Shown here one piece after another: positions 1-64,000 of a stretch of 64,000 bases of DNA. The number at the start of each line of letters is the position of its first letter. Positions within the stretch are counted from its first letter, which is position 1. The notes beneath the pieces were generated by a model. The model saw only the letters and a program-made list of their open reading frames with translations. It did no database searches and was not told the DNA's origin. The position numbers and the translations under genes were made by a program. Origin of the DNA: Leptospirales bacterium. GTDB taxonomy: Bacteria > Spirochaetota > Leptospiria > Leptospirales > Leptonemataceae. The DNA lies in NCBI GenBank assembly GCA_019694655.1, contig JAIBBN010000006.1:1-64000 (forward strand). The letters are read 5' to 3'.

Positions 1-126
1 GTACGCGGGGCCTGCGGCGTTCTGCATCAGGCGCACTTTGGTCTGTATGCCATTCCGACGATCAGCAGCGGTTCGATCTACAATGACGACCTGACAATTC
101 GCGAAGTGAGCGCCTGCCCCTTTTGA
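1..126 (+). CDS. C-terminal end of an unidentified protein (partial)
   Basis: An open frame runs from the first base to a TGA at 124-126 and gives 41 residues ending in REVSACPF. The start lies outside the window. I do not recognise the family from this fragment. It ends 57 bases before the stop of the convergent hydrolase gene. The frame is stop-free and its codon use matches the neighbouring genes, so I take it as a real gene end, but the function is unknown. Confidence 0.5.
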   Translation, partial: VRGACGVLHQAHFGLYAIPTISSGSIYNDDLTIREVSACPF

Positions 127-183
127 ATGAGAGGGCGCGGAATCGCATCGCGGCGCAATGGCTGCCGCGATGCTCTTTCAATT

Positions 184-1077
184 TCAACGATTGGACTGAA
201 TCCACTGCAGGGCGAAGTCTGCCACTTCTTCCCAGCCCTGCTGGGCGGCAATGTAGTGGCCGCGTCCTTCAAATTCGCGATACTCGGTGCGGCCGGCCGA
301 TTCGGGATACTCTTCAAAATTCAAGCGAGTTACGCTGGCCGGAATGATGCGATCAGCGCCGCCAGCGATCAGCAGCAGCGGTCCGCGCGCTTTTGCAAAA
401 TCGAGCTCGGAAGCTTCGGTCAAAGATTCGCGCGCCAGACGTCGCGAGGTTGGCACACACTGCTCCTGATAGGCGCGCTGCTGGTCGCTTTCACTCAAAT
501 TATTGGCAAAGGCCCAGGCAAACTCCTCTTCCGAAAATAGGATTGGCTCATCGTCGCTGGCAAAGGGGCTGATGAAGGGCCAGCCGGTGCGCACAAAATC
601 CAGGCCATGGCGGCCGGCGGTCAGCGGCGAGACAATGCCGTAAGGCGCCGCGCTATCCAGCACAATGGCGCCAGCGGCCAGGCCTTCATTCAAGAAAAGC
701 TGCGAAAGCAGGCCGCCCATGGAATGGCCCACCAGGATTGGCTTTTCTGGCAGCGATTTCAAAAAATTGCGCAGATGATCGCGAGTTTGCGTGAAGGTCA
801 GCGCAGCCAGCTGCGCGTCCGGATGTGCAGCGCGCATGGCCGCCGGGTCGCGATCATGCAGCGGGTAAGCAGGCGTATAGACCTTGTAGCCTGCAGCTTC
901 GAAGCGCTTCTTCCATTCCGCCCAGGATTTTGGCGTCATATACAGACCATGCAGAAAAACTACGGTGCGTGTGGCGCCAATGCCGGCAGCGCCAGCTCCC
1001 TTCTGAGCCTGCGTAAAGGAAGCGCAGGCGGCCAGCGCTGCAAGCAACAGGCTGGCAAATAGTGCCTTGAATCTCAT
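184..1077 (-). CDS. Alpha/beta-hydrolase lipoprotein
   Basis: A 297-residue predicted lipoprotein hydrolase. The start at 1077 is chosen because AAGGAG sits 9 bases upstream; an in-frame start 8 codons earlier has no such site. The N-terminus is a short basic segment, a hydrophobic stretch and the lipobox LAAC with Cys18. The alpha/beta-hydrolase signatures are FLHG (about 41-44, oxyanion region), GHSMGG with nucleophile Ser119, a late GGADRIIP loop carrying the likely acidic residue, and GRGHY with the likely catalytic His. The substrate cannot be read from the sequence; ester or lipid hydrolysis at the membrane is the usual role. It lies downstream of the HD/LuxR gene in the same orientation. 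Confidence 0.85.
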   Translation of the reverse strand: MRFKALFASLLLAALAACASFTQAQKGAGAAGIGATRTVVFLHGLYMTPKSWAEWKKRFEAAGYKVYTPAYPLHDRDPAAMRAAHPDAQLAALTFTQTRDHLRNFLKSLPEKPILVGHSMGGLLSQLFLNEGLAAGAIVLDSAAPYGIVSPLTAGRHGLDFVRTGWPFISPFASDDEPILFSEEEFAWAFANNLSESDQQRAYQEQCVPTSRRLARESLTEASELDFAKARGPLLLIAGGADRIIPASVTRLNFEEYPESAGRTEYREFEGRGHYIAAQQGWEEVADFALQWIQSNR

Positions 1078-1166
1078 CGTTTTGGACTCCTTGCTGAGCA
1101 TACCGTATTCTAGCTGAAGGCCTGGGCTAACGCAAGGGCCAGTTGGCCTATGCCATGACGCAGCGA

Positions 1167-2720
1167 CTAGTCAGCGGACGCTGGCATATCGTGCAACAGG
1201 CCCTGCTGGCTGGCAATCAAGGTTGCGGCGGCCCGCGATTGGACGCCCAATTTTCCATAGATGCGAATGGAATGGTGCTGCACGGTTCGGGCCGAAAGCC
1301 CCAGCAGTCCGGCAATCTGTCCATTGGACAGGCCGGAAGCAATCGCCCGCAGCACCTCGCGCTCTCGATCGGTCAGTCCGAAGCGATCGCTCTGGGCGCG
1401 ACTGCGGCGCGGCGTCAGACCCGCCGCCTCCAGGCAGAGCTTCAGCGCCCGACCATCGCGTCGGCCCTGGCGAAGCTCATCTTGCAAGGTCTGAGAAGCC
1501 TGCTCCAATGTCTGCGCCTCGCGCCAGGCGCGCGGCGAATGCAGCGCCGTCAACGCATCGCAGGCCGAAAGCAATGCCGCAGCCAGCGGCGCATCACGTC
1601 GGCCGCGATGGTAGCCGCTGCCGTCCGGTCGTTCATGGTGCGCCGCGGCGAGGGCGACGGCCGGCTGCCAGAGTTCAACTCCGGACAGAATTCGTTCTGT
1701 ATAGAATGTATGCAAATGTATGCGATCAAGTTCGGGACGACTGAGCGGACCGGGCTTCTCGATCAGTCCGCTGGAGACGCTGCACATTCCGATATTCATC
1801 AAAAGCGCCGCCGTCTCAATGGCATCGCGATCCTCGGCGCTCATGGCGGCGATGCCTGCCGCAGAACGGGCCAGCCGCGCAACGCGCTGCGAATGACCAA
1901 CGGTAAAGCGCGACTTCAGATCGGCAAAGCTGGCCATGGCCCGGGCGCATTGCAAGGCATCGACGCCTGGAGGCGCCTCAATCTCGTCGCAGACCAGCTC
2001 CCAGACCGAAGCGCGCTCCAGCTCCGGTTGCAACTGCGGCGCGAGGACTTGCAATGAGTGCGCCAGATGCGCATCCAGTTGGGCGCCGGCGCGCTGGCGC
2101 AGCATCTGACAGGCCGCATCTAATCCCAGGCGAAGACGTACGGATTCAAAGTTGTAAGCGACGGCGGCGGCCCGCGCCGAAAAGGCGATCTGTTCTCCAA
2201 CGAGGCCCGCCGGCAATCCGCGGCCGTCGACCCGTTCAAAAACTTGAGTCAGCGCCGTGCAGACGCTGTCCGGAAAGGCCAGGCTCTGCCCCAACAGCGC
2301 CGCCGTTTCGCACTGTGCGCGAACCATCGATGCATAGATCTCCGGTCCGCGCATCGCTGCCGTCAGCACGCTGCGTGCCCGGGAAAGCGCCGAGTCGCCG
2401 CCAAGCTGGGAGGCGCGACGCAGTACATCTATGCGATCTTCGGAATCTGCGCCGCCATAGACGCCCTTGAATGTTAAATCATCGCCAAGCGCCTGCGCCT
2501 CCTCTGAGGCGTAGGAAGTGCACCCCAGAAAGCGCAGCAAGGTAACCAGCGCCGCCTCGCGCTGTACCGCGGACGGCCAACCCTCGACCTGCAGCAAACG
2601 CAGCGCAATGAGTGCGGCGCGCAGCGCCGTTTCCGGCGGATTGCCGTTGGCCAGATCCTCCGCCAGCGAAAGCGAGGAGAGAATCGGGCCCATGGAGAGG
2701 CCTTCGTTTGCGACGCCCAC
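1167..2720 (-). CDS. Degenerate HD-GYP-like domain fused to a LuxR-type DNA-binding domain
   Basis: A 517-residue protein. The N-terminal 250 residues are helical and not recognised. An HD-GYP-like domain follows, with GHSQRVARLA, then LLMNIGM where active enzymes have LLHDIGK, then HHERPDGSGYHRG, the GYP-type motif. The C-terminal 60 residues are a LuxR/GerE helix-turn-helix (LTDREREVLRAIASGLSN, then SARTVQHHS). HD-GYP enzymes hydrolyse cyclic di-GMP using the HD pair; here it is replaced by Met-Asn, so catalysis is doubtful and a ligand-sensing transcription factor is more likely. The start at 2720 is a GTG; an ATG at 2693 with AAGG upstream is also possible. It lies 56 bases downstream of htpG on the same strand. 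Confidence 0.8.
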   Translation of the reverse strand: MGVANEGLSMGPILSSLSLAEDLANGNPPETALRAALIALRLLQVEGWPSAVQREAALVTLLRFLGCTSYASEEAQALGDDLTFKGVYGGADSEDRIDVLRRASQLGGDSALSRARSVLTAAMRGPEIYASMVRAQCETAALLGQSLAFPDSVCTALTQVFERVDGRGLPAGLVGEQIAFSARAAAVAYNFESVRLRLGLDAACQMLRQRAGAQLDAHLAHSLQVLAPQLQPELERASVWELVCDEIEAPPGVDALQCARAMASFADLKSRFTVGHSQRVARLARSAAGIAAMSAEDRDAIETAALLMNIGMCSVSSGLIEKPGPLSRPELDRIHLHTFYTERILSGVELWQPAVALAAAHHERPDGSGYHRGRRDAPLAAALLSACDALTALHSPRAWREAQTLEQASQTLQDELRQGRRDGRALKLCLEAAGLTPRRSRAQSDRFGLTDREREVLRAIASGLSNGQIAGLLGLSARTVQHHSIRIYGKLGVQSRAAATLIASQQGLLHDMPASAD

Positions 2721-2776
2721 TGCCTCGATCGAAAGGCAGGCCTGTCGACTGACAAGCGCCTTTTTGCGCCGGCCTG

Positions 2777-4636
2777 CTAGAGGGTTCTGGCGAGGGCGGC
2801 GTAGCTGGCATCCAGCAAGGCCTCAATCTCATGATGATTGATCGCTCCCTGCGCCAGGCGCGCCAGGAAGTACAGCTGGCGTGCGATCAGTTCCTGTTTC
2901 GACGGCCCTGCCTCGCTGCTGATGATTGCCGGTCTGCCCAGCGCCTGGACAATCGCATTCTTGGCGTTCAATACCAGCGTATGCTCCAGCGGCATCGGCG
3001 GCGCCTCGCCGCGCGACATCATCGCCGCCATCTCGCTGAATCGTCGCATTTGCTCGGGAAAAATGACCAGCGCCGGGATATCGTCGCTGCGCAGGCCCTC
3101 CACACGAATGGTCACTTTGTCGTTAGCAATGGCCTTCTTGAAAAGCTCGCTCAAGCGCTCTTCGCTGCTCTGTCCGCCGGCATCGGCCAGCGAAGGCTTG
3201 TGCTCCTGATCCACCAGATGCTCGCCAAGCTCGGCATCGGCGCGTACAAAACGCAGACCTTCCTCTTTGCTTTCCAGAAACTGCACGAAATGAGCGTCGA
3301 TCATGCTGTTCAAAAGCAGCGCGGAAAGGCCCTGCGAGCGCAGGAGTTTCAGCGGTCCGGCCTGAGCGCGCAGATCGCTAACGTAGAGGGCGCGATCGCC
3401 CAATTTTTCGCGGGTCTTCTCACGGTATTCATCGAGCGTGACAAAGCGCTCGGCTGGCCTGTCCTCGGCTTCGCCCGCCAGTTCGAAGAGCAACGCGCCG
3501 CGCGCCTGCTCAAAGAACTTCTCGTCATTGAGCATGGCATATTTCACAAACGGCGCCAGCTCGTTCCAGATTGACCGATAGTGCTCGGCATTTCGCGTGC
3601 GCTCCTCCTGAAGGCGATCAGCAACCTTCTTGACGATATGCTGGGCGATCTTTTTGATTTGCGGCTCGTTTTGCAGATAGGAACGCGAGACATTGAGCGG
3701 CAGATCAGGAATATCGATGACGCCTTGCAGCACTGTCAGATATTTCGGAATCAACTCCTGAGCTTCGTCGGTCACAAATACCTGCTTACAGAAAATGCGC
3801 ACTTCGCTCTTGTTGAGGTCCATTTCGTGCGCCAGATGCGGAAAATACAAGATGCCCTGCAGCTGGAAGGGATAGTCCACATTCAGGTGCACCCAGAACA
3901 AAGGCTCCGGCTGCATTGGATAAAGCGTTCGGTAGAATTCCTGATAGTCTTCGGGCTTCAACTCACTGGGGTTCTTGGTCCACGGGGCTGATTCGCGATT
4001 GACTCGAGCGCCATCGATCTGAATTGCAATCGGCAAAAAGTCGCAGTAGCGGCGCACCAGACCCTGCAGATGGGTCTTATCCAGGAGATCGCGCGACTCC
4101 TGATTGAGGTGCAGTCTGATTTCCGTGCCGCGACGAGCGCGCTGGCCTTCGCCAATTTCATACTCCTCGCCGCCATCGCTCGACCAGAAAGCCGCCGCCG
4201 AATCGCCGCGATAGGAAAGCGAATCAATATCGACGCGATCAGCGACCATAAAGCTTGAGTAGAAGCCCAGACCAAAATTGCCGATGATTCCGGCCTTGTG
4301 ACGATCGCCAGATTGTTCGTACTTGTTAATGAATTCCTGCGCTCCGGAGAATGCAATTTGCGCTATGTAGCGCTCGATTTCGGCGCCGTCCATGCCAATG
4401 CCATTGTCTTCAATGCTCAAAATGCCGTTTTCGCGATCGATCTTTAAGTTGATGGCGAAATCCAGATCATCGCCGTTGCGGATTTCCTCACTGACGCGAA
4501 TGCGATTGAGCTTGTTAATAGCGTCAAAGGCATTGGAAATCAACTCACGCAGAAAGATCTCCTTTTCTGAATAGAGCCACTTCTTGATGATGGGCAGCAA
4601 ATTGCCGGTTTGAACTGAAAGCTTGCCGCGTTGCAT
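2777..4636 (-). CDS. htpG: HtpG, Hsp90-family molecular chaperone
   Basis: A 619-residue cytoplasmic ATP-dependent chaperone of the expected bacterial Hsp90 length. The N-terminal GHKL ATPase domain is clear: EIFLRELISNAFDA (N box), EDNGIGM (the DxGxG nucleotide loop) and GNFGLGFYSSFMV (lid and glycine box). The middle domain includes VFVTDEAQELIPKYL and the segment LPLNVSRSYLQ with its conserved Arg. The C-terminal dimerisation domain follows. The start ATG at 4636 has AAGGGG upstream. I see no CIRCE element ahead of it. The HD/LuxR gene follows on the same strand and may be co-transcribed. Confidence 0.97.
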   Translation of the reverse strand: MQRGKLSVQTGNLLPIIKKWLYSEKEIFLRELISNAFDAINKLNRIRVSEEIRNGDDLDFAINLKIDRENGILSIEDNGIGMDGAEIERYIAQIAFSGAQEFINKYEQSGDRHKAGIIGNFGLGFYSSFMVADRVDIDSLSYRGDSAAAFWSSDGGEEYEIGEGQRARRGTEIRLHLNQESRDLLDKTHLQGLVRRYCDFLPIAIQIDGARVNRESAPWTKNPSELKPEDYQEFYRTLYPMQPEPLFWVHLNVDYPFQLQGILYFPHLAHEMDLNKSEVRIFCKQVFVTDEAQELIPKYLTVLQGVIDIPDLPLNVSRSYLQNEPQIKKIAQHIVKKVADRLQEERTRNAEHYRSIWNELAPFVKYAMLNDEKFFEQARGALLFELAGEAEDRPAERFVTLDEYREKTREKLGDRALYVSDLRAQAGPLKLLRSQGLSALLLNSMIDAHFVQFLESKEEGLRFVRADAELGEHLVDQEHKPSLADAGGQSSEERLSELFKKAIANDKVTIRVEGLRSDDIPALVIFPEQMRRFSEMAAMMSRGEAPPMPLEHTLVLNAKNAIVQALGRPAIISSEAGPSKQELIARQLYFLARLAQGAINHHEIEALLDASYAALARTL

Positions 4637-4881
4637 TGGATTCCCCTTATTCTGGCGCCGATTTTCAGCGGCGCGGCCCTGAAAAGTGGCCTGGCGCCAT
4701 GAGCCGGGCGCCGGGGCAATCCTGATACTCCTACTTTGGCCGCAGAGCCCCGGCGGCGGCGGCCAGGAGCAAAAAAACCGACATAATTGAAGGGCGGGTA
4801 GCGGACGGCCAATGATCGGACCGGACTCAAATCAAAGCGCTTTTTGCTTTAACGCGCAGGCTGGCTGGCGATGCTCTCCGT

Positions 4882-7233
4882 ATGCAGCCTTCTTCCTTTG
4901 CCGGAAGTCCGGCCGCGCGCATTCTGCAGCGGCTTCTGACACGACTCAGCGACGAAATTGAAGCGGAGGGTCTCTGCCTGCGCAACGAGAATGGCGTGCT
5001 GCTGGAAGTCGGCCATCCCGCGGCGGAGAGCCTGGCCGAACCCTTCTCCGGCTATACCCTGGATATTTCCTTTGGCGCGGAGCGAATGACCCCCGCGGTG
5101 CGCCGCCGGCTGCGCGTCTATCGCCGCATCACGGACATTGTTCTGCGCGGCATGCGCGAGCCGGCGCTGCCTCAATTCTCGGGCAAGGCGCTGGGACGCA
5201 TTGGCGTGGACTTCCTGCTCGATGCCCTGGTGGAGATCTTCTTGATCCTCGAAGAGAAGAGCATTCTTCTCGATCACTACCAGCGCATCCTGCAACTCAA
5301 TGAAAAGATTCTGATGGCCGAAGACCTTTTCGGTACGCTGCAGGTGGTAATGGATATGGCGCGCGAGGCGGTTGGGGCCGAAGGCGCTTCGTTGCTGCTG
5401 GTCGACCAGCGCACCGGTGAAATGTATTTCAATGTGGTCTCCGGCGATCGGCGCAGCGATCTGCGCGAAGTGCGCTTGCCGCCCGGCCAGGGCATTGCCG
5501 GCAGCGTGGTACAGAGTGCGCGCGCCGAGATCATCCGCGATGTCAAAGCCGATAGTCGAGCCTTTCGCGATGTCGACCAGCAAATTGGACATACCACGCG
5601 GGATATGATGATTGCACCAATCATTGCCCGCGGACAGGTCATTGGCGTCATCGAAGTGATCAACTCGACTTCGACACATGGCTTCCTTTCCGAAGAGCTG
5701 GATGTTCTGCAAAACATTGCCTCGCACGCCAGTCTGTTTATCGAGAACAGCAAATCCAAAGAAGATCTGCTGCGCTCCAACCGAGAGCTGGACCGGCGGC
5801 ACACCGAGATTCAAACGCTCCATGAAATCGGCCGCGCCCTGAATAGCAGCCTGGATCCCGTAGAACTGCAGCGCACCCTCTTGCGCACCCTGCTGCGATT
5901 GATGCACATTGATAGCGGCATGATCCTGGAAATTGGCGAGCAGCGGCGCACGCTTTCGCGCAGTCTGGCCATGCACAACGAAGGCGAGGGCATCGTTGAA
6001 TCAACGGCGGCCGGCCAGACGATTTTTGTCGAAGCCACGGACGCCCTGCTCTGGATGCAGGAATATCGCGAGCCTTTTTACTTTTCGCAATCTGAGGAAC
6101 AGGAAGTTGATCCGCGCCTGGGCCTTGCCAATCGGCTGAAGCAGGCCAATGCCGAGAGCTTCGAAAGCGCCGGCGCTCCAGACGCCTGGATTCCGGTATT
6201 TGCTCCGGACAACGAAACTATCAAGTTCGTCATTTCGCTCAGCGGCGCACAGCTGCGTCGACGCGATCCAGTCAGCGACCTTGCATTTTTTCGCAGCGTG
6301 ATGAACCTGGCCTATGCGGCCTTTCGCAACGTCGCCTCCTACGCCGAGGCGCTGCTGGCGCGCCAGCAAGAGCAACAGATCCGCCAGAGTTTTCAAAAGT
6401 ATGTCCCGCTGCGCGTGATCCAGGAGGTTCTGCAAGAGTCTGACGAATCGCCGCCGCGACAGCAGGCAGTGAGCGTATTTTTCCTGGATCTACACGACTT
6501 TACCAGTCTTGCCGAGCATACCGAGCCCGAGCATCTGGTACACCTGCTCAATGAATTCTATGAGGAAGCGGCGCCGGCGGTCGACGCCCATGGCGGCGTC
6601 ATCGACAAATTCATGGGCGACGGCTTCATGGCCCTTTTTGGACTGCCGGAGGCGCGAGAGGACGACAGCGTCCGGGCCGTCGACTGCCTGCGCACGATCT
6701 TTGAACGGCTGGCGCGCTTGAATCGACGTCGCGCCGACGAGGGCCGTCCGCTGTTCAGCGCCGGCGCCGGCGTACACGCTGGCATGGCCATCGTCGGCAA
6801 CCTGGGTTCGCGGATGCGCATGGACTACACCGCCATCGGCGATGCCGTCAATCTGGCGGCCCGCGTCGAGAAGCTGGCGCGCTTTTACGGCGGCGATGTG
6901 CTGCTGACCGAGGAGGTGCAGCAAAAGAGCGCCGCGGTGTGGCCCGCCCGGGAAGCCGATCTGGTGCAGGTGCGCGGTCGCAACCGAGCCACGCGAATCT
7001 ACCAGCCCTGGCTGCAAGGCGCCGATCAGGCCGCAGAATGGGACCGCACCTGGCAAAAGGCGCTTTTCCAGTACCGGGCGCGCAATTTTCAAGAGGCCTT
7101 TGCCCATTTTGAGCGAGTACGCCGGGCAGGCAGCGAGGACCCGCTGGCTGATCTTTATTTGCGGCGCTGCTCCGATTTTCAGCGCAATCCGCCGCCGCCG
7201 GAATGGGACGGCGTTTTTCGAGTGGACGTATGA
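4882..7233 (+). CDS. GAF-domain class III adenylate cyclase
   Basis: A 783-residue soluble signalling enzyme predicted to make cyclic AMP. Residues about 150-300 form a GAF domain (EGASLLLVDQRTGEMYF, then RGQVIGVIEVINS), and a second, more divergent GAF-like segment covers about 310-500. The cyclase domain (about 530-700) has both metal aspartates (FFLDLHDFTSL and DKFMGDGFMALFG) and DYTAIGDAVNLAARVE, whose TxIGDxVN form suits ATP as substrate. A helical tail resembling a TPR pair ends in CSDFQRNPPPPEWDG, a motif also found at the end of the CHASE2 cyclase at 13640-15841. No membrane segment is seen, so the signal is probably cytoplasmic. Divergent from htpG with a 245-base gap. Confidence 0.93.
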   Translation: MQPSSFAGSPAARILQRLLTRLSDEIEAEGLCLRNENGVLLEVGHPAAESLAEPFSGYTLDISFGAERMTPAVRRRLRVYRRITDIVLRGMREPALPQFSGKALGRIGVDFLLDALVEIFLILEEKSILLDHYQRILQLNEKILMAEDLFGTLQVVMDMAREAVGAEGASLLLVDQRTGEMYFNVVSGDRRSDLREVRLPPGQGIAGSVVQSARAEIIRDVKADSRAFRDVDQQIGHTTRDMMIAPIIARGQVIGVIEVINSTSTHGFLSEELDVLQNIASHASLFIENSKSKEDLLRSNRELDRRHTEIQTLHEIGRALNSSLDPVELQRTLLRTLLRLMHIDSGMILEIGEQRRTLSRSLAMHNEGEGIVESTAAGQTIFVEATDALLWMQEYREPFYFSQSEEQEVDPRLGLANRLKQANAESFESAGAPDAWIPVFAPDNETIKFVISLSGAQLRRRDPVSDLAFFRSVMNLAYAAFRNVASYAEALLARQQEQQIRQSFQKYVPLRVIQEVLQESDESPPRQQAVSVFFLDLHDFTSLAEHTEPEHLVHLLNEFYEEAAPAVDAHGGVIDKFMGDGFMALFGLPEAREDDSVRAVDCLRTIFERLARLNRRRADEGRPLFSAGAGVHAGMAIVGNLGSRMRMDYTAIGDAVNLAARVEKLARFYGGDVLLTEEVQQKSAAVWPAREADLVQVRGRNRATRIYQPWLQGADQAAEWDRTWQKALFQYRARNFQEAFAHFERVRRAGSEDPLADLYLRRCSDFQRNPPPPEWDGVFRVDV

Positions 7234-7261
7234 ATCACAGGCCAACACTTTCCCACGCGAT

Positions 7262-7843
7262 ATGAGGAAGATCTCCATCCAGCAGGACTTCCCGCATGCG
7301 CTGGCGATGCTGCTTGATGCGCGCGAAGAGCGCTACAAGCGGCTGGACAAGTTCCCCGAACTGAAGAATGTGCATATCGTCTCGGAAAGCCGTCATGGAC
7401 GGATCCTCGACCAGAAACGCGAGATCTCCATTGCCGATTCCATGCCGGCGGTGATCGCTACGCTATTGCCGGCCGGAGCGGATGTGCTGGTGGAAGTATC
7501 GCAGTTTGACGAAGATAGCCACGTACATACCTTTACTGTGACGCCCGGCGGCGCCAATGACCATATCTTCCGCATCAAGGGCGTCTCCCGCTACTATGAA
7601 AGCGGCGCCGGAGAGTCTGCGCGCAGCTATGACATCGAGATCCACAGCGATGCGTTTCTGGTTGGTCCCTTGATAGAAAATGCAATTGCCGACGTGTACG
7701 CCAGGAACCTGGAGCGGGACCGACGTTCCATTCTCAATTTCATCCAGCTGCTGAATGAAGAGCAAGGCGCGCCTTCGGGGCCGGCCGACGATCAGAGGCC
7801 CGCGGACGGCGTAGCTGCCGACGAACATGCCCATGGCAACTGA
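7262..7843 (+). CDS. DUF2505-like protein
   Basis: A 193-residue protein. The frame is open upstream, but I choose ATG 7262 because the alternative would overlap the cyclase by 134 bases and because the family-like opening RKISIQQDFPHALAMLL begins here. The pattern resembles DUF2505 (START-like fold, unknown role): an N-terminal helix after a strand, and a central run of strands such as VLVEVSQFDEDSHVHTFTV. No signal peptide or membrane segment. The tail is acidic and low-complexity. It overlaps argB by 17 bases, so the two are probably translated together. Family assignment is from memory of the pattern and is moderate. Confidence 0.65.
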   Translation: MRKISIQQDFPHALAMLLDAREERYKRLDKFPELKNVHIVSESRHGRILDQKREISIADSMPAVIATLLPAGADVLVEVSQFDEDSHVHTFTVTPGGANDHIFRIKGVSRYYESGAGESARSYDIEIHSDAFLVGPLIENAIADVYARNLERDRRSILNFIQLLNEEQGAPSGPADDQRPADGVAADEHAHGN

Positions 7844-8774
7844 GTCCCTCGATCTGCAGCAGGAAAACCAGCGCGCCCAGGTTCTGCTCGAAGCCCTGCC
7901 CTACATCCGTCGTTTCCGCGGCCGCACACTGGTGATCAAGTTTGGCGGCGCCGCTATGGAGAGTCCGGATCTCCAGCACCGCTTCGCCCGTGATATTACG
8001 CTGTTGCAGATGGTCGGAATCAAGCCGGTGATTGTCCACGGCGGCGGTCCACAGATCAATCGTCTGCTCAAGGATCTCAACATCCCCACACAATTCGTCG
8101 ATGGGCATCGCATCACTGACCAGGCCTCCATGGAGGTTGTGGAGATGGTGCTCTGCGGCCGCATCAACAAGGAAATCGTAGCGCTGATCAACGCTGAAGG
8201 CGGGCGCGCCGCTGGAATCTCCGGCAAGGATGGCGGTCTGGCCGTCGCTCAGCCGCACTCTTTACAGCGCACCAACGAACGCGGTCAACTGGAGGAAGTC
8301 TCGCTGGGCCTGGTGGGCACAGTGAGCGCCGAGGATATCGATCCATCGTTGATTCGCGCCCTCGAACAAAATGATTTCGTTCCGGTCATTGCTCCAGTTG
8401 CAGCCGATCGGCAAGGACGCGGGCTGAATGTAAACGCCGATACCATGGCCGGGGCCATCGCCTCCGCTCTGCGCGCAGAAAAATTGATTCTACTTACAGA
8501 TACGCCCGGCGTGCTGGCGGAAGGAAAGACCGTCACCGGCCTCAGCCCGCGCGACGTAGAGCGCATGAAGAACGACGGAACAATCAGCGGCGGCATGATC
8601 CCTAAAGTCGATTGTTGTTTGCTTGCCCTGCTGAGCGGCGTCAAGCGCACGCACATCATCGACGGTCGAGTGCCGCATGCTCTGCTGCTGGAGGTATTCA
8701 CCGACCGCGGGGTAGGCACGCTGATCTCCAACGACTTTGATAAGGCCAGGAACCCTGAACATGTTGACCATTGA
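7827..8774 (+). CDS. argB: Acetylglutamate kinase (arginine biosynthesis)
   Basis: A 315-residue amino-acid kinase that phosphorylates N-acetyl-L-glutamate, the second step of arginine synthesis. Visible motifs are [11 protein letters not shown] (ATP phosphate-binding lysine), [14 protein letters not shown] (glycine-rich substrate loop), [12 protein letters not shown], the [12 protein letters not shown] segment and [11 protein letters not shown]. Length is close to the usual 300. The start may be ATG 7827 or ATG 7833. It overlaps the DUF2505-like gene at its 5' end and apt by 14 bases at its 3' end, giving a tightly coupled set even though the pathways differ. Confidence 0.96.
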
Positions 8775-9306
8775 TAAAGATTATTTAAAGAACCTGGTGC
8801 GCACCGTCCCCGACTGGCCCAGCCCGGGCATTATGTTTCGCGACATCACGCCGCTGTTCCAGCATCCGAAGGGACTGCGCTCGATGATGGATGCTTTTGT
8901 GAATCGCTACTTCGATATGCGCGCCGAGGTCATTGCCGGCCTGGACGCACGCGGATTTATGCTGGGCGTGACCATCGCCTACGAATTGAACATTGGCTTC
9001 GTACCAATTCGCAAGAAGGGCAAACTGCCCTGGAAGTCCATTTCCGAGGACTATGACCTGGAGTATGGCAAAGCTACCGTAGAGGTGCACGAGGACGCCA
9101 TCGAAAAGGGACAGCGTGTGGTGCTCTTCGACGACTTGATTGCCACAGGGGGCACGATGCTAGCCGGCGCGCGTCTCTTGCGACGGCTGGGCGGAGAGAT
9201 ACTGGAAGCGGCGGCAATTGTCGATCTTCCGGAGCTTGGCGGCTCAGCCAGGATTCGCGAGGCAGGCATTCCCGTGCATCATCTGATCGACTTTGCAGGC
9301 CATTGA
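8761..9306 (+). CDS. apt: Adenine phosphoribosyltransferase (purine salvage)
   Basis: A 181-residue cytoplasmic enzyme converting adenine and PRPP to AMP. The family start [19 protein letters not shown] and the PRPP-binding motif [14 protein letters not shown] are both intact, as is the IAGLDARGF segment. I choose ATG 8761, which has AGGAA about 10 bases upstream and matches the usual N-terminus; an in-frame start at 8737 would add eight untypical residues. It overlaps argB by 14 bases and its TGA overlaps the ATG of the next small gene, so translation is probably coupled along this run. Confidence 0.96.
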
Positions 9307-9734
9307 TGCGCTGCTTGCGCCGCGCTGGCGTCGTGGCGCGCGCTGCCAGGATCTGTGCAGCGCTCTGTATGGCGCTGGCCAGCCGCGAAAGCCTGCGGAC
9401 GGCGCCGCTTCCGCCCGGCTATGCTCGCGTAGCGGAGCTGTTGCCTGCGCTCTGGAACGCACGCTATCCGCTTGCGGCGCGCGCTTTCCTGCCCAATCCC
9501 GAGGCCCGCGGGATACTTACGGCAAGCGATGGCGGTCGCCGCGTTTATTACTATCATTTCCAGGCAGTCATACCGCGTCCGGTGCGTCAGACGGACGAAG
9601 TCGTGGGTTACGAAGGCGAGCGTCGGATAGAACTCTGGGTGCGCTTTCGACCGTGGCTCGCTGATGCCTATGATCTGAGTTTTGCCAGACGCGATTTGCT
9701 GCCCGGCGCCAACAAACGCTGGATCTTGCGTTAG
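9306..9734 (+). CDS. Hypothetical protein with an N-terminal hydrophobic segment
   Basis: A 142-residue protein I do not recognise. The start is ATG 9306 inside TGATG, overlapping the apt stop by one base. Residues about 5-28 are moderately hydrophobic with several arginines and could be a signal peptide. The rest is mixed, with VYYYHFQAVIPRPV and RRIELWVRFRPWLADAYDLSF suggesting a small beta-rich domain. It ends 53 bases before the uridylyltransferase gene. Real because of the tight coupling to apt; function unknown. Confidence 0.6.
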   Translation: MRCLRRAGVVARAARICAALCMALASRESLRTAPLPPGYARVAELLPALWNARYPLAARAFLPNPEARGILTASDGGRRVYYYHFQAVIPRPVRQTDEVVGYEGERRIELWVRFRPWLADAYDLSFARRDLLPGANKRWILR

Positions 9735-9740
9735 AATCTA

Positions 9741-9756
9741 GACGCCGCAAGGCGTC
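9741..9756. other. Short GC hairpin after the apt run
   Basis: GACGCC, loop GCAA, GGCGTC: a perfect 6-bp stem with a GNRA-type tetraloop directly after the stop at 9734. No T tract follows, so it is not a standard intrinsic terminator. It could stabilise an mRNA end. Confidence 0.4.
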
Positions 9757-9787
9757 GCCAGACCTGCACTGGATTTGGCATGACGGA

Positions 9788-11236
9788 ATGGGCAGGATGC
9801 GCGACTGCTGCAACATGGCGCGACCTCCCCTCTCCGAAATTCAGGATCAGATACGCTTGCGCATGCAGCAGCGCCAGATGGCGCCGGCCGTTATCGAAGA
9901 GTACCAGCGGCGGGCGGCGCTGGTCTTTCACGGCGCAACCGGAAAGGTAGACTGGAATTCTATCGGCGATCTGCAGGCTCGCGACTATGTCGAGCTGGAG
10001 CATCTGCCTGCGCCGGGCCCCGATGAAGTGCGCGAGGACCTTTCCAAACTTGCTGTCATCAAGCTCAACGGCGGGCTGGGGACAACCATGGGACTGACGC
10101 GCGCCAAATCCTTGATTCGCGTCAAGGGCGAGTACACTTTTCTGGAAATCATTCGCAAACAAATTCTGTCGCTGCGCGCTCATTTCGGAGTTAACCTGCC
10201 GCTGCTCTTCATGAACTCTTTCGCCACCCGCGAGGATACGCTGCGCGAGCCAGGCATTTCTGAAATCAATCGCAGTGTGCCGGGCGATATTCCGCCAGAT
10301 TTCATTCAGAGCATGGCGCCGCGCATTGACGCTCAGACGCTTCTGCCGGTTGGCGACGGCAGCGATGAAAGCCACTGGTGTCCGCCGGGACACGGCGATG
10401 TATTTCTGTCGCTGGCCATTACCGGGATTCTGGATCGCCTGCTGGGCGCGGGGTATCGCACCGCCTTTCTTTCCAATGGCGACAATCTAGGAGCGACAGT
10501 CGATCCGCGCCTCTTGCGCTATTTTCACGCCAACGAGTTGCAATGGGTTTCCGAAACCACGCCCAAGACCAATGTGGACCTGAAAGGCGGCGTCCTCTAT
10601 CGCAAGAAAGCGGAGCATGCGCCGATCGAGCTTCTGGAAACGGCGCAAGTGCCGGCCGAACGCTTGCCGGATTTCCAGAACATTTCTCGTTTTGGCTACT
10701 TTAATATCAATAATCTGTGGGTCGATCTCCAGGCGCTGAAGGATCGCCTCAGCGGCGGAGCGCTGGAGCTGGCTTTGATTGTGAATCCCAAGAGACTTGG
10801 CGATCAGGAGATTCTGCAGCTGGAGACGGCAATGGGCGCAGCCATTGGCCGTTTCGATCGTTCGCGAGTCATGATTGTGAACCGTAAACGCTTCGCGCCG
10901 GTCAAAGACTGCGCCGACTTGCTGGTGCGTCGCAGCGATTGCTACACGCTGCATCCAGATAGCTGGGCGCTGGAGCGCAATCCTGCACGCAGCATTGCCG
11001 CCGAACCCATCGTCAGCCTTGATCCAGTCTACAAAAGCGTGCACGATTTTGAGAGCCTGACGCCCTTTGCTCCCTCTCTGGCGGATTGTGAAAGCCTCAG
11101 CGTTCAGGGCCGGATTGAATTTGATCAGCCAACAACAATGCGCGGCAAAGTGAAGCTGCAGGCCGGACCGCAGGGTTCGCGCATCTCGGCGGCAGGGCGC
11201 AGTGAATTTGCCGATGAAACCGTAACGCTGCCCTGA
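9788..11236 (+). CDS. UTP--glucose-1-phosphate uridylyltransferase, eukaryote-like UDPGP family
   Basis: A 482-residue nucleotidyltransferase. The UDPGP-family motif AVIKLNGGLGTTMGL (nucleotide loop) is followed by the conserved KSLI region, SHWCPPGHGDVF, FLSNGDNLGATVDP and FGYFNINNLWVDL. These fit the UDP-glucose pyrophosphorylases of eukaryotes and some spirochaetes rather than the short bacterial GalU type. It should make UDP-glucose for glycans and envelope sugars. The start is uncertain among ATG 9788, 9797 and 9815; none has a strong ribosome-binding site. UDP-N-acetylhexosamine pyrophosphorylase belongs to the same superfamily and is the main alternative. Confidence 0.88.
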   Translation: MGRMRDCCNMARPPLSEIQDQIRLRMQQRQMAPAVIEEYQRRAALVFHGATGKVDWNSIGDLQARDYVELEHLPAPGPDEVREDLSKLAVIKLNGGLGTTMGLTRAKSLIRVKGEYTFLEIIRKQILSLRAHFGVNLPLLFMNSFATREDTLREPGISEINRSVPGDIPPDFIQSMAPRIDAQTLLPVGDGSDESHWCPPGHGDVFLSLAITGILDRLLGAGYRTAFLSNGDNLGATVDPRLLRYFHANELQWVSETTPKTNVDLKGGVLYRKKAEHAPIELLETAQVPAERLPDFQNISRFGYFNINNLWVDLQALKDRLSGGALELALIVNPKRLGDQEILQLETAMGAAIGRFDRSRVMIVNRKRFAPVKDCADLLVRRSDCYTLHPDSWALERNPARSIAAEPIVSLDPVYKSVHDFESLTPFAPSLADCESLSVQGRIEFDQPTTMRGKVKLQAGPQGSRISAAGRSEFADETVTLP

Positions 11237-11261
11237 ACGCGGCGCGCCGCAACGCCGTAAA

Positions 11262-11271
11262 GTTACGTAAC
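11262..11271. promoter_or_regulatory. Perfect 10-bp palindrome upstream of the quinone reductase gene
   Basis: GTTACGTAAC is a perfect palindrome about 105 bases upstream of the oxidoreductase start and just after the previous stop. A dimeric regulator could bind it, but the site is short and there is only one copy here. Confidence 0.25.
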
Positions 11272-11279
11272 AGATCTAC

Positions 11280-11298
11280 GCCGGCCGCAAGCCGGCGC
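11280..11298. other. GC-rich hairpin upstream of the quinone reductase gene
   Basis: CGCCGGC, loop CGCAA, GCCGGCG forms a perfect 7-bp stem. No T tract follows, so it is not a convincing terminator for the uridylyltransferase gene. Confidence 0.35.
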
Positions 11299-11375
11299 CC
11301 AGGATCGTCGCAGGATTGCGCTGCCGCCCTGCACTGCGCTTGCCAGAATCCGCCGGCCTGTATACCCTGGGGGAT

Positions 11376-12587
11376 ATGGCAAAAGTTCTGGTCCTTGGTT
11401 CCAATTTTGCGGGCATGACGGCGGCTATCGAGCTGCGACGCAAGCTCTCCAGAGAGCACAAAATCACCGTGGTTTCGCCGGCAGAGCGCTTCCTCTACAC
11501 GCCCTCGCTGATCTGGGTTCCCTTTGGAATGCGCAAAGTCGCCGATATCAGCTTTCAATCGGCGCCCATCCTGCAGCGGCGTGGCATCGAATTCATTCAG
11601 GATCAGGCGCTGAAGGTCAATCCAGCGAAGAATCAGGTTAAGACAGCAAAGAACGGCGCGCTGTCCTACGATTATCTGATCGTTGCCACTGGCGCCGCCA
11701 TGAACTTCAGCGTTTTGAAGAACCTCGATCCCGCCGACGGCTATGTGCAGTGTATTGTGACGCCGCCGCTGGCTGAGAAAGCTTACAAGGCCTACGAACG
11801 TTTGCTCGATGATCCGGGACCGGTGGTCGTGGGGGCGACGCAAAGCGCCAGTTGCATGGGCGCAGCCTACGAGTATCTTTTCAATCTCGACAAGCAGCTG
11901 CGCAAAGCCGGCAAACGCAAGCAGGTCGATCTGACCTGGATTACGCCGGAGCCCTTCCTTGGACACTTTGGCATCGGCGGCATCACCGGCGGGCAGAAGA
12001 TGCTGGAAGCTTTCATGAAGCTATATAAGATCAACTGGCGCACCGATGTTGTGATTGAATCGATCAAGCGCGATACGATTCTCATCAAGGGCGGCGAAAG
12101 CTTTCCCTACAAGATGGCGATGCTTATTCCGCCCTTTGTCGGCGCCGATCTGGTGCGTTCCAGCCCGGGCCTTGGCGATGAAAAGGGCTTCATTGAAACC
12201 TCCGACAGCTATCAACATGTTCGCTTCCCGAACATATTCGCGGCTGGCCTGGCGGTAAAGGTGGTGGCCCCCTTCCGCCAATGCTCTGCGCCCTATGGCA
12301 CGCCGAAAACAGGCTTCCCCAGCGATGTAATGGGCAAGCTGGCCGCCGAGAATATTCGGCGCATGATCGAAGGACGATCTGACTTCAAAGAAATGCCCTT
12401 TGGCAAGATACCGGGCGTTTGCATCATGGATGCCGGGTCCAAAGAGGTCTGGATTCTTACCAACCATCTCTTTCCGCCGCGCCAGCTGGAGATCATGGCG
12501 CCCAACATCATTTACAATGTTGGCAAGAGAGCGCTGGAGAAGTACATGATCTGGAAAAACAGGCACGGCTACAGCAGGCTGCCCTGA
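11376..12587 (+). CDS. sqr: Sulfide:quinone oxidoreductase-type flavoprotein
   Basis: A 403-residue FAD enzyme predicted to oxidise sulfide and pass electrons to quinone at the membrane. ATG 11376 is preceded by GGGGA and opens directly into the FAD motif [14 protein letters not shown]. Three cysteines fall where SQR enzymes need them: [25 protein letters not shown] and [11 protein letters not shown]. Other SQR signatures are [15 protein letters not shown] and the late [11 protein letters not shown]. The C-terminal part is amphipathic, suiting monotopic membrane attachment. Flavocytochrome c sulfide dehydrogenase subunits are the nearest alternative, but they are exported and this protein has no signal peptide. 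Confidence 0.85.
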
Positions 12588-12735
12588 TCCTTCGATTCTG
12601 CCTGGCGGACGGCGATCCGAGGCGCCCGCCTCTCAAAAAAACCGCCCGGCACTCTCGCCCGCCGGCAAAGGAGCTTTGACAGGGGGCCCGGACTTCGAAC
12701 AATGCGGCCGCGCCCATCGACGGCGCGGAGCAGTT

Positions 12736-13599
12736 ATGGCAGGAAACAGCAGGAAGCCCGTCGCATTGATCACCGGCGCCGGCGTTGGCATTGGGCGCGA
12801 CGCCGCGCTCTATCTGGCTCAGCAGGGCTACCTGGTCTTTGCAACGATGCGCAAACCAGAGCGCCTGGCGCGCTTCGAAGCCGAGGCGCGCGAGCTTGGA
12901 CTGCTGGACCGCATGCAACTGCATGTTCTGGACGTAACCATTCCAGAGCAGATTGAACAAGCCTGCGCGGCGCTTTTTGCCTGGGACAAAGCCGAACTGC
13001 AAAGCGAAGCGCCGCCCATGCTCTGCCTGATCAACAATGCCGGCTATGGTCTGTCGGGCGCAGTGGAAGAGCTGCGGATGGATGACTTCCGGCGCATTAT
13101 GGAAACCAACTACTTCGGGGCAGTTGCACTGACTCAGAGGCTATTGCCCTACATGCGCGAGCACAAACAAGGCCGCGTTGTTCAGATTTCCAGCGGCTTT
13201 GGCCGCATTGGCGCGCCGCTGATGTCGGCCTACAACGCCTCCAAGTTTGCGCTGGAAGGTTTCAGCGAGGCGCTTCGCTACGAAATGCTTCCTTTTAATG
13301 TCTTTGTGTCTCTGCTGGAACCCGGTCCTGTCAAAACGGACTTCAGCGAACATATGGAGGCGACGCCGATCAAGGAATCGTCCCCTTACCGTCGGCTCTA
13401 TGAACGCGCCGATCAGGCGGTGCAAACCTCGATGCGCGTCGCCAGCGAGGCGCGCGATGTCTCCAGGACGATCCAGAAGGCTTGCGAAGCGCGCTATCCT
13501 TCGTTGCGCTACGAGGTGGGCCTTGGCGGCTATCTGGCCAAGGTTACCAATCAGTTTGCGCCGCAAGATGTGATTGAAGGGATCTACCGCTTCGTTTGA
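12736..13599 (+). CDS. Short-chain dehydrogenase/reductase
   Basis: A 287-residue classical SDR oxidoreductase using NAD(P). ATG 12736 has GGAG five bases upstream and leads straight into ALITGAGVGIGRDAALYL, a TGxxxGIG cofactor motif. NNAGYGLSG and the active-site SAYNASKFALEGF (Tyr and Lys) with the upstream QISSGFGRIG serine are intact. EPGPVKTDFS is the usual loop after the active site. The substrate is unknown; the family covers steroids, retinoids, sugars and acyl chains. No signal peptide. It follows sqr by about 150 bases. Confidence 0.9.
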   Translation: MAGNSRKPVALITGAGVGIGRDAALYLAQQGYLVFATMRKPERLARFEAEARELGLLDRMQLHVLDVTIPEQIEQACAALFAWDKAELQSEAPPMLCLINNAGYGLSGAVEELRMDDFRRIMETNYFGAVALTQRLLPYMREHKQGRVVQISSGFGRIGAPLMSAYNASKFALEGFSEALRYEMLPFNVFVSLLEPGPVKTDFSEHMEATPIKESSPYRRLYERADQAVQTSMRVASEARDVSRTIQKACEARYPSLRYEVGLGGYLAKVTNQFAPQDVIEGIYRFV

Positions 13600-13639
13600 T
13601 CGCCGGACAGGACCAGCGGGAGGCTGGGGCGCCTGCGAT

Positions 13640-15841
13640 TTACTTGGTCTTCATTACCAGCGTTCCATCCCAGGCCTCCGGCGGCGGATTGCGCTGGTAG
13701 TCTTCGCATCGAGTGATCATGCCCGCTGCCGCCGAGTCCTGGCGGCCATCGACGTACAGTAAGATAGAGCGGTAGCCGTCGATCGCGCGCTTCCAGTCGC
13801 GTTGCAGATAAGCCTCAAAGGCGGCGTTGTTGGCGGCTACATAGTCGTTGTGATTCATACCCGAGACCCGCGGCGGCGACTGCGGGTGCAGCGGCTCGAA
13901 GATCATGATTGGCTTGGTCTTGCCCTTGACTGCGACCAGATCCAGACGCCTTGCCGGAATTTCATCGTTGAGCTGCTCAAAACAGCTCTGGCTGATAATC
14001 ATGTCCACGCCGTAATTCTTGGTAATGCCTTCCAGTCGAGAACCCAGATTGACATTGTCGCCAATCACGGTGTAGTCCAGACGCTTCTCGCCGCCAATGT
14101 TGCCGACGATCATCTCGCCGCTGTTGATGCCAACGCCCATATGCAGCAGCGGCAGATTGCGCGCCTTCCAGCTGGCATGCATCTGGTAGAGCGCCTGCAC
14201 CATTTCCATGCCGGTGAGCACCGCCCGCCGCGCATGATCAGGCTGGTCGTTGGGCGCATTCCAGAAGGCCATGATTGCATCGCCGATAAACTTATCAAGC
14301 GTGCCCTCATGCTGAAAGATGATATCAACCATCGTATTCAGATACTCGTTCAGCAGCTTGACCACTTCGGCGGCGTCCATCTGTTCCGACATCGTTGTGA
14401 AGGAACGAATGTCGGTAAACATGACCGACATGACCCGGCGTCGGCCAACCTCGGCCTGCAGGTTGGTGCGCGACATGACATCAGTAAGAACGCCGGGCGA
14501 CAGGTACTTGGACATCGCCACTTTGAATTTGAACTTATCCCGTCCCTCGATGAAGGTCAGCAGAGCCAGCGCTGCCGGGAATGCAAAGGGATACGAAACC
14601 AGAAATGGGGCAAGGCCGATGGAAAGATCCGTGAACTTAAAGATCAGCATCGCGCCCAGGACCACCGCCGCCAGTATCAGAGTGGGGAACAGAATGCGCG
14701 CCCACAGTTTCTGGGCGCTGAGCGTGATATAAACGCCGGTTGGCGCCAGCAGCAGCGCCAGAAGGAAATTGAACCAGGCCGGAGTGAGGCGGACAAAATC
14801 CTTCTGCAGCAAATTGGAAAGCATGATGGCATGCAGCCAGGGCCCCGGGATGCGGCCATAGGGAGTGTTCTTGAGATCAAGGGTGGCGGCCGCCGTCGCC
14901 CCGATGATGATGATTTTATCCTGAAACTCCAGCGGAGACACCGGCAGATCGGAGAGGTCTGTAAAGTCGCCTGTCTCCACACGTCGTTTGCTTTCCAGTA
15001 CAGCTGCCATCGATATCCGCTGGAAGCGACCGCCGGTCATCTGCTCCTTCGGGTAGTAATTCAGGAGAAACTGGCCATCGACCAGCGGGATGCGTAGATC
15101 TTCCTGGCCGGACTGGATGCGCAGCAAATCCTGGCGCACCTCGATGGCGTCCGGAGGATGGAAGGCCAGATAAGCGGCAAGGCCAAGCGAGGGATAGGTG
15201 CGGCCGCCAAAGGTGGCCAGCGGCGGAATGCGCCGCGCTATCGAATCGGCATCGGATTGAAAATTGACGGTGTGGATGAGGTTCAAGGCGTCGCCGATTT
15301 TTCCAGTCGGCGCATCCATGACGTTGAAACGCGGCGCTCCGGAATCGCGCGTCAACGACGCCGGCAGTCCCAGATCGGCAACCGGCGGCAGCGTGCCGTC
15401 CAGGCGCGGATGAAAGCCGCGGCACTCCAGCGTACTGCAGGGATCGCGCAGGTTCACGGCGTGCGAGACCAGGCCAGTAGCGCGGGTTACATCGGCGAGG
15501 CCGGCGTCCGCCTCGGTGCGACCCAGAAACATGATGTCAAACAGGATGCGACGCGGCGCTCCCTGCGAAATGAATTCAATAATCGGCGCGTAGACATCGC
15601 GCGACCAGGGCCAGGCGCCAAAGCGATCGTCCGGCTCCAGCACCTGAAAGGTCTGGTCGTCGATCTCCAACATGTAGACATCCTGAGAGATCTGATGTCC
15701 GGGATTGAAACGATTGAAACGGAAATCAAGCAGGCGTTCTTCCAGGCCCTGCAGCGTCCCGCCCAGCATCAGAACCAGAGTCCATGCCAGGGGGATGGCC
15801 GAAAGCGCGCCAATCGCCAGTAGCTTTTGTTTGCCCTGCAT
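13640..15841 (-). CDS. CHASE2-domain membrane adenylate cyclase
   Basis: A 733-residue sensor cyclase. One N-terminal membrane segment (about 8-30) leads to an extracytoplasmic CHASE2 domain with the typical LLDFRF start, followed by three membrane helices at about 350-430 and a cytoplasmic class III cyclase domain. Both metal aspartates are present (VMFTDIRSFTTM and DKFIGDAIMAFWNAP), as is DYTVIGDNVNLGSRLE, which suits cyclic AMP production. The tail ends in CEDYQRNPPPEAWDG, nearly the same as the GAF cyclase at 4882-7233. It is the last gene of a minus-strand operon with two M48-fold proteins, 16 bases after the previous stop, so it may sense envelope conditions linked to those proteins. 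Confidence 0.93.
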   Translation of the reverse strand: MQGKQKLLAIGALSAIPLAWTLVLMLGGTLQGLEERLLDFRFNRFNPGHQISQDVYMLEIDDQTFQVLEPDDRFGAWPWSRDVYAPIIEFISQGAPRRILFDIMFLGRTEADAGLADVTRATGLVSHAVNLRDPCSTLECRGFHPRLDGTLPPVADLGLPASLTRDSGAPRFNVMDAPTGKIGDALNLIHTVNFQSDADSIARRIPPLATFGGRTYPSLGLAAYLAFHPPDAIEVRQDLLRIQSGQEDLRIPLVDGQFLLNYYPKEQMTGGRFQRISMAAVLESKRRVETGDFTDLSDLPVSPLEFQDKIIIIGATAAATLDLKNTPYGRIPGPWLHAIMLSNLLQKDFVRLTPAWFNFLLALLLAPTGVYITLSAQKLWARILFPTLILAAVVLGAMLIFKFTDLSIGLAPFLVSYPFAFPAALALLTFIEGRDKFKFKVAMSKYLSPGVLTDVMSRTNLQAEVGRRRVMSVMFTDIRSFTTMSEQMDAAEVVKLLNEYLNTMVDIIFQHEGTLDKFIGDAIMAFWNAPNDQPDHARRAVLTGMEMVQALYQMHASWKARNLPLLHMGVGINSGEMIVGNIGGEKRLDYTVIGDNVNLGSRLEGITKNYGVDMIISQSCFEQLNDEIPARRLDLVAVKGKTKPIMIFEPLHPQSPPRVSGMNHNDYVAANNAAFEAYLQRDWKRAIDGYRSILLYVDGRQDSAAAGMITRCEDYQRNPPPEAWDGTLVMKTK

Positions 15842-15857
15842 GACGCGCTTGCAGGTT

Positions 15858-16601
15858 CTAGAGTCGGCCTACGCTGCCGGCATAGCGCGACTGGTTGGTC
15901 TGGCCGCCGGAACGAATCCCATTCTGGCTTTGCACCGCCTGCAATGCGCTGGCTCGGTCCGCCGCCGATGGATGAGCGGAGACATAGGCTGCGCCGTTCA
16001 TCTTTTGCAGAGCGCGCGCTGCGCCGCCCACATCGTAGCCAAGGGTTGCCAGATAGACCAACGCTGCTTCGTCCGACTGACGGATGCGCGAAGAGCCAAG
16101 TCCCCCGCCAGTCAGCATTGGCAGCAATCCGTCTACGGCGCTTTCCACATCGCCGCTGGCGACGCCCGAGGTGTAGCCGCTCATGTGGCGCAAAGCGACG
16201 TGCGCCACCTGCTCGCCAAGTATGAAGGCCGCCTCTGATTCATCGCCCAGGGCCTTCAGCGCGCCGCGAGTAATGAAAAGGTAGCCGCCCGGACAGGCCA
16301 TGGCATTGGCCTCGCCATCGTTCAAAATTCCGACATAGAAGGTGAGCTCCTGCCGTGTAGATACGCCGCCCAGCGCGTTGGCCAGCTGGTTCAGGTAGCG
16401 CGTGGCGCCGGCGTCCTCAACCAGTCCGTACTTCTGGGCCAGACGCGCCGCGCAGGATCGGCCGACGCGCACCTCTTCAATGATGCCGCGCAACGTGCCC
16501 GAACGCTCATCCGGGCCGCTGGCGCAGACGCTGGCCGTCAACAGGGCCGCAATGATTGTTGCGACCCTCAATTTGCTGGAGCTAAGCTTAAGCGAAAACA
16601 T
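15858..16601 (-). CDS. Catalytically degenerate M48-like secreted protein
   Basis: A 247-residue protein with an N-terminal hydrophobic export signal (about 10-28). It follows the M48 metalloprotease pattern (ANAMACPGGYLFITRGAL, then ESEAAFILGEQVAHVALRH, then SDEAALVYLATLGYD), but the zinc motif HExxH is replaced by EQVAH, so the first His and the catalytic Glu are both missing while the second His and the downstream Glu remain. It cannot be a normal zinc protease. It is encoded 33 bases after the SH3-like gene and downstream of the intact M48 protease, which suggests a regulatory or scaffold partner. Calling it a pseudo-enzyme is an inference. Confidence 0.78.
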   Translation of the reverse strand: MFSLKLSSSKLRVATIIAALLTASVCASGPDERSGTLRGIIEEVRVGRSCAARLAQKYGLVEDAGATRYLNQLANALGGVSTRQELTFYVGILNDGEANAMACPGGYLFITRGALKALGDESEAAFILGEQVAHVALRHMSGYTSGVASGDVESAVDGLLPMLTGGGLGSSRIRQSDEAALVYLATLGYDVGGAARALQKMNGAAYVSAHPSAADRASALQAVQSQNGIRSGGQTNQSRYAGSVGRL

Positions 16602-16634
16602 AGAGTTCCTTTCCGTTCTCTTTTCGAGATAGTG

Positions 16635-17147
16635 TCAAAGCGCGTTCAGACGGCCGGCGCGCAAGAAGCCGCTCACTTCAGGGCGAGAGACCTTTTGCGA
16701 TTCAAGCCAGCGAACCTGGCGTTCATTGTATTGCGGCGGCACGTCCGGACCCTCGTCCCCTCCGCCAGCTGAGAGACCGCGCGCGGCGGCCGTTTCGCTC
16801 ACTTGCGAAGCCTGGCGATTGAGATTTACATTGGGATTGCGCTGCAAGTCGGCGACGCTAACCTGATTTTGCTGCGGCGGAAAAGGCGAAACAAATAGTT
16901 TCGAAACGTATTTGGTTGAACTGCCAACCTTGATCACGTAGAAGGCGCCTTGCTCGCCCTGTTCATTGAGCGGCTGACCGCGCTGCAGGGGAGCGCCGGC
17001 GCTGCCCATGCTTGGCTGGTCCAGCAGGCGCGCCGCCGGACTTACAACATAGACGGTGCGCGCCAGCAGGCCGCTGCCAGCCACAACGATAATCGCCGCA
17101 GCGGCTGCCAGGAGGCTACGGCGCGAAGCAAATTGGAACAACTTCAT
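16635..17147 (-). CDS. Secreted SH3-like protein between two M48-family genes
   Basis: A 170-residue protein. ATG 17147 is chosen because GGGAG lies 9 bases upstream; the longer frame lacks a site. Residues about 8-30 (RRSLLAAAAAIIVVAGSGLL) form a signal anchor or signal peptide. The following 60 residues (VYVVSPAARLLDQPSMG, later STKYVSKLFVSPF) look like a bacterial SH3-type domain as used in cell-wall or protein binding. The rest is Gln/Asn/Pro-rich. Its position between the active and the degenerate M48 proteins suggests that the three act together. I do not recognise a named family. Confidence 0.7.
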   Translation of the reverse strand: MKLFQFASRRSLLAAAAAIIVVAGSGLLARTVYVVSPAARLLDQPSMGSAGAPLQRGQPLNEQGEQGAFYVIKVGSSTKYVSKLFVSPFPPQQNQVSVADLQRNPNVNLNRQASQVSETAAARGLSAGGGDEGPDVPPQYNERQVRWLESQKVSRPEVSGFLRAGRLNAL

Positions 17148-17201
17148 TGATATTCTCCCGGCCGGTGGGGTAGCACCGGCCATGCATGTCTAGACGATCG
17201 A

Positions 17202-17996
17202 TTAGAGATGACAGTTCGGCTTCTTGCCCTGGGCCTGCGCCGCTTGATAGAGCAGGAAGTTCTCCGGCATTGCATCGTTCAGATCGCCAATTCGCGTTTC
17301 GTGCGACGGATGGGTGGAGGTGAACTCCATGGGATGGCTGCCGCCAGCAGCGGCCGCCATATTTTGCCACAGCTCCACGGCGCCAGTCGGCTTGAATCCG
17401 GCATTGGACATCAGCTCCAGACCGTAGAGATCAGCTTCGGATTCCTGACCGCGGCCAAAGGGCAACAGCAGCCCGTACTTTGCGCCAAGCTGTCCGGCCG
17501 TTACGGCGATATCTTTGTACTGCGAGTATTGCGATCCGCCCAGCGCCGCGCCTACTCCGCTGATCGCCTTGTCGGCAAGGCTGGAAGAGCGCTGTTGCCT
17601 GGCGCTATGACGCAGGTTGACGTGGCCAATTTCATGACCGATCACTGCCGCCAGCTGGTCCTGGTCGCGAGCTACTTGCAAGAGTCCGGTAAAGACGCCT
17701 ATTTTGCCGCCGGGGATAGCGAAGGCGTTGATTGCATCGGTGCGAAAGACTACGATCTCCCACTGCCCTACGCCGGTATCATCGTGCGCCACTTGCAGCA
17801 GATTATTGGCAATGCACTTTACGTAAGCGTTGATGCGCGCATTGTTCTCAATGGTCATCTGCGACTTGAGTTCCGTAAAATACTGCGAGCCCTTGGCGCC
17901 CATCTCGGCGTCGCTTGGCAGCGTATACTTATCAATGATTGCGCAGGCCGGCAGGGTTGCCACCAGCGCCAGGGCAAGAAGGCGAATGCGGGTCAT
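17202..17996 (-). CDS. M48-family zinc metalloprotease lipoprotein
   Basis: A 264-residue predicted lipoprotein protease with lipobox LPAC (Cys17). The zinc and catalytic residues are intact: VIGHEIGHVNLRHS (HExxH) and GRGQESEADLYG, whose Glu is the third ligand. AFAIPGGKIGVFTGLL is the usual M48 strand region. Proteins like this (LoiP/BepA/YggG group) act in the periplasm or outer membrane on misfolded envelope proteins. First gene of a four-gene minus-strand operon with spacings of 54, 33 and 16 bases, leading to the SH3-like protein, the degenerate M48 protein and the CHASE2 cyclase. Confidence 0.92.
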   Translation of the reverse strand: MTRIRLLALALVATLPACAIIDKYTLPSDAEMGAKGSQYFTELKSQMTIENNARINAYVKCIANNLLQVAHDDTGVGQWEIVVFRTDAINAFAIPGGKIGVFTGLLQVARDQDQLAAVIGHEIGHVNLRHSARQQRSSSLADKAISGVGAALGGSQYSQYKDIAVTAGQLGAKYGLLLPFGRGQESEADLYGLELMSNAGFKPTGAVELWQNMAAAAGGSHPMEFTSTHPSHETRIGDLNDAMPENFLLYQAAQAQGKKPNCHL

Positions 17997-18115
17997 AGTT
18001 CGATTGCTCCGTGTTGATTGGGCCGCACAGGGCCGAAGCCGTTACTATGACAGCCGCCTGCAGGCCGGCAAGAAAAAAAGGCGCAGGCGTCTTGTTGTCG
18101 GCGCCGCCGCCGGAT

Positions 18116-19495
18116 TCAGCCGCCGCCAAGTCGTGGTAGAATTACAGAGAAGAAGGCCAGCGAAGCGAGGGCGACGCCCCAGCCAACGCCCAGGAAAAGG
18201 TAGGCCAGATTCAGTACCGGGTTCGTATAGAGGGCGCGTACAAAGCCGCCAAAGCTGCTGGTTTCCAGTGCAATGCGCTCAAAGTCCTCGACCGAAGGCT
18301 TGTGGCTGCGCAGCTGCAAGAGCGCCGTGATCATCGAGAGGCGAATGCCAGCAAAACCCAGAAAGAAGGATACGGGCGCCAGCGCGGCGGTAATCAGGGC
18401 GTTCAGCGGACGTACGCCGGTCAAGAGAGCGCCCAGGCCGCCGCCCAGTGCGCGCAACCCGGCCCACCAGAGGAGGGCCTGCCGGATTTGCTCCAGTCGA
18501 TCCGCTTCGCCGCGAAAAAACAGCACAGCCGATACAACCAGCAGCAGTGCGCCGCTGAGAACCCACTTCAGTATTTCCAGCCAGCGTCGACGCCGGGGCA
18601 GGCTGGAAAGCGACTGCAAATCAACCTGCGACCCATCCAGAAGTTCGCGCTCAATTCCCGGCAAGTGCCCGGCGCCAACAACCGCCACGATACGTTTCTT
18701 CCCGCTGCGTTGCAGCTCTTCGCGCAGCGATTGAGCCATAAAGCGGTCGCGCTCATCGATGATTACTTCGCGCACCGCTGCATAACGCGGCGGCAAATCA
18801 TCAAGCAGCGTCTCAAAAACATCGCGCTGCTTGAGGTTTTCAATTTCTGTCGGGTCGATATCCTCGCGCACCAGCAGCGACGCAGCCAGAGACGAAGCCA
18901 GCCAGAGGCGCGAAAAGAAGCCGACTCGGTCCCAGGCGCGGGCCAGCGTCGATCGCACCTCGCGATCGATCAATGCCAGGGGGATCTTTCTTTTTGTAGC
19001 CAGCTCTGCAGCGCGCAGCATCTCCGCGCCGGGCGCCACGCCGGTCAATTCGCCAATGCGCTTCTGAAAGGCTGACAGCGCCAGGCTGCTGGCCAGAAGC
19101 CAGATCTTGCCTTCGCGGATGACGCGAGCCATATCCAGTTTGCGCCAGCGATCTTGATCGGTCAATGACTGGTAGCGCGGGGCGCACAGCTCGATCGCAA
19201 CCAGGTCCGGTTTCAGCGCGGCGATCGCTGCCTCTACATCGGCGACGGATTCGGCGGACACGTGCGCCGTACCCAGCAGATGGATGACGCTGCGGCCCAG
19301 TTTTACCCGTCGCAGAGGCGCCTTTTTCAGTCGGGCCGCGGCTGCACGCGAAGCGCCGCTTCCGCCGGCCGACGAAGGGCGCGATTGGCGCCGCACGCCT
19401 GTCCCGGGCGACCTTACTTTAGCCTTCTGTACTGCCATTGCGTCCCAAGCAGCGGCAGCTTTCGCCGGAACCTCGCCAGGACCAGCGATTTTCAT
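18116..19495 (-). CDS. TraB/PrgY family membrane protein
   Basis: The start is uncertain: ATG 19495 (CAGGG upstream) or ATG 19438 are both reasonable, giving about 440-459 residues. The TraB domain begins with VIHLLGTAHVSAESV and continues with LVAIELCAPRYQSL and VVGAGHLPGIERELL, the conserved GTxH, ExC and GxxH motifs of this group, thought to be metal-dependent peptidase-like proteins. The C-terminal 170 residues hold about four to five hydrophobic segments. In enterococci, TraB/PrgY limits pheromone activity; the role in other bacteria is not established. Divergent from cheD. Confidence 0.85.
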   Translation of the reverse strand: MKIAGPGEVPAKAAAAWDAMAVQKAKVRSPGTGVRRQSRPSSAGGSGASRAAAARLKKAPLRRVKLGRSVIHLLGTAHVSAESVADVEAAIAALKPDLVAIELCAPRYQSLTDQDRWRKLDMARVIREGKIWLLASSLALSAFQKRIGELTGVAPGAEMLRAAELATKRKIPLALIDREVRSTLARAWDRVGFFSRLWLASSLAASLLVREDIDPTEIENLKQRDVFETLLDDLPPRYAAVREVIIDERDRFMAQSLREELQRSGKKRIVAVVGAGHLPGIERELLDGSQVDLQSLSSLPRRRRWLEILKWVLSGALLLVVSAVLFFRGEADRLEQIRQALLWWAGLRALGGGLGALLTGVRPLNALITAALAPVSFFLGFAGIRLSMITALLQLRSHKPSVEDFERIALETSSFGGFVRALYTNPVLNLAYLFLGVGWGVALASLAFFSVILPRLGGG

Positions 19496-19585
19496 TGCCC
19501 TGTCGATGGCAGCGCGGCGTTGCAGTATCTGAGGGCCGAAAGACGAGCGCTGGCAAACGACTCGCCCCGGCCCAACGTAAGCGGG

Positions 19586-20092
19586 ATGCAAGCCGATCCA
19601 TTATTCAAAGGGGTGGTAGTGCACGTCGGCGTCGCCGAGTGGAAAGTGGCCGAAAAACCCGACGCCCTGCGCACCACTCTTGGTTCTTGCGTTGGCATTG
19701 CACTCTATTGCGAAAGGAAGGGCGTCGGCGGTCTGGCGCATGTGCTGCTCGGTCACCCGCAGCCTGGCAAGATCGTCAACAAAGGCAAGTATGCCAGACC
19801 GGCGGTGCAAGGGCTTGTGCAGGATTTGCAGCGCGAAGGCGTTGCCGCCGAAGATCTGAGGGCCAGAATATTTGGCGGGGCTTCAATGTTTGAAGCTCAG
19901 AATTCTTCCTTCTTGCAAAACATTGGCGCCGGCAACGTAAGCGCCGTGAAAGAAGCGCTTCAGGAATTGCACATCCCGCTGCTGATCGAAGATGTCGGCG
20001 GGACTGCAGGCCGTACGATCACCTTTTTTCTGGACGATGGTCGAATCCTGCTGCGCGCCAACGGCAAAGAGAAGTATATCTACAAGGTTTAA
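19586..20092 (+). CDS. cheD: CheD, chemoreceptor glutamine deamidase
   Basis: A 168-residue protein. ATG 19586 has GCGGG just upstream and avoids overlap with the divergent TraB gene. The CheD catalytic pattern is present: TTLGSCVGIALYC with the nucleophilic Cys, GLAHVLLGHP with the His, and ARIFGGASMF with the later Thr/Ser region, then VGGTAGRTITFFLDDGRI. CheD deamidates glutamines in chemoreceptors and in some species binds CheC. No other chemotaxis gene is next to it; the HDOD gene starts 4 bases after its stop and is surely co-transcribed. Confidence 0.92.
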   Translation: MQADPLFKGVVVHVGVAEWKVAEKPDALRTTLGSCVGIALYCERKGVGGLAHVLLGHPQPGKIVNKGKYARPAVQGLVQDLQREGVAAEDLRARIFGGASMFEAQNSSFLQNIGAGNVSAVKEALQELHIPLLIEDVGGTAGRTITFFLDDGRILLRANGKEKYIYKV

Positions 20093-20096
20093 GTCC

Positions 20097-20978
20097 ATGG
20101 AAGCAGCGGAACAAAGCGCCGCAATCAAAGCGGCCATCGATAAGCGCCTCGCCGATATCCAGCAATTGCCGCCGATGCCGGCCATGGCTTCGCGCATCTA
20201 TTCCATGGCCTCCAATCCGGACGTGGACATCAAGGCTCTGGCCGAAGAGATCACGCGGGACCCAGCCATTACCGCAGCAATTATCAAGCTTTCCAATTCG
20301 GCTTACTACAAGCCGACGCGCCCGATTCGCAGCGTGCAGGAAGCGATTGTCACCCTTGGCCTTGAGACGGTGGCCAACATCGTAATGGTGGCGGCTTCGC
20401 GCGGACTGCTAAAAGTAAACCTCGATGCCTACAAGATTCCGGCTACCGAGATGTGGGATCACAGTTTGTTGGTCGCCGAGTTGAGCGGAGCGCTGGCGCG
20501 CATGAAGAAGGGATCGGCGCCGCCTGATGTCGCTTTCACCGCCGGCCTGTTGCACGATATTGGCAAGGTTACCCTGGTCAGCTACTTTCAGCAGGTCTAT
20601 CGGCCCATCGCGATTGAAATGGAGCGCAACCCCTCGGCGACCTTCATTGCCATCGAAGAGAAGTATCTGGGCTACAACCACGCCCAGCTCGGCGCTCGCT
20701 TGCTTGAAATCTGGAAGTTTCCGCCTGATCTGGTGGATGCCGTGCGCAACGTTTACACGCCAGAAAAGGCGCAGGTCAACAAGGCGCTCTGCGCTATCAT
20801 TCACATCGCAAATCTGGTGGCCATTGCCGGCGGAGTTGGCGTCGATATTGGCGGCCTCAGCGAGAAGTTGTCGGGCCAGGCGCTGGCCGCCCTGAAAATG
20901 ACTGACTCCGAAATGGAAGCCCTCTACTCACACCTGCCGGAGCTGCTGGAAAAGCTGGTCGATCTTCGCTCGATCTGA
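20097..20978 (+). CDS. HDOD-domain signalling protein
   Basis: A 293-residue cytoplasmic protein. ATG 20097 lies 4 bases after the cheD stop. The HDOD domain spans about residues 20-215: QQLPPMPAMASRIYSMA, LAEEITRDPAITAAIIKLSNS and AGLLHDIGKVTLVSYF, then the NHAQLGARLLEIWKFP segment. HDOD proteins are a subclass of the HD fold, usually without enzyme activity, and act in regulatory networks of motility and stress. Co-transcription with cheD points to a link with taxis or motility. An upstream in-frame start inside cheD is ignored. Confidence 0.9.
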   Translation: MEAAEQSAAIKAAIDKRLADIQQLPPMPAMASRIYSMASNPDVDIKALAEEITRDPAITAAIIKLSNSAYYKPTRPIRSVQEAIVTLGLETVANIVMVAASRGLLKVNLDAYKIPATEMWDHSLLVAELSGALARMKKGSAPPDVAFTAGLLHDIGKVTLVSYFQQVYRPIAIEMERNPSATFIAIEEKYLGYNHAQLGARLLEIWKFPPDLVDAVRNVYTPEKAQVNKALCAIIHIANLVAIAGGVGVDIGGLSEKLSGQALAALKMTDSEMEALYSHLPELLEKLVDLRSI

Positions 20979-20995
20979 TTTCCCATTGGCCGGCA

Positions 20996-21547
20996 ATGAA
21001 TCATCCGCAGGAGAACATCGCCTTCATTGGCGCCCGCGGAGCTGGCAAGTCGCGGCTCTCGCGCAAGCTTGGCAAGCTCTGCGGCCGCGTCACACTTTCT
21101 ACAGACAGCCTGATCAGCTACGAGGCTGGCGGCCTGACCATCGCCGAAATCGTCGCCGCCGAAGGATGGCATGGTTTTCGCCAGCGAGAATACCAATTGT
21201 TGCAGAAGTTCCTGGCGATGCGGCGCATTCTGATCGATTGTGGCGGCGGCATCCTGGTGGAGAGCGACGCACGCGGCGGAGAGGTTCTCTCGCAACGCAA
21301 GCTGCAATTGTTGCGGCAAACCGCAAACATTGTCTATATCAAGCGCAATCTGGAGTGGCTGCTGGAGCGCGGCCAGGCTGATGCTCTGCGACCGCAGTTG
21401 AGCGCCGACTATGAACAAACGTTGATGCGACGGTTGCCCTGGTATGAGGAAGCGGCGGATTTTACGCTGAATATGGACAGCCGCAGCCTGGACGAGGCCA
21501 TGCTTGTGTTGCAGCGCGAATTTGGACTGCAGGCGCCGGGGCTGTGA
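20996..21547 (+). CDS. Shikimate kinase-like protein
   Basis: A 183-residue P-loop kinase resembling AroK. FIGARGAGKSRLSRKL is the Walker A loop, LSTDSLI carries the Asp that binds shikimate, EIVAAEGWHGFRQREYQLL corresponds to the AroK EFR segment, and LIDCGGGIL is the GGG substrate loop. The late lid (RPQLS) is shorter than usual. It would phosphorylate shikimate in aromatic amino-acid synthesis, though related sugar-acid kinases share the fold. Starts 17 bases after the HDOD gene, and its TGA overlaps the GTG start of the beta-glycosidase. Confidence 0.8.
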   Translation: MNHPQENIAFIGARGAGKSRLSRKLGKLCGRVTLSTDSLISYEAGGLTIAEIVAAEGWHGFRQREYQLLQKFLAMRRILIDCGGGILVESDARGGEVLSQRKLQLLRQTANIVYIKRNLEWLLERGQADALRPQLSADYEQTLMRRLPWYEEAADFTLNMDSRSLDEAMLVLQREFGLQAPGL

Positions 21548-22875
21548 GTTTTCCAGCGCCGGCCAATTTTCTATGGGGAGCGGCTACCGCCGCCTATCAA
21601 ATTGAAGGCGCTCATGACGCGGATGGCAAGGGGCCTTCGGTCTGGGATGACTTTTCGCGCCGCGGCAAGATCAAGGGCCGGCAAAGCGGCGATCGCGCCT
21701 GCGATCATTACGCACGAATGAAGGAAGACGTTGGCCTGATGCGCGAGCTGGGTCTTGGCGCTTATCGCTTCTCGCTTTCCTGGCCGCGTATCCTGCCCGA
21801 TGGAACGCTGCGCGGCGGCCTCAACCAGGCCGGCATCGATTTTTATAAGCGCCTCTGCGACGAACTCTTACAGAGTGGTATCCGTCCCTTTGCCACGCTT
21901 TACCACTGGGATACGCCGCTGGCCATCGAACAGCAAGGCGGCTGGCAAAACAGGGACATTGCACTGCGCTTTGCAGATTATGCGCAAATGTGCGTGGCGC
22001 AGCTTGGCGACCGCATCAAGGACTGGATTACGCTGAATGAGCCCTTGATGTTTACACTGCTGGGCTATGGCCTGGGCTATTTTCCGCCTGGCAAGTTTGG
22101 TCGCCGCAGCTTTTTGCGCGCTGCGCACCACGCCCTGCTGGCCCAGGGCTGCGCAGCGCAGGCCATGCGCGCTGTCCGCGTCGGTTTGCATCTTGGAACA
22201 ACGATTTCCACCGTCGCCGGAACGGCGCACAGCCAACGCCCGCGCGACCAGCGCGCCCTCGCCGCCCATGACGCGCTCTTCAATCGTCTTTTTGTCGATC
22301 CGATATTCGGCGATGGCTATCCAACGGACGCCCTGCCCTGCCTGCGACGCATCGAATCCTTTGCAAAGGCCGGCGATCTGGAGACCATTCGGCAGCCCTT
22401 TGATTTTCTGGGCGTAAATCACTACTCGCGCAAGGTCGTTAAGTCGGCGCGCTATCTGCCCTGGATTGGCTTCCGGGAAAAACGCACGCCGCGCGGCGCG
22501 GAAAGGACGGCCATGGGCTGGGAGGTTTATCCGCCTGGATTTTATGATATCCTGATGAAATTCAGCAAATACGAAGCAATCCCGGCGTTGTATGTTACAG
22601 AAAATGGCGCAGCCACAGAAGACGAAGTCGCCGCCGACGGCGCGGTCCACGATGCCGCCCGACAGAGCTACCTGCAACGCTACATCGATCAGGCGCTGCG
22701 GGCGGCGCACGACGGCGGAAAGTTGCGCGGGTATTTTGTATGGAGTTTGTTCGACAATCTGGAGTGGCGCGAAGGCTACGACAAACGCTTTGGCATCGTC
22801 CGCGTCGATTTCCAGACGATGCAGCGCACGATCAAGGACAGCGGTCGCTGGTACGCAAAGCTGATCCGCGGCTGA
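21544..22875 (+). CDS. Family 1 beta-glycosidase
   Basis: A 443-residue GH1 enzyme of full length. The start is GTG 21544 in the four-base overlap GTGA with the previous stop; translation then runs directly into the family N-terminus FPAPANFLWGAATAAYQIEGA. The acid/base Glu is in TLNEPL (about residue 166) and the nucleophile in YVTENGA (about 355). YHWDTPLAIEQQGGW and GYFVWSLFDNLEW are further GH1 signatures. No signal peptide, so it would cleave beta-glucosides or galactosides in the cytoplasm. No sugar transporter is adjacent. Confidence 0.95.
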   Translation: MSFPAPANFLWGAATAAYQIEGAHDADGKGPSVWDDFSRRGKIKGRQSGDRACDHYARMKEDVGLMRELGLGAYRFSLSWPRILPDGTLRGGLNQAGIDFYKRLCDELLQSGIRPFATLYHWDTPLAIEQQGGWQNRDIALRFADYAQMCVAQLGDRIKDWITLNEPLMFTLLGYGLGYFPPGKFGRRSFLRAAHHALLAQGCAAQAMRAVRVGLHLGTTISTVAGTAHSQRPRDQRALAAHDALFNRLFVDPIFGDGYPTDALPCLRRIESFAKAGDLETIRQPFDFLGVNHYSRKVVKSARYLPWIGFREKRTPRGAERTAMGWEVYPPGFYDILMKFSKYEAIPALYVTENGAATEDEVAADGAVHDAARQSYLQRYIDQALRAAHDGGKLRGYFVWSLFDNLEWREGYDKRFGIVRVDFQTMQRTIKDSGRWYAKLIRG

Positions 22876-22933
22876 GCTCCGGCGCCCGGCGCCTCTGGTT
22901 TCGCGGCAGCGATTTTTTTTGATCGGCCGTTCT

Positions 22934-23845
22934 TTATTTTTTGGCCGGCGTTGCCAGTGCGCCAAGAGCCTTCATTACTGAATCAAAGCCGCTACGCCAG
23001 CGTTCAAGCAGATCGGTGGAACTGGCGCGCTGCGCCTGATCGTTCATGTCTTTGGAAAACTGATTGTAGACCTGCTCCATCTGGATGATTTTTGATTCCA
23101 GATCCTCCAGCAACCGCCCGCCTTTTTCTTTGTCGGCGAAGTTTCCAAATTCGTATTTTACGATCTCTTCGCGTACATTGCCCTTGAAGAGAAGATGCAG
23201 CTCAACCTGCATGTACTTCTGGATCAGTGAAAAGCGCCCTTCTTTCTCCAGACGGCGGACGCTGACCCTGAGCTTCGCGTTCTTGAGCACGCGCAACGGA
23301 CGAAACTTTGACGCGCGCTGCACCAGGTCATGATCCTCGGCCAGTTTCAGCGATTCGTCAAAGCCGCCCACGCGGCGGAAAAGCCGCGCGGATACAAAAA
23401 TGCAGAATCCTGCGGCGCGCGGATTGAGATCCTGATTCATCTTTACCGAAAGATTGGCAAAGCGAAACATTACTTCGTCGAGCTTGAGATCTGATTTGGG
23501 CAGAAACTCGCAGGTTGCCAGGTCCAGAAAGCGATCGTTCATCTCTTTGAATGCGCTCTCCAGGAAGTCGGGCGGCAATTCAACGTCGGCATCGAAAAAG
23601 AAAAGAAAATCGCCCGTTGCCGCCTCGGCGCCGCGATTGCGTCCTGGCCCCGGCATGCCGCCGGGGACGACTTTTGCGCCGTACTTTTTTGCTATCTTGA
23701 CTGTTTGATCCTTAGATCCGGCGTCAGCAACAATCGTCTCGAAATCCTGAAAGCTCTGCTTTTTCAACGATTCCAGGAGCACGGGCAGATCGATTTCTTC
23801 ATTGAGTGCAGGAATGATAATGCTGATGGCTGGTCGCTGGCCCAT
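22934..23845 (-). CDS. Family 2 glycosyltransferase
   Basis: A 303-residue GT-A fold enzyme. I choose ATG 23845 because the family N-terminus ISIIIPALNEEIDLPVLLESL follows immediately; the open frame further upstream has no GT features. FFFDADVELPPDFL contains the DxD metal motif, and GGFDESLKLAEDHDLVQRA is the usual acceptor-side ED motif. The last 70 residues are helical and probably coiled-coil. It likely transfers a sugar to a lipid or surface glycan. Convergent with the GH1 gene and divergent from the next hypothetical gene. Confidence 0.9.
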   Translation of the reverse strand: MGQRPAISIIIPALNEEIDLPVLLESLKKQSFQDFETIVADAGSKDQTVKIAKKYGAKVVPGGMPGPGRNRGAEAATGDFLFFFDADVELPPDFLESAFKEMNDRFLDLATCEFLPKSDLKLDEVMFRFANLSVKMNQDLNPRAAGFCIFVSARLFRRVGGFDESLKLAEDHDLVQRASKFRPLRVLKNAKLRVSVRRLEKEGRFSLIQKYMQVELHLLFKGNVREEIVKYEFGNFADKEKGGRLLEDLESKIIQMEQVYNQFSKDMNDQAQRASSTDLLERWRSGFDSVMKALGALATPAKK

Positions 23846-23980
23846 GGCGGACTCCGGCAGGGATTTGGCGGAAAGCTGAATCGGGCCCTGGCAGGCACAA
23901 CCAGAAATAGGGTCATCGGCCGCAGGCATTCGGGCTTGACCGGCGCCCTGAATCCTTGCTTCATTCAATCCATTGCGGCC

Positions 23981-24511
23981 ATGGACTCCTTCCTCCGCTA
24001 CTTCCACGACGACGGGCCTGGTTTTTCCGAACGGCGTTTCTATGTTCCTCCGGAAATCAGCGAGAAGCTGATGCGCCCCGAGGAAGCGGAGACGCGACTG
24101 GCCGCCGGCCAGAGCGCCGTTGACATCAGCGTCGATAAGTGGACGCGCATCCGCGAATTTCTGCGCTACCTGGAATCGATGTCCTTTCCCGATGTCTACT
24201 ACCATCAGCTGGAAGGCCTGATTGGCTTTCGCACCTGCGCACTCTGTCTGGATAGCGTGGCGCGGGTCATCAGAGAGCGCGGACAGGTCAGTCATCAGTC
24301 AGAGAAATGCGAGCTTTGCGCGCTGGCGCCCATCGATCGCTGTCCCGACCGCGGCAGCGTCTATCTGGGCATCGAGGGCGTGCTGCACGAGTCGCGCGAT
24401 TCCAGTCGCACCGGTCGAACCATCGCCAGCGTAGCCGCGGACTATCAGCGACTCTGCCAGCTGGTGGAAGGCATGGTCGCCAATCTTCAAGCGTGCTCCG
24501 TCCGCAGCTGA
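23981..24511 (+). CDS. Hypothetical protein with two CxxC pairs
   Basis: A 176-residue protein I do not recognise. ATG 23981 is the most likely start; the frame is open further upstream but would overlap the glycosyltransferase gene. CALC (in FRTCALCLDSV) and CELC (in SEKCELCALAPIDRC) are 24 residues apart and could bind zinc, with another Cys close by. The N-terminal half is acidic and helical. No signal peptide. It nearly touches the convergent DUF4279-like gene. Confidence 0.6.
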   Translation: MDSFLRYFHDDGPGFSERRFYVPPEISEKLMRPEEAETRLAAGQSAVDISVDKWTRIREFLRYLESMSFPDVYYHQLEGLIGFRTCALCLDSVARVIRERGQVSHQSEKCELCALAPIDRCPDRGSVYLGIEGVLHESRDSSRTGRTIASVAADYQRLCQLVEGMVANLQACSVRS

Positions 24512-24519
24512 TCGGCAAA

Positions 24520-25020
24520 TCAGGATGTCGTTTTCGCAACGTCGGAAATCTCGCAGACCACATGAGCGCCGACGTAGCCGATGAGTAGCAAGAGTTGCGG
24601 CGGAAGATGAAATTCGATCATCGCCGAAGTTCGCTTCTCAATGGCGCAAAAGAATTCCAGGCGAGCGTCATGAGCTATGCGCCTTAGCTGATTGCGCACC
24701 GGCAACAAACGCCGCAGCAATTGGTCGAGGTGCTCATCCAGACGAGCCTGGGCAGTGAGCGACGAGTTCAATTGCCAGAGTCCGGGCCGCCCGGGCAGTC
24801 CCTGCACCGCCCGATCGGCATCCATATTGAGCAACAGATTGATATGATCAGGATTGAGGTCCTCGGCAGTGATCGTAAAGATACACCAGCCCGTAAAAGC
24901 CGGACCGCTATCGGCCGCCGCCTCGGAGGTCGAGGCCTCGGCCGGCGGCGATGGATTGGAATTTTGCTCGATCAGCGGAGCGCCGGCCAGCAATTCTTCA
25001 AGCAGCGTCTCTGTAACCAT
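24520..25020 (-). CDS. DUF4279-like protein
   Basis: A 166-residue protein. After a Ser/Ala-rich N-terminal 40 residues, the segment TGWCIFTITAEDLNPDHI, then GLWQLNSSLTAQARLDEH and the helical LDQLLRRLLPVRNQLRRI, resembles the DUF4279 pattern, a small alpha/beta domain seen in immunity-like and stand-alone proteins. ATG 25020 is the start. No export signal. It is divergent from the FAD oxidoreductase gene with an 88-base gap. The family call is from memory of the pattern. Confidence 0.6.
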   Translation of the reverse strand: MVTETLLEELLAGAPLIEQNSNPSPPAEASTSEAAADSGPAFTGWCIFTITAEDLNPDHINLLLNMDADRAVQGLPGRPGLWQLNSSLTAQARLDEHLDQLLRRLLPVRNQLRRIAHDARLEFFCAIEKRTSAMIEFHLPPQLLLLIGYVGAHVVCEISDVAKTTS

Positions 25021-25108
25021 CCAGGCCGCACGTACTCCAAAAGTCTATGCCCTGCTGTCGCCCTCAATCTACTGGCTCGCGGCCAGCCTTGCGCACGCCG
25101 GAGGGAGC

Positions 25109-26452
25109 ATGAGCGCGTCCAGCGACAGGGGTCTTCTGATTATCGGCAACGGCGTAACCGGAATTTCAGCCGCGCGCCGCGTCCGACAGCTGGCGCCAGA
25201 GACGGCGATCCGCATTGTAGCAGACGAATGCTCTCACTTCTTTTCGCGCACGGCGCTGATGTATATTTACATGGGGCACATGCGCCAGATCGACACCGAA
25301 CCCTACGATCGCCAGTTCTGGGCAAAGAACCGCCTGCAGCTGATTCAGGACCGGGCGACTGCCATCGATCCAGCTGCCGGCCGGGCGCAGCTGGCTTCCG
25401 GCGCTGCGCTGGACTACGATTTCCTGCTGCTGGCCACCGGGGCGCGCTACAACCGCTTCGGCTGGCCGGGTCAGGACCTGCAGGGCGTCCTCGGGCTCTA
25501 TTCGCTGAGCGACCTGCAGGAAATCGAGAAGTACAGCGATGGACGCCTGCAGCAGGCGGTCCTGGTAGGCGGGGGCCTGATTGGCGTCGAACTGGCTGAA
25601 ATGCTGCACAGCCGCGGCGTGCAGGTTACAATGCTGGTGCGCGAAAAGGGCTACTGGGGCAACATCCTGCCGCCCGAGGAATCGCAGCTGGTGGAGGGCG
25701 AGCTCCTGCGTCACGGCATTGTGCTGCGACTGGAAACAGAGCTGGCCAGCATCGAAGGCGATGCTAGCGGACGCGCCGCTGCAGTACGTACCACAGCCGG
25801 GGAGCGGCTGCCCTGCCAGATGGTCGGTCTGACCGCCGGCGTCAGTCCCAACCTCGACCTCGCGCGTCAGATTCCGGGCTTGCAGCTGCGTCGCGGCATC
25901 GTTGTGGATCGCTGGCTGCGCACCAACTTGCCAGGAATCTTTGCCGCCGGGGATTGTGCCGAGCTCAGCGAAGATCGCGCCACAGCGGGACGCGTTGAAC
26001 AATTGTGGTACACCGGTCGGATGCAGGGCGAGGCCGCCGCCAACTCCATTGGCTGGATGCTGAAGCGCAAGGCCTCCTTCCAGCAACTCCCAGAGCTTGC
26101 CGCTCCCTATGAACGCGGTATCTGGTTTAACAGCGCCAAGTTCTTTCATCTCGAATACCAGACCTACGGCCAGGCGCCGGCAGAGCCCGCGCCCGGCCGG
26201 AGCCATGTCTGGGTGGATGCCAGACGTCGACGCTTGATTCGGCTCTACTGGGACGAAAGCGGCGCTATCAGCGGCTACAACTTCATGGGGCTGCGCTTTC
26301 GACAGCAGACCTGCAGCGATTGGATTGCGGCGCAAAGGCCGTGGCGAAGGGTCGCCGAGCAATTACGCGAGGCGGCCTTCGATCCGGAATTCAGCGCCGA
26401 TTTTCATGGCTCCTTCATGCAATCCCTGGGCGCACTGAGTGCAACGCACTGA
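25109..26452 (+). CDS. FAD/NAD(P)-dependent oxidoreductase
   Basis: A 447-residue flavoprotein with ATG 25109 preceded by GGAGGGAG. Two Rossmann motifs are clear: LLIIGNGVTGISAARRV for FAD and AVLVGGGLIGVELAEML for NAD(P). LLLATGARYN and GIFAAGDCAEL are the standard FAD-contact segments. The arrangement matches the nitrite-reductase/rubredoxin-reductase-like group, without redox cysteines at the centre. The C-terminal 90 residues are a small extra domain. Its stop is 16 bases before the polyferredoxin gene, so the two may form an NAD(P)H-to-iron-sulfur electron route. Confidence 0.88.
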   Translation: MSASSDRGLLIIGNGVTGISAARRVRQLAPETAIRIVADECSHFFSRTALMYIYMGHMRQIDTEPYDRQFWAKNRLQLIQDRATAIDPAAGRAQLASGAALDYDFLLLATGARYNRFGWPGQDLQGVLGLYSLSDLQEIEKYSDGRLQQAVLVGGGLIGVELAEMLHSRGVQVTMLVREKGYWGNILPPEESQLVEGELLRHGIVLRLETELASIEGDASGRAAAVRTTAGERLPCQMVGLTAGVSPNLDLARQIPGLQLRRGIVVDRWLRTNLPGIFAAGDCAELSEDRATAGRVEQLWYTGRMQGEAAANSIGWMLKRKASFQQLPELAAPYERGIWFNSAKFFHLEYQTYGQAPAEPAPGRSHVWVDARRRRLIRLYWDESGAISGYNFMGLRFRQQTCSDWIAAQRPWRRVAEQLREAAFDPEFSADFHGSFMQSLGALSATH

Positions 26453-26468
26453 CCAATTGGAGGCAATC

Positions 26469-27845
26469 ATGACTACAATTGCAGAGAACAACTGGATGCA
26501 CCCCGGCCGACTGCCCGCCTGGCTGGCGCCGCTGTTGCTAATTTGCGGCGGCTTGCTGGGCATCGCCTTGCCTCTGTCCAGTCTGTTCTGGCCCGGATCG
26601 CTCTCGCCGCCGGCCCTGTGGTTGAGTCTCTGCCTGGACCTGCTGGCCGCCGGCGCGCTGATTCATTTTGCGCGCCGCTCGCTGCAACGCGAAGCGGGCA
26701 TTGACAATGACAATATCGTTCGCTCCGCAATCAGCGCCCGCGGCGCCGTCGCCTGGCTTTGTGCGCTGGCGCTCACCGGATTGTATACGATCATTTACTT
26801 TGGACGACAGCTGCCCCTTGGCCCTTCGAAAACGCTGCACGATTGGATGGCGGCGCATGTTTACCTCTGGTTTTCACCCCTATCGCAGGCGCTGCGCGCC
26901 GCGCCAGCCGATGAATGGTTCTTCTACTCGACGCTCTATACTTTTGCAGTACTGGTTTTTGCGGCGCGCATGCTCCTGAAGTACCGCCACAATCGCTATC
27001 AGATCCTGCGCACCATATCCGTAGGCGCCTTCCAGCTGGGCTTTGGCTACATGATTCCTTATCTGTTGATTCGCTTCCAGCAGCCGGAGCACTTTTTCAG
27101 CTACTTCTGGCCGCTGAAGGCCGAGTATCTGGCGCCCGACCACTGGCTGCCGGCGCTATCGCAGGGCGCCCAATCGCCGGCGCTCTGGTTTCTGGGTTTT
27201 GGCGCGATGATGAGCTTCGTGGCCACGCCGCTTTTGACCATGCGTTTTGGCAAACGCTGGTACTGCTCGTGGGTCTGCGGCTGCGGCGGCCTGGCCGAAA
27301 CGATGGGCGATCCCTTTCGACAGCTCTCCAGCAAATCGCTTTCCGCCTGGCGTCTGGAGCGCTGGCTGATCCACAGCATCCTGGCGGCAATTGTTATAAG
27401 CACGGCCGCACTGTGGATCAATTCCGTAAGCGGCGGCAAACTGCTGGGACAATTCTCAGGGGTGCTTGCCAATGCTTATGGCTTTTACATCGGGAAGATT
27501 TTTGCCGGCGTCATTGGCGTGGGCTTTTACCCGCTGCTGGGCAGTCGCGTCTGGTGTCGCTTTGGCTGTCCGATGGCCGCCATCCTGGGTTTTTTTCAGC
27601 GCTTCCTCTCTCGCTTTCGCATAACGACCAACGGCGGTCAGTGCATTAGCTGCGGTAATTGTTCAACCTACTGCGAAATGGGCATTGATGTGCGCTGGTA
27701 TGCGCAGCGCGGTCAGAACATTGTTCGCTCTTCTTGTGTCGGTTGCGGAGTTTGCGCCGCGGTGTGTCCGCGCGGCGTGCTGCGCCTGGAAAACGCGGCC
27801 ATGGCTGGCCGACTTGCAACGCCGCCGATGGTTGAGCTGCGCTAG
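26469..27845 (+). CDS. NapH/NosR-like membrane polyferredoxin
   Basis: A 458-residue membrane protein with ATG 26469 and GGAGG seven bases upstream. Several hydrophobic segments lie at about 15-60, 90-120, 150-180, 200-220, 250-270, 310-340 and 350-380. Cysteine motifs include CSWVCGCGG and CRFGCP, typical of the NapH/NosR/RdxA membrane family, and two 4Fe-4S ferredoxin sites at the C-terminus (CISCGNCSTYCEMG and CVGCGVCAAVCPRG). Such proteins move electrons between quinols or flavins and periplasmic reductases. No terminal reductase is encoded beside it; the FAD oxidoreductase upstream is the likely partner. Confidence 0.9.
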   Translation: MTTIAENNWMHPGRLPAWLAPLLLICGGLLGIALPLSSLFWPGSLSPPALWLSLCLDLLAAGALIHFARRSLQREAGIDNDNIVRSAISARGAVAWLCALALTGLYTIIYFGRQLPLGPSKTLHDWMAAHVYLWFSPLSQALRAAPADEWFFYSTLYTFAVLVFAARMLLKYRHNRYQILRTISVGAFQLGFGYMIPYLLIRFQQPEHFFSYFWPLKAEYLAPDHWLPALSQGAQSPALWFLGFGAMMSFVATPLLTMRFGKRWYCSWVCGCGGLAETMGDPFRQLSSKSLSAWRLERWLIHSILAAIVISTAALWINSVSGGKLLGQFSGVLANAYGFYIGKIFAGVIGVGFYPLLGSRVWCRFGCPMAAILGFFQRFLSRFRITTNGGQCISCGNCSTYCEMGIDVRWYAQRGQNIVRSSCVGCGVCAAVCPRGVLRLENAAMAGRLATPPMVELR

Positions 27846-28393
27846 CGACAGCCCTCGCCCTCGAAATAGAGCGGGTGACGCATGAAGCGCGAAGAACGTC
27901 GACAGCCGGCGGAATCATAGAAGATCTGCAACAATTCGCTATCCTGATAAGCCAGGCGACAGCGGCAGCTGCCAGCGCCGCTGGAGCTGCAGGACTGCAC
28001 AGTGATGTCCGACAGAACCTGATCGATCTGATTGTAACGAAAGGGAGGCGTAGCGCCGCGTTCGCCATCCAGATAGAGCAGCTGCAGCGAAATCGAGGTC
28101 ATGCGCTGTAGAAACTCGCGCCGCACCGAATCGCTCACCGCCGCCTGACAGTCGCCAGCCGCTGCGAACTCCAGATCACATAGAAAGGTTTGTCCAACCT
28201 GCTCCAGGGTGCACACGGCTCCGACACTGGCGACCGGCGCCGAGGCTGTTATGGCTTCGCCAGGGGCGGAAGCGCCCGCCGCGCAAGAAGCGCCCAACAG
28301 CAGAAGAACAAGCAGCGCCGGCGCGCGCCCCAAAGCCCCATTCCAGCGCCGAGGCCGACAGGCGGGAAAAGCAATCCTGAAACTTGTGGACAT
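27842..28393 (-). CDS. Secreted cysteine-rich lipoprotein of unknown function
   Basis: A 183-residue protein with GGAG 8 bases upstream of ATG 28393. The N-terminal 20 residues are basic, then LLVLLLLGASCAAG gives a lipobox with Cys at about 37. The mature part has about nine cysteines (for example VCTLEQVGQTFLCDL, SCSSSGAGSCRCRL and GEGCR), suggesting disulfides in the periplasm or on the surface. No family recognised. It starts 5 bases after the alanine racemase stop, and its 3' end overlaps the stop of the convergent polyferredoxin gene by four bases. Confidence 0.7.
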   Translation of the reverse strand: MSTSFRIAFPACRPRRWNGALGRAPALLVLLLLGASCAAGASAPGEAITASAPVASVGAVCTLEQVGQTFLCDLEFAAAGDCQAAVSDSVRREFLQRMTSISLQLLYLDGERGATPPFRYNQIDQVLSDITVQSCSSSGAGSCRCRLAYQDSELLQIFYDSAGCRRSSRFMRHPLYFEGEGCR

Positions 28394-28398
28394 CGAGC

Positions 28399-29547
28399 TT
28401 ACTCCGTTACGATTCTGGGCAACGTTGCATTCAATCGCGTTGTCACTTCGTAATTGATGGTTCCGGTCAGCGCGGCCAAGTGATCGGCGCTCAGCTCTTC
28501 CTCGCCTTGACGGCCAATCAACACTGCTTCATCGCCGGGGCGCGCCTCCGGTATGTGCTGTATATCGACGATCAGCATGTTCATCATAACACGCCCAACC
28601 AGCCGCGCCCGACGGCCGCGGATCAGAACATAGGCGCCGCGGTTGGACAGAGCGCGTTCGTAGCCCTCATAGTAGCCCACGGGAATCACTGCCAGACGCG
28701 TCTCGCTTTCCAGCTGTACCGTGCAACCATAGCCAACGCTTTCCCCGGCCGCTACGGTTTTGATCATGGCAATGCGCGCCAACCAGCGCAGCGCCGGGCG
28801 CAGTTCCGGCAATCGGCCGTAAATAGAAAGGGCGGAGAGTCGGGTCTGTGGACTGGCCCAGAGACCGTAGAGAGAGATCCCGGCGCGCACCAGATCCAAT
28901 CGCGATTCGGGAAGGATGACCAGGGCTGCTGAGGCGGCGGCATGCCACAGCAGGCGTCGCTGGCCTGCAGCTTCGGCGACGGCAGCGCGCTCTTCCTCAA
29001 AGCGCTGCAACTGTCGCCGCGCCGTGCGCTGATCGCTAACGTCTTCCACGTCGGCAAAGTGGGTCATGACTCCGACCCAGGGCGCCGCCGGTTGTGCTGC
29101 CAGCATTTGCAGGCATGCTTGCCAGCCGCTGCGGTCGGCGCCCAGACGGGAGAGGCCAGTATCCAGCTTCAAATGAAGCGGCGGCGTAATTGGCCAGACC
29201 AGGGCCTGCTGCAGGGCCTCCGGACTGGAAACGACGATCTCCGGCAAGGTCAGCGCGGAATTCTGACTGAGCCAGGCGGCAAGCTCTTCAAATTCGAGCC
29301 CGGCCAGGCCCATGATCAGACAGGGCGTATGCGCATCCACCTGGCGTAATCGCAGGAATTCGCCAAACGAATTAACGCCAAAGGCGCGGACCCGTCCTCG
29401 CAAAATTCCAGCCGCTTCTTCGAGGCCATGGCCGTAGGCGTTGGATTTAATGACCGCCAGGAATATGCTCTCCGGCGCCAGGGACTGCAGGGCGTCCACA
29501 TTAGCCAGCATCGCGCTGCGACTGATCTCGATGCGGCTTGCCTGCAT
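28399..29547 (-). CDS. alr: Alanine racemase
   Basis: A PLP enzyme of about 382 residues that makes D-alanine for peptidoglycan. FLAVIKSNAYGHGLEEAA carries the PLP lysine. Later GYGCTVQLE and RVMMNMLIVDI hold the catalytic Tyr and the region after it, and TINYEVTTRLNATLPRI is the standard C-terminus. I take ATG 29547; GTG/ATG choices up to 29565 add six residues. Divergent from the small basic protein gene at 29659. The downstream lipoprotein gene is separated by 5 bases and probably shares its transcript. Confidence 0.95.
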   Translation of the reverse strand: MQASRIEISRSAMLANVDALQSLAPESIFLAVIKSNAYGHGLEEAAGILRGRVRAFGVNSFGEFLRLRQVDAHTPCLIMGLAGLEFEELAAWLSQNSALTLPEIVVSSPEALQQALVWPITPPLHLKLDTGLSRLGADRSGWQACLQMLAAQPAAPWVGVMTHFADVEDVSDQRTARRQLQRFEEERAAVAEAAGQRRLLWHAAASAALVILPESRLDLVRAGISLYGLWASPQTRLSALSIYGRLPELRPALRWLARIAMIKTVAAGESVGYGCTVQLESETRLAVIPVGYYEGYERALSNRGAYVLIRGRRARLVGRVMMNMLIVDIQHIPEARPGDEAVLIGRQGEEELSADHLAALTGTINYEVTTRLNATLPRIVTE

Positions 29548-29658
29548 GCCAGGGACCAGAGCCATCCAGGCGTTTTTTGTTGCAATGCGAATCGGCTTCC
29601 AGACCCTGCCCGTTCCCGCTTCTGGAACCTCCGGCCAATGAAGCGGCGGTCCCTATTT

Positions 29659-29796
29659 ATGAAGAAAGTCCGTACCTCCAAGAAAGTGCGCAATCGCGTA
29701 GCCAGTAAGCGGCATGCGCGCAGCCTGCGCAGCCGAGCCAAGCAAGCCCACCGTCGCGGCGTCGGCTACAAAGACCTGGAACAAGCCGAAGGCTAA
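29659..29796 (+). CDS. Very basic 45-residue protein
   Basis: ATG 29659 opens a 45-residue frame starting MKKVRTSKKVRNRVASKRHA and ending in DLEQAEG. About 40 percent of residues are Lys, Arg or His, with no hydrophobic segment. The composition is that of a nucleic-acid- or ribosome-binding peptide. I do not recognise a named ribosomal protein in it. It lies alone between alr (divergent) and the nucleotide-sugar gene, and no strong ribosome-binding site is visible. Evidence that it is a gene is its composition and clean frame only. Confidence 0.5.
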   Translation: MKKVRTSKKVRNRVASKRHARSLRSRAKQAHRRGVGYKDLEQAEG

Positions 29797-29854
29797 TTTT
29801 ACGGCGCTGATCGCTTTTCCCGCCAGGACTGAGGTTCTCGACTGTTGTAAGAAT

Positions 29855-29884
29855 CTGAGCGTCTAAACGGCGGATTTCGCTCAG
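29855..29884. repeat. Inverted repeat in the 178-base gap before the CapD-like gene
   Basis: CTGAGCG at 29855-29861 is repeated in inverted form as CGCTCAG at 29878-29884. No T tract follows. It could be an operator or mRNA leader hairpin for the downstream nucleotide-sugar gene; nothing else is evident in this gap. Confidence 0.3.
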
Positions 29885-29974
29885 GCTTCGCGAATTGCTC
29901 GTCGTATCTATTGATAAGGCGCAGCGGGAAGCAGACGCCCCCCAGGCGAAGACCGCGCGAACTTGAGGCGAGGC

Positions 29975-31960
29975 ATGTTAGACTGGATTACCAAGCACCG
30001 GCGATTTTTGATTCTGCCGGTCGATGCCGCCCTTACGATCCTGGCCTACTTCGCCGCCAACTCCTTGCGCTTTGATCAGATCCTGCCCGAGCAATGGGAG
30101 GCTTTCCCCGGCTACAGTGAGGTGCTGCGGACGCTGGCGGTCCTTGTGGGATGCCAGCTTTTGGCCCTCGTCTTTGTCGGGCTCTATCGCAGCCTCTGGA
30201 GCTACGCCTCAATCCACGATCTGGTGCAAATCCTGAAAGGCGTTTCCATTGGCACGCTGGTCGGAATCTGTGCGCTCTTTCTCTACAATCGACTGGAAGG
30301 CGTCTCACGCAGCGCTCTGGTACTGGATGGCGTATTGCTATTCTTGTTGATCAGCTTTCGCAGCTTCAGCTGGCGCATCGTACGCGATTTGCTGCTTACG
30401 CCGATGCCGCGCAACGCCCGGCGCACATTGCTGGTAGGCGCCGGACTGGCCGCAGTACGCTTGATGCGCGAACTGCGCAATGAACCCGATAGCGAGTACA
30501 ACCCCGTGGGCCTGGTGGATGACGATCGGGCCAAGAGCGGAGGACTGCTGCAGGGACTGCCAGTACTTGGTCGTCCGGATGATCTGCCCCGTTTGATCCG
30601 CCAGCTGAACATTGAAGCCGTTTTGCTCACGGAAAAATTACCGGCGGCGAGGGTTCGCGCTATACACCGCGACTGTGAAGAGGCCGGCGTTTCAACCAAG
30701 ACGCTGCCGCCGCTGCGCGATATGCTGAACCGGCCGCGCATTGGCGGTGCGCTTCGCGAATTGACGGTGGAGGATTTGCTGGGTCGCGATGTGGTCGATC
30801 TCGACAATAGCGAGATCCATACGGCCCTTTCAGGCAAGACCATCTTGATCACCGGCGCCGGCGGTTCGATTGGCAGCGAGGTATGCCGTCGCTTGCTGCA
30901 GTGTCAGCCGGCAGCGATGGTTCTGGCTGAGCAGGCTGAAACGGCGCTCTACGAAATCGACTATGAGCTACGCAACGTGCAGCCCCCGGAAAAGGGCGCA
31001 AGAATGCCGCGCATCGTTTCGATCATCGCTGATATTCGCGACCCCCGGGCCCTGGATCGTATCTTTCGTGAGTTTGAAATCCAGGTCGTTTTCCATTGCG
31101 CCGCCTACAAGCACGTGCCAATGATGGAACTGAATTCCGCCGAGGCCATTTACAACAACGTGATTGGCACCGTGCGTTTGGCCGAGGCCGCTCGCGATGC
31201 CGGCGTCGATCGCTTCGTGATGATCTCCACCGACAAGGCGGTAAATCCAGTCAATATCATGGGCGCCAGCAAACGCATCGCCGAACTCTACATTCAGAAC
31301 CTTGCGCGCACTACGGATACCTGCTATATCACAGTGCGCTTTGGCAATGTGCTGGGTTCCAGCGGTTCGGTTATTCCGCTCTTTTCTCGACAAATCGCCG
31401 AGGGCGGTCCGGTAACGGTCACGCATCCGGATATCATTCGCTACTTCATGACCATTCCTGAGGCCGCCGGACTTGTTATTCAGGCCGGCGCCATGGGCAA
31501 AGGCGGAGAGATCTTCATTCTTGATATGGGCGAACCGGTACGTATCAAGGACCTTGCCGAAGATATGATTCGATTTGCCGGACTTGTGCCGCATAAAGAT
31601 ATAGAGATCCGCTACGTTGGACTGCGACCAGGCGAGAAACTCTTTGAGGAATTGCTGCTTGATGGCGAGGGCGTCCAACCCACGCATCACAGAAAGATCC
31701 ACATTGCGATGTCGCGCATGTTCAGCCTCGCTGAACTGCGGCGTCTGATTGACGAGCTGGCGCGCGCTGCTGCTCGCGGCGACCGCATGCTGATCGATGC
31801 GCGCATCGCCGACATCGTGCCGGAATACAAGCCGGTCTACAGTCTGGGAGCGCAGGCTGAGCTTGACCTACGGCTCAAGCAGGAAAGCAGCAGGTTGGAC
31901 GCCGAAGAGAGCGCTGCGACAGAACCAAAGGAAGGACAGCGCCGCGAAGATCGTCCATAG
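29975..31960 (+). CDS. FlaA1/CapD-type membrane nucleotide-sugar dehydratase/epimerase
   Basis: A 661-residue protein with ATG 29975 and GAGGCGAGG upstream. Four hydrophobic segments in the first 130 residues anchor it. A CoA-binding-like Rossmann domain (TLLVGAGLAAVRLMRELR) follows, then the SDR catalytic domain with ILITGAGGSIGSEVCRRL, VFHCAAYKHVPMME and MISTDKAVNPVNIMGASKR. In the long FlaA1/CapD/PglF group the catalytic Tyr is changed to Met and a downstream Asp/Lys pair is used; here NIMGASKR shows this Met. Predicted role: UDP-GlcNAc 4,6-dehydration or epimerisation for surface glycans. Its 3' end overlaps a convergent gene by 93 bases. Confidence 0.92.
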   Translation: MLDWITKHRRFLILPVDAALTILAYFAANSLRFDQILPEQWEAFPGYSEVLRTLAVLVGCQLLALVFVGLYRSLWSYASIHDLVQILKGVSIGTLVGICALFLYNRLEGVSRSALVLDGVLLFLLISFRSFSWRIVRDLLLTPMPRNARRTLLVGAGLAAVRLMRELRNEPDSEYNPVGLVDDDRAKSGGLLQGLPVLGRPDDLPRLIRQLNIEAVLLTEKLPAARVRAIHRDCEEAGVSTKTLPPLRDMLNRPRIGGALRELTVEDLLGRDVVDLDNSEIHTALSGKTILITGAGGSIGSEVCRRLLQCQPAAMVLAEQAETALYEIDYELRNVQPPEKGARMPRIVSIIADIRDPRALDRIFREFEIQVVFHCAAYKHVPMMELNSAEAIYNNVIGTVRLAEAARDAGVDRFVMISTDKAVNPVNIMGASKRIAELYIQNLARTTDTCYITVRFGNVLGSSGSVIPLFSRQIAEGGPVTVTHPDIIRYFMTIPEAAGLVIQAGAMGKGGEIFILDMGEPVRIKDLAEDMIRFAGLVPHKDIEIRYVGLRPGEKLFEELLLDGEGVQPTHHRKIHIAMSRMFSLAELRRLIDELARAAARGDRMLIDARIADIVPEYKPVYSLGAQAELDLRLKQESSRLDAEESAATEPKEGQRREDRP

Positions 31961-33154
31961 CAGAACCAGCGCACTCTGCGGGCGAAAGGCGCGCCAGGAC
32001 GCGAAACGCACGCAGGCCAGTGCGGCCGCGCCGGGCAAGAACAACCGCGCCAGATTGGCAAACTCCAGATAATATTCGGCGCTGGCCCGGCTCAAGAGAA
32101 AGACAGCCTGCAGCGTGCATAACAATGCAGCAAGGTCGCGCCACTGTTCGTCGCTCAGAACCAACGAGCGCCGGCGCCAGATCACAGTACACAGACGCAA
32201 AGCGGTCCACGCCGACCAGACTGTTAGCAGCGGCAGCATCAGAACACAGAGACTGCGTCCTGAAAAAAGCGCATCCGGGGCGCTCCAGTAGTCGCGCCAG
32301 GCGGAAAAGGGCGCTGCGCCATGTGTGGCGGCCAGAGCCAGACTGAATCCAGAGTAGCGCCACCAGAGGAGCAGAACCGCCAGCGGCAGAAGCGCCACGG
32401 CAGTTGAAAGCCATTGCCAGCGTTGCAAGGCTGCCCGCCGCAGGGAGAACCACAATAGCGGCGCCATTGCCAGCGCGCCGCAAAGAGCAGTTTCCTTTGC
32501 CAGTACGGCGCTGGCCCCGGCCAGGCCGGCGATCAACAAAGTATATCCTGGATGCGGCATCGGCGGCTGTGCATTGTCGTTGAGCTGAGTGCGCAATTGT
32601 AAGAGTAGATGCAATGTGGCGGCGACGCAGGAAAGAGCCAACCAGTCGGCCAACGATAGCGATAGCGATAGCAGTGCAATGGGATTCAGAGCGATGGCCG
32701 CGATTTTCAAGACCGCGCTATGCGATCGATCGCTGCTTAGCACCAGCAGCATTGCAAGAAACGCCGCAAGAAGCGTGAGCGCGGGGAAGCCAAAAACCAG
32801 GGCTTCGGCGCCAGCCAGGCGTCGTAGCGGCGCCAGTAACAACGGCATCAAAATACGCGATCGACGGAATGCATCGGAGTCCAGCTGCGCCGAGCCTGCT
32901 CCAGAGAGTTCGCTGGCCAGATAAAAATAGAACTGACCATCATAGCCTCCGGAGGCATAGACCAGCGCTTCGGGCGGCAGCATTGTATAATTGGCTCTGG
33001 CAAAGCACGCGGCCGGCGGCGCACAACCAAACCCGATCCAGGCGCTGGCATCGCCGTAGCGCAGTGCACGGGCGATCATCGGCAGCGAGGCCAGCGACAA
33101 CAAAGCAAGTATCCAGAGAACTCGACGCAACCATGCGCCGGACGGATCAGTCAT
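31868..33154 (-). CDS. Multi-spanning membrane protein, GT-C glycosyltransferase-like
   Basis: A 428-residue integral membrane protein with about ten to eleven hydrophobic segments. After the first helix comes a loop with YDGQFYFYLASE and RRSRILMPLLLAPLRR, a pattern I associate with GT-C mannosyltransferase-like proteins that use lipid-linked sugars. No catalytic residue can be fixed. Its 3' end overlaps the CapD-like gene by 93 bases in the opposite direction, and its 5' end overlaps the STAS gene stop by 8 bases, so it is co-translated with the STAS gene. The enzymatic role is inferred. Confidence 0.75.
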   Translation of the reverse strand: MTDPSGAWLRRVLWILALLSLASLPMIARALRYGDASAWIGFGCAPPAACFARANYTMLPPEALVYASGGYDGQFYFYLASELSGAGSAQLDSDAFRRSRILMPLLLAPLRRLAGAEALVFGFPALTLLAAFLAMLLVLSSDRSHSAVLKIAAIALNPIALLSLSLSLADWLALSCVAATLHLLLQLRTQLNDNAQPPMPHPGYTLLIAGLAGASAVLAKETALCGALAMAPLLWFSLRRAALQRWQWLSTAVALLPLAVLLLWWRYSGFSLALAATHGAAPFSAWRDYWSAPDALFSGRSLCVLMLPLLTVWSAWTALRLCTVIWRRRSLVLSDEQWRDLAALLCTLQAVFLLSRASAEYYLEFANLARLFLPGAAALACVRFASWRAFRPQSALVLLWTIFAALSFLWFCRSALFGVQPAAFLLEP

Positions 33155-33572
33155 GAATCAATTCGGCGCGCAAATCGTCATGGAGTCTGACCTGCCGCTG
33201 GCAGGAAGGACAGGCATAGTCGCCTGATTGTGGAGCGCGCAAAGTCGCCTGACAGGCGGGGCAGACAAATGCAATGACCTGCCGCAGCAGTACGCTACGA
33301 TTGGATGGCGGCGGACCAAACATCGAGAATACCGGCAGCGTGGCAGAGCTGATTTCGACGGCGCTCACGCGCAGATCGCTTTCCGAATCAAGGTCAGAAC
33401 AAAGACGCGCAAGCTCCATAACGCCTTCGGGCAGCGCATAGCTCAAATGAGAGCAGTCTAACATGATCTCGCCGGCCCCTGCCGCAGTAAGGCTGCGCAG
33501 TTCGCGCGCGATCTGTCGGGCGCCATCTGCATCCAGGGCGCCTTCAATCTTCAATATGAATTGATCTCCCAT
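33147..33572 (-). CDS. STAS-domain protein with C-terminal zinc ribbon
   Basis: A 141-residue protein with GGGGAG upstream of ATG 33572. Residues 1-95 fit a STAS/anti-sigma-factor-antagonist fold (FILKIEGALDADGARQI, then IMLDCSHLSYALPEGVMEL); Ser, not Asp-Ser-Ser, occupies the usual phosphosite region. The last 40 residues hold CPAC and CPSC spaced as a zinc ribbon (FVCPACQATLRA, then YACPSCQRQV). This mix suggests a partner-switching regulator with an added nucleic-acid- or protein-binding module. It overlaps the following membrane-protein gene by 8 bases. SpoIIE-type phosphatases, possible partners of such proteins, are encoded elsewhere in the window. Confidence 0.75.
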   Translation of the reverse strand: MGDQFILKIEGALDADGARQIARELRSLTAAGAGEIMLDCSHLSYALPEGVMELARLCSDLDSESDLRVSAVEISSATLPVFSMFGPPPSNRSVLLRQVIAFVCPACQATLRAPQSGDYACPSCQRQVRLHDDLRAELIHD

Positions 33573-33645
33573 GCTCCCCGCCGGACCTTGATTTTCGAGG
33601 CGCAGTCCAGACCCTCTCTGGCGTCGAGGCTCGCGGAAGTGGATC

Positions 33646-34488
33646 ATGTCGGCAATTCCGAAACCCCGCTTGTATCTGGGCTGGATAAAAGAAATCCTGT
33701 TTTGTCTGCTATTCCTCTTACAATGGCCGATTGCCATTTTCTTTCGACAACGCAGCTGGCAGGGACGGCGCAAGGAAAGCCTGATCCTGCTGGGCGATCT
33801 CGGCGCCTCGCCGCTGATCTACTGGCGACTTGCCGGCGCACTCCATCGCCTGGGCTTCACCGTTCACGTCTACTGCTGCGCCAGCATCCTTCGCGGAATC
33901 GGGGCGCAATCTCGCGAAATCAGCGATTGGCTGGCCCAGAAGGGCGTAACCGGAGGCATCTTGCTGGGTCACGGCGCCGGAGCGCTGGCCGCGTTGAGTC
34001 TGCCTGATGCCGGGCGGCAGCGCATCCAGCGACTGATCACGCTGGCCGCCCCCTTTCATGGTTCGCGGCTCTTTCTGGCCCTGCCCTTTGTTCCGGCCTT
34101 GCGCGATGTAGCGGCCGGAAGCGACTTCCTGCTGCTGCACCGTATGAACGCCCTGCTCTTTGCAAGTTTTGATCCCTTCTGTGCGTGGCAGGATCAATGG
34201 ATTGTGCCCTTCAATCTTGCACTCTTCGGCCAGGGTCGCGATCTGATCGTAGACCAGGTAGGTCACTATAATCTCGCGCTGGGTGCAGAGAACATCGAGG
34301 TGATCAAAGAATTTCTGTCGGAACGGTATCCGGATCCAGGCGGCGCCGGGCAGATGGCTCGCCAGAGTGCAGCGCCGAGCGGCGGCAAAGACAGGACGCC
34401 AGCGGTCTCGGGAAAAAGTGACCGACAACGGGCGCCGCGCCGTCCAAAGCCTAAAAAGAGTGTGGCGCGACGAGGCGCGCGGCGATGA
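33646..34488 (+). CDS. Alpha/beta-hydrolase-fold protein lacking the nucleophilic serine
   Basis: A 280-residue protein with GGAAG upstream of ATG 33646. A hydrophobic segment near residues 13-32 may anchor it. The fold is seen in LILLGDLGASPLIYWRLAGAL and in GILLGHGAGALAAL, but the nucleophile elbow GHSxG reads GHGAG, with Gly in place of Ser. An Asp-containing loop and VGHYNL with a His remain. A normal serine hydrolase is therefore unlikely. The last 50 residues are Lys/Arg/Pro-rich. Its stop overlaps the MazG-like start in ATGA. Confidence 0.75.
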   Translation: MSAIPKPRLYLGWIKEILFCLLFLLQWPIAIFFRQRSWQGRRKESLILLGDLGASPLIYWRLAGALHRLGFTVHVYCCASILRGIGAQSREISDWLAQKGVTGGILLGHGAGALAALSLPDAGRQRIQRLITLAAPFHGSRLFLALPFVPALRDVAAGSDFLLLHRMNALLFASFDPFCAWQDQWIVPFNLALFGQGRDLIVDQVGHYNLALGAENIEVIKEFLSERYPDPGGAGQMARQSAAPSGGKDRTPAVSGKSDRQRAPRRPKPKKSVARRGARR

Positions 34489-34847
34489 GCGCCGCGCTTA
34501 CTGTTGCCGAAGCGCAGCAACGCGTTGACCATTTCATCCGTAGTTTTCCGCAGGGTTATTTTTCTGAACTGGCAAACCTTGCCCGACTTACGGAAGAGGC
34601 GGGCGAGCTGGCGCATATCTTGCTGCGGCGTTGCGGACCGCTGAGGCCCAAGCCTGAGGATCGCATCAGCGCGGAAGATCTTCGCAACGAGATGGGCGAT
34701 GTTTTGTTCACGCTGATCTGTCTGGCAAACCAGCAATCCATCGATCTGGGACAGGCGCTGCTCGCGACCATTGACCGGTACAATCTACGCGATCGAGATC
34801 GACATCATTCGCCTCCGCAGTCAGCCGGCGATCAGTCTATCGACTAA
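34485..34847 (+). CDS. MazG-like nucleotide pyrophosphohydrolase
   Basis: A 120-residue protein of the all-alpha NTP pyrophosphatase group. LTEEAGELAHIL holds the ExxE metal motif and LRNEMGDVLFTLICLAN the second (ExxD). These enzymes cleave NTPs or dNTPs to monophosphates and clear aberrant nucleotides. One MazG domain only, of the length seen in the short forms. ATG 34485 overlaps the previous TGA by four bases (ATGA), so translation is coupled. Confidence 0.88.
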   Translation: MSAALTVAEAQQRVDHFIRSFPQGYFSELANLARLTEEAGELAHILLRRCGPLRPKPEDRISAEDLRNEMGDVLFTLICLANQQSIDLGQALLATIDRYNLRDRDRHHSPPQSAGDQSID

Positions 34848-34926
34848 CTGAATTTCACTCGACCAGGCGGGCGCGCGCTGTCGCGCTGGTTCGGCGCGCC
34901 TGCCGCCGCGGCGCGAGGAGCAGTTT

Positions 34927-35304
34927 ATGGCACGCTACCCATCTTTCGGCCGCAGGCTATTGCAGCGCAGCGTACTGAGCGCCGCTGCCGCGGCTCTTGC
35001 TTGCTGTGTGACTGCCTCTGGAGGCATCGCCGTTTCCAACGTTCCGGTCGAGGGCCGTCGTTTTGAAAATCTTGGCGAGGCGCAAAGCACAGTCAGCTGG
35101 TGGTCCTTTGATACCGGCATAATCTCTCTGCCGCTGCACGAACCTCCCGTGGATGAGGCGATGCGTCAGCTCTTGACGGAAAAATCGGGCGATGCGCTGC
35201 TCAATCTGCGCTACTGGACCGACCGTTCCGTATTCCTACTTTTCTTAACACGCCACCGCTTCCATCTGAAGGCCGATGTCATCAAATTTACAGATGGGCG
35301 CTGA
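34927..35304 (+). CDS. Small exported protein, Leptospira-type
   Basis: A 125-residue protein; ATG 34927 has GAGGAGCAG upstream. The N-terminus is basic, then a hydrophobic run ends at ALACCVTASGG, possibly a lipobox. The mature region contains VSWWSFDTGIISLPLHEPP and GDALLNLRYWTDRS followed by LKADVIKF, a pattern I associate with small Leptospira lipoproteins of unknown function. The next gene ends with the related pattern NIRMWHETHYYSL and IKGDVIKF, so the two look like diverged paralogues. Confidence 0.7.
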   Translation: MARYPSFGRRLLQRSVLSAAAAALACCVTASGGIAVSNVPVEGRRFENLGEAQSTVSWWSFDTGIISLPLHEPPVDEAMRQLLTEKSGDALLNLRYWTDRSVFLLFLTRHRFHLKADVIKFTDGR

Positions 35305-35881
35305 ACTCAAAGCCCGACGCACAGCCGGCGCTGGCCTTGCGGCATTCATCCTGGCATGGAGCGCGGCATTCACTGCCAGCGCCTGTTTGCCTGGCGGCAT
35401 CATCGACCGGGGCGGCCCGGTGGATCGCCTATCCATCGCACCGGTCGCCACCCTAACGCGCGGGGCGCCCTACAAGATCGTCTGCGTTGACCAGGCCGAG
35501 CTGCAGCGCAGAGAATCGTTGGCCGAAGATGAATTGCGCGGACTTGCGCCCGCTGTGCGCTACGAAGATCCCCGCGAATATCATGGCGACTGCTCGCTCT
35601 ACGGCGAGACCTCGGTCTTTTTTCTTTTCAACCTCTGGCCGGCAACCGATCCGCTGGACCCGCACTATGCCATCGCCACTGCGGTCCAGAGCGTAGAAGG
35701 CGATAGCATGATCAACATTCGCATGTGGCATGAGACGCACTACTACTCGCTGCTCGGCCGCGTGAGCGTTCTGCGAATCAAGGGCGATGTAATCAAGTTC
35801 CTGGATGCCGCGGAAATCAAGGAGCTGGAACGGCGAACGCGCAATCAAAATCAGGGACGGCCGGCCGGTCGGACGCGATGA
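35294..35881 (+). CDS. Exported protein, diverged paralogue of the preceding gene
   Basis: A 195-residue protein; I take ATG 35294, which overlaps the previous gene by 11 bases. A hydrophobic segment (about 12-30) ends at FTASACLPGG, probably a lipoprotein signal. VFFLFNLWPATDPLDPHYAI, GDSMINIRMWHETHYYSLLG and VLRIKGDVIKFLDAAE parallel the shorter neighbour upstream. Function unknown. It is followed by another small exported gene with a four-base ATGA overlap, so four genes including the TonB receptor may be one transcript. Confidence 0.68.
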   Translation: MGAELKARRTAGAGLAAFILAWSAAFTASACLPGGIIDRGGPVDRLSIAPVATLTRGAPYKIVCVDQAELQRRESLAEDELRGLAPAVRYEDPREYHGDCSLYGETSVFFLFNLWPATDPLDPHYAIATAVQSVEGDSMINIRMWHETHYYSLLGRVSVLRIKGDVIKFLDAAEIKELERRTRNQNQGRPAGRTR

Positions 35882-36207
35882 GAGTCTTTCAAATTTCAAC
35901 CGCCCTGTCGTGCGCCGTCGCCGCCGCCTGGGTCTTCGGCCATTGTCGTATCGAAAGCCCCTATATGGATCTCAATGACGCCTACAGCGAAATTGGCGTC
36001 TCCATTGCGCACACCGCCAATCGTTGCGGCGCGCAGCCTGGCTATCCGTTGCTGTTGCCAGCGCGACCATCCGAATATGGCGTGCGACTCTGCTCCCTGT
36101 TGATACTGCAAGCGGCCTGTCCCTTTCAGGACTACCCAATCCCCTGTTTGGAAATCTATACGGCGGAGTGCGAGGCCTGCGACCTGCCGTTCTACAAAGC
36201 GGAATAG
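35878..36207 (+). CDS. Small cysteine-rich exported protein
   Basis: A 109-residue protein whose ATG overlaps the previous TGA (ATGA). The first 20 residues are a hydrophobic export signal (STALSCAVAAAWVFGHC; a lipobox Cys at about 23 is possible). The mature part has about seven cysteines, including CPFQDYPIPCLEIYTAECEA, suggesting disulfides. No family recognised. It lies three bases before the TonB-dependent receptor gene and is probably expressed with it. Confidence 0.65.
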   Translation: MRVFQISTALSCAVAAAWVFGHCRIESPYMDLNDAYSEIGVSIAHTANRCGAQPGYPLLLPARPSEYGVRLCSLLILQAACPFQDYPIPCLEIYTAECEACDLPFYKAE

Positions 36208-36210
36208 CCA

Positions 36211-38829
36211 ATGCAGAAACAGGCCCATCTTAGTTCACTGCACGCCGCCCTGCGCAGATTGACAGCCGCTCTGGTCTTATTGGCGCCGGGCGCTCTACTG
36301 GCGCTGGAAGCGCGTTTGCGTGTGATTGACCCGAGCAACCAGCAGCCCGTAGCCGATGCCCAGGCCATCATTCTGGAGACCAGACAGCGCTATTTTACTG
36401 ACAATCGCGGCGAGGCAACCATCAGCGTTCCTGCTCCGGGTCGCTACACGGTACGCGTCATTTTACCTGACGGCAAACTGCTACAGGCCTCATTGGAAAT
36501 CCGCAGTGCAAATCAATTGCTCAGCGTCTACAGCTCGCAACCGCCGGCCGCCGGACGTCAGACGGCAGATTCGCAGCAGGAAATCGTAATCCACGGCAGT
36601 CGCGATCGCACACAACTCTCGCGCTATCAGGTTCGCCTGGATGAAGTACGACGCATTCCCGGCCAATTTGGCGAAGCGCTGCGCGGCATTGAATCGCTGC
36701 CCGGCGTCAGCGCGGCGCCCTACGGCAATGGCGAAATTTCTTTGCGCGGCGCCGACGAAGGTTCCAATACCTATCTGGTCGACGAGCTTCCCATTGGCTA
36801 TGCCTTCCATTTCTTCCCGGTCAACTCGGTGCTGCACAATGACTTTCTGAAAAGCATCGATATCTACAATGGATCTTATCCGGCGGCCTTTGGCAATGCT
36901 ACAGGCGGCGTCATATCCATGCACACCGTCGACGGCCCGCGACGTTTTGGCGGCCATAGCTCTTTCTCGCTCTGGGCGGCCAATGCGCTCTTTCAGGCGC
37001 CCTTTGATTTTGGCCCAAGCGACGCAGCCGCCGCACAGACAGGGCCGGCGGCGCAAACCGCTGCTGCCGGCAGCGAGGACCAGCGAACGACGGAAGCCGC
37101 GCCAGAATCGGACAGCGGCGTCAGCGGCTACTGGATTGGCGCCGGCCGCATCTCCTACCTGCATCTGACCTTCAGCAGCCTGGTCCCCAACGGAGTCAAC
37201 CTCCCGATTTACTGGGACGGGCAATTCAAAAGCATGGTGCGCTTTTCGCCGGAGCATTCGCTTTACTTTTATGCCCTGGGGGCGCGCGACACCTATTCGC
37301 TCGATTCCAAAGACAATGGACCGCAGCTCGATCCAACCAAGGAAATCGACCCCATATTCATCGGCGCCAATGTCGCTTTTGAACGCGCCTACCATACCGA
37401 AGCGCTGCGTCATGTCTGGCAGCCAGGCGCGCGCCTGCAGAATCGAATTACGGCCCTCTACACCAACAGCAGCTATTTTATCCAGGGACAGCTGGGCATT
37501 CTCCGGGCCGACCAGGAAGTGCAACAGGGCTACGTCGGATTGCGCGAGGAGCTATTCTGGGATCCAATTCCCGATCACCTTGGCCTGGAAGCCGGCGGTG
37601 AAATCCGTTCCTTCTTTTATCGCAACAATGGCATTACCGTCCGGCAGCGAACCGTCGACGACGGCTCCGTCAGTTTTTTCCGGACAACGAATCCCGACTT
37701 CGAGGTCGTTACCGTTCGCGATTCGCAGAAGACCGAACTGAATAGCGGCTGGGCTCAGCTTTCGCTGGCTGGCTATGGCTTCGAGTTCAAACCTGGCGTG
37801 CGCGCCGATAGCTTTGGGCTCAGCGGGCAAACTGTCAGTGATCCGCGCGGCACAATTTCCTATCGCTTCCCAACCCGAACGCTGCTCATTGCGGGCGGAG
37901 GCGTCTACCATCGGGCGCCGGAGCCCAATGAGTATTCGCCGACCAGCGGCAATCCCAATCTTCATCTGGAAAGAGCCGAGCATTACAGCGGCGGCATACA
38001 GCAGGAATGGGATCGCTACCTCTTCAAAATAGAGGGCTTTCGTCACTACTTTCGCGACCTGGTCGTGGTCGATCCCTACATTCGAACGCTGGCCCGTCAA
38101 AATCAAGATCCCTATACGCGCTACGATCGGCCGATTTTGTTCAACGATCCGCTGGGCTTCAGTAACGACGGCCGCGGCTGGAGCGAGGGCGTCGAGCTCT
38201 ACATCAAGCGTAACAAGGAAGAGGATGAGGTCGGCTGGTACGGCTGGATTTCATACACCTATTCGCGATCCTTCCGAAACGATCATCAGCTGCGGCCCGA
38301 GTTGCTGGATGGCAACTTCAGCGCCGACCAGATCTATCTGCTTTCGCAGGTCTACGACAACGCCGAAGAGCATCTCGCCGATTTTGACCGTACTCACATA
38401 GTAAACGTGATCTTCGGCTACAAGTTCAGCGCCGAATGGCAGCTTGGCTTCAAGTGGCGCTATTCATCCGGCGAACCGTATACGCTGATCATCGGCGACG
38501 ACGGCGGGCTCACCCAGAATCGTGGGCGCACAATCTATGAGCCGGTCTACTCGCGCTATCGCAATAGCGAACGTTTGCCTGAATACCAGCGACTGGACTT
38601 TCGCGTGGACCGCTTCTTCAACTACGGATGGGGCTATGGCAACGTCTTCTTTGAGATGCTCAATGTTTACGTACGCAAGAACGTAATCGGCAAGGCATGG
38701 GATCGCCGCCGGCCCTACTCAGCGTCCAATCCAGAGCCGACCTACGATTTCTTGCTCCTACAGCAAGACTCCGGCGATCGGCGCATCTTGATTCCATTTT
38801 TTAATATCGGGGTGGAAGTCAAGTTTTGA
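36211..38829 (+). CDS. TonB-dependent outer-membrane receptor
   Basis: An 872-residue outer-membrane protein. Signal peptide about 1-32 (LVLLAPGALLALEA). Residues 33-110 look like a carboxypeptidase-regulatory/CNA-B-type domain (RLRVIDPSNQQPVADAQAI). Then comes EIVIHGSRDRTQLS, the likely TonB-box region, and a plug with GIESLPGVSAAPYGNGEISL. The rest has the alternating aromatic/polar pattern of a beta-barrel. A Gln/Ala/Glu-rich insert lies near residues 270-300. The substrate cannot be read; siderophores, cobalamin or glycans are typical. No transporter genes are adjacent. Confidence 0.9.
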   Translation: MQKQAHLSSLHAALRRLTAALVLLAPGALLALEARLRVIDPSNQQPVADAQAIILETRQRYFTDNRGEATISVPAPGRYTVRVILPDGKLLQASLEIRSANQLLSVYSSQPPAAGRQTADSQQEIVIHGSRDRTQLSRYQVRLDEVRRIPGQFGEALRGIESLPGVSAAPYGNGEISLRGADEGSNTYLVDELPIGYAFHFFPVNSVLHNDFLKSIDIYNGSYPAAFGNATGGVISMHTVDGPRRFGGHSSFSLWAANALFQAPFDFGPSDAAAAQTGPAAQTAAAGSEDQRTTEAAPESDSGVSGYWIGAGRISYLHLTFSSLVPNGVNLPIYWDGQFKSMVRFSPEHSLYFYALGARDTYSLDSKDNGPQLDPTKEIDPIFIGANVAFERAYHTEALRHVWQPGARLQNRITALYTNSSYFIQGQLGILRADQEVQQGYVGLREELFWDPIPDHLGLEAGGEIRSFFYRNNGITVRQRTVDDGSVSFFRTTNPDFEVVTVRDSQKTELNSGWAQLSLAGYGFEFKPGVRADSFGLSGQTVSDPRGTISYRFPTRTLLIAGGGVYHRAPEPNEYSPTSGNPNLHLERAEHYSGGIQQEWDRYLFKIEGFRHYFRDLVVVDPYIRTLARQNQDPYTRYDRPILFNDPLGFSNDGRGWSEGVELYIKRNKEEDEVGWYGWISYTYSRSFRNDHQLRPELLDGNFSADQIYLLSQVYDNAEEHLADFDRTHIVNVIFGYKFSAEWQLGFKWRYSSGEPYTLIIGDDGGLTQNRGRTIYEPVYSRYRNSERLPEYQRLDFRVDRFFNYGWGYGNVFFEMLNVYVRKNVIGKAWDRRRPYSASNPEPTYDFLLLQQDSGDRRILIPFFNIGVEVKF

Positions 38830-38874
38830 TGCTTGCCCTGGCGTCGGCTGCGGGCCGGCGTCCTCCAAATCCTC

Positions 38875-39882
38875 ATGCCCCTCATTGAGCGCAGCAGTTA
38901 CATCTCTCCCTGGTGGCTGCAAAATGGCCATGCTGCAACCATCTACCCATCGATGTTTCGGCGGACTTCGCCGCTCCCTTTCCGCCGTGAACGGCTGGAA
39001 CTGCCCGATGGCGACTTTGTCGACTTTGACTATCTGATTGCCGAGGATCCAGAGGCCCGGCGCCTGGTAACGCTGTCGCACGGCCTGGAAGGTTCCAGCG
39101 CCAATGGCTACATCCAGGGGATGGCCGGCGCCTTCTGGCAAAGGGGCTGGAGCGTGTTGGCCTGGAACTACCGCAGCTGCAGCGGAGTTCCCAACCGACT
39201 GCTGAGGATGTACCACAGCGGCGCCACCGAGGATCTCGATCTGGTTCTGGCGCACGGTATGCGCGATCTGGCGCCGCGCGGCGGCTGGCGGGAAACGGCG
39301 CTGGTCGGCTTCAGCCTGGGCGGCAATCTAACCTTGAAATATATGGCCGAACGCGGCCGCGATTTGCCCCGTCAGTTGAGCGGGGCCGTAGCTTTCTCTG
39401 CACCCTGCGATCTCAAGTCATCCAGCGAGGCCCTGGCTGCGCCGGCCAATCGCGTCTATATGCGGCAATTTCTCAAGGAACTCGAGACCAAGCTGGCTGA
39501 AAAAGCGGAGCGTTTCCCCGGGCTGATCGACCTGCAAGACTTCAAGCGGATCCGGACCTTCCCGGAGTTTGACAGTCGTTTCACTGCGCCCTTTCATGGA
39601 TTTCGCGATGCCGAGGATTACTATCGTCAGGCCAGCTCGCGACCGCTGCTGGCCAGGATTCGGCGGCCGACCTTGCTTGTAAACGCTCGCAACGATCCCT
39701 TTCTGGGCCCCGGTTGTTACCCGGAGGAGGAGGCGAGAGCATCCAAACATTTTTTTCTGGAGACGCCCATGCATGGCGGTCACGTTGGCTTTGCTCGAAT
39801 AGCCAGCGATGGCTGCTACTGGTCTGAGCTGCGCGCCGTGGACTTTATCGATGCGCGGCGCAGAGAGTATGCGCGGCTGTAA
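38875..39882 (+). CDS. YheT-type alpha/beta-hydrolase
   Basis: A 335-residue hydrolase of the YheT/ABHD1-3 group. I choose ATG 38875 because the family start WWLQNGHAATIYPSMFRR follows; an in-frame TTG at 38833 is less likely. LVTLSHGLEGSSANGYI is the oxyanion region, VGFSLGGNLTLKYM the nucleophile elbow, NARNDPFLGP the Asp loop and HGGHVGF the His. No signal peptide. Members act on esters of unknown identity in bacteria. It follows the TonB receptor by about 45 bases. Confidence 0.92.
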   Translation: MPLIERSSYISPWWLQNGHAATIYPSMFRRTSPLPFRRERLELPDGDFVDFDYLIAEDPEARRLVTLSHGLEGSSANGYIQGMAGAFWQRGWSVLAWNYRSCSGVPNRLLRMYHSGATEDLDLVLAHGMRDLAPRGGWRETALVGFSLGGNLTLKYMAERGRDLPRQLSGAVAFSAPCDLKSSSEALAAPANRVYMRQFLKELETKLAEKAERFPGLIDLQDFKRIRTFPEFDSRFTAPFHGFRDAEDYYRQASSRPLLARIRRPTLLVNARNDPFLGPGCYPEEEARASKHFFLETPMHGGHVGFARIASDGCYWSELRAVDFIDARRREYARL

Positions 39883-39940
39883 GGGCGGCAAAAAAAGTCT
39901 GGATGACGGACGCGTCCGGACCTTGATTGTTTGAACTGTC

Positions 39941-40396
39941 ATGAACCGAAAAGCGCTTTCAATCGTTTTCCTTTCTTCCCTGCTGGCGGCGGCGTTATTC
40001 CCGTCTTGTTCTCCCGATTCGAGCTCCTCGCCTGCAGCGCCGGAGGCGCGCATCAGCGCACATCTTCGCGGAACAAATCAGCTGGCGGTAACAATCACCG
40101 TGCCGCCGCGCTACCACGCCTATCTGGACGCCGGCGATGGCAACGCCCTGATTCCAGTTTCTTTCGACTGGAGCGCCAGCGGACTGCAACCAAAGCCGCT
40201 CAGCTCGCCCGAGGGCGAACGTGATGAAACCGTGCAGGCGCGAGTTCTGCGCGGCCGCAGCGAGTTTGTATTTGCAGCGGACAATGCAGCAACCGCGTCC
40301 GGTCGCAGCGTTCGCGTTCAGACTCAGATCTGCAATGAAGAGCGCGGCATTTGCTATCGACCGCGCTGGCAGGATGCACTGATTCAGGCCAACTGA
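39941..40396 (+). CDS. DsbD N-terminal-like lipoprotein
   Basis: A 151-residue predicted lipoprotein with lipobox at FPSC (Cys23). The mature part resembles the N-terminal domain of DsbD: an immunoglobulin-like sandwich in which YHAYLD begins the domain and QTQICNEERGICYRPRWQ carries the Cys pair placed as in DsbD. DsbD domains of this type shuttle electrons to periplasmic thiol proteins, but here the membrane and thioredoxin parts are absent. It could be a stand-alone thiol or metal-binding protein. Confidence 0.65.
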   Translation: MNRKALSIVFLSSLLAAALFPSCSPDSSSSPAAPEARISAHLRGTNQLAVTITVPPRYHAYLDAGDGNALIPVSFDWSASGLQPKPLSSPEGERDETVQARVLRGRSEFVFAADNAATASGRSVRVQTQICNEERGICYRPRWQDALIQAN

Positions 40397-40440
40397 GCGG
40401 CCCGGGCCCGGGCATCCCGCTGCGTTACTGTCGTTCGTCT

Positions 40441-41193
40441 TCAGCGGCCCGATGCTGCCAGCGCGGCAAATGGATCCGCCTGGCCCGCCGGCGGATAGCT
40501 GGCATACATATGTACATCGAGCATGCGAATGGACAGAATCGACAGACTGTTCTCCGTGGGAAAGGAAACGCCTGTTTCTCCAGTCTGGTAGCCGCCAAGT
40601 GTGGCGCGCACTCCTTTGATCGGCAGAACAGAAACCCATAGCTGCATTTCTACGGCACGCCCGCTTTCATCGGTTCGGAAGAGATACGCATCGCCAGGCG
40701 TAACGCCGCCGCTGGAATATTGCACGCGTAGCGCAGGTCCCTGGGCAGAGGCGACCAGACCGCGATGGGCGCCCGGGGCGCGAACATGCAGCAGCGGGTT
40801 GAACCAGAAGGAGTCATTGACAAACTTTTTATTGGCCTCGGCCAGCAACTCGGCGCGCATTGCGGGATCGGAAACGGGCGCGCCCTTTTCCTCAATTTCC
40901 GCTCGAAAATCATTCAGGCTGTAGCGAACGACGATCTCGTCCCAACTTGCCTGGACCAGACGCCGGCGAAGATCCCAGATGTAAGACTGACGAGAAGCTC
41001 CGTCAAAGGTAAAGCTCAGCGCTGCCGTGCGTTCTGTCCAGTTCTGGTAGCCGATAGCGGCCAGCATGCGGTCGGTCAAAGCTTCTGCCGCGGCGCCCTC
41101 TTCGGCGTCAGGCAAAGAAGCGCAGCCCCCCAACCCAACCAGAGTCGCCCAGATCAGCGCTCTCATTCTGTCGCGAAATCCATGTTGTATCAC
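40441..41193 (-). CDS. Lipoprotein at the end of the MBOAT/DUF1574 operon
   Basis: A 250-residue lipoprotein. The GTG start at 41193 has AGGAG six bases upstream and overlaps the previous TGA in GTGA, so translation is coupled; ATG 41166 is the alternative. ATLVGLGGCASLPD is a lipobox. The mature domain is beta-rich (ALSFTFDGASRQSYIWDL, later GGVTPGDAYLFRTDESGRA), vaguely like lipoprotein-carrier folds, but I do not recognise a named family. Last gene of a five-gene envelope operon. Confidence 0.7.
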   Translation of the reverse strand: MIQHGFRDRMRALIWATLVGLGGCASLPDAEEGAAAEALTDRMLAAIGYQNWTERTAALSFTFDGASRQSYIWDLRRRLVQASWDEIVVRYSLNDFRAEIEEKGAPVSDPAMRAELLAEANKKFVNDSFWFNPLLHVRAPGAHRGLVASAQGPALRVQYSSGGVTPGDAYLFRTDESGRAVEMQLWVSVLPIKGVRATLGGYQTGETGVSFPTENSLSILSIRMLDVHMYASYPPAGQADPFAALAASGR

Positions 41194-42371
41194 CGCTCGC
41201 TCCTGCTTGATTGCGCGGTCTCGCCGCGCCAGTATTCATTCATCACCAGGCTCAACATTGGAGCGTAGCAATCAATCGACATATGCGACCCGTCGACGAA
41301 GGTATTGCAATAATAATCGTCGCGCGCGCCAAGGTCGATGTACTTTGCATTGTACTGCCGGGAAAGTTGATCCATTCGCCGTTGGTACTCCGCCAGCGGT
41401 TGGCGCAAAGCATCGCTCTCCTGAAGCAGCGAACTGAGCGGACGCGATACAGGGGGCCGCACCATCACAACCCGGATCTTATTGTCCTCTGCCAGTTGCA
41501 GCAGCTGCTCCAGAAATTGGAACTGTGCGTCGGAGATGCGGTAACGCGCATACAGCCAGTTGAGCGAACGGTCCGCAGAGTGCTCCAGGCGCGTAAAGTC
41601 GCGCTCATACCATTGCTCGATGGGTATCACATTCCTGGCCCCGCCGCGGTGCTCGCGCTGGTATTTGTCCAGCAATTTGCTCAGAGTGAGGAAGGGCGCC
41701 TGCGGATCCCCCAGGCGACTGCTGATATTTCCATAGTGAGGCGGATACTTGTATGCTGCGAATAGATTGCGCGAAAGCCAGTAGGAAAACTGATCTCGGC
41801 TGAACTGCGAAAAATGCCGTAGCATGAAACGCAAATCAAAGGTATAGCCGAGATTGGAGCGGGCAAAGGCGTCGCTGGACTCGTTAAACTGGAAGGGATC
41901 GGTTTCGATGAGTACATAGTCAGGCCGAATGCCGCGCTCGAGGGTTCGCTCCAGAATATAAAGGTAGTAGGCTGGCGCCGTTACTGGAGCGCTGAAATTG
42001 AACATCTCCCACTCGGGATAGTTGCGATCGAACCTTTCATAGTCGAAATAAAGCATCCGCGATGTGCCCAGAACCTGGAAGATACGCGGACGCACGCCTG
42101 GCGGGAATCCAGCTTCGCCGGGATCGATGTCGCCGCCAGCATCGGCGCCCTGCGCCACCAGCGCTTCTCCCTGCTGAATCCGCCTGGCCACATCGGCCAT
42201 CTGATCCAGCAACTCTGGTTTGTAGTCGTAGAAAAGAAAGGTGGCATCGCCTTGTGAATAGAGCTTATAGATATCCGTGGAACAAAGCTTATCGATCCCG
42301 AAGTATATCGCCAGCAGCGCCAGAGGAAAGTAGACGTAGCGAATCTTCCACAACTCCCGGATTCGGTTCAC
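41190..42371 (-). CDS. DUF1574-type SGNH-like membrane-anchored protein (1)
   Basis: A 393-residue protein with one N-terminal membrane segment (about 12-30). VLGTSRMLYFDY supplies a GxS-type serine and VDGSHMSIDCYAPM a DxxH pair near the C-terminus, the layout of SGNH/AlgX-AlgJ-like O-acetylation proteins and of the DUF1574 family described from Leptospira. It likely acts on the outer face of the membrane with the MBOAT protein two genes upstream. It overlaps its upstream DUF1574 neighbour by four bases. The acetylation role is inferred. Confidence 0.75.
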   Translation of the reverse strand: MNRIRELWKIRYVYFPLALLAIYFGIDKLCSTDIYKLYSQGDATFLFYDYKPELLDQMADVARRIQQGEALVAQGADAGGDIDPGEAGFPPGVRPRIFQVLGTSRMLYFDYERFDRNYPEWEMFNFSAPVTAPAYYLYILERTLERGIRPDYVLIETDPFQFNESSDAFARSNLGYTFDLRFMLRHFSQFSRDQFSYWLSRNLFAAYKYPPHYGNISSRLGDPQAPFLTLSKLLDKYQREHRGGARNVIPIEQWYERDFTRLEHSADRSLNWLYARYRISDAQFQFLEQLLQLAEDNKIRVVMVRPPVSRPLSSLLQESDALRQPLAEYQRRMDQLSRQYNAKYIDLGARDDYYCNTFVDGSHMSIDCYAPMLSLVMNEYWRGETAQSSRSER

Positions 42372-43660
42372 AACCCGCCCCCTGCTCTTTCATCCAGATT
42401 GCGCATGGCTGCTTCGCCGGATGCCGGCGGCGCAAAGGCCAGGATCCGGGGCATCACATTCCTGTAAAAGTCCTCATTCACAGATCGAGCCGCCTCGCAA
42501 TTGTAGTGGATTTGATCGACAAAGCTGTCGGCCGTCAAGTAAGGCCTGGCGAAATCAAACTGCCGGGCGTCCTCCCGACCGGCTAACAACTGCGCCAGCT
42601 GGCGGCGGTATTCCACGTAATAGCGCGCGTTGCCATACTGATCGACAGTCGGCGCGGCAGCCATTGCAACGCGCACTCCGTGCCGACGAGCTACATCCAG
42701 GATGGCCTGCAGCGGACCCAGATCAACGGCGGCCCCGTCAAACATCTGCCGCGTCGCCGTCACCAGCTTTTCACGTACCAGATTGTACTGCAGCAGGTTT
42801 GCCGCCTCGATGCGTTCGCCCAGATTGATGGCGCCATAGTCGCGGGCCAGCTGGGCGCGAATCAGTGCGTTGTCCTGGAAATTTGGCAAACGACTTCGGC
42901 ACTCATTTCGCAACGACTCGCTGCAACTCTGGCAATAGACTGGACGCGGCGCAGGCAGCGCCGGACGCGGATTGGAAACATAGCCGCGGAGGGCGTCGCG
43001 ATAGCGGAAGGTATAGTATTGTAGCGGCGCAGCTTCGCGCAAAACAAAGATGCGTTCGGCGCCAGTATACTGCCCGGCCAATTCCGCTGGCGAAAAGAGA
43101 TGCAGGAAGCGGTGCGAATAGCTATCCCAGGCCGCCTCCTGAGGCATCTGCGGTCCGCGCACCGCCGAGAATCCGTATGGGATGCGACGGACGACTCGAT
43201 AGTAGAGATATCTCCACAGCGGATCTTCGCGCGAATCGCTGTAGATCCGTCCCGGATCGTGCAACGGCGTATTCCAGCTTTGCTGAAACACGCCCGGATC
43301 GCCGGCAAAGATTAGCGCCGCCGGTTTGCGTTTGCGGTGCGCCAGATATTTTTCCAGCAGGAAGGAGAAGTAGCGCGAACCCATGGCCGGCATGCTAAAA
43401 TTGTACACGCTCCAGTTTTCTTGCGCCGTCGCACGATGACCGCGAATGCTCAAGCTCTTCGATTCGCCAAAGATAAGGTAGTCGAATTCAGGCTGCTCGG
43501 CATCGAGCAGCTGACGGCGATGCACGGTCAGATAGATCGCAGCGCCGCTGTACATTTCAAGCGGGGCGACCCGAGCCAGAATCTCAACGGCCAGAAAGAT
43601 TGCCGCACAGACCAACGGAACCGGCTTCTTAAAAAGCGAAGTAAATGACATCTTTCCCAA
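42368..43660 (-). CDS. DUF1574-type SGNH-like membrane-anchored protein (2)
   Basis: A 430-residue paralogue-like partner of the next gene, with an N-terminal membrane segment (about 10-28). LIFGESKSLSIRGH gives a GxS serine (GES), and DSFVDQIHYNCEAA a DxxH near the C-terminus. A CQSC pair in the middle may be a disulfide. It overlaps the MBOAT gene by 32 bases and the following gene by four, so all are tightly coupled. The start may be 43660 or ATG 43651. Predicted to work with the MBOAT protein in acyl transfer to an envelope glycan. Confidence 0.75.
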   Translation of the reverse strand: MGKMSFTSLFKKPVPLVCAAIFLAVEILARVAPLEMYSGAAIYLTVHRRQLLDAEQPEFDYLIFGESKSLSIRGHRATAQENWSVYNFSMPAMGSRYFSFLLEKYLAHRKRKPAALIFAGDPGVFQQSWNTPLHDPGRIYSDSREDPLWRYLYYRVVRRIPYGFSAVRGPQMPQEAAWDSYSHRFLHLFSPAELAGQYTGAERIFVLREAAPLQYYTFRYRDALRGYVSNPRPALPAPRPVYCQSCSESLRNECRSRLPNFQDNALIRAQLARDYGAINLGERIEAANLLQYNLVREKLVTATRQMFDGAAVDLGPLQAILDVARRHGVRVAMAAAPTVDQYGNARYYVEYRRQLAQLLAGREDARQFDFARPYLTADSFVDQIHYNCEAARSVNEDFYRNVMPRILAFAPPASGEAAMRNLDERAGGGL

Positions 43661-45134
43661 AGACTCCGTAAATTACAATCAGCGAATAAAGCGAGCAATA
43701 TGCAGCGCCGCGGAACCACGGATTTCGCTGGAAAATCCACAGCGGATCGCCGCTACGACGCCACATTGCGTCCAGCACCAGGAGCAGGCCGACTTTTTGC
43801 AGTACCTCTAGCGCATACACGCCCGCGGGCTTCACATTGTTGATCGCATGCGTCCAATCCCAGTTCGTTGTTAGCAGCGAGCGGAAAAGCGCGATGGTAT
43901 GTCCGAAATCGTAGGCGCGGAAAAAGACTGCCGATAAACTGAAAAGCAGAGTAACGCCTGCCATGCGCATGACTACGCTGCCGCCGCGCAAGAAGGCCGG
44001 CGCTCCGGCGGGCAATCGCGGCAGGCGCTCACGAAATGCGTCGTAGAGCACCGTCCACAGCCCCAGATAGGCCCCCCACAGGACAAAGCTCCAGCTGGCC
44101 CCATGCCAGAGTCCGGATAAGAAGAAAGCCAGGAACAGATTGCGCCACTTCTTCCAGTTTCCGTGACGGCTGCCGCCGAGCGGAACATAGACATAGTCGC
44201 TGATCCAGCGATTCAGAGTTGCATGCCAGCGACGCCACAACTCCGCCGGGTTCAAAGAGTATTGTGGCGTTTCGAAATTCATGGTCAATCGAACGCCCAA
44301 CAATCGCGCCGAGCCGAGAGCGATGATGCTGTATCCGGCAAAATCGCCATAGATTTGAAACATGAAGGCGACGCAGGCCACGAGAACCTGCGCCCCGTTG
44401 AATCCTGCCGCGTAGGTCGGGTCGGCCAAATAGATGCCGCGTCCAGGCAAGAATACGCGATCCACCAGCGGCGAAAGCGAATCGGCAATGTAGGTCTTCA
44501 GGAAAAAGCCAAGCAACAGGAACCAGGCGCCAGCCTCGATATCCTGCCAGGCGATGCTGCGCGGGCGCTTGAGCTGCGGCAAAAGATCCTCGGCGCGTTC
44601 AATGGGTCCGGCCACAAGCTGCGGGAAAAAGGTTACGAAAAGTGCAAAGTCCAGAAAATCGCGTTCGGCCGGAATACGCCGGCGAAAAACATCGATCGTA
44701 TAGGCCATGGTCTGAAAGGTATAGAAGCTGATGCCAACCGGCAGGACCACGCTGAGTAAAGTTGCCGAATGTGCATCGGAAAAGGCGCCGGCGTCAAAGA
44801 CTCGCGCCGCCTGGACCAGACTGTCGGCAAAGAAGTTAAAATACTTAAAGATTCCAAGGATCGACAGATTGGAGATAACCGAAATGGAAATCAATATGCG
44901 ACGGCGAGCCTCGCTTTGCGCCGTTTCGATCCAGCGCGCTGTAGCATAGTCAATGCCAGTTGAAAGCAAAATCAGCGAAAGGAAAAGCCAGTCCCACCAT
45001 CCATAGAAAAAATAGGACGCCAGTAAAAGGAATCGGTTTTGCCATCGATAGCCCTGTCGAACTCGTTGCAGCGACCAGTAGATAGCGAGAACGATCGCCA
45101 GAAAGACGAGGTAGATGAATGAATTGAATACCAT
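43629..45134 (-). CDS. MBOAT-family membrane O-acyltransferase (AlgI/DltB-like)
   Basis: A 501-residue integral membrane protein with about ten hydrophobic segments. The opening MVFNSFIYLVFLAIVLAIYW and ASYFFYGWWDW are typical of AlgI-type MBOATs. LWRRWHATLNRWISDYVYVPLGG and FFLSGLWHGASWSFVLWG carry the two conserved His regions (the second His is the catalytic one). Such proteins pass acetyl groups across the membrane for O-acetylation of alginate, teichoic or other glycans. It is followed at once by two SGNH/DUF1574-like proteins, the usual acceptor-side partners. Confidence 0.93.
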   Translation of the reverse strand: MVFNSFIYLVFLAIVLAIYWSLQRVRQGYRWQNRFLLLASYFFYGWWDWLFLSLILLSTGIDYATARWIETAQSEARRRILISISVISNLSILGIFKYFNFFADSLVQAARVFDAGAFSDAHSATLLSVVLPVGISFYTFQTMAYTIDVFRRRIPAERDFLDFALFVTFFPQLVAGPIERAEDLLPQLKRPRSIAWQDIEAGAWFLLLGFFLKTYIADSLSPLVDRVFLPGRGIYLADPTYAAGFNGAQVLVACVAFMFQIYGDFAGYSIIALGSARLLGVRLTMNFETPQYSLNPAELWRRWHATLNRWISDYVYVPLGGSRHGNWKKWRNLFLAFFLSGLWHGASWSFVLWGAYLGLWTVLYDAFRERLPRLPAGAPAFLRGGSVVMRMAGVTLLFSLSAVFFRAYDFGHTIALFRSLLTTNWDWTHAINNVKPAGVYALEVLQKVGLLLVLDAMWRRSGDPLWIFQRNPWFRGAAYCSLYSLIVIYGVFGKDVIYFAF

Positions 45135-45138
45135 CGCT

Positions 45139-46635
45139 TCAGGATTCCCTTCGCAAGAGCCCGATTGTCAGCCAGAAGCACAGCGCCACGGCCAACCAGA
45201 GAAAAATTGAATAGATCGCGAATGCGTCGCGAAGCGCGCCAGGCAACAAGGGGTAGCCCAGACTGAAAAGCCCGATAAAGCCCAGCCATGCCCGATCCAC
45301 TCGCGGCAAGCGGTCGCCCGCCTTGCGCCAGCTGTAGATGCGCCACAGCGCAGCTGGCAGAAGCGCGCAATAGGCATGACGCCAGCTGACTCCTGCGCCA
45401 GCTACGGCGCTGAGCGTAGCCAGAAGCGACAGGCGGATCATCTGCGGCGCAAGCAGGTCTTGCCAATCGCCGGTCAGCGCCGCTGTGCGCCAGCGTCGCT
45501 CTGCCAGAAGCGCTCGCAGCCAGAGTCGCCAGGCCAGCGCCAATCCAGCAAGAAATGGCAGCGCATAGAGCGTCAACGTACAGAAGCGCGCAACGTTACG
45601 CAGCAATTCCATCTCAACGGCGCCCGGCGAGCGCCCAAATGCCATCAGGGGCAAGCCATACTTTGCCTGCAGAGTATCCGAGTATGGGACAAACAATTTG
45701 CCAATTGCGCCTGGCACGCTCTGATTGTTAGCCCAGGAGCGGATAAATACAAATTGATTGAACGACTTGAGAATGTAGGCGCGCCAGAGCCGGAGCAACT
45801 TCAGATTTTCTTCCCAGCCCACGACCATTGCCGGAAGCAGCAAGCCGGCGACGATTCCGGCAAATCCGGCGGCGATTGCCGCCCGCCTCCGCCCCGCAAA
45901 CAGAACGACAAATAGAAAGACCGGAGTAATCTTGATGGTTACGGCGATGCCCAGCATAAAGCCGCCCATCAACGCCGCCGTCATTGAAGATGAAAAAGCA
46001 AGGAACAAACCGCCGCCGCTGAGCAAGATCAGCCATGCGCCAATGTTGCCATTGCTTCCGTTCTCAGCCAGCAGCCCGGCGCAGAGCAACATGGCCAGCG
46101 CCGCATTGCGCAAACCTTCCGTCCGGCGAACTTCGCCCAATTCCGGAAGGCGAAGCGATAGCCAGAGGAAGGCGACCAGGGCGGTCAAACTCGACGCCTG
46201 GAAAAGCAGCGCCGCATTGTGGTAATCCAATTTGCGAAGCGGACCAAGCAAGAACGCAGTCAGCGGCGGATAGAGATAGCTGCCAACGCCGCGCAGAAGC
46301 TGAACGATTTCAAAGAGGTTGATCGCCTGACCGGCGCTCTGCGACTGCATTGCAGCGCCCAGCGCCTCCAGCCGATCCAGATTGTAGGGGTCCTTGCCAT
46401 CGTAGAGCCGAATCGAAGCTCGACGGTAGTCATCAAAATCGCTGTAGGACTCCTGAAAGGGCCCCGGCTCTCCTGGATCGAGGACGCGAGCGGAAGCCGC
46501 GCCTACAACCAGTAGCGAGGCGGCCAGCAACGCCGCCGCCGGCCAGCTGCGCGTTGTATACAGCTCTCGGATTCGCCGTCCCGCTCGCACGGTAGCCTGC
46601 AACGCGCTTTTCAACAATGGACTATCCGCCAGCAT
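45139..46635 (-). CDS. GT87/DUF2029-like polyprenyl-sugar membrane glycosyltransferase
   Basis: A 498-residue membrane protein with about eleven hydrophobic segments. The loop after the first helix contains SDFDDYRRASIRLYDGKDPY, then SYLYPPLTAFLLGPLRKL and the IAVTIKITPVFLFV segment, which match the DUF2029/GT87 family (lipid-linked mannose or arabinose transferases). It is the first gene of the minus-strand operon and ends 4 bases before the MBOAT gene. It is divergent from queA. The substrate is unknown. Confidence 0.85.
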   Translation of the reverse strand: MLADSPLLKSALQATVRAGRRIRELYTTRSWPAAALLAASLLVVGAASARVLDPGEPGPFQESYSDFDDYRRASIRLYDGKDPYNLDRLEALGAAMQSQSAGQAINLFEIVQLLRGVGSYLYPPLTAFLLGPLRKLDYHNAALLFQASSLTALVAFLWLSLRLPELGEVRRTEGLRNAALAMLLCAGLLAENGSNGNIGAWLILLSGGGLFLAFSSSMTAALMGGFMLGIAVTIKITPVFLFVVLFAGRRRAAIAAGFAGIVAGLLLPAMVVGWEENLKLLRLWRAYILKSFNQFVFIRSWANNQSVPGAIGKLFVPYSDTLQAKYGLPLMAFGRSPGAVEMELLRNVARFCTLTLYALPFLAGLALAWRLWLRALLAERRWRTAALTGDWQDLLAPQMIRLSLLATLSAVAGAGVSWRHAYCALLPAALWRIYSWRKAGDRLPRVDRAWLGFIGLFSLGYPLLPGALRDAFAIYSIFLWLAVALCFWLTIGLLRRES

Positions 46636-46673
46636 GGACCGGACCCAGAATCTAAAGAGGGTCTAGAAATGAA

Positions 46674-47777
46674 ATGAAAAATGGCGACGACTGGCGGGAA
46701 AGCCTGCGAGCATTGCACTTCGATTTGCCTGAGAACTTGATTGCAAGTCGACCGGCAGAGCGGCGCGACCATTCCCGTCTGATGGTCCTGCGCCCGCAGG
46801 CCGATGGCTGCGGTGCGACCATCGAACACCGCCGTTTCCATGAATTGCCGGAATTGCTCTCGCCTGAAGACTTGCTGATCTTGAACAGCGCCCGCGTTTC
46901 GCCGCGCCGTGTGGCGCTGCGCCGGCGCAGCGGCGCAGCAATCGAAGCGCTTTTCCTGGAGAACAACGGCAATGGCGCGTGGCGCACCTTGCTGCGCGGA
47001 CGGCGCAAGCTTGCCGACCAGGAGCTGTTAGAGCTGGCAAATCCGCTGCAACCTGTGTATTTTCGCTTCCTCGGAGCGGCAAGCGAACATCCCGCTGAAT
47101 CATTGCTCTTGCCGCTTGATACCCGCGGAGAAGCGGCCTGGCCCGACCTGGCGGCAGCCGAGAGTTTTTTTCAGCACTGCGGGGAGGCGCCGCTGCCGCC
47201 CTACCTGCGTCGCCGCGCCGACGACTCTGATCGCATCCGATACCAGACTGTTTATGCCGTAGCGCCGGGCAGCGTCGCGGCGCCCACAGCCGGACTGCAC
47301 TTTACCCCTGAACTGCTGGCGCGACTTAAGGAACGCGGCATACACACCGCAGCTGTTGCGTTGCAGATTGGCTACGGAACCTTTGCGCCGCTGACCGAGT
47401 CCCACTTTACAGAAGGCCAATTGCACGCCGAACGAGTAACGATTTCTGCAGAATTTGCCGAAGCCTACAATTCCAGCCGCGGAAGAAAAGTGGCCGTAGG
47501 CACAACCAGCCTGCGCGCCGTGGAATCCTGGCGTCGTCAGGAAGGCGTGGCGCCCGGCGATTTTGAAACTCGACTGTTCTTGCGGCCGCCCGATACAATT
47601 CAGTCCATCGATGCGCTGATTACAAACTTTCATTTGCCAGGCAGCAGTTTGCTCATGCTGGTCGCCTGCGCCGTCGGCGTCGACACATTGATGAAAGCCT
47701 ACAGGGAGGCCATAGCCGAAAAGTATCGCTTCTTTAGCTACGGCGATGCCATGTTGATTCTCCCTCCCCTTTTGTAG
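46674..47777 (+). CDS. queA: S-adenosylmethionine:tRNA ribosyltransferase-isomerase
   Basis: A 367-residue enzyme that builds epoxyqueuosine on tRNA. The QueA pattern is complete: FDLPENLIASRPAERRDHSR, LLILNSARVSPRRV, the YQTVYAVAPGSVAAPTAGLH region, IGYGTFAP, GRKVAVGTTSLRAVE and TNFHLPGSSLLMLV. ATG 46674 has GAGGG upstream. It is divergent from the glycosyltransferase operon with a 38-base gap, so both promoters must lie within or close to that interval. Confidence 0.97.
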   Translation: MKNGDDWRESLRALHFDLPENLIASRPAERRDHSRLMVLRPQADGCGATIEHRRFHELPELLSPEDLLILNSARVSPRRVALRRRSGAAIEALFLENNGNGAWRTLLRGRRKLADQELLELANPLQPVYFRFLGAASEHPAESLLLPLDTRGEAAWPDLAAAESFFQHCGEAPLPPYLRRRADDSDRIRYQTVYAVAPGSVAAPTAGLHFTPELLARLKERGIHTAAVALQIGYGTFAPLTESHFTEGQLHAERVTISAEFAEAYNSSRGRKVAVGTTSLRAVESWRRQEGVAPGDFETRLFLRPPDTIQSIDALITNFHLPGSSLLMLVACAVGVDTLMKAYREAIAEKYRFFSYGDAMLILPPLL

Positions 47778-47828
47778 TTGACCTGCGTCGCGCCGGGCGA
47801 CTCACTCACAGCGCCAGGAGCAAAGACA

Positions 47829-48734
47829 ATGGAGACGCTACAGCGCATCAGCGCCATGACCCTGATGAAGATTCCGCGCTTCAGCGCGGATTCCTTTCAG
47901 CAGGATATTCTCAACAACCTGCACCTGGAATTTTTTCTGAGCAGCTGCCGCGCTCTGATCACCCCTGATATGCGCTACCTGACCACCGGCGCCGCGACGC
48001 CGGAAGAGGAAGCGCAGCTCACCTCGCTGGTAGAGCGCCACGGCAATGTCCTGCACTGGATGAAGGAGTACCTTGTATATCAACTCTCTCTGTACTCTTC
48101 ACTGGTAGAGAGCAATTCCTACTATATTACGCTAAATAATAATCTGATTATCACGCGCTTTGTGGACGTTCCGGACCATCCCGAGGATTTTGAGGTCAAG
48201 CTCTACACCATTGGCGCAGATGAATTGCCGCACAACTATCGCGACAAGATCTACATTGGACGCGACTTCATTTCTCTAACCCGGCTGCATCGCGAGCACT
48301 TTGGCCTGAAACACATTAGAAATTCGTTGACCGATCAGGTTGAGAAGCTTCGCCATCGCTTCAAGGAGATGACTCCCGCAGAGGACTTGCCCGAGATCGA
48401 GTCGGAATATCTCGACGAAATTTCGGAGCTGGTCTTTGACTTTCGCGAAGAAGCCGACCTGATCCTGGAGCATTTTCCCGTGGATATCAGTCCGCGCACA
48501 CTGGACCACAAGGCGCTTACTGACGCCAACCGCCGATTTCGGGAGCTCAAACACATCCTGACCGAACTGGAAGAGACGGCGCGCGAGCTGGAAAGCGTCC
48601 TTTTTGATCGGAACATGGCCCGACCGGTGCGCTATGCCACAAAATTCCGCAAAGATCTGACCAACTACATCAACTACATCATGAGCAAGATCAATGGCCG
48701 CATTACCGATGCGGTAAACGGCATCCATATCTGA
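47829..48734 (+). CDS. Hypothetical coiled-coil protein
   Basis: A 301-residue protein; ATG 47829 has AGGAG nine bases upstream. The N-terminal half is mixed (LNNNLIITRFVDVPDHPEDF); the C-terminal half is long charged helices (KLRHRFKEMTPAEDLPEIES, later RRFRELKHILTELEETAREL) with coiled-coil character. No signal peptide or membrane segment. I do not recognise the family. It follows queA by about 50 bases and may share its transcript. Confidence 0.75.
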   Translation: METLQRISAMTLMKIPRFSADSFQQDILNNLHLEFFLSSCRALITPDMRYLTTGAATPEEEAQLTSLVERHGNVLHWMKEYLVYQLSLYSSLVESNSYYITLNNNLIITRFVDVPDHPEDFEVKLYTIGADELPHNYRDKIYIGRDFISLTRLHREHFGLKHIRNSLTDQVEKLRHRFKEMTPAEDLPEIESEYLDEISELVFDFREEADLILEHFPVDISPRTLDHKALTDANRRFRELKHILTELEETARELESVLFDRNMARPVRYATKFRKDLTNYINYIMSKINGRITDAVNGIHI

Positions 48735-48764
48735 TCGCTATTGCGGCGGATCTCTCCAGGCTTG

Positions 48765-49223
48765 CTACAGAAGATCGCTGTCCAACCACAGCGTCACCGG
48801 TCCGTCGTTGACCAGCTCTACCTGCATTTCTGCGCCAAAGCGGCCCGTTGCCACGCGGCCCGAGGCCAGAGTCCGACAGCTGGCCACAAAGGACTCAAAG
48901 AGCGCTTCCGCTAGCGGCGGCGATAAAGCAGCCGTAAACGCCGGCCGCTTGCCCTGGCGTGCATCAGCATAGAGCGTGAACTGCGGAACGAGCAAGGCGC
49001 CTCCGCCTGTGTCAGCCAGAGAACGATTCATTTTGCCGGCTTCATCAGGAAAGATGCGCAAACCAATACTCTTGCGCGCCATTTTTTCCAGCAAAGCCCG
49101 ATCGGCGTCGACATCATCCTGGCCAAAACCGACCAGCAAGAGCAGGCCGCGCCCAATGGCGCCCACGCTTTCATGCTCGACGCGCACCTCGGCGCGCGTC
49201 ACTCGCTGCAGCAGGATTCGCAT
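48765..49223 (-). CDS. dtd: D-aminoacyl-tRNA deacylase
   Basis: A 152-residue enzyme that removes D-amino acids wrongly attached to tRNA. ATG 49223 gives the family start MRILLQRVTRAEVRV; a longer frame would run into the next gene. LLVPQFTLYADARQGKRPAF contains the SQxT-like motif (here PQFT), and VNDGPVTLWLDS the Gly-Pro loop. No signal peptide. It starts 7 bases after the coiled-coil/TPR gene, so both are one transcript. Confidence 0.95.
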   Translation of the reverse strand: MRILLQRVTRAEVRVEHESVGAIGRGLLLLVGFGQDDVDADRALLEKMARKSIGLRIFPDEAGKMNRSLADTGGGALLVPQFTLYADARQGKRPAFTAALSPPLAEALFESFVASCRTLASGRVATGRFGAEMQVELVNDGPVTLWLDSDLL

Positions 49224-49230
49224 CGCCCAC

Positions 49231-50319
49231 TCAGCGAACAGCGCGCAATAGCCGATTGGTTTCGGCATCTTCTACGCCCAGCTCGCGCGCGGCGCGCAAT
49301 TCGGCCACCGCTTTCTTGCGATCGCCGCCGCGCAAATAAAGAATCCCCAGGTTGAATAGTGCGCGCCCGAGATACATTCTCGCTCGCTGCAACTGAGCAA
49401 CCTCCATCCGCAGTGCGGATAGCGCCAGGCGATCATCGCGCAGGGCGCCATGCTTTACAATAGAATTGATTCGCTCGCGCAACTGATCCAGCGACGCCGA
49501 CAGGTCGCCGCCGGGCCCCCGGCGCAGCTCGTTGGACAGTCGAATATTTTGAGAGACCACATCGTCATACTTCCTCGACAGAATGGAGTACTCCTCGCGC
49601 AGGGCGCGATGCTCCTGTACGATCTCCGATTCGATCTCCGATCGTCTGGCTGTTTCCTGGTCGGAGAGTCGCTTCAAGCGAGCCTCGACCTTCTGGGCAT
49701 GACGGCGCTCTTCGGCCAGCTCCGCGGCCATTGCGGCGCCCTGCTCCCGGAGCTGAAGTTCTCGAGCTTTCAGCTGCACCAGCTCGTTTCGATTCGAAGC
49801 CTGGGAAGCGTCGGCAATCAAGTGCATCACCAGCTGCTCGCGCGATGCGGCGCTGCGAACCTCTTTGCCCACCGTAAGTTGATCACGAAAGCACTGGGCG
49901 CGCAACATCGCCGCCTGCAGCTGGGCTGCTTGTTCCACTGCAGCACTGGCGGCTCTTGATACGGCGGTCTTCGTTGCAGCTTTCTTAGAAGCCTTCTTCT
50001 TTGGGGCGCGTGCAGAGTTTCCCTGCAAGGTTTCGATAAAGCGGGTCCAGATCCAGTAGCATTGGGCGGCGCTCAAGATCTCCTGCGAAAGGCGATCCTG
50101 CATGGACAGTGCAGCGAGTTCGACGCGCTGTAAGGGATTTGCCAGTAAGGGCACGCTTGTCTTGCGGCCGCTGCGCTGGCGTGCGGATTCGGGGAACGCT
50201 GCGATGTGTTCCTCGGGCCAGAGTATCTGCTCCGGCGCAAGCCTGGCAATGGCCGCTTGCAGCGCGCTTTGCTCCGCTGCGCGGCTCTGGCTATCGGAGA
50301 GTCTAGGAGCTCGTGGCAT
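49231..50319 (-). CDS. Coiled-coil protein with C-terminal TPR
   Basis: A 362-residue hypothetical protein. A Lys/Ala-rich stretch (APKKKASKKAATKTA) near residue 110 resembles a histone-H1-like linker. Residues about 180-300 are charged helices (coiled coil). The last 50 residues contain a TPR (YLGRALFNLGILYLRGGDRK). No export signal. The order, dtd following after 7 bases, is the only context. Function unknown. Confidence 0.72.
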   Translation of the reverse strand: MPRAPRLSDSQSRAAEQSALQAAIARLAPEQILWPEEHIAAFPESARQRSGRKTSVPLLANPLQRVELAALSMQDRLSQEILSAAQCYWIWTRFIETLQGNSARAPKKKASKKAATKTAVSRAASAAVEQAAQLQAAMLRAQCFRDQLTVGKEVRSAASREQLVMHLIADASQASNRNELVQLKARELQLREQGAAMAAELAEERRHAQKVEARLKRLSDQETARRSEIESEIVQEHRALREEYSILSRKYDDVVSQNIRLSNELRRGPGGDLSASLDQLRERINSIVKHGALRDDRLALSALRMEVAQLQRARMYLGRALFNLGILYLRGGDRKKAVAELRAARELGVEDAETNRLLRAVR

Positions 50320-50377
50320 GGGTCGCGTCCGAATACAATATCGGAGCGCGGCGGGCCCGGGCGCAGCCTTTCGCTGC

Positions 50378-51283
50378 CTATCCGAAGGACGCCAGGCAAC
50401 TGGCGCAGGCGCCGTGATCTGGTTGCCAGTCTGGTTTTACGGCGCGAACTCTCATCGCATCGATCATAGAGTCATCAACGGGAATAAAGAAAACGCGCTC
50501 GTCCACCATGCGTCCGCACACCGGACACTGCACTGTGATTATGTCCTGCAGCTGCACGCCCTGCGCCTCGATGCCTCCGGCCTCGAAGGGACGCACCTCT
50601 TCGCCGCGGGCGATGCGGTCGCGAATGCTCTGGTACATCTCGGTAAGCGGGGCTTCCAGACGCGAGACCATCCAGCCGTCGCTGCGGCCGACGCGCAGCA
50701 GCTCGGGACGCAGATTCTGCTCGCGAAGCATCAACAACGAAAGCGTCAATCCCAGGCCGCGTCCGGTCGGATCGTCGGGATGGTCGCGGAAGTAGTCCAT
50801 GATGTCGCGGTATTCCATGGCCTCGCGCAATGCGCCGCGCAGCCGCTCCTCCTGGGCCGGACTGAGGTAGGCGTTGTTCGACACCTCCAGCACCATAGCG
50901 CCGGCAGCCACTTCCAGTCGTGTCCGAAGCTGCAGTCCCCGCCGACGAACACGCTCCCGGTAGCTCATTTCATTTTGCGATGAAACTGTGCTCTGGAAGG
51001 CCTCTTCATTCTTGCTCAATTCCAGGGCGTCGGACAGGTTCAGACCGCGTTCTTCGAAGTAGACCTGGCGCATGTTGGCAATGGAAGCAAAGAGGCAAAG
51101 TTCCTGGGCCACAGAGTGGAGGATGGGCGCGAGGTCCGGTCGACCAGCCTGCGTCAAAAGCACGCGTAAGGCCGTATCCAGGTTTCTCTGGTAGGTGCGT
51201 GAAAAGGTGTAACCGCGCAGCTCTACTGGAACGCCACGCGCGCTGGCCTGTTCCAGTCGCGCTTCAATCAGCACCCCTTCCAT
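50378..51283 (-). CDS. HATPase-like protein with C-terminal zinc-binding cysteines
   Basis: A 301-residue protein. Residues about 125-230 hold MVLEVSNNAYLSPAQEERL, reminiscent of the N box, and DPTGRGLGLTLSLLMLRE, reminiscent of the G2 box of histidine-kinase-type ATPases, followed by a strand-like DGWMVSRLEAPL. No phosphoacceptor domain is seen. The C-terminus has CPVCGR and, 48 residues on, CASC, a likely zinc site. It may be a regulator that binds ATP or a degenerate kinase domain. It follows the ahcY terminator at 51350-51385 and so has its own transcript. Confidence 0.65.
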   Translation of the reverse strand: MEGVLIEARLEQASARGVPVELRGYTFSRTYQRNLDTALRVLLTQAGRPDLAPILHSVAQELCLFASIANMRQVYFEERGLNLSDALELSKNEEAFQSTVSSQNEMSYRERVRRRGLQLRTRLEVAAGAMVLEVSNNAYLSPAQEERLRGALREAMEYRDIMDYFRDHPDDPTGRGLGLTLSLLMLREQNLRPELLRVGRSDGWMVSRLEAPLTEMYQSIRDRIARGEEVRPFEAGGIEAQGVQLQDIITVQCPVCGRMVDERVFFIPVDDSMIDAMRVRAVKPDWQPDHGACASCLASFG

Positions 51284-51349
51284 AGGTCAGCAGAAGCGGA
51301 TAGCTGGTCTCATTTTCAACAGCTTTTTGAGTCTCAGAGGCAAGGCCCG

Positions 51350-51385
51350 GAAATAACCCGACGCCGCCGAAGGGCGGCGCCGGGT
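51350..51385 (-). terminator. Intrinsic terminator downstream of ahcY
   Basis: Read on the minus strand: ACCCGGCGCCGCC, loop CTTC, GGCGGCGTCGGGT, then TTATTT. The 13-bp stem has one G-U pair. It begins about 13 bases after the ahcY stop and ends the methionine-cycle transcript. Confidence 0.85.
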
Positions 51386-51398
51386 CCTCCGGCTACAA

Positions 51399-52697
51399 TC
51401 AGTAGCGGTAGTTCTCGTGTTTATAGGGTCCCTCGACGGCTACGCCAATGTAGTCGGCCTGCTCTGCAGTCAGCTTTGTTAGCCGGGCGCCAATCTTATC
51501 AAGGTGCAGGGCCGCCACCTTCTCATCCAGCTTCTTCGGCAAGAGGTGAACGCCTATCGGATACTTGCCGGTAAATAGCTCGATTTGCGCCAGGACCTGG
51601 TTGGTAAAGCTGGTCGACATCACATAACTGGGATGTCCGGTTGCGCAGCCCAGGTTAACCAGACGGCCTTCGGCCAGAAGCAATATGCTGTTGCCGCTGG
51701 GGAAGGTGTACTTGTCGACCTGTGGCTTGATTTCCACGTGCTTGATGCCCGGAAACTTCTGCAATCGAGACACCTGCACCTCGGTGTCAAAGTGACCGAT
51801 GTTACAAACAATTGCTCCGTCTTTCATGCGCTGCATATGATCAATGCGCACGATATCAATGTTCCCGGTCGTGGTCACAAAGATATCCGCTTTGTCCGCC
51901 CAGTTGTCCATGGTATCTACAAGGTAGCCTTCCATGGCGGCCTGTAGCGCATTGATCGGATCGATTTCAGTTACGACCACGCGGCAGCCGAAGGCTCGCA
52001 GGCTCTGGGCGCTGCCCTTGCCTACGTCGCCATAGCCGCAGACCACGGCGGTCTTTCCGGCAAGCATGATGTCAGTAGCGCGCTTGATGCCGTCGACCAG
52101 CGACTCGCGGCAGCCATACAGGTTGTCGAACTTGCTTTTGGTGACAGAGTCATTGACGTTCATCGCCGGAAATGGCAGGGAGCCTTCCTTCGCACGCTTA
52201 CGCAGCTTGTGAACGCCGGTAGTTGTCTCTTCTGACACGCCGCGAATATTGGGAATCAACTCGGTGCGCTTGGTGAGCACCCAATCCGTCAGATCATGGC
52301 CGTCATCGAGCAGCATATTGGGGCCGCCCTCGAAGTTCAGGGTTTGATCCTGGGCCCACCAGTATTCTTCTTCATTCATACCCTTCCAGGCGAACACCGG
52401 AATTCCGCGCTCGGCAATAGCCGCTGCCGCATGATCCTGGGTGCTGAAGATATTGCAGGTCGCCCAGCGCACTTCGGCGCCCAGCTCTGCCAGCGTTTCG
52501 ATCAGCACTGCCGTCTGGATCGTCATGTGCAACGAACCTGAGACTTTAGCGCCGCGCAACGGCCTGGCAGCGCCATACTCAGCGCGCAGCGACATCAATC
52601 CCGGCATTTCCTTTTCGGCCAGGATGATCTCCTCTCTACCCCAACGGGCGAGGCTGATATCCTTCACTTTGTAATCTACTCTTTCCTTTGTCAGCAT
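51399..52697 (-). CDS. ahcY: Adenosylhomocysteinase
   Basis: A 432-residue enzyme that splits S-adenosylhomocysteine into homocysteine and adenosine using bound NAD. Signatures: [17 protein letters not shown], the [17 protein letters not shown] segment, the [20 protein letters not shown] Rossmann loop and the DKYTF region late in the protein, with the usual KHENYRY end. ATG 52697 has AAGGAG upstream. It lies 46 bases after the ArsR-methyltransferase fusion gene and is ended by a strong terminator. Regulation by that fusion is likely. Confidence 0.98.
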
Positions 52698-52743
52698 CTC
52701 TCTCTCCTTGTTGGCGTCCGTCTTGCAGACGCAAAATTCAAAA

Positions 52744-53829
52744 TCAGTTCATCAAGGCCCGCGCTGGCGGACGCGAACGGCGAGCGCGCTGGGCGGCAGG
52801 TTCAATCGCCCGCGTTGTTTTGGTGCGCCGGGCTAGAAAGAAGATGCATTTCAGCTGACCGACGCCTTCGCCGCTGGCCTGTCGCTCTACGGAAAAGCCA
52901 GCTTCCTCCAGGGCTCGATGCATACGCGCCTGTGGGAAGCCCAGCCAGAAGTCGCCAAAATTAGCGCGCATCGCCTCCACATCGTGCCGATCCAGCTCGG
53001 CCAACACCAGACATCCGCCTGGCCGCAGCGCTCGGCGAATCTCGCGCAAGGCGGAGGCCGGATCGGGCATATGATGAAGGACCATCGACGCGACGACGGT
53101 GTCGATCTCGCCATCCTTCACCGGCAAATGCTCAAGCGCCCCAATTCTGAATTCAGCATTTGGATCGGCCACGCGTCGCTCGGCGTGTTCAATCATGTTT
53201 GGACTCTGATCCACGCAGATCAAGCGCGGCGCACGCGTTGCCAGCAGTCGCGCCAGCTCGCCAGCGCCACAGCCCAGATCCAGAGTCAATCCAGCATCTT
53301 CCGGAAGCATTGCCAGCACCTGACGGCGATAAAAGTTGGAGTCCACCAGGCCGCTTTGCAGGCGATCCTGCTCCTGGCCATGCTGCTGAAAATGCTCAAT
53401 GGCGTCGCGTCTGCGTTCCGCCAGCACAGCCTGCAGCCGATCGCGATCCTCGGTCATTGCCGCCGGACGCCGCAGGCGCGGCGCCGCTGCCTCGCCGTCA
53501 GCAATGCGCAGGGCTTCGCCAGATGGACCTGCGATTCCAGCTGCCGCAAGCAGCCCGCTCAGCTCAGAAGAGCGGCGGATGTCCTGGTGCAAGCCGTAGT
53601 AGACACGGCTGCCGTCGCGCACGCCCTCCACCAGGCCAACCCTGGCGAGAATCTGCAGGTGCCGGGAGGTGCGGCTCTGCTTCAAAGCCAGAATCTCCTG
53701 GATTTCCTGCACAGAAAGCGGCTCGCCGGAGAGCGCTGCCAGAATGCGCAGCCTGATCTCATCGGCCAGCGCGGCCATTACCAGGACCAGATCGCGCTGC
53801 AGAAGAATCCTGTCGTTGAAGACCGCCAT
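52744..53829 (-). CDS. ArsR-type regulator fused to a SAM-dependent methyltransferase domain (SahR-like)
   Basis: A protein of about 361 residues. I prefer ATG 53829 ([10 protein letters not shown]) because the longer frame from 53853 would put the start codon inside a perfect inverted repeat. Residues 10-90 are an ArsR winged helix ([33 protein letters not shown]). From about 180 a class I methyltransferase domain starts with [17 protein letters not shown] and continues with [13 protein letters not shown]. SahR of Proteobacteria has this architecture and controls methionine-cycle genes in response to S-adenosylhomocysteine. Here it precedes ahcY by 46 bases and follows metF, which supports the same role. 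Confidence 0.88.
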
Positions 53830-53839
53830 GGCCTGGAAA

Positions 53840-53867
53840 CCGCTTATTGACATATCTCAATAAGCGG
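53840..53867. promoter_or_regulatory. Perfect 10+10 inverted repeat, probable operator of the ArsR-methyltransferase gene
   Basis: CCGCTTATTG at 53840-53849 and its exact complement CAATAAGCGG at 53858-53867 are separated by 8 bases. The repeat covers positions about -11 to -38 relative to the preferred start of the regulator and lies between it and the upstream phosphatase gene. It is the right size for an ArsR dimer and suggests autoregulation of the regulator-ahcY operon. Confidence 0.75.
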
Positions 53868-53893
53868 CGATAGCGGTCAAGTACAATCGATGC

Positions 53894-55651
53894 TCAAGCC
53901 AGGCGGACGACCATCATCGTGGCGTCATCATTTGCTTCAAAGCCATCACGAAAGCGATCCACGTCGTCAAAAATTGCCCGTATGATTCCATCCGGCGGCA
54001 GGGCGCCATTTTGACGGACGACCTCTATCAGCCGCTCCTCGCCATATTCGCCAAAGCGACGGTCGTTTGCTTCCGTAATGCCATCCGTATACAGCACCAG
54101 CAAATCGCCTGGCTCGTACTGGACCAGGCGTTCCAGATATTCCATGCCCTCGAAAATACCCAGAGGAGCGCCCTTCCCGCTCAGCACCTCGATTTCGCCC
54201 TGCCTGGGTCGATAGAGGTACTGTCGATTATGACCGGCGGATGCCATTCGGATTCGTCGATGCTCGCGCTCCACCTGCAGAAGCATACAGGTAACAAAGA
54301 TTCCAATCTTGCTATTCCGATACAGCTCATCGTTGGCGCGAGCCAGCGTGGCCACCGGATCCAGATTGCGGGGAATCTGTCCGCCAATCAGCGTCTTGGA
54401 GTACTCCATGAACAGCGCAGCCGGAACGCCCTTGCCAGCCACATCCGCGATCAAGAGCGAAATACGATCCGGCGAATGATAAATCAAGTCATAGAAATCC
54501 CCGCCGACCTCGCGGCAGGCCTCGTAGCGAGTGGCTACCTCGTGGCCGCCAATGCGCGCCGGAATACGAGGCAATGAATTCCTCTGAATCTGCGCAGCTG
54601 TATCCAGATCCTTGCGATACATCTGAATTTCGAGGGCGCGCTCGCGAGAACGCATCCGCGAGCAAGCGTCGGCAATTTGAGCAGCGGCAGTGGAAAGTAC
54701 TTTCAGCTCAAAGTAATCGAAGGGTTCGCCGTTGGTCTTGTCCGCGGCATTGAGCAGCCCGGCCAGGCGGCCCTCGACCTTGATCGGAACGCTGATAAAG
54801 GAGCGGGTCGAGTAAAGGCCAGCTCGATCAGAATGGATACGCAGTTCTTTTTCAACATCGCGCACCAGCAAGGGATCGCCAGTCTTCAAAACAATGCCGG
54901 CAATGCCAGTTTCCGGATCGATGCGAAAATCACGATCCTCTACGTTGAAGCCGCGAGTGCGCGCCAGACGCAGCCCCCTTTCGCCTTCCTCGCGAAAAAG
55001 CACCGACAGGCGCTCCACCCCCAGCACCCGACCGATCGCATCAAGCGTTGCCTGCAACAGCCCGTCCAGGCTATCCGCCTTCTGGGCGCTTTGCGAAATT
55101 TCGAATACGCAATTCAATTCGTTGACGCGCTCCTGGGTTTCGTCAAACAAGCGGCGATTTCGAATCGCCAATGCGGCCATATTGGACAGATAGTTCAGCA
55201 GTCGCAGGTCGCCGCCCGAAAAATCGCGCCGGTCTGCAGTATTCAGCGCTTCCAGCACGCCAATTACCTGCCCGTTGGCCACCATCGGAGTGGCCAGCAA
55301 ATTGCGCGTTTGAAATCCGGTGGACTGATCAATGTCGCGCAAGATGCGCGAATCGGATTGAGCATCATTGATAACAAACGCCTGGCGTTCACGCACGCAG
55401 AGTCCGGCGACGCCCTGACTGACCGGGATGCGCCGGCGAGCAAGCACTGCTCCGCCCGCGCCTCGCGCGATGTCGAAAATTAGCTCTTCGCTTTCCGCGT
55501 CGTAGAGCAACAGCGAGGCTGCCTCCGCCTCCAGCAAGCCCTTGGCCGTGTCCATGATCGTGGTCAGCAATTCATGGAGATCCATTGAAGAATTAATCCG
55601 GACCGTAATCTCGTTGATCCGCTTCAATGTTAGAGTGCGCGAGGAGTCCAT
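53894..55651 (-). CDS. GAF-GAF-SpoIIE serine phosphatase
   Basis: A 585-residue cytoplasmic signalling phosphatase. The first GAF domain (about 20-170) has EAASLLLYDAESEELIFDIA and NGQVIGVLEALNTADR; the second (about 185-340) is similar with SVPIKVEGRLAGLLNAAD. The PP2C/SpoIIE domain (about 370-580) has EVGGDFYDL, LIADVAGKGVPAALFM, LYTDGITEANDRRFG and NDDATMMVV, the metal and catalytic acids. It should dephosphorylate a STAS-type antagonist; a STAS protein is encoded at 33147-33572. Its position between metF and the SahR-like gene links it to the methionine cluster only by location. Confidence 0.93.
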   Translation of the reverse strand: MDSSRTLTLKRINEITVRINSSMDLHELLTTIMDTAKGLLEAEAASLLLYDAESEELIFDIARGAGGAVLARRRIPVSQGVAGLCVRERQAFVINDAQSDSRILRDIDQSTGFQTRNLLATPMVANGQVIGVLEALNTADRRDFSGGDLRLLNYLSNMAALAIRNRRLFDETQERVNELNCVFEISQSAQKADSLDGLLQATLDAIGRVLGVERLSVLFREEGERGLRLARTRGFNVEDRDFRIDPETGIAGIVLKTGDPLLVRDVEKELRIHSDRAGLYSTRSFISVPIKVEGRLAGLLNAADKTNGEPFDYFELKVLSTAAAQIADACSRMRSRERALEIQMYRKDLDTAAQIQRNSLPRIPARIGGHEVATRYEACREVGGDFYDLIYHSPDRISLLIADVAGKGVPAALFMEYSKTLIGGQIPRNLDPVATLARANDELYRNSKIGIFVTCMLLQVEREHRRIRMASAGHNRQYLYRPRQGEIEVLSGKGAPLGIFEGMEYLERLVQYEPGDLLVLYTDGITEANDRRFGEYGEERLIEVVRQNGALPPDGIIRAIFDDVDRFRDGFEANDDATMMVVRLA

Positions 55652-55658
55652 AGTGAGA

Positions 55659-56534
55659 TCAGCGAATCGCCTTAAGAATTTCCATGGTCAGCTTGCTTTG
55701 ATTCAAAGTGTAGAAGTGTATGCCGGGGACCCCCCGCTCCAACAATTGTCGGCACTGGCGGGTCGAATACTCCAGGCTCGTCTGAAAGACCTTCTCGCGA
55801 TCCTCGCCGCAGGCCTCCAGGCGATGCACCAGATCTTCCGGAATACGACAGCCGGCCATCTGCGTGATCCGTGCGATCTGCTTGTAATTGCCTACCGGCA
55901 TGATGCCGGGCAAGATTGGACAACGAATTCCCGCCGCTCTGGCTCGATCCAGAAATGAGAAGTAGAGCTCATTATCAAAGAAAAGTTGCGATACAAGAAA
56001 ATCCGCTCCGGCGTCTGCTTTGCGCTTCAGATTTGCAAGGTCCGCCTCCGCCGAAGCCGCCTCGGGGTGCTTCTCAGGATAACAGCCGCCGGCCAGACAG
56101 AATTCCGGCCGCTCGCTTCGAATGAAAGCAATCAGCTCCGATCCATAACGGAAGCCGTCGACGGGCGGCGTATAGCCGGCCTGATCCTGTGGCCAATCCC
56201 CGCGCAGGGCGATGATGTTCTGAACCCCGGAGGTCGAGAGCTGGTCGAGCATTGCACGCACCTCGCCGCGCGAGGCGCCAATGCTGGTATAGTGCGCCAT
56301 AGTTGTAATCCCATGGCGCTGCTGGATTTCCTCCACCCAGCGGACGGTGCGCTCCCGCGTGGAGCCGCCAGCGCCGTAGGTCACGGATACGAAATCCGGG
56401 CGCAGCTTGCCCAGTTCAGCGATGGATAAAAAAAGCTGCTCTTCGCCTGCTTCGTTCTTGGGCGGATAGAACTCAAAGGAAAAGACCGGCCGATGACCCG
56501 CACATTCGCCCAATATATTAGAGATTTTCTTCAT
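55659..56534 (-). CDS. metF: 5,10-methylenetetrahydrofolate reductase
   Basis: A 291-residue FAD enzyme making 5-methyl-THF for methionine synthesis. FSFEFYPPKNEAGEEQLF carries the catalytic Glu; FVSVTYGAGGSTRERT, the LRGDWPQD segment and SQLFFDNELYFSFLDRARAA follow the family. PILPGIMPVGNYKQIARI is another signature. It is the first gene of the minus-strand cluster with a GAF-SpoIIE phosphatase 7 bases downstream. A possible half-site of the SahR-like operator lies about 40 bases upstream of the start. Confidence 0.97.
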   Translation of the reverse strand: MKKISNILGECAGHRPVFSFEFYPPKNEAGEEQLFLSIAELGKLRPDFVSVTYGAGGSTRERTVRWVEEIQQRHGITTMAHYTSIGASRGEVRAMLDQLSTSGVQNIIALRGDWPQDQAGYTPPVDGFRYGSELIAFIRSERPEFCLAGGCYPEKHPEAASAEADLANLKRKADAGADFLVSQLFFDNELYFSFLDRARAAGIRCPILPGIMPVGNYKQIARITQMAGCRIPEDLVHRLEACGEDREKVFQTSLEYSTRQCRQLLERGVPGIHFYTLNQSKLTMEILKAIR

Positions 56535-56573
56535 TTAAGCTGCCAGCTCCACATTTCTGCGTCGGAACGCCCG

Positions 56574-56582
56574 CAATAAGCG
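56574..56582. promoter_or_regulatory. Possible half-site of the ArsR-methyltransferase operator upstream of metF
   Basis: CAATAAGCG matches nine of ten bases of one arm of the inverted repeat at 53840-53867 and lies about 40 bases upstream of metF. The partner arm is not present at the expected distance, so this may be chance. Confidence 0.25.
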
Positions 56583-56628
56583 CTTCCGGACAATGAAATT
56601 GTACCCGGATCGTTGAGTCCGTTCGAAA

Positions 56629-57789
56629 ATGTATCTGATGCACCGCGCCGGACGCAGCCCCCGAACAGCTCTGGAACAGCTGCTCGATGACCCACTGTTC
56701 AATTTCGGCGCTATTGCGGTGACACTGGCTTCAATTCTCAGCCTGGCCTGGCCTATTCTGGCGAAGCTGAGCCTGGAATGGCAAAACTCGATGCGGGTCA
56801 TCGACCGAGCCTTGTTGGGCCTCATTGCCCTGCACATGGTTCTGCAGCTGGTCGCACCTCGCGGCCGACGATATATTCGCGGTCTGCCCTTTCTGGCCGA
56901 TATGCTGGTCTGCCTTCCGCTTTTTGCCTGGCTTGCCGGCCTGGCTCTCGAAACCGCCGGTCTGGTGAATAACACACAAATTGACGCGCTGGCCGGCATC
57001 CCCGGAATGCGTTTGCTCAGCGGTGTTCGCGTACTGCGGCTGCTCAACACAATTCCCTACTTCTATCTGCAGCGGCAGATGGGCCTTGCTGGCGATCGCG
57101 TCCTCCGCTCCGAACTCAAACAGCGGATCATGAACGGCGTCTCCGCGACGCTGGTTTTCCTGGTACTGATCATCGGCGTTCTCTTTGCCCAGGCCACGCG
57201 TGCGGCAACGCGCACGCAGCAAACCCTGCGCATCCAGCAGATTCAATTGCAGGCGGCAAACTACGGCGCGCTGCAGGCCAGACTGCTTTTTCAAAACTCT
57301 GTTCTATCGGTTCGCAGCGCCGCGGGCGGGGCCATCAATGTTGTTCACAACGACAACTGGCCGCCGGATCGGATTGGCGAGGAACTGCTCTACGGCCGCG
57401 ATTACATTCAGCTCGACGGGCAGGCCAACGGGCTACGCCCGGGCGAATCCGTACAAATATTCCTCGCCGACCTGAGGCGGCGCGAAGATGCGCAGGAGCT
57501 TTTCGTAGTTGCAATGGGCTTCATCGCTGCTGCAGCGGTGCTGTTACTTCTGAACCGCTATCTGGATCGCCTGATACTGGCGCCCGCCGAGCGCGCGGTA
57601 CGCGTAAGTCAGTTGAGGCTTAAGGGCGAGGAGATCGAGCGCAGCGGAATTTCACAAGAGCCCTTCACCGAGCTTACGCTCTTGATCAACAGCTACGATC
57701 TACTCTACCAGAAAATGCGGGCGCCCGCGCGAAAGCTGCTTACGCATTCCACTGCAATCGACAACTTGCCTGAATCACCCGCCGAGTAG
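56629..57789 (+). CDS. Membrane sensor-like protein with voltage-sensor-like helices
   Basis: A 386-residue membrane protein. Residues about 20-185 hold four to five hydrophobic segments resembling the S1-S4 bundle of ion channels: a helix ending LIALHMVLQLV, an acidic one, then the Arg-spaced RLLSGVRVLRLLNTIPYF, and a helix starting ELKQRIMNGVSATLVFLVLI. A periplasmic domain (about 190-285) and a last membrane helix lead to a HAMP-like cytoplasmic segment (LAPAERAVRVSQLRLKG). No pore, kinase or cyclase domain is present. Divergent from metF. Its 3' end overlaps the convergent repeat-protein gene by 15 bases. Channel-like origin is an inference. Confidence 0.7.
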   Translation: MYLMHRAGRSPRTALEQLLDDPLFNFGAIAVTLASILSLAWPILAKLSLEWQNSMRVIDRALLGLIALHMVLQLVAPRGRRYIRGLPFLADMLVCLPLFAWLAGLALETAGLVNNTQIDALAGIPGMRLLSGVRVLRLLNTIPYFYLQRQMGLAGDRVLRSELKQRIMNGVSATLVFLVLIIGVLFAQATRAATRTQQTLRIQQIQLQAANYGALQARLLFQNSVLSVRSAAGGAINVVHNDNWPPDRIGEELLYGRDYIQLDGQANGLRPGESVQIFLADLRRREDAQELFVVAMGFIAAAAVLLLLNRYLDRLILAPAERAVRVSQLRLKGEEIERSGISQEPFTELTLLINSYDLLYQKMRAPARKLLTHSTAIDNLPESPAE

Positions 57790-60279
57790 GGCCAGCACCA
57801 GGCCCTCGCCCTTTTTCAATTCGCCCAGGCTGCGGGCCACAACCGCGCCTGCTTTGCCGCCGGCCTGGTCCAGTTTCTCCGCCGCACCGCTGTGGATCGA
57901 AGAGCACAGCAGGTCGCCAGGCGCAACGGGACGCTTCTCGGCATGTACGCGAATTCTGGCTATGCCCGCGACAGCCACATAGAGTCGACCCTGGCTTTCG
58001 CCTTCCGACTGTGCATTCAAGACGATGGCCGGATTTTCAACTATCACGCCAAATATTTGTGAACTCTGGGCATCGCGAGATTTCCGCAGCCGATAGTCAG
58101 CGCCCTGCGCTTCGATGGCTACCAGGTCGCCAGGACCCAGTACGTCCTTTTCTTCCACTCGCGCCAGCAATGCCACAACACTATCGACGCCGCTGAACCG
58201 GGCGCCGCCCTCAACCGCAACCAGGCCTCGCGCCAGCAATGCCAGCTCGCCGCCCTTTACGCCGCGCTCTGGCAAATCGCCGCCAGCAATCAGTGCGTAG
58301 TCGCGATCGCTTGCAAATCTTCCGCCGGCGCCCTCGCGGGAAGCGCCGACCACTCCGGCGCCGTCGGCCCCAAGACCCAGGCCCACCACTCCCGCTTCTT
58401 TTCCGGCGCCCAGGACGCCTTCCCGTTGGCCTTCGCCGGTCAACCCGGCGCCCTCGCCGCTATTGACGCCAGCAATTGGCGCGTGGGCCAGAGGCGCGGC
58501 TTGCACTGCTTTGAATGCCACGCCCGTAGAGCTCGTGAGGCGAATCAAGCCCTGATGGCTGTCAAAATCATGGGCCTTCGGCGCGTAGTCATGGTGGTGT
58601 TCCAGGGGCATCCGGGCGTCGGACAATCTGGGATCGTCAGCTTGAACGGCGCGGCCCTGCAACGCGCTGCCGCTTGCCGCCAGTTCTACTATTCCGGCGC
58701 GCTCCTCAGTTGCGCGGCGCAATCTGGAATCCGAACCCTGTACTACGACGCCTTCGCGCTCCTCTCCGTCTCTGGCCAGCTCGACAATGCCGCGGGTTTC
58801 CGTGGTAGACGGTTGCAGTCGCGGATCGTTGGCCTGCACCGCCGCTTCGGCGGCGTTTTCGCCAGATCGAGCAAAGCGCATAATGCCGGCCTGTTCCACT
58901 GTAGCACGGCGCAATCGATGATCATTTCCCTGCACTGCGGCGTTTGGCGCATCTTCGCCGATTTCGGCGAGGCGCACGATGCCCGGCGCTTTGGTGGATG
59001 CCAGTCGCAGGCGAGAATCGGAGCCCTGCACGACGACCCCCGGTCTATTTTCGCTATCGGCTGCAAGTTCTACAAGACCAGGCTGTTCCTCTGTAGCAAC
59101 GCGCAAACGCGCATCATTGCTCTGCACGGCGTGACCGCCGCGTACTTCTCCGTCTCGCGCCAGCCTTACGATTCCGGGCAGGTCTTCCGTGGCATATTTC
59201 AGACGGCGATCGCTGCCCTGCACCGCAACGCCGCTGCGGTCTTCGCCATCCGATGCCAGCTCAACGATTCCGGTACTCTCCGTACTCGCCTCGCGTAGCC
59301 GGCGGTCAGACCCCTGAACTACAACGCCTTCGCGCACTTCTCCGTCCACTGCGAGGCGAACCATTCCGGAGCGCAGTACAGAGGCATGGTGGATTGGCTC
59401 TGAATATGCTCGGCCCGGACTTTCGAGAGCGTCCGGCGAGGCGTAAAACTCAACCTCGATAATTTGCGAGACGAATTTACCCTCGCGAGTGCGTGCGCCT
59501 TCGGCTATGCTGAGGCGAACATAGCGCATATTGGTTGGCAGGAAGCGCCAGCGATACCAGACAGCAGCCTCCGAGAGGAAACCGTTTTCTTCAATCAAAT
59601 GGTGCCAGGCGATGTTGTCCTCGCTGTATGAAAAACTGAATACTTCAGGGAAAAATGTATCGGCATCATCTTTCGAAAGCAATCTGATTTCGGTCAGGCG
59701 GTTGATGGCGCCAAGATCGAAGAGCAGCGTCTCCTCTTCGCGTTTTGCGCGGAGACTGCTGGACCATCCGTACTCCGGTCTCAGATCAATGAGATTTTCT
59801 TTCACCCAGAGTCGATCCAGTTCGCTGGAAGCCTGTATTTCGACAATGCCGGATATGCTCAGCCGGAACTCGCCGAAGGCGGCCAGATATTTCCCGGTTC
59901 GATTCGCTCTGCCGCACAGGAATAAGAACTTGAGATGGCGCGCCGTAATCAGCGGAAAATGCCAGACAGCTGCTTTGCCGCTGATCAAGCGATAGTCTGC
60001 CTCCTGGAGAATTGGTTCCCACACGCGACCGTCGTTTGAAATTTCAAATCGAAACGTATTTGGGAAAAAATCGAGAAGCTCGCTATCAGCTTCGATGGAA
60101 ATAGAATTGAAAGCCTCAATAGAATCGAAGCTGGCAATGCAGGCGGCAAGACCCGGCGTATCCAATTCCTCTGATCGCCAGCGCAAGATTCGACCAGCGT
60201 TTGCCTTGCTTTCGCCCGGCGCGGACCAGCTCTGAATAGGCAGAACGCGAGGGTGAGAGATTCGGACCAGCTCACTCAC
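57775..60279 (-). CDS. Tail-fibre-like protein with two discoidin-like domains and eight 32-residue repeats
   Basis: An 834-residue protein. Residues about 20-145 and 150-282 look like F5/8-type-C (discoidin) folds: NDGRVWEPILQEADYRL and TEIRLLSKDDADTFFPEV. Residues 305-560 are eight consecutive units of exactly 32 residues of the form GIVELA-DGE-GVAVQGSDRRL, as in phage tail-fibre repeats. Residues 600-690 are Gly-rich (GVLGAGKEAGVVGLGLGADG). The C-terminal 130 residues (GVIVENPAIVL, RPVAPGDLLCSS, GAVVARSLGELKKGEG) resemble self-assembly or chaperone domains at the ends of fibre proteins. No signal peptide or other phage gene is present. It begins one base before the rep stop. Confidence 0.82.
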   Translation of the reverse strand: MSELVRISHPRVLPIQSWSAPGESKANAGRILRWRSEELDTPGLAACIASFDSIEAFNSISIEADSELLDFFPNTFRFEISNDGRVWEPILQEADYRLISGKAAVWHFPLITARHLKFLFLCGRANRTGKYLAAFGEFRLSISGIVEIQASSELDRLWVKENLIDLRPEYGWSSSLRAKREEETLLFDLGAINRLTEIRLLSKDDADTFFPEVFSFSYSEDNIAWHHLIEENGFLSEAAVWYRWRFLPTNMRYVRLSIAEGARTREGKFVSQIIEVEFYASPDALESPGRAYSEPIHHASVLRSGMVRLAVDGEVREGVVVQGSDRRLREASTESTGIVELASDGEDRSGVAVQGSDRRLKYATEDLPGIVRLARDGEVRGGHAVQSNDARLRVATEEQPGLVELAADSENRPGVVVQGSDSRLRLASTKAPGIVRLAEIGEDAPNAAVQGNDHRLRRATVEQAGIMRFARSGENAAEAAVQANDPRLQPSTTETRGIVELARDGEEREGVVVQGSDSRLRRATEERAGIVELAASGSALQGRAVQADDPRLSDARMPLEHHHDYAPKAHDFDSHQGLIRLTSSTGVAFKAVQAAPLAHAPIAGVNSGEGAGLTGEGQREGVLGAGKEAGVVGLGLGADGAGVVGASREGAGGRFASDRDYALIAGGDLPERGVKGGELALLARGLVAVEGGARFSGVDSVVALLARVEEKDVLGPGDLVAIEAQGADYRLRKSRDAQSSQIFGVIVENPAIVLNAQSEGESQGRLYVAVAGIARIRVHAEKRPVAPGDLLCSSIHSGAAEKLDQAGGKAGAVVARSLGELKKGEGLVLALLGG
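58600..59367 (-). repeat. Eight in-frame 96-bp repeats
   Basis: The coding repeats span 768 bases, 8 x 96, with no indel between units. Conserved positions are GIV, LA, GE, VQ and D-RL, while the DNA itself has diverged, so the array is old and selected at protein level. Confidence 0.9.
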
Positions 60280-61125
60280 TCAGTCTACGCTCCGCTCTTG
60301 CCAGTAGTCCTTGCGCGTTTGCATAGCGCCGGTCAACACTGGCTCGAAAAAAATCCGCCCTGCACAGCGTTCCAGCAGAATCTTCAACTGCCCCGGAAGA
60401 TCATCAGCAAACACCAGCAATCCCTCTCGTTCGCCCAGAAATGCGTTGCGAATGAGCGCCATGCTCCCGGCCGAGATTTTGCTGGCGAGCATAGTTTCCA
60501 GATGGGTCCAGGAGCCCGTCCTGGGATTGTCCGCGCGATACAAAATGGATTCAAGATTCGTCGCACTGGGCGGCAGTCCGGCAAGTTCGCATTCGTTGCG
60601 CGCCTGTTGCAGCGCAGCAGCGCCAAAGCGACGACCAAGATGGTCCACCCGACTCTGCTCGCCGCCAGCGCCGCCGGATGGATGATGATTGATAGATATC
60701 TGGATCTGGTTGTACGGCGGGGCGCCAGCAAACACCGGCGAGGGCGCCGCCCCGCCCCGCCGGGGATCGGCGGCATGCTCCGCTGAGGGCGGCCGTGGAG
60801 CCCCCGAGGGGGGCGTTGACTCGCCACGCTGGAACTGGTCAAAGCGAAAACTGTAGTGTGTGGTTCGACGTCCGTTGCCAGTCGTGATGCTGAGCAGGCC
60901 CAATTCCACCAGCTCCTGACGCGCTTTTCGTAAGGTCGATTTCTGCTTAAATCCTGTCAGTTCAAGAAGTCTCCGCCCGCCCGGGAAGACGCTCTTGTAG
61001 CTGCGGTCTGAAAATCGCAGCAAAACGGGATAGAGCGTTCTGGCGGCGCTCGACATCCGTGCCCACAGCCCGCTTTCAATAATTGCAGCTACAAATTTAA
61101 AGTACGGCAGTTCATCGCCAGCCAT
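60280..61125 (-). CDS. Replication-initiator-like protein (rep)
   Basis: A 281-residue protein. The N-terminal 110 residues form a winged-helix-type domain (PYFKFVAAIIESGLWARMSS, KSTLRKARQELVELGLLSIT). A Pro/Ala/Gly-rich linker (about 112-145) follows, then a C-terminal helical domain (GRRFGAAALQQARNECEL, TNLESILYRADN). This layout resembles plasmid or phage initiators with an N-terminal wHTH. The call rests mainly on context: it is the third gene after parA and parB on the same strand, with a control-like gap between. The ATG at 61125 is preceded by GGGGGA, itself part of a competing RNA structure. Could also be a transcription regulator. Confidence 0.65.
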   Translation of the reverse strand: MAGDELPYFKFVAAIIESGLWARMSSAARTLYPVLLRFSDRSYKSVFPGGRRLLELTGFKQKSTLRKARQELVELGLLSITTGNGRRTTHYSFRFDQFQRGESTPPSGAPRPPSAEHAADPRRGGAAPSPVFAGAPPYNQIQISINHHPSGGAGGEQSRVDHLGRRFGAAALQQARNECELAGLPPSATNLESILYRADNPRTGSWTHLETMLASKISAGSMALIRNAFLGEREGLLVFADDLPGQLKILLERCAGRIFFEPVLTGAMQTRKDYWQERSVD

Positions 61126-61132
61126 AACAATT

Positions 61133-61140
61133 CCCCCGGC
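61133..61140 (-). promoter_or_regulatory. rep ribosome-binding site inside a GC-rich pairing arm
   Basis: On the minus strand GCCGGGGG is followed by AATTGTT and the rep ATG. The run of G is the likely Shine-Dalgarno sequence. The same eight bases are exactly complementary to CCCCCGGC in the leader hairpin at 61223-61244 (read on the minus strand), so the site can be exposed or hidden depending on folding. Confidence 0.55.
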
Positions 61141-61160
61141 ATTCGGAGGGCAATTCCAGG

Positions 61161-61189
61161 TTGACAGAAGAAATGCTTGTTTTTAGACT
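61161..61189 (+). promoter_or_regulatory. Sigma70-like promoter of the candidate antisense RNA
   Basis: TTGACA at 61161-61166, a 17-base spacer, and TAGACT at 61184-61189, with four of six matches in the -10 box including both key T's. It points away from rep. Expected start near 61196. Confidence 0.6.
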
Positions 61190-61195
61190 CTTGTT

Positions 61196-61251
61196 GGATC
61201 AACATTTCCCTGTGGAAGCCCCGCCCCCGGTTGCCGCCGGGGGCTTTTTTT
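61196..61251 (+). ncRNA. Candidate counter-transcribed RNA controlling rep
   Basis: A transcript from the promoter at 61161-61189 to the terminator would be about 56 nt and antisense to the leader of rep. It would contain little beyond a small 5' region and a terminator hairpin, the form of the short antisense RNAs in repABC replicons. No protein is encoded. Existence is inferred from promoter and terminator spacing. Confidence 0.5.
61223..61251 (+). terminator. Intrinsic terminator in the parB-rep gap (plus strand)
   Basis: GCCCCCGG, loop TTGCCG, CCGGGGGC gives a perfect 8-bp stem, followed by seven T. It works only for plus-strand transcription; no plus-strand protein gene lies upstream, which is why a short RNA is proposed. 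Confidence 0.85.
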
Positions 61252-61282
61252 GCCTGGTTTCGATCAGTTTGATTTGAATCGA

Positions 61283-61300
61283 CCCCGGCTATGACCGGGG
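61283..61300. other. Second GC hairpin in the parB-rep gap
   Basis: CCCCGG, loop CTATGA, CCGGGG. It shares the CCCCGG/CCGGGG core with the terminator hairpin and could exchange pairing with it in the rep leader mRNA. Confidence 0.45.
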
Positions 61301-61500
61301 CTGTCGGAGGGCGTTGTAGCTGAGCTTGCCGGCTCAGGCGCTTCCATGTTGGACTAAGCCAAGAGGAAACGCAACAGCGCCCCTCTTCTTGTCCCGGATA
61401 TCCAGATTATGTCTCCTGAGCTTTCCGGGTCAACGCTTTTTGGAAGCGCGCCTGCAGTTCGGCCAGTTCAAAATAAATTCAGGCATATCAATATTTGATT

Positions 61501-62370
61501 CTAGGGGCGCGCCGCGCCGCCCAGTAATTCGGCCCAGGATTTCTTGAGCCTGTCGCGCAAACGACGGGCCTCATCGCTGGAGCGACATATCACCAGGAGC
61601 TCGTTTTCGCGCAGTTCGACTCGCGGAGCAACGATAGCGTCGACCGCCTGGCTCGCCTTTGGTTTTCCAGTCGCGGGACTGGCTTTGCCCTGGGCAGCCC
61701 CCCCCTCCCCCGTTGCGGGAGCTGGCTGCAGAAACTCCCGAGCGTCCCGTACCGTCTTGATTGCGCCGCTGCGATAGGCCGCGAGGAACTCTGGAAGCTG
61801 CTGCTTGCGGTAGGCCTGGACGGCCTGGATCAGCAGGTTGCGACTATCAATGCCTGCGCCTACGCATTGCTCCAGGCTTTCCGTCGGCAGCTGCGCGATG
61901 CCAAGAATTTCGGTTACATAGTTGCGCGACTTGCCAACCAGTTCGGCCAGGCTTTGATCGGAAAGGTCTTCCTGCTTCTTGAGCCGAAGCAGCGCTTGGG
62001 CCTCTTCGCCGGGACTCAGGTTTTCCCGCTGCAAATTCTCGACGATGGCAATTCGCCAGTAGTCGCGTTCTTCGCGCGAGATGATCCGGCACTCCGCCTC
62101 CTGTCTGCCCAGCTTCTTCAAGGCGTGGTAGCGTCGTTCTCCGGCGATGATGCGAAAACCTTCTCCGTCGCGCGTCACGACCAGCGGTGAGAGCAAACCC
62201 TCGCGCTTGATGCTCTCCGCCAGTTCGTCAATGTTGATCGTTCGCTGCTGGCGCGGCTGCTCGCTGGAGGGGCGCAGGCGATTGAGCTTAACCGACTGGA
62301 TGACGCCATCCAGGGTCTCGCGGCGGTAAATATCAGTCAGCGCCCCAAGGCGTTTAGTCTTTGAGTTCAT
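61501..62370 (-). CDS. parB: ParB-family partition protein
   Basis: A 289-residue ParB/Spo0J-type protein. The N-terminal domain has IDELAESIKREGLLSPLVV and IIAGERRYHALKKL, the latter holding the GERR motif of CTP-binding ParB proteins. ENLQRENLSPGEEAQALLRL and the helix-turn-helix (SLAELVGKSRNYVTEIL) bind parS DNA. The C-terminal part is an Ala/Pro-rich linker and a short dimerisation end. ATG 62370 overlaps parA by 17 bases, so the two are co-translated. Length and sequence suit plasmid or chromid ParB. Confidence 0.93.
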   Translation of the reverse strand: MNSKTKRLGALTDIYRRETLDGVIQSVKLNRLRPSSEQPRQQRTINIDELAESIKREGLLSPLVVTRDGEGFRIIAGERRYHALKKLGRQEAECRIISREERDYWRIAIVENLQRENLSPGEEAQALLRLKKQEDLSDQSLAELVGKSRNYVTEILGIAQLPTESLEQCVGAGIDSRNLLIQAVQAYRKQQLPEFLAAYRSGAIKTVRDAREFLQPAPATGEGGAAQGKASPATGKPKASQAVDAIVAPRVELRENELLVICRSSDEARRLRDRLKKSWAELLGGAARP

Positions 62371-63112
62371 GAAGCAGCTCCGCTATGAAAGAGTCGTACT
62401 CCTGGGCCTGTTTGGAATCCGGCGCATAGTCAAAGATTGATTGGCGTGCGACATGACTTTCCCCCACCGCCACGCCCTCGCTGATGGCGGCGTCAAAAAC
62501 CGTGAAATACTGGGAGAGTACCGGCAGGATCGTCTTGTTCAATACGGTCTTGGGTTTGAGTTGTGTGACCAGCGCGCCGGCCACCTGGAGCTCGGGGTTG
62601 ATTCGCCGCTTGATGGAATTGATGGTGCCTTGCAAACCGGTCATGCCATCGACGGAGAATTTTTCAGCCTGTGCAGGAATGACCACATGCGTGGCGGCGC
62701 TGAGCGCATTGATCGTAAAAATGGAAAGTGAAGGCGGGCAGTCGATAACGACCATCTCAAAGCCCTTAAGAGTCTGCAGGGCGTCGCGGACAACGTAGGG
62801 CGCATCAACATTCAACGCAAAACTCTCCACCTCGGCCAGGGTAATGCGCGAGGGCGCGAGGCTGAGATTTGGGCGTCCGGTTTCGACAATGACCTCCGCC
62901 AGCGGAGTCTGGCTGTTGAACACATCGTACATTGATTTTTCCAGGCTGTCAGGGGGGAGAAAAATTCCCGTACTGTTTGCCTGGGGGTCGAGGTCCATCA
63001 ACAGGGTTGGAATATTGCGACGCGCCAGTCCGAAGGCCAGGTTCAGGGCGGTCGTAGTCTTGCCTTCGCCTCCCTTCTGGTTTGCTACCGCGATTATGTA
63101 GGTCTTTTTCAT
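62354..63112 (-). CDS. parA: ParA-family partition ATPase
   Basis: A 252-residue ATPase that positions replicons with ParB. ATG 63112 leads straight to YIIAVANQKGGEGKTTTALN, with the deviant Walker A KGGxGKTT; DLDPQANST and VIDCPPSLSIFTINAL are the Walker A' and B regions. The frame is open for 35 more codons upstream from a TTG, but these are not ParA-like. No N-terminal DNA-binding helix-turn-helix, as in chromosomal or type Ib ParA proteins. A TTGACA box and two palindromes lie upstream. Confidence 0.95.
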   Translation of the reverse strand: MKKTYIIAVANQKGGEGKTTTALNLAFGLARRNIPTLLMDLDPQANSTGIFLPPDSLEKSMYDVFNSQTPLAEVIVETGRPNLSLAPSRITLAEVESFALNVDAPYVVRDALQTLKGFEMVVIDCPPSLSIFTINALSAATHVVIPAQAEKFSVDGMTGLQGTINSIKRRINPELQVAGALVTQLKPKTVLNKTILPVLSQYFTVFDAAISEGVAVGESHVARQSIFDYAPDSKQAQEYDSFIAELLHELKD

Positions 63113-63124
63113 TGGGCCCAGGAA

Positions 63125-63156
63125 TGTGACATAATATAGGAAGCCATCGCTGTCAA
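63125..63156 (-). promoter_or_regulatory. Possible promoter of the parA-parB(-rep) operon
   Basis: On the minus strand TTGACA is at 63156-63151, followed by an AT-rich TATATTATGT stretch at the -10 distance. The spacing to the best TATATT is short, so only the -35 box is convincing. Confidence 0.35.
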
Positions 63157-63198
63157 ATTCTTCTTGGGCGTAGCGGTGGATTGTTTCTTCTTGCGGAT

Positions 63199-63212
63199 GT
63201 CGGATATCCGAC
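63199..63212. promoter_or_regulatory. 14-bp palindrome upstream of parA (copy 1)
   Basis: GTCGGATATCCGAC is a perfect palindrome. It shares GTCGGA and TCCGAC arms with the copy at 63246-63259; centres are 47 bases apart. Candidate parS or autoregulatory operator. Confidence 0.6.
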
Positions 63213-63245
63213 GTCAAGCCCTGGAAGCTCGCTGGTTCAGCAGTG

Positions 63246-63259
63246 GTCGGACGTCCGAC
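63246..63259. promoter_or_regulatory. 14-bp palindrome upstream of parA (copy 2)
   Basis: GTCGGACGTCCGAC, a perfect palindrome with the same arms as copy 1 and a different central pair (CG in place of TA). It lies between parA and the divergent regulator gene. Confidence 0.6.
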
Positions 63260-63333
63260 ATGAGTCTAGAGTTTTTTTGCTGCCGCTCCATTTTGCTGCA
63301 GCGCGATGTCGAAGATACAATGGAAATCCAGCA

Positions 63334-64000
63334 ATGTCGGCCTGGTTTGAGAAGTATATTGAGCTGGCCTCTGCCGGCGCCGCAAACCCGGGCGGCGCTC
63401 TGCGCGCCCTGGGGCACGCCGGCGCCGCCATGCTATTCCAGCGCCAGGGGAGTTCCTTTGTTGTCCTGGCCCGGTACGGGTATGGCGATGCAAGCTGGTC
63501 CTATGAATTCCTGACGAAGCAGCCGCAGGCAATAGCGCCGGCCTTCCGCGGCGGCGCCGCTACTATTCGAGTTGGCGGGCTGCGCCATCCCGGCCTGCAA
63601 CTCTGGGCGGCCATCGACCAGGTTGACTCGCCGCAATGGCTGCTGCTTGTAGAGGCGCCGCCTGAGATCGAGGATGTTGCCCTTGCCCTTCGGCCGGGCC
63701 TCGCTATGGAAATCGGGGCCCGGCATTCGCCCCGCCCGCCGCGGGAATCCGGACCCGTAGAGTTGCCGCTGTGGCTGAGCGAGCAGCTGCCGGATGCCGC
63801 TCGGCTGCCGGGTCCGCTTCTAATCTGCGCCGAGCCGGGCGCCGGCAAAGAGGAGTTCGTTCATGCGCTCATTCGGGAGCGACTCGGTCAGGCCCCCGGC
63901 GTGATCTTCTTCCATCCCGGACGGCTTTCAGAAGCGGTGCAGTTGCGGGAGCTTTTCGGGGATCCCGCCGGGGCCCGCCTGGGCGCCGATACGCCGGCGA
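63334..64000 (+). CDS. Sigma54-activator-like regulator, N-terminal part (cut by window end)
   Basis: An open frame from ATG 63334 to the window end (222 codons) with no stop. After 150 residues without a clear domain (MSAWFEKYIELASAGAANPG onwards) comes LLICAEPGAGKEEFVHALI, like the AAA+ Walker A of sigma54-type enhancer-binding proteins, and then LRELFGDPAGARLG, which matches the usual LFG--GA region. It is divergent from parA, with both palindromes between them. The GAFTGA loop and helix-turn-helix would lie outside the window, so the assignment is tentative. Confidence 0.6.
   Translation, partial: MSAWFEKYIELASAGAANPGGALRALGHAGAAMLFQRQGSSFVVLARYGYGDASWSYEFLTKQPQAIAPAFRGGAATIRVGGLRHPGLQLWAAIDQVDSPQWLLLVEAPPEIEDVALALRPGLAMEIGARHSPRPPRESGPVELPLWLSEQLPDAARLPGPLLICAEPGAGKEEFVHALIRERLGQAPGVIFFHPGRLSEAVQLRELFGDPAGARLGADTPA

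Follow-up and report, generated by a model that had tools for sequence, protein, structure and literature searches.

A putative counter-transcribed RNA opposite the rep leader of chromosome-II-type replicons in the Leptospira class

Introduction

According to a review from 2018, secondary chromosomes fall into two major types with regard to replication control, namely iteron and repABC; the review is silent on control in Leptospira (PMC6090056). In the repABC plasmids and chromids of alphaproteobacteria, the counter-transcribed RNA (ctRNA; RepE, IncA or Inc-alpha) is 50–59 nt long, is encoded on the opposite strand in the gap between repB and repC, and ends in an intrinsic terminator. The leader that it targets has two alternative folds, and binding of the RNA closes the initiator gene (PMC6090056, PMC10194956). 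For L. biflexa, the origin of chromosome II has been described as a partition operon with a putative rep gene downstream (PMC2229662). We found no antisense RNA controlling Leptospira chromosome II in the literature searched, although published sRNA tables may list one. The locus described here has the same general layout as repABC replicons, with a different type of initiator, and lies in a stretch of 64,000 nt (hereafter the window) corresponding to bases 1–64,000 of a 173,359-bp contig. The source genome (3.9 Mb) belongs to the Leptospirales, its closest named relatives being Leptospiraceae bacteria.

Results and discussion

A replication and partition locus of the chromosome-II type

The minus strand of the window carries, in this order, parA, parB, a gap, rep, a gene for a discoidin-domain protein and a metF-like gene. 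The features of the locus needed here are the following:

60280–61125, minus strand: rep, coding for a 281-aa winged-helix replication initiation protein (HTH_36 match)
61406–61433, minus strand: rep promoter as predicted, TTGACC-16-CATAAT; the resulting leader, about 275 nt long, includes the entire antisense target
61501–62370, minus strand: parB
62354–63112, minus strand: parA, with its start at an internal ATG

The same gene order, from parA through to metF, is found on chromosome II of L. interrogans, whose HTH rep shares 38% sequence identity with that of the window over the matched part, and the parA-parB-rep-discoidin portion is common to the window and the Turneriella plasmid pTURPA.01. 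In the source genome, as well as in two relatives assembled into few contigs (G005 and G006, with rep contigs of 250 and 184 kb), dnaA lies on contigs other than the one carrying rep. The window thus has the complete block on a contig separate from dnaA, the arrangement by which we recognized a chromosome-II replicon of Leptospira. Considering this gene order and the presence of dnaA on other contigs, the par-rep block most probably serves a chromosome-II-type replicon as its module for replication and partition. In one genome (G022), dnaA and the rep/antisense module are located on a single 1.41-Mb contig (L046 and L064, G022:C2), a finding that points to fusion of the second chromosome with the main one or else to an assembly error.

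The window Rep matches a phage family of “replication initiation proteins” (phrog_270, E = 2.4e-9), and its L. interrogans homolog matches phrog_2880 (E = 1.6e-24). The structure model of Rep is modest (mean pLDDT 65.5), and the fold search returned winged-helix matches only, none of them at E ≤ 0.001. A resemblance of the C-terminus to domain I of DnaA, suspected by eye, was unsupported in profile comparison. Of 38 loci, 14 have a match to the rep promoter (TTGAC...GACATAAT). The motif GACATAA(T)/TTATGTC, located in the window at 61406–61413 (minus) and 63125–63135 (plus) and upstream of nearly all rep loci, overlaps the –10 box of the rep promoter as predicted here and, in the opposite orientation, the –10 box that relatives have in their antisense promoter; a shared operator is possible. 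The large discoidin (F5/8-type) protein, encoded at 57775–60279 (minus), contains repeated motifs of the type GIVxLAxxGExxxxxAVQxxDxRL. Its gene is the neighbour of rep not only in the window but also in L. interrogans and Turneriella.

A predicted antisense RNA gene in the parB-rep gap

A putative RNA gene was located in the gap between parB and rep, opposite the rep leader (61161–61251, plus strand), with the following parts:

61161–61189, plus strand: antisense promoter, with TTGACA at 61161–61166, a 17-nt spacer and TAGACT at 61184–61189 (10 of 12 consensus matches)
61196–61251, plus strand: putative antisense (counter-transcribed) RNA, about 56 nt long, its start deduced from the promoter
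61205–61218, plus strand: small 5' stem-loop, UUUCC-CUGU-GGAAG, equivalent to the UUCC-loop-GGAA of relatives
61223–61251, plus strand: intrinsic terminator, comprising a stem-loop (61223–61244) whose stem is kept by compensatory changes, and a tail of seven T (61245–61251)

A previous reading of this DNA from the sequence alone had named the promoter, the terminator stem, the seven T and an RNA of about 56 nt, all of which were recovered where it had placed them. The terminator, GCCCCCGG-TTGCCG-CCGGGGGC, is GC-rich. With six extra bases at its 5' end, the RNA folds at –25.4 kcal/mol, compared with –19.3 for its shuffles (z = –2.2). The 5' stem-loop is missing from the minimum-energy fold when the RNA is cut exactly at 61196, and forms once the RNA is extended by a few bases on the 5' side. 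Searching Rfam at this site, with the gathering score as well as with a lax E-value, gave nothing credible, the best match being NsiR1 (E = 0.34). At 61280–61307, immediately upstream of the antisense gene, the rep leader contains another GC-rich inverted repeat, GACCCCGGCTATGACCGGGGCTGTC, which the predicted rep transcript would include.

Conservation across the class

Homologs of rep were found in 36 of the 48 genomes of the class. The antisense promoter and terminator occur in register in 24 of 38 rep leaders (0.05 expected from dinucleotide shuffles), and the same layout is found at none of the 38 loci on the rep strand, used as control, which bears out the earlier proposal of a promoter-terminator unit at this place. 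Many of the leaders outside these 24 also have the element, their promoter or stem missing the strict rule: a promoter of the form TTGAC-15..18-nAnnnT is present on the opposite strand, 32–72 nt upstream of rep, in most homologs. The predicted RNAs are mostly 45–70 nt long across the class and share the UUCC-loop-GGAA stem and a terminator; in most families they begin with a UCCAACA-like sequence which, together with the small stem-loop, is kept from Turneriella to Leptospira. In L. interrogans, ATTATGTC-TCATCCAACA is the conserved block of the chromosome-II par-rep gap. The terminator stems retain their pairing in spite of complete sequence replacement, with 3–6 pair types at each of the eight positions nearest the base. 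Since MAFFT/RNAalifold misaligned these variable stems and found only 4 pairs, they were compared from the base up.

A profile of the element (R1), built from 16 loci, was searched in the 48 genomes. It matches window positions 61161–61253 at E = 1e-12, the window being part of the training set. A single match per genome was obtained in 23 of the 48 genomes, 22 of which are immediately upstream of rep and antisense to it; 15 of the 23 are training loci, 5 are from training genera, and the remaining ones come from genera outside the training (G031, G018 and G037). G031 is also the exception with regard to position (L062:662–4501), as it has kept parA, parB and the RNA element and rep is missing; the element there adjoins the discoidin gene. 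No Rfam family matched the element, and no relatives were found in the viral contigs searched.

A putative three-arm switch in the rep leader

Three arms can be delineated on the rep mRNA:

61208–61222, minus strand: arm A, GGGGCUUCCACAGGG, the complement of part of the antisense RNA and a possible pairing partner of arm B
61143–61160, minus strand: arm B, CCUGGAAUUGCCCUCCGA, pairing with arm A (open) or with the ribosome-binding site (closed)
61131–61138, minus strand: arm C, the rep ribosome-binding site (RBS), CGGGGGAA

On the rep strand, arm A directly follows the hairpin on its 3' side and is covered by the RNA, and arm B sits between the antisense –35 box and the RBS. Simple unconstrained accessibility of the RBS differs little (0.31 free, 0.27 bound), and pair-specific tests were therefore used, in which the duplex energy of cognate arms was compared with that of shuffled and mixed-genus partners in 24 genera. 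With shuffles preserving base composition only, genera sharing ancestry and energies taken from isolated-strand folding, the A-B pairing has a mean z of –1.16 (p = 8e-4; cognate over mixed, p = 0.02) and the B-C pairing a mean z of –1.10 (p = 7e-4; cognate over mixed, p = 0.012). When the two pairings are required to compete for the same part of arm B, the Fisher p is about 4.5e-6 over the 24 genera, the score being below 0.05 in 7 of the 24 and the competition stronger inside the family (1e-5) than outside (0.026). Clear cases are L023 (A CGAAGGGUCC, B GGACCCUUCG, C CGAAGGGG), L. interrogans (A UCCCGAAGG, B UCUUCGGGA) and L017 (A GGGGCUUCC, B GGAAGCCUCUCAUC, C GAUGAGGUGGC), where the pairing is found despite unrelated sequences. 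Turneriella-like genera show little or no B-C pairing, and the switch may therefore be less than universal. Across 37 loci, 15 leaders close upon RNA binding and 2 open (p = 3e-4, uncorrected for relatedness). Two mutually exclusive leader pairings, one freeing and the other sequestering the RBS, are thus seen across genera.

The leader of the window, whose sequence is GC-rich, was folded with and without the RNA, a check that the sequence-only reading had proposed. With the leader hairpin kept, as it should form first during transcription, binding of the RNA lowers the unpaired fraction of the RBS from 0.47 to 0.10 and raises the pairing of the RBS with arm B from 0.17 to 0.88. Left unconstrained, the RBS is mostly paired in both states (unpaired 0.15 and 0.12). 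As the three-arm competition in the window alone has p = 0.23, the case for the switch is carried by the family. Position, conservation, compensation within the terminator and the A-B/B-C competition across genera all emerge from the sequence analysis, and together they point to a counter-transcribed RNA gene that probably limits translation of rep, the initiator of a chromosome-II-type replicon.

The mechanism that we infer, from transcription and its start site to the translational step and the effect on copy number, would be as follows. The RNA would be transcribed from the promoter at 61161 (plus strand), end at the T-run at 61251 and be fully complementary to the rep leader. When it is absent, arm A (61222–61208) would pair with arm B (61160–61146) in a large stem, leaving the RBS free. 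When the RNA covers arm A, the freed arm B would fold onto the RBS (61139–61132) and switch off translation of rep. Because the level of the RNA would follow copy number, the latter would be held low and the leader would act as an incompatibility determinant. The RNA would then most likely limit how often the second chromosome copies. In L. interrogans plasmids with distantly related reps, vectors carrying rep only do replicate, and a host in which the same rep is already resident excludes them; for lcp1–3, hosts carrying the same rep were not transformed by the rep vectors (PMC4338851). This exclusion fits a determinant in or near rep, although neither of the two plasmids that we examined, lcp2 and lcp3, has this RNA.

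Other readings of the conserved leader

The RNA could also act by transcription attenuation, whereby arm B, once released, would form an intrinsic terminator ahead of rep. The repABC ctRNA model includes such a leader terminator (PMC6090056), and a U-run directly follows arm B in several relatives, among them L003 (UGGAAAAC-UUUUUU), L005 (GAAGCCCC-UUUUU) and L045 (CUUUGGGAU-UUUUU), so that attenuation is possible in some of them. In L011–L017, however, the U-run comes before the arm, and the window has none between arm B and the start codon, the sole candidate on the rep strand there (61149–61133) being followed by AATTGTTATG. Translation rather than transcription is therefore the likely step in the window, and we regard attenuation as an unlikely account of the element, if the foremost of the alternatives.

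It is improbable that the conserved blocks are DNA sites for Rep, ParA or ParB (e.g. the GACATAAT motif), with the RNA being incidental. The occurrence of GACATAA/TTATGTC at the rep and antisense promoters of nearly all loci, and also upstream of parA in the window, would agree with binding sites, but a model based on protein sites would predict neither the survival of T-tailed terminator stems through complete sequence replacement nor that of the A-B-C pairing through sequence change.

The two-state leader was originally described with other arms, in that the antisense RNA would control an 8-bp pairing between an arm of the terminator and the RBS. This pairing does exist, between CCCCCGGC (61243–61236) and GCCGGGGG (61140–61133), which occupies the RBS position on the rep strand, the terminator arm being shifted by one base from the version first given. 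When the window leader is folded without constraint, this pairing prevails in the minimum-energy structure, and its z in the window is –3.2. Over the 24 genera, though, the mean z is only –0.43 and cognate arms pair no better than mixed ones (p = 0.66). The pairing would further have to open a local hairpin, which should arise earlier during transcription, and it would leave the RBS closed when the RNA is absent. We consider it very unlikely to be the switch. Co-variation of the arms in relatives had been named as the test of that proposal, and it is the lack of it that tells against this choice of arms; an antisense RNA with a two-state rep leader, conserved throughout the class, is unaffected by it. 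The three-arm A/B/C switch appears the better supported of the two versions on the comparative evidence. Finally, terminators are common and the promoter matches consensus at only 10 of 12 positions, but the excess of in-register pairs over the 0.05 expected and the single profile match per genome, always at the par-rep site, leave next to no probability that the hairpin is a mere intergenic terminator next to a chance promoter.

Comparison with known systems

The plasmid pMV158 replicates by the rolling-circle mechanism, has an additional transcriptional repressor (CopG), and its leader architecture is unlike that of the Leptospira-class element. The likeness lies in its RNAII which, like similar antisense RNAs of small plasmids, is short and inhibits translation of an initiator gene (PMC4485353).

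Leptospira plasmids and the leptophage LE1 have parAB-rep replicons that are similar in gene order, in having an HTH rep and in the length of the gap of about 400 nt (PMC2229662, PMC4338851). They differ in that this gap holds a different conserved sequence, and no antisense terminator or RNA was found in the plasmid and LE1-type gaps, including those of lcp2 and lcp3. The gap sequence itself (L055:1611–2024, L056:1401–1813, L057:1631–2020, L058:1219–1630, L059:1636–2044, L060:1298–1690 and L061:1196–1651) is strongly conserved, with blocks such as gacataactaag, gaatcgaggacc, agagtagggtaa and ttaccgtgc, and has no Rfam match; it could represent a structured RNA, or else an origin.

The repABC ctRNA of rhizobia and Agrobacterium acts much as we propose for the Leptospira-class RNA, to which it is unrelated. 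Both systems have the order parA-parB-ctRNA-rep, with an RNA on the opposite strand between parB and the initiator gene, and the predicted size of the RNA (56 nt in the window, mostly 45–70 nt in the class) and its intrinsic terminator are also alike. On the other hand, the ctRNA covariance model of Rfam, RF00489, scored above its cut-off in none of the 48 genomes of the class and did not appear among the matches at the site up to E = 10, and the repABC initiator RepC (PF03428) was found in none of the 48, the initiator here being an HTH_36 protein. The system of the window is moreover spirochaetal, its rep has a predicted promoter of its own, and its leader has no terminator. Judged from these comparisons, the Leptospira-class system is one that would work like the repABC ctRNA and is not a member of that family.

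The element offers a concrete and testable candidate for the controller of Leptospira chromosome II, and a predicted incompatibility determinant that would be useful in vector design. It also places a parA-parB-antisense RNA-rep layout outside the alphaproteobacteria, with a different initiator. On balance, we lean towards regarding chromosome II of the Leptospira class as a third kind of secondary chromosome, in which an antisense RNA and leader switch would have arisen independently of repABC alongside an unrelated, phage-type initiator, the RNA predating the split between Leptospira and Turneriella.
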